Shown here piece after piece: positions 1 to 15,811 of a stretch of DNA of 15,811 nucleotides. The stretch comes from Elusimicrobiota bacterium (GTDB taxonomy: Bacteria; CAYTYR01; UBA6262): contig PMCA01000020.1 in NCBI GenBank assembly GCA_003153935.1, forward strand, positions 21,236 to 37,046, in the 5' to 3' direction. The notes beneath the pieces are model-generated. The model did not search any database. It saw only the letters and a program-made list of their open reading frames with translations, and had not been told where the DNA came from. How positions within the stretch are numbered: position 1 is the stretch's first letter; every line of letters starts with the position of its first letter. A program made the translations under genes and the position numbers.

Positions 1-35
1 GGCTGGCGTCGGCGGTTCAACTCCGTCCCGAGGCA
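1..35 (+). tRNA. 3' end of a tRNA gene (truncated by window edge, identity unknown)
   Basis: Positions 11-27 form a T arm: GGCGG, loop TTCAACT (matching TTCRANY), CCGTC, pairing in all five positions with one G-U. The next seven bases (28-34, CCGAGGC) would be the 3' acceptor strand and A35 the discriminator base, so the missing 5' acceptor strand should read GCCTCGG. No CCA is encoded. The anticodon is outside the window, so the amino acid cannot be given. A short T run follows but I see no terminator hairpin. Confidence 0.65.
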
Positions 36-229
36 TATTTTTTCGTCCTCATTCATAAGATTCATTCTCGCTGCAATTTCAGCTCTTTGGCTGCAATAGA
101 TAATTTCTCACCCTACATATTGCTGCGAATATGCCGGATTCGGAATGATCTATTTCGCTCAAAGATCAGAAATTTCGCTTAAGAAGCAATCTTATTCATG
201 AGGACTTTTACTTTGTAGCGAGGGTTTTT

Positions 230-598
230 ATGGCGAAGAAGATATTGATCATTGAAGATGAGGAACCTATAGTCAGGATGTTGACTATTCGGCTGGAAGC
301 CAGCGGCTACCAGGTGATCTCCGCCAATGACGGGCAAAAAGGCCTTAATCTGGCGCGGGAAGAGCAGCCGGCCCTGATCATCATGGATATTATGCTGCCA
401 TCGCTGAACGGCTATCATATAATGCGGATACTTAAGTTCGATAACCGGTATAAAAGCATTCCCATAATCGTTTTAACGGCTAAGGGGCTTGAGGAAGATA
501 AGAAACTCGGTATGGACCTGGGCGCCGACGCGTATTTTGGCAAGCCCTTTGATTCGGATAAGCTTGTAGAGAAGATAAATGAATTTCTCCCTGACTGA
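230..598 (+). CDS. Stand-alone receiver-domain response regulator (CheY-like)
   Basis: A 122-residue protein made of one receiver domain and nothing else. The visible phosphorylation site is complete: acidic pair E9-D10, phospho-acceptor D53 in IIMDIMLP, T83 in VLTAK and K105 in the GKPF turn. It would take a phosphoryl group from a histidine kinase and act by protein contact in the cytoplasm, because it has no DNA-binding or enzymatic output domain. The start at 230 is supported by GCGAGGG at 218-224, five bases upstream. It sits alone between tRNA genes (stop at 598, tRNA-Arg from 609), with no kinase next to it, so its partner cannot be named. The kinase encoded at 5676-7157 already has its own regulator. 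Family assignment is firm; the pathway is unknown. Confidence 0.93.
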   Translation: MAKKILIIEDEEPIVRMLTIRLEASGYQVISANDGQKGLNLAREEQPALIIMDIMLPSLNGYHIMRILKFDNRYKSIPIIVLTAKGLEEDKKLGMDLGADAYFGKPFDSDKLVEKINEFLPD

Positions 599-608
599 CA
601 AAAAATTT

Positions 609-682
609 GTCCCTGTAGCTCAGGTGGATAGAGCATCTGCCTTCTAAGCAGAGGGTCGCGTGTTCGAATCACGCCAGGGACG
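609..682 (+). tRNA. tRNA-Arg (anticodon UCU)
   Basis: A full cloverleaf can be drawn. The acceptor is GTCCCTG/CAGGGAC, the D stem GCTC/GAGC, and the anticodon stem TCTGC/GCAGA has loop CTTCTAA (anticodon TCT, reading AGA). The T arm is GCGTG-TTCGAAT-CACGC, and G682 is the discriminator. No CCA is encoded. It begins 10 bases after the stop of the receiver gene and may share its transcript. Confidence 0.97.
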
Positions 683-715
683 CTTAAAATTTGAAAAATC
701 CAAATTTAGTTCATT

Positions 716-780
716 GTTCATAGTTGATAGTTCATAGAAAAAGCAAGAGTACTTTCAATCAACTATCAACAATCAACTAT
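716..780. repeat. Imperfect hairpin built from tandem GTTGAT/GTTCAT units
   Basis: The left arm (716-737) carries repeated GTTCATA/GTTGATA units. The right arm (761-780) carries their complements, ATCAACTAT and AACTATCAAC. GTTGATAGTT at 723-732 pairs perfectly with AACTATCAAC at 761-770, and ATAGTTGAT at 720-728 also pairs with ATCAACTAT at 772-780, so the hairpin can slip between registers. It lies in the spacer between tRNA-Arg and tRNA-His. No T run follows, so it is not an obvious terminator. It has the look of a dispersed intergenic repeat, but only this copy is in the window. Confidence 0.6.
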
Positions 781-796
781 AAACTGTAATTCTATG

Positions 797-873
797 GTGG
801 GCGTAGCTCAATTGGTTAGAGCGCTAGGCTGTGGCCCTGGAGGCTGCGGGTTCAAGTCCCGTCGCTCACCCCA
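797..873 (+). tRNA. tRNA-His (anticodon GUG), CCA encoded
   Basis: The acceptor is GTGGGCG/CGCTCAC with one G-U, the D stem GCTC/GAGC, and the anticodon stem CTAGG/CCTGG has loop CTGTGGC (anticodon GTG). The T arm is GCGGG-TTCAAGT-CCCGT. C870 is the discriminator and CCA is encoded at 871-873. G796, just before the acceptor, can serve as the extra G-1 opposite C73 that histidyl-tRNA synthetase requires. It is the only complete tRNA in this window with a genomic CCA. Confidence 0.96.
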
Positions 874-941
874 ATAAATTTTTCTTAGTACAAATTTAGT
901 TCCGGCCTAATAAAAGGCATTGAATCCTGAGGAAACACAGG

Positions 942-2315
942 ATGAGCATCGGTAAATATTTCCTATATAATCTGCTAATTGTTAGTTGTCTTTTTTCCCC
1001 TGGCATGTCCTGCGCGGCGGATATCCAACCCTTGTCCGAATTTACCCCAACAGACCGTATTCTCATTTTAGCTCCGCATCCCGATGATGAAGCCATCGGT
1101 ACGGCCGGAGTGATCCAAAAAGCATTAAGGGCCGGCGCCGCTCTTAAAGTTGTCCTGTTCACCAATGGCGATCATAACGAGTGGGCCTTCATAGTATATG
1201 AAAAAAGACTCACCCTGCGCAAAAAAGAATTTATCCATATGGGAGAGTTGAGAAGGCAGGAATCCCTTAAGGCCTTGGAGCTTTTAGGCGTGAAACGGGA
1301 GCAGATAGTTTTCCTGGGGTATCCTGATTCCGGCACCCTGGAGATAATTACCAAGCATTGGGGGAAAACTCCGCCTTTTAAGGATTTCCTGACGCGGATA
1401 AACAAGGTCCCTTATCAGGACAGCTTTTCGCTGAATGCGCCGTATGTCGGCGAAAGTATCTTGTCCGACCTGGAAAAAGTGATAGGGGAATTCAAGCCTA
1501 CTAAAATATTTGTTTCCCATCCGGTTGACGCCAACCGCGACCATCAAAGCCTGTATTTATACACACGGGTAGCCCTTTGGGATTTAGCCGATAAGATCCC
1601 TTTACCGCAAATTTATCCCTATTTGGTGCATATAGCGGGTTGGCCCATACCCCGGAGATATCATCCCGATAAGGACCTGGGAATACCCGAGCACTTAAAA
1701 AATATCGAAATAAATTGGGTGAAATTAGATCTATCCCCGGAGGAAGTGCAGAATAAATACCGGGCCATTAATTTCTACCGTACCCAGATCGAATACGAAC
1801 CGTCTTATTTGATCTCTTACGCGCGCCGGAATGAACTTTTCGGGGATTATCCGGTGATCAAGCTCAAGATGGGCCAGGGAAATAATATCAACTGGGTGGA
1901 TGTGGAAACGCACGGAATCGACCAACCCGCCGATGAAAAGGAAGTCATAATTTCCAGATTATCATACGCCTTTGATGGAGAGGTCCTATTTATCAAAGTC
2001 ACCTTAAAACATAAAGTAGACGCTTCGTTCGGGATTTCTTCATTTTTGTTGGGGTATAGCAAAAAAACTGCTTTTCCGGAAATGCCTAAAATACTCTTAA
2101 AAGTGGGGATAAACGGCTTAGAGATCAGTGATAGATCGCGGATAGTCTTCAAGATGGAGAAAGCCGGTTTGCAATTTAAAGGGAAAGACCTGATTTTGCA
2201 AATCCCGATTTTTATTCTTGGTTATCCCGACTATATTTTAGCCAGTGCCAGGAGCCACGCCGGGGATCTGCCCCTGGGCAACACCGGCTGGCGGGTAATT
2301 GAGTTGATAAAATGA
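942..2315 (+). CDS. Exported PIG-L/LmbE-family zinc deacetylase with extra C-terminal domain
   Basis: A 457-residue protein with an N-terminal signal peptide; the hydrophobic segment is about residues 8-20 and the likely cleavage is after SCA near residue 25. The PIG-L signature follows: PHPDDE at 45-50, with H46 and D49 as zinc ligands, and the second motif HPVDANRDH at 193-201, supplying H201. Members of this family remove N-acetyl groups from amino sugars or related small molecules; here the site would be the periplasm or cell surface. The PIG-L fold should end near residue 215-250. The rest (about 300-457) is a beta-rich segment I do not recognise, perhaps for carbohydrate or protein binding. 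TGAGGA at 928-933 supports the start. The stop overlaps the next start (ATGA), so the acetyltransferase downstream is probably translationally coupled. The substrate is unknown. Confidence 0.85.
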   Translation: MSIGKYFLYNLLIVSCLFSPGMSCAADIQPLSEFTPTDRILILAPHPDDEAIGTAGVIQKALRAGAALKVVLFTNGDHNEWAFIVYEKRLTLRKKEFIHMGELRRQESLKALELLGVKREQIVFLGYPDSGTLEIITKHWGKTPPFKDFLTRINKVPYQDSFSLNAPYVGESILSDLEKVIGEFKPTKIFVSHPVDANRDHQSLYLYTRVALWDLADKIPLPQIYPYLVHIAGWPIPRRYHPDKDLGIPEHLKNIEINWVKLDLSPEEVQNKYRAINFYRTQIEYEPSYLISYARRNELFGDYPVIKLKMGQGNNINWVDVETHGIDQPADEKEVIISRLSYAFDGEVLFIKVTLKHKVDASFGISSFLLGYSKKTAFPEMPKILLKVGINGLEISDRSRIVFKMEKAGLQFKGKDLILQIPIFILGYPDYILASARSHAGDLPLGNTGWRVIELIK

Positions 2316-2959
2316 GCGATATATTGATCAGACCTTATATAGCGGCGGACCGCGAGAGCGTCAGGCAGATCGCCTGCGACACGGCTTTCCGGGGTGAGCC
2401 GGCGGAGAAGTTCTTCCAGGATCGGGAGTTGTTGGCTGATCTCTTAACTTTATATTTTACTGATTATGAGCCGGAATCATCACTGGTGGCGGAAACTGAC
2501 GGCCAAGTCATAGGCTACCTGACCGGAACAAAAAACGAAACCCGGTCACTTAAGGTGATCATTTATAATATTCTGCCGCGGCTAGCTATTAAGGCTATCT
2601 TCCGGGGAACTTTTTTAAAAGGGAAGAACCTGAAATTTTTGTTTAATCTGGCAGGGAGTTTCTTCAAAGGAGAGCTTAAGTCTCCTGATTGTTCCCGGCA
2701 GTATCCCGCGGCACTGCACCTGAATATAAAAGACGGCTACCGGGCAGGTGGTACCGGTCGTAAACTTATAGAGAAGTATCTAGATTATTTGCAAGAAAAT
2801 AAGGTCAGAGGCGTGCATTTTGGCACTATTTCCGATAAGGCCGCGGGATTTTTTACTAAATTGGGATTTGAGGTATTGTTCCGGAATACCCGCTCGTATC
2901 ATCTCGATATTTTAGGTCAGGTAGTAAATTATTACATTTTTGGCAAGAAACTGTTATAA
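2312..2959 (+). CDS. GNAT-family N-acetyltransferase
   Basis: A 215-residue cytoplasmic protein. The N-terminal strand ILIRPYIAADRESVRQIA is typical of GNAT proteins, and the acetyl-CoA pyrophosphate-binding motif R-x-x-G-x-G is seen as RAGGTG at 144-149, followed by a long helix. The later stretch DKAAGFFTKLGFEV is the usual C-terminal GNAT motif. Between residues about 78 and 125 lies a hydrophobic and basic insert that may help substrate binding or peripheral membrane contact; this is inference. It overlaps the PIG-L gene by four bases. A deacetylase and an acetyltransferase in one operon suggests tailoring of an acetylated envelope sugar, although the first is exported and the second is not. 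The stop codon lies inside the -10 element of the next promoter. Confidence 0.82.
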   Translation: MSDILIRPYIAADRESVRQIACDTAFRGEPAEKFFQDRELLADLLTLYFTDYEPESSLVAETDGQVIGYLTGTKNETRSLKVIIYNILPRLAIKAIFRGTFLKGKNLKFLFNLAGSFFKGELKSPDCSRQYPAALHLNIKDGYRAGGTGRKLIEKYLDYLQENKVRGVHFGTISDKAAGFFTKLGFEVLFRNTRSYHLDILGQVVNYYIFGKKLL

Positions 2960-2960
2960 T
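2931..2960 (+). promoter_or_regulatory. Extended -10 promoter for the transporter/two-component operon
   Basis: TATAAT at 2955-2960 matches the sigma-70 -10 consensus exactly and is preceded by TGT (TGn, extended -10). ATTACA at 2931-2936 is a 4/6 match to the -35 box with an 18-base spacer. The -10 overlaps the stop codon of the GNAT gene (2957-2959). Initiation would be near 2967, about 27 bases before the transporter start. Confidence 0.65.
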
Positions 2961-2993
2961 ACAACAATTATGAAAAGGGGAGTGCAAATTTAG

Positions 2994-4991
2994 ATGGCAG
3001 AGCAAATGCCCGGCCCGATCATCAAGATGACCCTGCTGGAACGCCTGAAATGCCTGGTTTTCGGCAAAGCTTGCGACGTGGAAGACAAAACTGTTTTTCA
3101 TCGCCTATCCCTAATCGCTCTCCTGGCCTGGGTGGGTCTGGGCGCTGACGGTTTATCGTCTTCCTGTTACGGCCCTCAGGAAGCGTTCTTGGCGTTGGGA
3201 TCACACACTTTCTTGAGTATCTTTGTAGCCTTAGGCACGGTTATCACAATTTTTATAGTTAGCGCCAGTTATTCCCAGATCATCGAGCTCTTTCCGACTG
3301 GCGGCGGCGGTTACCTGGTCGCCAGCAAGCTGCTATCGCCAAAAATAGGTATGGTTAGCGGATGCGCATTGTTGATCGATTATGTACTGACTATTACCGT
3401 TTCTGTGGCCAGCGGAGCTGACGCGGTCTTCAGCCTATTGCCAATGCAATGGTATCCATTTCGTTTAGGTTTTGCTATTCTCATAGTATTTATTTTGATC
3501 TGGTTGAATATGAGGGGAGTCAAGGAATCGGTTTTGCCGCTGGTGCCGATCTTCCTAATGTTCTTACTAACTCACGTATTTATTATCCTGTATGTGATTT
3601 TTAAGCACCTGTCTAACGCGCCGGAGCTTGTAGCTTCAACTACCGCTGATATACACGGATCATTATCCTCCCTGGGCTTCTGGGGCATGATCTTCCTGGT
3701 CGTGCGCGCCTACAGTATGGGCGCCGGAACTTTCACCGGCATTGAAGCGGTCAGTAACAGTATCCCGGTCCTACGCGAACCTAAAGTGCAAACTGCCAAG
3801 AAGACCATGATGTACATGGCTGCTTCCCTTTCTTTTGTGGTATTAGGATTAATGGTCGCTTATCTGCTTTTCAGCGTCACCTTAACCCCCGGGAAAACCC
3901 TTAACGCCGTTTTATTTGAATACGCTACCGCTGGCTGGGGGAAAAGCACTGGTTTCGGGTTTATTTTATTGGCATTATTCTCCGAAGCCACCTTGCTATT
4001 TGTCGCGGCGCAGGCCGGGTTTATCGATGGCCCCAGGGTGATGGCGTATATGGCATTGGACCGCTGGTTCCCGACTCGGTTTTCTACCTTGAGCGACCGG
4101 TTAGTGATACAGAATGGCATCCTGATCATGGGCGGTCTGGCTTTGGGTCTCATGGTCTTGACCGGGGGCTCGGTGCGTTTGCTGGTCGTACTTTATAGTA
4201 TAAACGTATTCATCACATTTTGTCTTTCACAATCAGGCATGGTTAGGCACTGGTGGCAGAACCGCCGGGTGGAAAAAAAATGGAAAAAGAAATTGCTGAT
4301 CAACGGTGTTGGCCTGCTGTTATGCCTGTCCATTTTAATTTTCATGATCATTTTCAAATTCTTTGAAGGCGGCTGGATCACCTTATTCATCACTGCGGCG
4401 TTGGTCGCCATCGCTCTGGGCGTGAGGCGGCATTATAACGGCACCATGCAATTACTTAACCGCCTGGATAGTCTGGTGAAAGCCGTGGAAGCTGAAATAC
4501 CTTCGGCTGGCCCGAAGATCGAGGCGCCTGATCCGAAGGGCAAGACCGCGGTTATCATGGTCAACGGTTTTAACGGTATCGGACTGCACACCGTCTTTGG
4601 TGTGATCCAATTGTTCGGCACTACCTTTAAGAATTTTGTTTTTGTCCAGGTCGGCACGGTTGACGCCGGCAATTTCAAGGGGACCAGCGAGATGGAAAAC
4701 CTGCAAGCCAAAGTTAGGCAGGACCTGGACCGTTATGTGGACTTCATGAAGAAGCGCGGTTACTATTCCGAAGGCGTGATGGCGGTGGGGGTGGACGTAC
4801 CAGATGAGATCGCGCAACTGGCTCCCGGCATCCTGAAAAAATTCCGTAACGCTGTTTTCTTCGGAGGCCAGCTTGTTTTCCACGATGAATCATTCCTCTC
4901 GCGGTTGTTCCATAACCACACCGTTTTCGGCCTGCAGGCCCGTCTTTATCACCAGGGAATCCCATTCGTTATTCTTCCTATCAGGGTTTAA
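2994..4991 (+). CDS. APC-superfamily transporter, KimA-like (probable K+ or amino-acid importer)
   Basis: A 665-residue inner-membrane protein. About twelve hydrophobic segments fill residues 35-455, and a soluble cytoplasmic domain occupies roughly 510-665. Two stretches resemble the KimA (YdaO) branch of the APC superfamily: GLSSSCYGPQEAF near residue 55, and GGGGYLVASK near 102-111 followed by LLIDYVLTITVSVASG. KimA of Bacillus subtilis is a proton-coupled potassium importer with a cytosolic tail that binds c-di-AMP. Whether this protein moves potassium or an amino acid cannot be decided from sequence alone. The start is ATG 2994 with AAGGGGAG at 2974-2981, a rather long spacing. The OmpR-type regulator begins only 3 bp after the stop, so transporter, regulator and kinase probably form one transcript, and the two-component pair may control ion homeostasis or this transporter. 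Confidence 0.85.
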   Translation: MAEQMPGPIIKMTLLERLKCLVFGKACDVEDKTVFHRLSLIALLAWVGLGADGLSSSCYGPQEAFLALGSHTFLSIFVALGTVITIFIVSASYSQIIELFPTGGGGYLVASKLLSPKIGMVSGCALLIDYVLTITVSVASGADAVFSLLPMQWYPFRLGFAILIVFILIWLNMRGVKESVLPLVPIFLMFLLTHVFIILYVIFKHLSNAPELVASTTADIHGSLSSLGFWGMIFLVVRAYSMGAGTFTGIEAVSNSIPVLREPKVQTAKKTMMYMAASLSFVVLGLMVAYLLFSVTLTPGKTLNAVLFEYATAGWGKSTGFGFILLALFSEATLLFVAAQAGFIDGPRVMAYMALDRWFPTRFSTLSDRLVIQNGILIMGGLALGLMVLTGGSVRLLVVLYSINVFITFCLSQSGMVRHWWQNRRVEKKWKKKLLINGVGLLLCLSILIFMIIFKFFEGGWITLFITAALVAIALGVRRHYNGTMQLLNRLDSLVKAVEAEIPSAGPKIEAPDPKGKTAVIMVNGFNGIGLHTVFGVIQLFGTTFKNFVFVQVGTVDAGNFKGTSEMENLQAKVRQDLDRYVDFMKKRGYYSEGVMAVGVDVPDEIAQLAPGILKKFRNAVFFGGQLVFHDESFLSRLFHNHTVFGLQARLYHQGIPFVILPIRV

Positions 4992-4994
4992 TTT

Positions 4995-5663
4995 ATGCGC
5001 ATACTAGTCATTGAAGATGAGAAAAAGATAGCGGAATTCGTCAGGCGGGGCCTGCGCGAAGAGGGCTACGCCGTGGATATTGCCGCGGACGGCGAAGAGG
5101 GCCATTACCTGGCGACTAGCAACGAATATGACCTGATCATACTGGACCTGATGATCCCGAAAATTGACGGCTTAACCCTGTGCCGTACCTTGAGGAAAGA
5201 AAAAATAAACATTCCGATAATCATGGTGACGGCTAAGAACACGGTGCAGGATAAGGTCACCGGGTTGGATACCGGGGCCAATGATTACCTGACCAAGCCG
5301 TTCGCTTTCGAGGAATTATTGGCCAGGGTCAGGGCTTTGCTGCGGCATAAGGAAGCGGGCTCGGCCACTAAACTTAAGGCCGGTGATCTGGCAGCGGATC
5401 TGCTTACCCATAAAGTAACCCGCGGCGGCAAAGAAATAGAACTGACGGCCAAAGAATTCGCTCTGCTGGAATATTTGATGCGCAACGCCGGGGCGGTGAT
5501 CACCAGGACCATGATCTCCGAGCATGTTTGGGATATTAATTTCGACACTGATACCAATATAATCGACGTATACATTAATTACCTGCGGCGCAAAATAGAC
5601 GACGGGTTCAAGAAGAAACTGATCCAGACTATCCGGGGCCGCGGTTACTCCATTAGGGACTAA
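4995..5663 (+). CDS. OmpR/PhoB-family DNA-binding response regulator
   Basis: A 222-residue two-domain regulator. The receiver domain (1-120) has E7-D8, phospho-acceptor D51 in IILDLMIP, T79 in MVTAK and K101 in LTKPF. A winged-helix output domain follows (about 125-220), with the typical ELTAKEFALLEYL, the NIIDVYINYLRRKID recognition-helix region and the final IRGRGY wing. It should bind direct-repeat operators as a phosphorylated dimer. It starts 3 bp after the transporter stop and ends 12 bp before the kinase start. The residue pattern resembles the CusR/MprA-like branch of heavy-metal and stress regulators, which is only a hint because potassium and other stimuli also use this architecture. 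The cognate kinase is almost certainly the next gene. Confidence 0.94.
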   Translation: MRILVIEDEKKIAEFVRRGLREEGYAVDIAADGEEGHYLATSNEYDLIILDLMIPKIDGLTLCRTLRKEKINIPIIMVTAKNTVQDKVTGLDTGANDYLTKPFAFEELLARVRALLRHKEAGSATKLKAGDLAADLLTHKVTRGGKEIELTAKEFALLEYLMRNAGAVITRTMISEHVWDINFDTDTNIIDVYINYLRRKIDDGFKKKLIQTIRGRGYSIRD

Positions 5664-5675
5664 TTAGAGACTATA

Positions 5676-7157
5676 ATGATTTTTAAAAGTATTCGTTCCA
5701 AGATCATTCTCTGGTATATGCTGGTCCTGGCGTTGACCCTCTTCGTCTTCAGCCTGGTCCTTTATCATAATCTCAATAAGAGCTTGTATCGCAACATCGA
5801 TGACCTGCTGCGTTCCCGGGCGGAGGGCGTGATCAGCTCGATCGACACATACTGGGAGACGGAAAAGCTGGAGATCGCCAAAGACGGCGGCAAAGAAGCG
5901 GTCTACAGCAAAATAAATAACGAGCATTTTGCCCAGCTGGCGCAGGATTGGGTAGACGAAAAATCCACCGACCCCGCGCTGGTTAATATTACCGTCCAGA
6001 TATATGACATTAATGGCCGCAACATCGCTTCTTCACAGAATATCCCTGAATCCCCCAATTTTAAGAAAAATATAGCCGATCTGCTCCTCACCAGGAAAGC
6101 GCACTATGATACTTTTGACATTGCCCTGCCGGATGCCAAACCCTTAAGGCTGAGGACTATGACCATGCCGGAATTTGAGAATGGCCGGATCGCATACCTG
6201 GTACAGGTGGGCAGCCCTTTGACCAGTATCAGCGCCTCCTTGAATCGCCTGCAGGCCATCTTGTTCATCTTATTGCCTTTGACAGTGTTCCTGACGGGTA
6301 TAGTCGGAGCGTTCCTGGCTAAGAAAACCCTGAGCCCGGTTGATGAGATGATCGCCACCATACACCAGATCACGGCGGAGAATCTAAAGCAGAAGATCGG
6401 GATTCCCCGGACCAATGATGAAATACAACGGCTGGCCGAAACCTTTAACGATATGCTGGACCGTCTGGCGGACTCATTTACCACCCAGCAGCAGTTCATC
6501 CAGGACCTTTCCCACGAATTAAAGACGCCCCTGACTGTTATAAAGGGAGAGCTGGAAGTGACCTTGAAGAAACTCCGCTCGCCGGCGGATTATGAAACGG
6601 TGTTGATCAGCAGCTTGGAGGAGATAGACAAGTTAACGCGCTTGACTGAGAACCTCCTGATGCTGGCGCGTATGGAAAATAAGGAAATAGTTTTGGAGAA
6701 AAAGCCTGTGGATCTGAACGTGTTGATCGCCGGGATAGCGGATGACCTCAGGATCCTGGCCGAGCAAAAGCAGGTCAGGCTTGAATATGAGCCCAGGCCG
6801 CAAGTCAATATCATGGCTGATCCGGCGCAGTTGCGGCGCGTTTTCCTGAACCTGCTGGACAATGCTATAAAATATACTCCCTCCGGGGGCCGGGTGTGCA
6901 TCAACCTCGAACCGGTGCCAGACAGGGTCAGGATCGCTGTCAGCGACACAGGGGTAGGTATCCCGGCAAATGAGTTAAAGAATATATTCCATCGTTTTTA
7001 CCGCAGCGAGAAAACCGGCTCCGATATCGGTTTTGGTTTAGGTTTAAGTATCGCCAATTCCATTATCCTGGCTCTCCATGGTTCGATAGAAGTCAATAGC
7101 GCCGTAGGTAAAGGGTCAACTTTTACCGTGATCCTGCCTTTATCTTCCCAACTTTAA
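5676..7157 (+). CDS. Membrane sensor histidine kinase (HAMP, HisKA, HATPase_c)
   Basis: A 493-residue kinase with standard architecture. The first membrane segment is at about residues 10-30, followed by a periplasmic sensor of about 160 residues, a second membrane segment near 190-213, a HAMP domain to about 265 and the HisKA helix with phospho-acceptor H280 in DLSHELKTPL. The ATPase domain shows the N box (FLNLLDNAIKYTPSGG), G1 (DTGVGIP), F box (FHRFYRSE) and G2 (GFGLGLS). All key catalytic residues are present. The layout is that of CusS/BaeS-like kinases. The sensor domain gives no clear ligand. It has a weak ribosome-binding site (AGAG region) 12 bp after the regulator stop, suggesting coupling to it. 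I see no clear terminator after 7157. Confidence 0.94.
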   Translation: MIFKSIRSKIILWYMLVLALTLFVFSLVLYHNLNKSLYRNIDDLLRSRAEGVISSIDTYWETEKLEIAKDGGKEAVYSKINNEHFAQLAQDWVDEKSTDPALVNITVQIYDINGRNIASSQNIPESPNFKKNIADLLLTRKAHYDTFDIALPDAKPLRLRTMTMPEFENGRIAYLVQVGSPLTSISASLNRLQAILFILLPLTVFLTGIVGAFLAKKTLSPVDEMIATIHQITAENLKQKIGIPRTNDEIQRLAETFNDMLDRLADSFTTQQQFIQDLSHELKTPLTVIKGELEVTLKKLRSPADYETVLISSLEEIDKLTRLTENLLMLARMENKEIVLEKKPVDLNVLIAGIADDLRILAEQKQVRLEYEPRPQVNIMADPAQLRRVFLNLLDNAIKYTPSGGRVCINLEPVPDRVRIAVSDTGVGIPANELKNIFHRFYRSEKTGSDIGFGLGLSIANSIILALHGSIEVNSAVGKGSTFTVILPLSSQL

Positions 7158-7225
7158 GCCTGATCATTCTCCCCAACAGATTAAAATGTTCTAATTTTCT
7201 TTTAATAATGGATTAATTATTAATA

Positions 7226-7234
7226 TGCTATTAT
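7226..7234 (+). promoter_or_regulatory. Possible extended -10 element for the small secreted-protein gene
   Basis: TGC followed by TATTAT (5/6 to TATAAT) in an AT-rich spacer, 54 bases before the ATG at 7288. No good -35 lies at the right distance. It is listed because the same TGn-plus-hexamer design occurs at the other three promoters proposed in this window. Confidence 0.3.
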
Positions 7235-7287
7235 TAGGCCAGAAGAAAGCAATAGATATATTCTTGTAATGGAAGGGGGTGAAGATA

Positions 7288-7515
7288 ATGAAAAAATTAG
7301 TGACCATGATCCTGGCCTTTTTGTTCTTGAGCGTAGGTTTAGTGTTCGCGGCTGAGCCAGCGCCAGTAACGACTACAACTGTAACCGCGGCTCCGGCAGC
7401 GGCAGAAGCGACACCGGCCAAACCGTTGAAGAAGAAACACAAAAAGAATAAAAAAGATAAAAAAGTTACAACGACAACGACAACGACAACGCAAGAAACT
7501 GTCCCAGCGAAGTAA
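7288..7515 (+). CDS. Small secreted Ala/Thr/Lys-rich protein of unknown function
   Basis: A 75-residue protein with a clear signal peptide: MKK, then hydrophobic residues, with cleavage after VFA near residue 21. The mature part is about 54 residues of low complexity: an Ala/Pro/Thr stretch, a very basic Lys/His/Asn block (KPLKKKHKKNKKDKK) and a run of eight threonines. The threonine run is encoded by alternating ACA/ACG codons, so the DNA itself is a short tandem repeat near 7470-7490. The start at 7288 is chosen over GTG 7279 because AAGGGGGTGA at 7273-7282, nearly the full anti-SD complement, is five bases upstream of it. I do not recognise a family. Similar short basic exported proteins occur in many bacteria and could bind polyanions or the cell surface; that is speculation. 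It has its own terminator immediately downstream. Confidence 0.75.
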   Translation: MKKLVTMILAFLFLSVGLVFAAEPAPVTTTTVTAAPAAAEATPAKPLKKKHKKNKKDKKVTTTTTTTTQETVPAK

Positions 7516-7529
7516 TCAACAGCAACACA

Positions 7530-7570
7530 AACACAACCGGTCGAAACCCCTTACCGGTTGTGTTTTTTTT
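7530..7570 (+). terminator. Strong intrinsic terminator after the small secreted-protein gene
   Basis: The stem AACACAACCGGT (7530-7541) pairs perfectly over 12 bp with ACCGGTTGTGTT (7553-7564), with an 11-base loop and a T run ending at 7570. It separates the small gene from the leader that follows. Confidence 0.93.
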
Positions 7571-7571
7571 A

Positions 7572-7601
7572 TTGCATAACGATTAAAATATGTGATATAA
7601 G
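7572..7601 (+). promoter_or_regulatory. Possible extended -10 promoter for the leader and receptor operon
   Basis: TATAAG at 7596-7601 (5/6) is preceded by TGA (TGn). TTGCAT at 7572-7577 is a weak -35 with an 18-base spacer. It lies directly after the upstream terminator, and initiation would be near 7608, at the foot of the leader stem-loop. Confidence 0.45.
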
Positions 7602-7711
7602 TAAATCAGCTACAATTATTCAACCAGACGAGGAGAATATAATTGTCCAGCCTGTTTACTAATTATGATGAATTGCCGATTTTGGCGCGGGCCAAGAGTC
7701 GGCTTTTTTTT
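7601..7711 (+). ncRNA. Structured leader ending in an intrinsic terminator (candidate attenuator or riboswitch)
   Basis: ACAATTAT at 7612-7619 pairs with ATAATTGT at 7639-7646. Outside it, CAG 7607-7609 can pair with CTG 7652-7654 and GTAAA 7601-7605 with TTTAC 7655-7659. The 19-base apical loop carries AGGAG at 7631-7635. A terminator hairpin follows at 7675-7703. No consensus that I know (cobalamin, FMN, TPP, c-di-GMP, preQ1, fluoride, guanidine) fits. The upstream terminator and this one bracket an RNA of about 100 nt that could be a leader or a free small RNA. The foot of the stem may lie upstream of the transcript start. Confidence 0.45.
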
Positions 7712-7723
7712 ATTGCTAACTGA
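7643..7723 (+). CDS. Candidate 26-residue leader peptide (TTG start) running through the terminator
   Basis: AGGAG at 7631-7635 sits seven bases before TTG 7643, which opens 26 codons ending at TGA 7721-7723. An in-frame TAA directly precedes the TTG, so the frame cannot start earlier. The predicted peptide begins MSSLFTNYDELPILARAK. It has no run of one regulatory amino acid, although leucine and aromatic codons are common. The terminator hairpin (7675-7703) and its T run lie inside the reading frame, so a translating ribosome would melt it. It may be a regulatory peptide, a remnant of a gene, or chance. It is separate from the binding-protein gene, which starts 32 bases later. Confidence 0.35.
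   Translation: MSSLFTNYDELPILARAKSRLFFIAN
7675..7711 (+). terminator. Intrinsic terminator or attenuator before the receptor operon
   Basis: GCCGA 7675-7679 pairs with TCGGC 7699-7703. The stem continues through TTGGC/GCCAA around a GCGG loop, with one wobble pair and a bulged G, and is followed by eight T. It lies within the 5' leader of the gene starting at 7756, so it can act as an on/off point for the four-gene operon. Confidence 0.8.
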
Positions 7724-7755
7724 AGTAAAAGCAAATTATTTATGGTGAGGTGTCA

Positions 7756-8697
7756 ATGTCATTAAAAACAATTTTACGGATCTTTTTGATTTCAAGTGTT
7801 TTACTGATAATTTGTTTTAATCCACTGCGAGCCGCGGACCGGGTGGTCGTCTCCGTTATTTATTCCGCGGATATCGAGCCTTATCAATTATGCTGGGAAG
7901 GTTTTAAAACATTTTTAGGCGGAAAAAACGTGGCGATCTGGGTCTCCAAATATAATTTGAAGGAACAGACCCCGGAAAAGATAATCCCGCAGATCAGCGG
8001 GGAGAAACCGCAGTTGATCTTCTGCCTCGGTACCAAGGCGGCCAGTCTGGCCAGGTTAACCTTTAAGGAGATACCGATAATTTATGCCCTGGTCCTGGAA
8101 CCGGATGAGGTAAAAGATTCGAATATGACCGGCGTGCTGATGGATATTCCGGCCAAAATGAAAATGGAAGAAATAAAAAGGATCCTGCCGGGCCGCCACA
8201 GCATGGGGATCATATATTCGGAAGCCGCCGGTACTCAGGCGGTGGAACTGGTGCAAACCTGCATGGGATTAGGGTTGAAAGCCGTGGCTAAACGGGTGTC
8301 ATCGGAAAAAGACCTGCCCGAAGCCGTGCAATCTATGAACGATAAGATAGATTGTTTCCTGATGGTGCCTGATCCCAAGATATATTTCCCGCAATCGGTA
8401 AAATACCTGCTGGCGGAAAGCATGAAGGATAAAATTCCCGTGGTTGGCCTGTCCAGGTATTACACCAAAGATGGAGCCTTACTGTCCTTTGACTGCGATT
8501 ATCAGGACCTGGGCAGCCAGGCCGGGGAGATCGCTCTGAAGGTGCTGGACGGCGCCAAACCCAAGGATATAACCCCGGTACTGCCACGCAAATTGAATTA
8601 TTCATTAAATACCTCAGTGGCGGATAAATTAGGTATCAAAATGGACCCGGAAATAGTAAAGGGAGCGACTTACATATATGATGAAAATAGCAAATAA
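7756..8697 (+). CDS. Periplasmic substrate-binding protein, PF04392 type (copy 1)
   Basis: A 313-residue exported protein; the signal peptide ends after LRA at about residue 24. The body matches the ABC-transporter substrate-binding family PF04392, the group that includes TrpX-like proteins. It opens with VVSVIYSADIEPYQ, and further on has GEKPQLIFCLGTKAA, IIYALVLEP, NMTGVLMDIP, FLMVPDPKIYFPQSVKYLL and GALLSFDCDYQDLG. The two-lobed periplasmic fold binds a small ligand. ATG 7756 is preferred to GTG 7750 because GGTGAGG at 7744-7750 is then correctly spaced. It is about half identical by eye to the protein at 10893-11822. No permease or ATPase gene is in the window, so a sensory or capture role is as likely as transport. 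The TonB-dependent receptor begins 17 bp downstream. Confidence 0.85.
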   Translation: MSLKTILRIFLISSVLLIICFNPLRAADRVVVSVIYSADIEPYQLCWEGFKTFLGGKNVAIWVSKYNLKEQTPEKIIPQISGEKPQLIFCLGTKAASLARLTFKEIPIIYALVLEPDEVKDSNMTGVLMDIPAKMKMEEIKRILPGRHSMGIIYSEAAGTQAVELVQTCMGLGLKAVAKRVSSEKDLPEAVQSMNDKIDCFLMVPDPKIYFPQSVKYLLAESMKDKIPVVGLSRYYTKDGALLSFDCDYQDLGSQAGEIALKVLDGAKPKDITPVLPRKLNYSLNTSVADKLGIKMDPEIVKGATYIYDENSK

Positions 8698-8714
8698 AAA
8701 AGGAGGTATGCAGA

Positions 8715-10871
8715 ATGGCCAAGAAGTCATTAATTTTTTTGTTAGCGTTGATAACCGGCTTGACTGTTAGCACGATGGTGCTGGCTCAGCCAGCGGCAGA
8801 ACAAACCGAAGAGGAGCTGTTGTTCACCGATAACGTTACCGGCGTGACCAAGAGGCTGGAAAAAACTTATGAAGCGGCGGCTAATGTAACCGTTATTCCC
8901 GGAAAATTTCTGGAAAGATATGCCATCAGGAACATCAATGACCTGTTCGAAGTGATCGAGGGTGGTTGGCATACATACAAAGGACAGGATGAAGTCTTGG
9001 TATTGAGAGGCGTTTCCGGCTATGCCAATGACAAGATCTTGTTCCTGTATGATGGCATGCTTTTCCCGACATTTTTGGGGTTAGGCGAGAACAACTGGCC
9101 GAACACGTTTGATGATGTTGAAAGGATCGAGGTCATCAAGGGTCCTAATACCTCAATTTGGGGCGGTCAGGGAACTCAAGGCACCATCAACATCGTGCAC
9201 AAAGGCGCCGAGCAGTTCCAGGGCCTGGCTACCAGCTTAGTGGTTGGTAAGAATGCCATGGCTCGCTACAACATCAACTACGCGCAAATGCCGTCCCCCG
9301 ACTTAAGTTATCAATTCTTGGTGAACTCCACCTACTACGAGGGTGCGACAAAATATATAGAAGAATGGGGTGGGTATAGCTTCAGGAAACTGGATGGGCA
9401 TACCGCGGCTAATCCCTTGCCTGATTACCAGGTATTCGCCAACATGACCTACAAGGATTTCACCGTTGCCTACCGGCGTTTGGAATCCAGGACGGACCGT
9501 CATAATATCAGCGCGCAAGATTCTATAATCCGCGTGGAAAACTATTGCGACGACCTGAACATCCTGATAAAGAAACCGGAATATTGGAAGAATATCGATT
9601 GGAACACTACAGTCAGGTTCAATAATTTTTACCAGATGTATGATGTATTTAATCCCGATGCCGCGGGTGGCGGTTATGAAATGAAAACCGAGAAAAGATA
9701 TGAAGTTGATAGCAATGTGGATATGAAGCCGATCGAACCGTTGGACATCGTGCTCGGCACTCAGGCTGGGGTATGGAGCCCTCAAGGTTCCGGGCCTACC
9801 GGTTCGTGGGATCCAGCGACCAGGAATTGGGACCCTAATGTCCCGGGTTCAGGTAATTTTGTTGATCCGCCGGAATTCCTTCCCACCTTCACTGAAATGG
9901 GTAATGACATTGCCGCGATTGAAGGTTACATAGACGCGAAATACCAACTGCTCGATAACCTCAGCGTAACCGGCGGCGGACGTTATGTCGGCGAGTTCAA
10001 TCCCGGCGATCAGCACCGTGACGCTCGTGAGAAACTGCATCAGTTCTTCCCGAAATTAGCCGTGGTGTACAAACCGGTGGGGAATCTTTATATAAAAGGT
10101 ATCTATCAGCAAGGGTTTACCAGGCTGAACACTTTTGAAAGATATTCGGAATGGAACAACATTGACTTGAGAGGCACCCAAAAGGCCACCACGGCTGAAT
10201 CTACGGAATTCGTGGTTGACTACCGGCCGATCAAGAATATGAAAGTGCTGGCCAGCTATTACCAGGAGATACTGTATGATTTTGTCAACTTTGTGTACAC
10301 CAGCCCTGCTGGCGTAGGGTGGCCAACGCTGGCTCCTGGATATTTACGCGGTTTCTTCAACGTGGGTGACCACCAGGCGCATGGTATCGAGGCTAATGTT
10401 TCCTATGATTGGAGAAATATGGGCGGATTCATTTCCGGCAGCCAACTGCTGAAGAACCGCATTGCCAATGCCCCGGCCAGTCTGTTAGGCGGTTCAGGCG
10501 TGATCGATACCGAGACTGACGCCAATTTCAACAAAGCGGCTGTGCCCAGATGGAACATGTCTCTCGGCGGATACTATGATATCACCAGTAACTACAGCGT
10601 ATCCGGTATCTATAAGATGCACGGTAAACTGCAGAACCGCGGCAGCGATGATCCTAATGAACCGGGTTGGAGCGGATATACCTGGGTAACCGGCGGAGAA
10701 CTGGATGTATCAGCTACAGCCAGGAACGTCGGCATCCGTAACCTGAACCTGACCGCGCTGGTTAAGAACTTGAATAACGCGGTTTATTATACCGGTAGCT
10801 CGATGGACCCGGGACATGCTGAACAAGTTAATCCTCAGTATTACGAAGTAAAGGCCAGTTATCTCTGGTAA
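8715..10871 (+). CDS. TonB-dependent outer-membrane receptor
   Basis: A 718-residue protein with a signal peptide (cleavage after VLA near residue 24). The plug domain occupies about residues 50-165: VTVIPGKFLERYAIRNINDLF, VLRGVSG, ILFLYDGM, then VERIEVIKGPNTSIWGGQGTQGTINIV, a very typical plug ending. The rest is a beta-barrel of alternating aromatic and polar strands ending in a C-terminal tryptophan (VKASYLW), as needed for barrel assembly. Such proteins import scarce ligands (siderophores, cobalamin, metals, glycans) using TonB energy. The ELLF stretch near residue 35 resembles the N-terminus of other receptors of this class, but I cannot point to a sure TonB box. AGGAGGT at 8701-8707 is an ideal ribosome-binding site. 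The receptor lies between two paralogous binding proteins, which suggests a shared ligand. TonB, ExbB and ExbD are not in the window. Confidence 0.93.
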   Translation: MAKKSLIFLLALITGLTVSTMVLAQPAAEQTEEELLFTDNVTGVTKRLEKTYEAAANVTVIPGKFLERYAIRNINDLFEVIEGGWHTYKGQDEVLVLRGVSGYANDKILFLYDGMLFPTFLGLGENNWPNTFDDVERIEVIKGPNTSIWGGQGTQGTINIVHKGAEQFQGLATSLVVGKNAMARYNINYAQMPSPDLSYQFLVNSTYYEGATKYIEEWGGYSFRKLDGHTAANPLPDYQVFANMTYKDFTVAYRRLESRTDRHNISAQDSIIRVENYCDDLNILIKKPEYWKNIDWNTTVRFNNFYQMYDVFNPDAAGGGYEMKTEKRYEVDSNVDMKPIEPLDIVLGTQAGVWSPQGSGPTGSWDPATRNWDPNVPGSGNFVDPPEFLPTFTEMGNDIAAIEGYIDAKYQLLDNLSVTGGGRYVGEFNPGDQHRDAREKLHQFFPKLAVVYKPVGNLYIKGIYQQGFTRLNTFERYSEWNNIDLRGTQKATTAESTEFVVDYRPIKNMKVLASYYQEILYDFVNFVYTSPAGVGWPTLAPGYLRGFFNVGDHQAHGIEANVSYDWRNMGGFISGSQLLKNRIANAPASLLGGSGVIDTETDANFNKAAVPRWNMSLGGYYDITSNYSVSGIYKMHGKLQNRGSDDPNEPGWSGYTWVTGGELDVSATARNVGIRNLNLTALVKNLNNAVYYTGSSMDPGHAEQVNPQYYEVKASYLW

Positions 10872-10892
10872 CCGAAAAGATTGAGCGGTGAA

Positions 10893-11822
10893 ATGAAGAT
10901 AAGGGTCATTCTTCTAAGTTGTATTATAGCGTTAATAACCTGGAACCAGTGCCTGGCAGCAGACCGGGCACTGGTTTCCGTTATTTACTCTTCTGACATT
11001 GAGCCATATCAGCAGGCCTGGTATGGCTTTAAGGCGTATTTTGACGGTAAGAAGACAGCGTTGTGGTCAACCAAATACGTCTTAAAGGAACAAACCCCGG
11101 AAATCATCGTTGCCAAGATCAAGGCGGAAAAGCCTGACTTGATCTACGCTTTGGGAACCCGGGCCGCAAACCTGGCCCAAGAATCCCTCCGGAATTTCCC
11201 CGTAGTCTATGCCCTGGTGCTTAATCCGGAAAAAATGGAAGGGGACAATATTACCGGTGTCCTGCTGGACATACCGGCCATGACCGAACTGGAATCGATC
11301 CAGCGCATCTTCCCCGAGATCAGGAAGATCGGCGCCATTTACTCGCCCGAATCCACGGTCAGGGTGGAGGAAATATCGCAGGCCTGCAAAGAACTGGGCT
11401 TGCAGTTGATCAAGAAAAAAATAGATGACGAACGCCAGTTAACCGCGGCACTCTCCGATCTGACCTGGCAGATAAACTGCCTGTTAATGATACCGGACAC
11501 CAAGATCTACTTCCCGCAGACAGTTAAATATCTGCTTTTAGAAAGCTTGAGACAGAAGTTCCCGGTGATAGGATTATCCAAACTGCATACCAAAGCCGGG
11601 GCGTTACTGTCGATCGATTGCGACTATAACGACCTGGGACGGCAGGCGGGCGAGCTGGCCGTCAGGATCATTAATGGTGAAAAACCTTCGTCGTTGACTC
11701 CTCTCCACCCGCGCAAAATAAATTATTCGCTTAATCTTAACACGGCCAGTCGTCTGGGCATCAATTTCTCTCCACAAGTCATCAAAGGAACCGAAGAAAT
11801 CTTCGGCGAGACGGAAAAATGA
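10893..11822 (+). CDS. Periplasmic substrate-binding protein, PF04392 type (copy 2)
   Basis: A 309-residue exported protein (signal peptide to about residue 23, ending CLA) and a paralogue of the 7756-8697 product. Shared blocks include VSVIYS-DIEPYQ, LKEQTPE, the EKP-LI--LGT stretch, YALVL-P, KIYFPQ-VKYLL and P-K-NYSLN near the C-terminus. Conservation is close to 60% in the first 70 mature residues and lower in the middle. The pair probably arose by duplication, with divergence at the ligand cleft or partner surface. ATG 10893 is chosen because it gives a normal signal peptide; TTG 10881 in frame would add four residues but has no better ribosome site. The stop overlaps the next start (ATGA at 11819-11822), coupling it to the HD-GYP gene. 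That coupling makes it the best candidate for the direct periplasmic partner of the sensor. Confidence 0.85.
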   Translation: MKIRVILLSCIIALITWNQCLAADRALVSVIYSSDIEPYQQAWYGFKAYFDGKKTALWSTKYVLKEQTPEIIVAKIKAEKPDLIYALGTRAANLAQESLRNFPVVYALVLNPEKMEGDNITGVLLDIPAMTELESIQRIFPEIRKIGAIYSPESTVRVEEISQACKELGLQLIKKKIDDERQLTAALSDLTWQINCLLMIPDTKIYFPQTVKYLLLESLRQKFPVIGLSKLHTKAGALLSIDCDYNDLGRQAGELAVRIINGEKPSSLTPLHPRKINYSLNLNTASRLGINFSPQVIKGTEEIFGETEK

Positions 11823-13165
11823 GATTTGGCATCGACAAAAAAATTATAACACTGGTGACCCTGGCCATAGTTTTGCTGGGTGTTTCCTTTAGTTATTATT
11901 TCATTAGCCAGGAAAAGAAAGCCCTGCTGCTGGAGCTGGACGAGCGGGCCAACACTTTGCTGAAAAGCATGATCACCAGCTGTGAATATCCCGTGCTGAT
12001 CAACGACCTCGATTCGTTGTCCAAAATAGCCAACGGCACCATGCAACAGAAGGACCTGGTCTCCTGTGATATTGAGAATAAATATGGAAAAGAACTGTTT
12101 AAAGCGGGCGACATGAAGAGCGTCGATTCCAGGATTTACACTGGATCGATCCTGACGGAGAAACAAAAAACCGGCGGAGGAGAAGACCTGATCCTGGGTA
12201 CCGGGCCACAGGAAAAGGAGACCGAAAGCATCGGTAGTATCCGTATCGCGCTCAGCCTGGTAAGCCTGGATAATAAACTGGTCCAGGCCAGAAGGACCAT
12301 AATTATTATCGGGCTGATAGGCATTCTCCTGGTTTCATTGGCCAGTTCCTGGCTCATCCGCTACGTGCTAGGCCGGCCGATAGACGAACTGGTTCTGGGT
12401 ATTCGTAACATTTCCAGCGGTAACCTGGGTTATAAAGTGCCGATAAATACCAATGACGAGATAGGCCTGCTGGCTGATTCTTTTAATAAAATGGCCACTG
12501 ACCTGGAGAAGGGCACAGTCTCCCGCAAATACCTGGAATTACAGGTGGATGAAAGGACCTTTGAGTTAAGGAACAGCATCCTGAAAATGCGTAAAGTGAT
12601 GGACGGCATCACCCATGCCATGGCGATGACCCTGGAAATGAGGGATGCCTACACGGCTGGACATCAGCGGCGGGTCGCCAATCTGGGTTGCGCCATTGCC
12701 AAGGAGATGAATTTAGGCGAGGACCAGATCGAGCAGATCCGTATTGCCGGTATTCTACATGACATCGGCAAGATCTCGGTACCGGCGGAGATACTGAGCA
12801 AACCTTCAAAGCTGGATAAAAATGAGTTTAATCTCATGAAAACCCATTCCCGTACGGGCTATGATATATTGAAAAACATAGATTTTGAATGGCCGATAGC
12901 CGAGATCGTCCTGGAACATCATGAGAGGATCAACGGGTCCGGCTATCCCAATGGCCTGAAGGGTGAGAAGATACTGATCGAAGCCAAGATCCTGGGAGTA
13001 GCCGACGTGGTAGAGGCTATGGCCAGCGATCGTCCCTATCGCCCGGCTTTAACCCTTAAGGAAACGCTTGATCACATCGCTCAAAACAAGGGGATACTCT
13101 ATGATTCCCAGGTAGTGGACGCCTGCCTGAAAATAGTCTCCCAACCCGGCTTCAAGTTCGAATAA
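11819..13165 (+). CDS. Membrane HAMP/HD-GYP protein, probable c-di-GMP phosphodiesterase
   Basis: A 448-residue protein with a membrane segment at about 6-27, a periplasmic sensor of about 130 residues, a second membrane segment near 160-182 and a HAMP domain to about 236. A short coiled-coil follows, then an HD-GYP domain (about 260-445). Visible catalytic motifs are H-D-I-G-K with H314-D315, the H367-H368 pair, and NGSGYP with G375-Y376-P377. These are the metal-binding and signature residues of phosphodiesterases that hydrolyse cyclic di-GMP to GMP, so the enzyme looks active. The periplasmic part resembles small PAS/Cache-like sensors. It overlaps the second binding-protein gene by four bases, which suggests that the loaded binding protein or the receptor state modulates the enzyme; this link is inference. 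No GGDEF domain lies in the window. Confidence 0.92.
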   Translation: MRFGIDKKIITLVTLAIVLLGVSFSYYFISQEKKALLLELDERANTLLKSMITSCEYPVLINDLDSLSKIANGTMQQKDLVSCDIENKYGKELFKAGDMKSVDSRIYTGSILTEKQKTGGGEDLILGTGPQEKETESIGSIRIALSLVSLDNKLVQARRTIIIIGLIGILLVSLASSWLIRYVLGRPIDELVLGIRNISSGNLGYKVPINTNDEIGLLADSFNKMATDLEKGTVSRKYLELQVDERTFELRNSILKMRKVMDGITHAMAMTLEMRDAYTAGHQRRVANLGCAIAKEMNLGEDQIEQIRIAGILHDIGKISVPAEILSKPSKLDKNEFNLMKTHSRTGYDILKNIDFEWPIAEIVLEHHERINGSGYPNGLKGEKILIEAKILGVADVVEAMASDRPYRPALTLKETLDHIAQNKGILYDSQVVDACLKIVSQPGFKFE

Positions 13166-13207
13166 TCCTCCACAGTAAATAATGCTGTTTTATCCTCCTA
13201 AAAAGGC

Positions 13208-13236
13208 TTGCCAAAATACCCTAATTATGTTATAAG
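13208..13236 (+). promoter_or_regulatory. Near-consensus extended -10 promoter for the tRNA-arg region
   Basis: TTGCCA at 13208-13213 (5/6 to TTGACA), an exact 17-base spacer, and TATAAG at 13231-13236 (5/6) preceded by TGT (TGn). Initiation is expected near 13243. It is one of the two best promoter-like sequences in the window, as suits a stable-RNA transcript. Confidence 0.75.
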
Positions 13237-13242
13237 TAATAG

Positions 13243-13410
13243 ATAATTCCCGAAGGGTAGTCCACAGTGACTTTCCCAGTTTGCCCGTGGGTTTCCGGAA
13301 ACTTCCCATGGGGTAATAGTGAGCCGGCGCATTGATTTCTGTCCAGGAAATCAGCCGAGCGAACGCAATAGGGGCGGGAGCCCCTTTGAGTAGGATATGG
13401 GAAGTTTATA
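13243..13410 (+). ncRNA. Unrecognised structured RNA ahead of the tRNA cluster
   Basis: About 168 nt between a strong promoter and tRNA-Arg(CCG). An 11-bp perfect long-range helix joins 13299-13309 (AAACTTCCCAT) to 13397-13407 (ATGGGAAGTTT). Inside it, CGGC 13325-13328/GCCG 13354-13357 and TGATTTC 13333-13339/GAAATCA 13347-13353 form a hairpin with a four-base bulge, and GGGGC-GGGA-GCCCC (13371-13384) forms a second. A competing helix pairs CCCGTGGG 13284-13291 with CCCATGGG 13305-13312. The pieces do not match 6S, RNase P, tmRNA, SRP or T-box consensus elements that I can recall. It may be a leader, a processed spacer, or an independent RNA. Confidence 0.5.
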
Positions 13411-13411
13411 T

Positions 13412-13484
13412 GCGCCTGTAGCTCAATTGGATAGAGCGCTAGCCTCCGGAGCTAGATGTCCGGGTTCAAGTCCCAGCAGGCGCG
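13412..13484 (+). tRNA. tRNA-Arg (anticodon CCG)
   Basis: The acceptor is GCGCCTG/CAGGCGC with discriminator G, the D stem GCTC/GAGC, and the anticodon stem CTAGC/GCTAG is perfect with loop CTCCGGA (anticodon CCG, reading CGG). The variable loop is only four bases. The T arm CCGGG-TTCAAGT-CCCAG contains one C-A mismatch. No CCA is encoded. It is the first tRNA of a three-tRNA cluster ahead of argG. Confidence 0.93.
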
Positions 13485-13487
13485 CGT

Positions 13488-13559
13488 GGGCCGTTAGCTC
13501 AATGGTAGAGCAGATCCCTCTTAAGGATAAGGTTGGAGGTTCGAGTCCTCTACGGCCCA
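13488..13559 (+). tRNA. tRNA-Lys (anticodon CUU)
   Basis: The acceptor is GGGCCGT/ACGGCCC with discriminator A, the D stem GCTC/GAGC, and the anticodon stem GATCC/GGATA has a G-A mismatch at its outer pair and loop CTCTTAA (anticodon CTT, reading AAG). The T arm is GGAGG-TTCGAGT-CCTCT. It lies three bases after tRNA-Arg. No CCA is encoded. The body resembles lysine tRNAs such as that of E. coli. Confidence 0.92.
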
Positions 13560-13578
13560 CTTTTTACCTAGTACCTAT

Positions 13579-13662
13579 GCCGCGGTGGTGGAATTGGCAG
13601 ACACGCATGGCTTAGGACCATGTGTCCGCAAGGACTTGGGGGTTCAAATCCCTTCCGCGGCA
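13579..13662 (+). tRNA. tRNA-Leu (anticodon UAG)
   Basis: A class II tRNA. The acceptor is GCCGCGG/CCGCGGC with discriminator A. The anticodon stem CATGG/CCATG has loop CTTAGGA (anticodon TAG, reading CUA). The long variable arm closes GTCC around GCAA with GGAC, and the T loop is TTCAAAT. No CCA is encoded. It ends 45 bases before argG, with no terminator in between. Confidence 0.95.
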
Positions 13663-13707
13663 ATTTAACTCTTTCCTGACACACTGATACTAAATTAGGA
13701 GTTACAA

Positions 13708-14916
13708 ATGACTGAGCAAATAAAGAAGGTAGTGCTGGCCTACTCCGGTGGGCTGGACACCTCGATCATTATCCATTGGCTGAAGAAGAACTATCACTGC
13801 GAAGTGATCGCTTTCGCCGCTAACGTGGGCCAGAACGAAGAGCTGAGCGGCCTGAAGCAGAAAGCTCTTAAAACCGGCGCCAGTAAGATCTACATTTTGG
13901 ACCTGCGTAAAGAATTCGTCGAGGAATACCTCTGGCCGATGTTAAAGGCCGGGGCTATTTACGAAGATAAATACCTGTTGGGCACCAGCATCGCCCGTCC
14001 CCTGATCGCCAAAGCGCAAATGGAGATCGCCAAGAAGGAGAAAGCCGACGCAGTGGCCCATGGCTGCACGGGTAAGGGTAACGACCAGCTGCGTTTTGAG
14101 CTGACCTTTAAAGCCATCGATCCTAAAGTGAAGATCATTGCCCCCTGGCGCATCTGGGACCTGAAATCCCGTGAAGACGAGATCAAGTACGCTAACAAGC
14201 ACGGTATTCCCGTGCCCGTCACCAAAAAGAAACCGTATTCCAGCGATCGTAATCTCTGGCATATCAGCTTCGAAGGCGGCATTTTGGAAGATCCCTGGCG
14301 TGAACCTACCGAGGATATGTTCCTGTTGAGCGTGGCTCCGGAGAAAGCGCCGAATAAGCCGACCTATGTAGAGATCGGGTTCGTTAAAGGTATACCGGTC
14401 AGTATCAACGGGACCAAATATGACGGAGTGGAATTGATAGAAAAGCTGAACAAGATTGGCGGCGCCAATGGGATCGGCCGCGTGGATATAGTGGAAAACC
14501 GCGTGGTCGGAATGAAGTCGCGCGGCGTTTACGAGACACCGGGCGGGACCATATTAATGACCGCGCACCAGGCCTTGGAGTCGATCTGCCTGGACCGCCA
14601 GACTACCGTCTGGAAAAAGATGGTCAGCGAGAAATACGCCGAGCTGGTCTACGCGGGATTCTGGTTCACGCCTTTACGCGAGGCCCTGGACGCTTTTATC
14701 GATAAGACCCAGGTTAACGTGACCGGCAAGGTGCGCATCAAGCTTTATAAGGGGAACTGCCAGGTAGCCGGGCGCCAGGCGGAGAAGTCGCTGTACCAGC
14801 CGGACCTGGCCACTTTTGAGGAAGACGCGGTTTATGACCAGAAAGACGCCACCGGGTTCATCAATCTCCTGGGGCTGCCGCTGAAAGTACAGGCACTGAT
14901 AAATAAAAAGAAGTGA
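13708..14916 (+). CDS. argG: Argininosuccinate synthase
   Basis: A 402-residue cytoplasmic enzyme of the usual length that joins citrulline and aspartate with ATP to make argininosuccinate, the penultimate step of arginine synthesis. The N-terminal ATP-pyrophosphatase loop is seen as AYSGGLDTS at 11-19. The second signature, [14 protein letters not shown], begins at 118; Cys120 takes the place of the more usual alanine. [11 protein letters not shown] and RKKPYS-like [13 protein letters not shown] are also typical. TAGGAG at 13696-13701 supports the start. argH follows 44 bp downstream, with no terminator between. The promoter ahead of the tRNA cluster may also serve this gene, linking it to tRNA-Arg; no ArgR-type operator was recognised. 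Confidence 0.97.
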
Positions 14917-14960
14917 GAAGTTAACTTAACACTTAAAACTGTTCTAAATAGAGGGTTTAT

Positions 14961-15811
14961 ATGAAAAAGTTATGGTCCGGGCGCTTTAGCCAGGAAACCA
15001 GCAAACAATGCGAAGATTTCACCGCTTCGATCCAGGTGGATAAGCGTCTTTACGCTTATGACATCCAGGGCAGCCTGGCGCACGCCAAGATGCTGGCGGC
15101 CTGTCATATCATTTCCCGGCAGGACGCGGCCAAGATCAGCGCCGGACTCAAACAGATACTAAAGGAGATCGAGCAGGGGAAGTTTAATTTTAAGCAATCC
15201 GACGAAGACATACATATGGCTATCGAGAAGAAACTGATCGCCAAGACCGGCGCCGTGGGTGAGAAACTCCATACCGCCCGTTCTCGTAACGACCAGGTTC
15301 TCCTGGACGTGCGCCTTTACCTGCGCGCGGAGACCGCGACCATCATCGGGTTGGTCACTGATTTCCAAAAAGTCATCCTGCGCGTAGCGGAAAAAAATAT
15401 GGGCGTGATTATGCCCGGCTTTACCCATTTACAGCACGCCCAGCCGCTGTTATTCAGCCATTATTTGCTGGCTTACTACTTTATGCTGAAGCGTGACAAA
15501 GAACGCCTCACCGAGTGTCTGGAACGCATCAATGTCCTGCCACTGGGAGTAGGGGCTTTGTCCGGCGTCAATTATCCGGTCAAGCGTGAGCTGACGGCTA
15601 AGTTACTGGGTTTCCCGCGGGTCAGTGATAATAGCGTGGACACGGTGAGCGACCGCGATTTTATCATTGAATTCCTGAGTAATTCCGCCTTGCTGGTCAT
15701 GCATTTATCCCGCCTGGCCGAAGAGCTGGTGCTCTGGAGCTCAAGTGAATTTGAGTTCGTGGAACTATCCGACGAATACTGCACTGGCTCTTCCATCATG
15801 CCGCAAAAGAA
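14961..15811 (+). CDS. argH: Argininosuccinate lyase (N-terminal part, cut by window edge)
   Basis: The gene opens at ATG 14961, five bases after GAGGG at 14951-14955, and stays open to the window end (283 codons plus two bases). The enzyme splits argininosuccinate into arginine and fumarate in the cytoplasm and belongs to the fumarase/aspartase superfamily. Visible signatures are the N-terminal KLWSGRF, then TARSRNDQV near residue 105-113, GFTHLQHAQP near 152-162, and GSSIMPQK at 276-283, the flexible loop that holds the catalytic serine. The sequence ends within that last motif, so about 170-190 residues should lie beyond the window. It forms an operon with argG. No damage is visible. Confidence 0.97.
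   Translation, partial: MKKLWSGRFSQETSKQCEDFTASIQVDKRLYAYDIQGSLAHAKMLAACHIISRQDAAKISAGLKQILKEIEQGKFNFKQSDEDIHMAIEKKLIAKTGAVGEKLHTARSRNDQVLLDVRLYLRAETATIIGLVTDFQKVILRVAEKNMGVIMPGFTHLQHAQPLLFSHYLLAYYFMLKRDKERLTECLERINVLPLGVGALSGVNYPVKRELTAKLLGFPRVSDNSVDTVSDRDFIIEFLSNSALLVMHLSRLAEELVLWSSSEFEFVELSDEYCTGSSIMPQK

Follow-up and report, generated by a model that had tools for sequence, protein, structure and literature searches.

The operon and its products

The window, the whole stretch of 15,811 nucleotides that was analysed, belongs to contig C34 of a 1.75-Mb MAG from a group which we take to be the candidate phylum UBA6262 of GTDB. It contains a single same-strand operon, SBP1-TBDR-SBP2-HD-GYP, encoding a TonB-dependent receptor (TBDR), a binding protein (SBP) on either side of it and a membrane protein with an HD-GYP domain (Table 1). 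The spacing is 17 nt between SBP1 and the TBDR gene and 9 nt between the TBDR gene and SBP2, and the SBP2 and HD-GYP genes share 4 nt. ORF coordinates and Pfam assignments agree with the initial annotation, which had described four tightly packed genes with the last pair overlapping, and the ORF list bears out its statement that no permease, ATPase or TonB/ExbBD gene is present among the four. One ExbD gene is located elsewhere in the genome.

Table 1. Position and main characteristics of the operon genes and leader (window coordinates)
Feature	Position	Strand	Characteristics
Operon leader	about 7572-7750	+	Promoter-like site and intrinsic terminator before SBP1
SBP1	7750-8697	+	Start GTG 7750 or ATG 7756 (the latter chosen in the initial annotation); signal peptide; PF04392, E=6.6e-32
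TBDR	8715-10871	+	Pfam Plug, 2.1e-12; TonB barrel, 1.5e-15
SBP2	10881-11822	+	Start TTG 10881 or ATG 10893 (ATG likely); PF04392, E=1.3e-30
Cache-HAMP-HD-GYP membrane protein	11819-13165	+	Pfam HAMP, 3.7e-13; HD_5, 3.1e-38

SBP1 and SBP2 show 50% identity and are sisters in the tree, from a duplication inside UBA6262 (100/98); a TBDR, a sensor kinase or both lie near their closest relatives outside this group. Pfam assigns PF04392 only to both proteins, and neither matches the YfiR family, PF13689. The AF2 model of SBP2 (pLDDT 90.7) matches the structures 6hnj (Z 29.1), 3lkv (Z 26.7) and 3lft (Z 25.9). YfiR structures are absent among the 50 structural matches listed for SBP2, so the fold link between YfiR and PF04392 proteins used below rests on the literature (PMC4655355). 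Among plasmids, SBP2 had only remote PF04392 matches, at 22-30% identity. The TBDR shows plug and barrel as its only Pfam domains; it has no N-terminal STN signalling domain, and TBDR signalling of the FecA/FecR type was rejected on this basis. When named genome contigs were searched with the TBDR, all matches came from UBA6262 MAGs.

The product of the last gene contains two transmembrane helices (about residues 8-30 and 157-184) on either side of some 130 periplasmic residues that contain a Cache/PAS-like sensor domain (about 31-156); HAMP (184-230) and HD-GYP (268-432) domains follow. According to Pfam, HD_5/HD-GYP is its only output and a GGDEF-EAL output is absent. Alignment with 4MCW confirmed the catalytic motifs as intact, as initially annotated: H282, H314 D315, K318, H343, H367 H368, GYP375-377 and D396. 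The Glu of the DPETQNH stretch of 4MCW aligns with Tyr278, so the metal site may differ in the window protein, which is a predicted c-di-GMP-degrading enzyme. The model of the sensor domain is of moderate confidence (pLDDT 67.8, 6 sequences) and resembles extracytoplasmic PAS/Cache domains: 4u64, of the LapD-like CdgS9 (Z 11.1), and 4ywz, of WalK (Z 10.4). Since GGDEF gives 10 matches in the genome, c-di-GMP synthesis is probably possible in this organism. The HD-GYP query gives 25 matches in the same 1.75 Mb, an apparent excess over GGDEF.

Conservation of the operon and a sister cluster in UBA6262

The gene order is kept in two family-level relatives, G001 (L043/L053) and G003 (L044/L051), and a gene order unique to this genome, which by the initial annotation would have refuted its reading, is thus excluded. 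Both relatives show the order [TBDR]n-SBP1-TBDR-SBP2-HD-GYP, with additional TBDR copies upstream (two or three copies in each genome). In the window, G001 and G003, tRNA genes and argG/argH-like genes are located downstream of the operon.

The leader of the window shows a promoter-like site, TTGCAT-N18-TATAAG, and then a terminator at about 7675-7711, just before SBP1, with a fold z of -2.2. In the relatives, too, a terminator hairpin precedes the operon genes (L043 18290-18136, minus strand, z -5.6; L044 3020-3198, z -4.7), and their leaders are alike, with a small hairpin and GTATC/GATAC pairing around the terminator. All three genomes show a promoter-like site, a terminator within about 100 nt and then the first gene of the operon. 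The leader looks like a candidate attenuator or riboswitch; a known riboswitch was rejected, since Rfam gave no match for the leaders of the window or its relatives.

The genome of the window contains a second cluster (L040), which shows an SBP gene, a gene encoding a sensor-HAMP-MCP protein and a TBDR gene. The TBDR of this cluster is 78% identical to the window TBDR, and the sensor domain of the MCP shows 26-33% identity to that of the HD-GYP protein. The SBP-MCP-TBDR cluster is kept in four genomes: that of the window, that of L052 (the same genome as L053), L054/L059 and L055/L056. Across both cluster types of UBA6262, the window TBDR shows 64-81% identity to the other TBDRs. In relatives, genes encoding a CBM11 protein, a CUT1-type sugar SBP with two permeases and a GH2/GH72-like protein are located downstream of the TBDR gene of the MCP cluster, which makes a carbohydrate a plausible ligand. 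Since the same module drives an MCP, and hence chemotaxis, in the same genome, the two clusters suggest that movement and c-di-GMP are both under the control of one ligand class.

Distribution of related loci

The 19 genomes of one additional phylum were searched with the SBP profile along with 386 others; a further search of 400 genomes gave largely the same set again. Eighty regions were taken, and their genes were identified by HMMs derived from the window genes and their relatives; 75 of these regions, partly non-independent because several come from one genome and two from the family of the window, had an SBP call. The regions were picked on SBP similarity alone, so their neighbours are free of selection bias. 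The 75 loci are distributed as follows: 27 show both a TBDR and a sensor, 13 a TBDR only, 15 a sensor (three of them with an ATPase gene near), six an ABC ATPase without TBDR or sensor, and 14 none of these partners. For the first 57 loci, positions within two genes of the SBP gene hold a TBDR in 31 of 216 cases, versus two of 195 at five or more genes, and the positions directly next to it hold a HAMP protein in 28 of 113, versus one of 195. The four-gene arrangement of the window is real and conserved, and the TBDR-SBP-sensor neighbourhood recurs in many taxonomic families of unrelated bacteria. With the order conserved in relatives and the enrichment seen across taxa, a chance neighbourhood of unrelated genes is hardly conceivable. 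The 14 loci without partners and the 13 with a TBDR and no sensor indicate that some of these SBPs may act otherwise.

Among 62 SBP neighbours scanned in L057-L116, six belong to PF12974 (PhnD-like binding proteins); this second type of SBP accompanies the neighbourhood. Two pairs of related SBP loci show neither TBDR nor sensor: L081 and L082 (about 7-9 kb) have a conserved partner of 271 aa, and L087 and L093 have a conserved set of proteins of 470-490, 216 and 402 aa.

Among 31 adjacent sensors, Pfam identifies 20 with HisKA/HATPase, eight MCPs, and one each with a SpoIIE phosphatase, PAS only and HD_5, the last being the window protein. Eleven of the 31 contain sCache_4. CHASE8 matches one of the 31; the window sensor gives no match and its MCP paralogue a weak one (13.5 bits). 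The initial annotation had proposed a search for PF04392 genes next to TBDR genes and HD-GYP or GGDEF membrane proteins: adjacency to TBDR and sensor genes does recur, but the HD-GYP output is confined to UBA6262, the other sensors being mainly histidine kinases or MCPs, and no HD-GYP or GGDEF output was found behind a related sensor outside UBA6262 among the loci examined. The window sensor shows 38% identity to the sensor of a histidine kinase from another phylum (L058; 181 residues, E=2e-38 in a single comparison), which points to a swap of the output domain. The sensor of a HAMP-PAS protein from a third phylum (L057) is likewise 38% identical to the window sensor. Each of these two sensor genes overlaps its own SBP gene by 4 nt, with a TBDR near. 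As judged from the sequences, the outputs (histidine kinase, MCP and HD-GYP) are exchanged behind a homologous sensor domain.

The ABC-linked SBPs form one supported clade (98/91, one change) that contains neither SBP1 nor SBP2. Six of the 75 loci pair the SBP gene with an ABC ATPase gene and lack both TBDR and sensor, and an ABC permease and ATPase are not conserved beside the genes studied here, an arrangement that the initial annotation had named as evidence against its own reading. The SBPs could still serve a permease and ATPase encoded elsewhere, the HD-GYP protein sensing alone through its Cache domain. The name of PF04392 refers to ABC substrate binding, small ligands are often bound directly by Cache domains and the genome has other ABC systems (BtuCD-like in L045 and CUT1-type near L040). 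Such orphan import is nevertheless improbable: besides the separate clade, 16 of the 41 adjacent same-strand SBP-sensor gene pairs overlap, and no PF02653 permease is found anywhere in the genome of the window, for which reason import through an unlinked permease of this family was rejected.

Two paralogous three-gene sets of the same genome, L042 171-2522 and L041 10296-12638 (both on the minus strand), each encode two membrane proteins and a PF04392 protein placed with the ABC-linked clade. One of the membrane proteins carries a zincin-like HEAGH motif in L042; the other, of 249 aa, has no Pfam match. The PF04392 gene of the second set (L041 10296-11288, minus strand) is interrupted by an in-frame TAG stop, which may mark a pseudogene, recoding or a mistake in the assembly.

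It is also conceivable that the TBDR and SBPs scavenge their ligand with a further inner-membrane transporter, and that the sensor mainly regulates this system, signalling being secondary. The 13 loci with TBDR and SBP and no sensor fit such uptake control, and the two or three TBDR copies of G001 and G003 suggest varied ligand capture. Uptake control seems quite improbable, since no inner-membrane transporter is conserved beside the genes and the outputs, MCP and HD-GYP, are behavioural and not transcriptional.

A proposed sensory relay and its relation to known systems

The four genes probably form an envelope-spanning sensory relay and not an importer, that is, SBP-gated signalling fed by the TBDR. 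This circuit, already proposed in the initial annotation, is the likeliest reading; the contact between SBP and sensor and the supply of ligand by the TBDR are the steps that we infer. The TBDR would carry the ligand into the periplasm, where the PF04392 proteins would catch it, most directly SBP2, whose gene overlaps the sensor gene. SBP2 would then bind the HD-GYP protein at its Cache-like domain in the periplasm; the second transmembrane helix and HAMP would relay the signal, and c-di-GMP breakdown by the HD-GYP domain would change. The proposal allows either the ligand-loaded or the empty SBP as the active form. That SBP2 may dock on the Cache domain and set HD-GYP activity is held by analogy with NspS-MbaA, YfiR-YfiN and the PF04392-type SBPs found near MCPs. 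Proximity of SBP and sensor genes can mislead, as in the case of AgtS and AruS, for which no interaction with the SBPs encoded nearby was found (PMC11113362).

SBP-gated control of a c-di-GMP enzyme is known from NspS-MbaA of Vibrio cholerae, which, like the window, combines a periplasmic binding protein without importer and a membrane c-di-GMP enzyme (PMC8967002); in the window, too, an SBP gene adjoins the gene of a membrane c-di-GMP enzyme and importer genes are absent. The systems differ in that NspS-MbaA has a polyamine SBP of another family and a GGDEF-EAL output, whereas the window shows PF04392, HD-GYP and a TBDR. To our knowledge, no TBDR belongs to the NspS-MbaA set.

YfiBNR of Pseudomonas aeruginosa likewise has a membrane c-di-GMP enzyme, the cyclase YfiN, whose periplasmic domain is the target of a periplasmic protein, YfiR, with a fold like half of a PF04392 SBP (3LFT/3LKV; PMC4655355). 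In contrast with the window, YfiR is a single-domain protein (PF13689), the output is GGDEF and the outer-membrane partner is the lipoprotein YfiB instead of a TBDR. A variant of the relay with the opposite sign takes YfiR as its model: empty SBP on the Cache domain would hold the HD-GYP in one state, and ligand would lift it off. Repression of YfiN by YfiR, a fold relative of PF04392 SBPs, through the periplasmic domain (PMC4655355) speaks for this variant, but the operon has no YfiB-like partner and the sign cannot be read from sequence, and the variant is considered unlikely.

Apart from these two systems, the relay proposed for the window resembles other SBP-gated sensors, LuxP-LuxQ and XylFII-LytS, and single-domain PF04392-like SBPs occur near MCP genes (PMC10805632); unlike the window, none of these descriptions includes a TBDR or a c-di-GMP phosphodiesterase. 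TrpX/TrpXYZ-type ABC binding proteins share PF04392 and the two-lobed fold (3LFT, 3LKV, CD0873) with SBP1 and SBP2, which differ from them in lacking a permease or ATPase and in standing apart from the ABC-linked clade. Of the PBP-clan domains, a review of c-di-GMP sensing names just SBP_bac_3 as studied (PMC8846402). The initial annotation knew of no named system with this exact layout, and the open-access literature, where absence is weak evidence, likewise gave no description of a TBDR-SBP-sensor set. The principle of SBP-gated signalling is known, and the set stands apart from every known system through its SBP family, its receptor coupling and its output.

The loci may, tentatively, represent a widespread modular class of sensors in which a TBDR is dedicated to supplying an SBP-gated sensor instead of importing nutrients, and in which the output (kinase, chemoreceptor, phosphatase or HD-GYP) can be exchanged. 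If so, double-membraned cells would pay energy to sample large or scarce ligands solely for signalling. For most c-di-GMP enzymes and many sensor kinases the ligands are yet to be found, and the recurrent set of TBDR, orphan SBP and sensor would offer a direct way to such ligands. It would also offer a reason why PF04392 "ABC" proteins without transporter are numerous.

Two NCBIfam families show a weak relation to the window proteins: the curated TBDR family NF053590 (TOL_0244 TBDR) gives 64.8 bits with the window TBDR, versus a cut-off of 645 bits, and the HAMP-kinase family NF053592 (HK near YfiR-like) gives 31.2 bits with the window sensor, versus a cut-off of 194 bits. From their names and accession numbers, both families would belong to one YfiR-based system.
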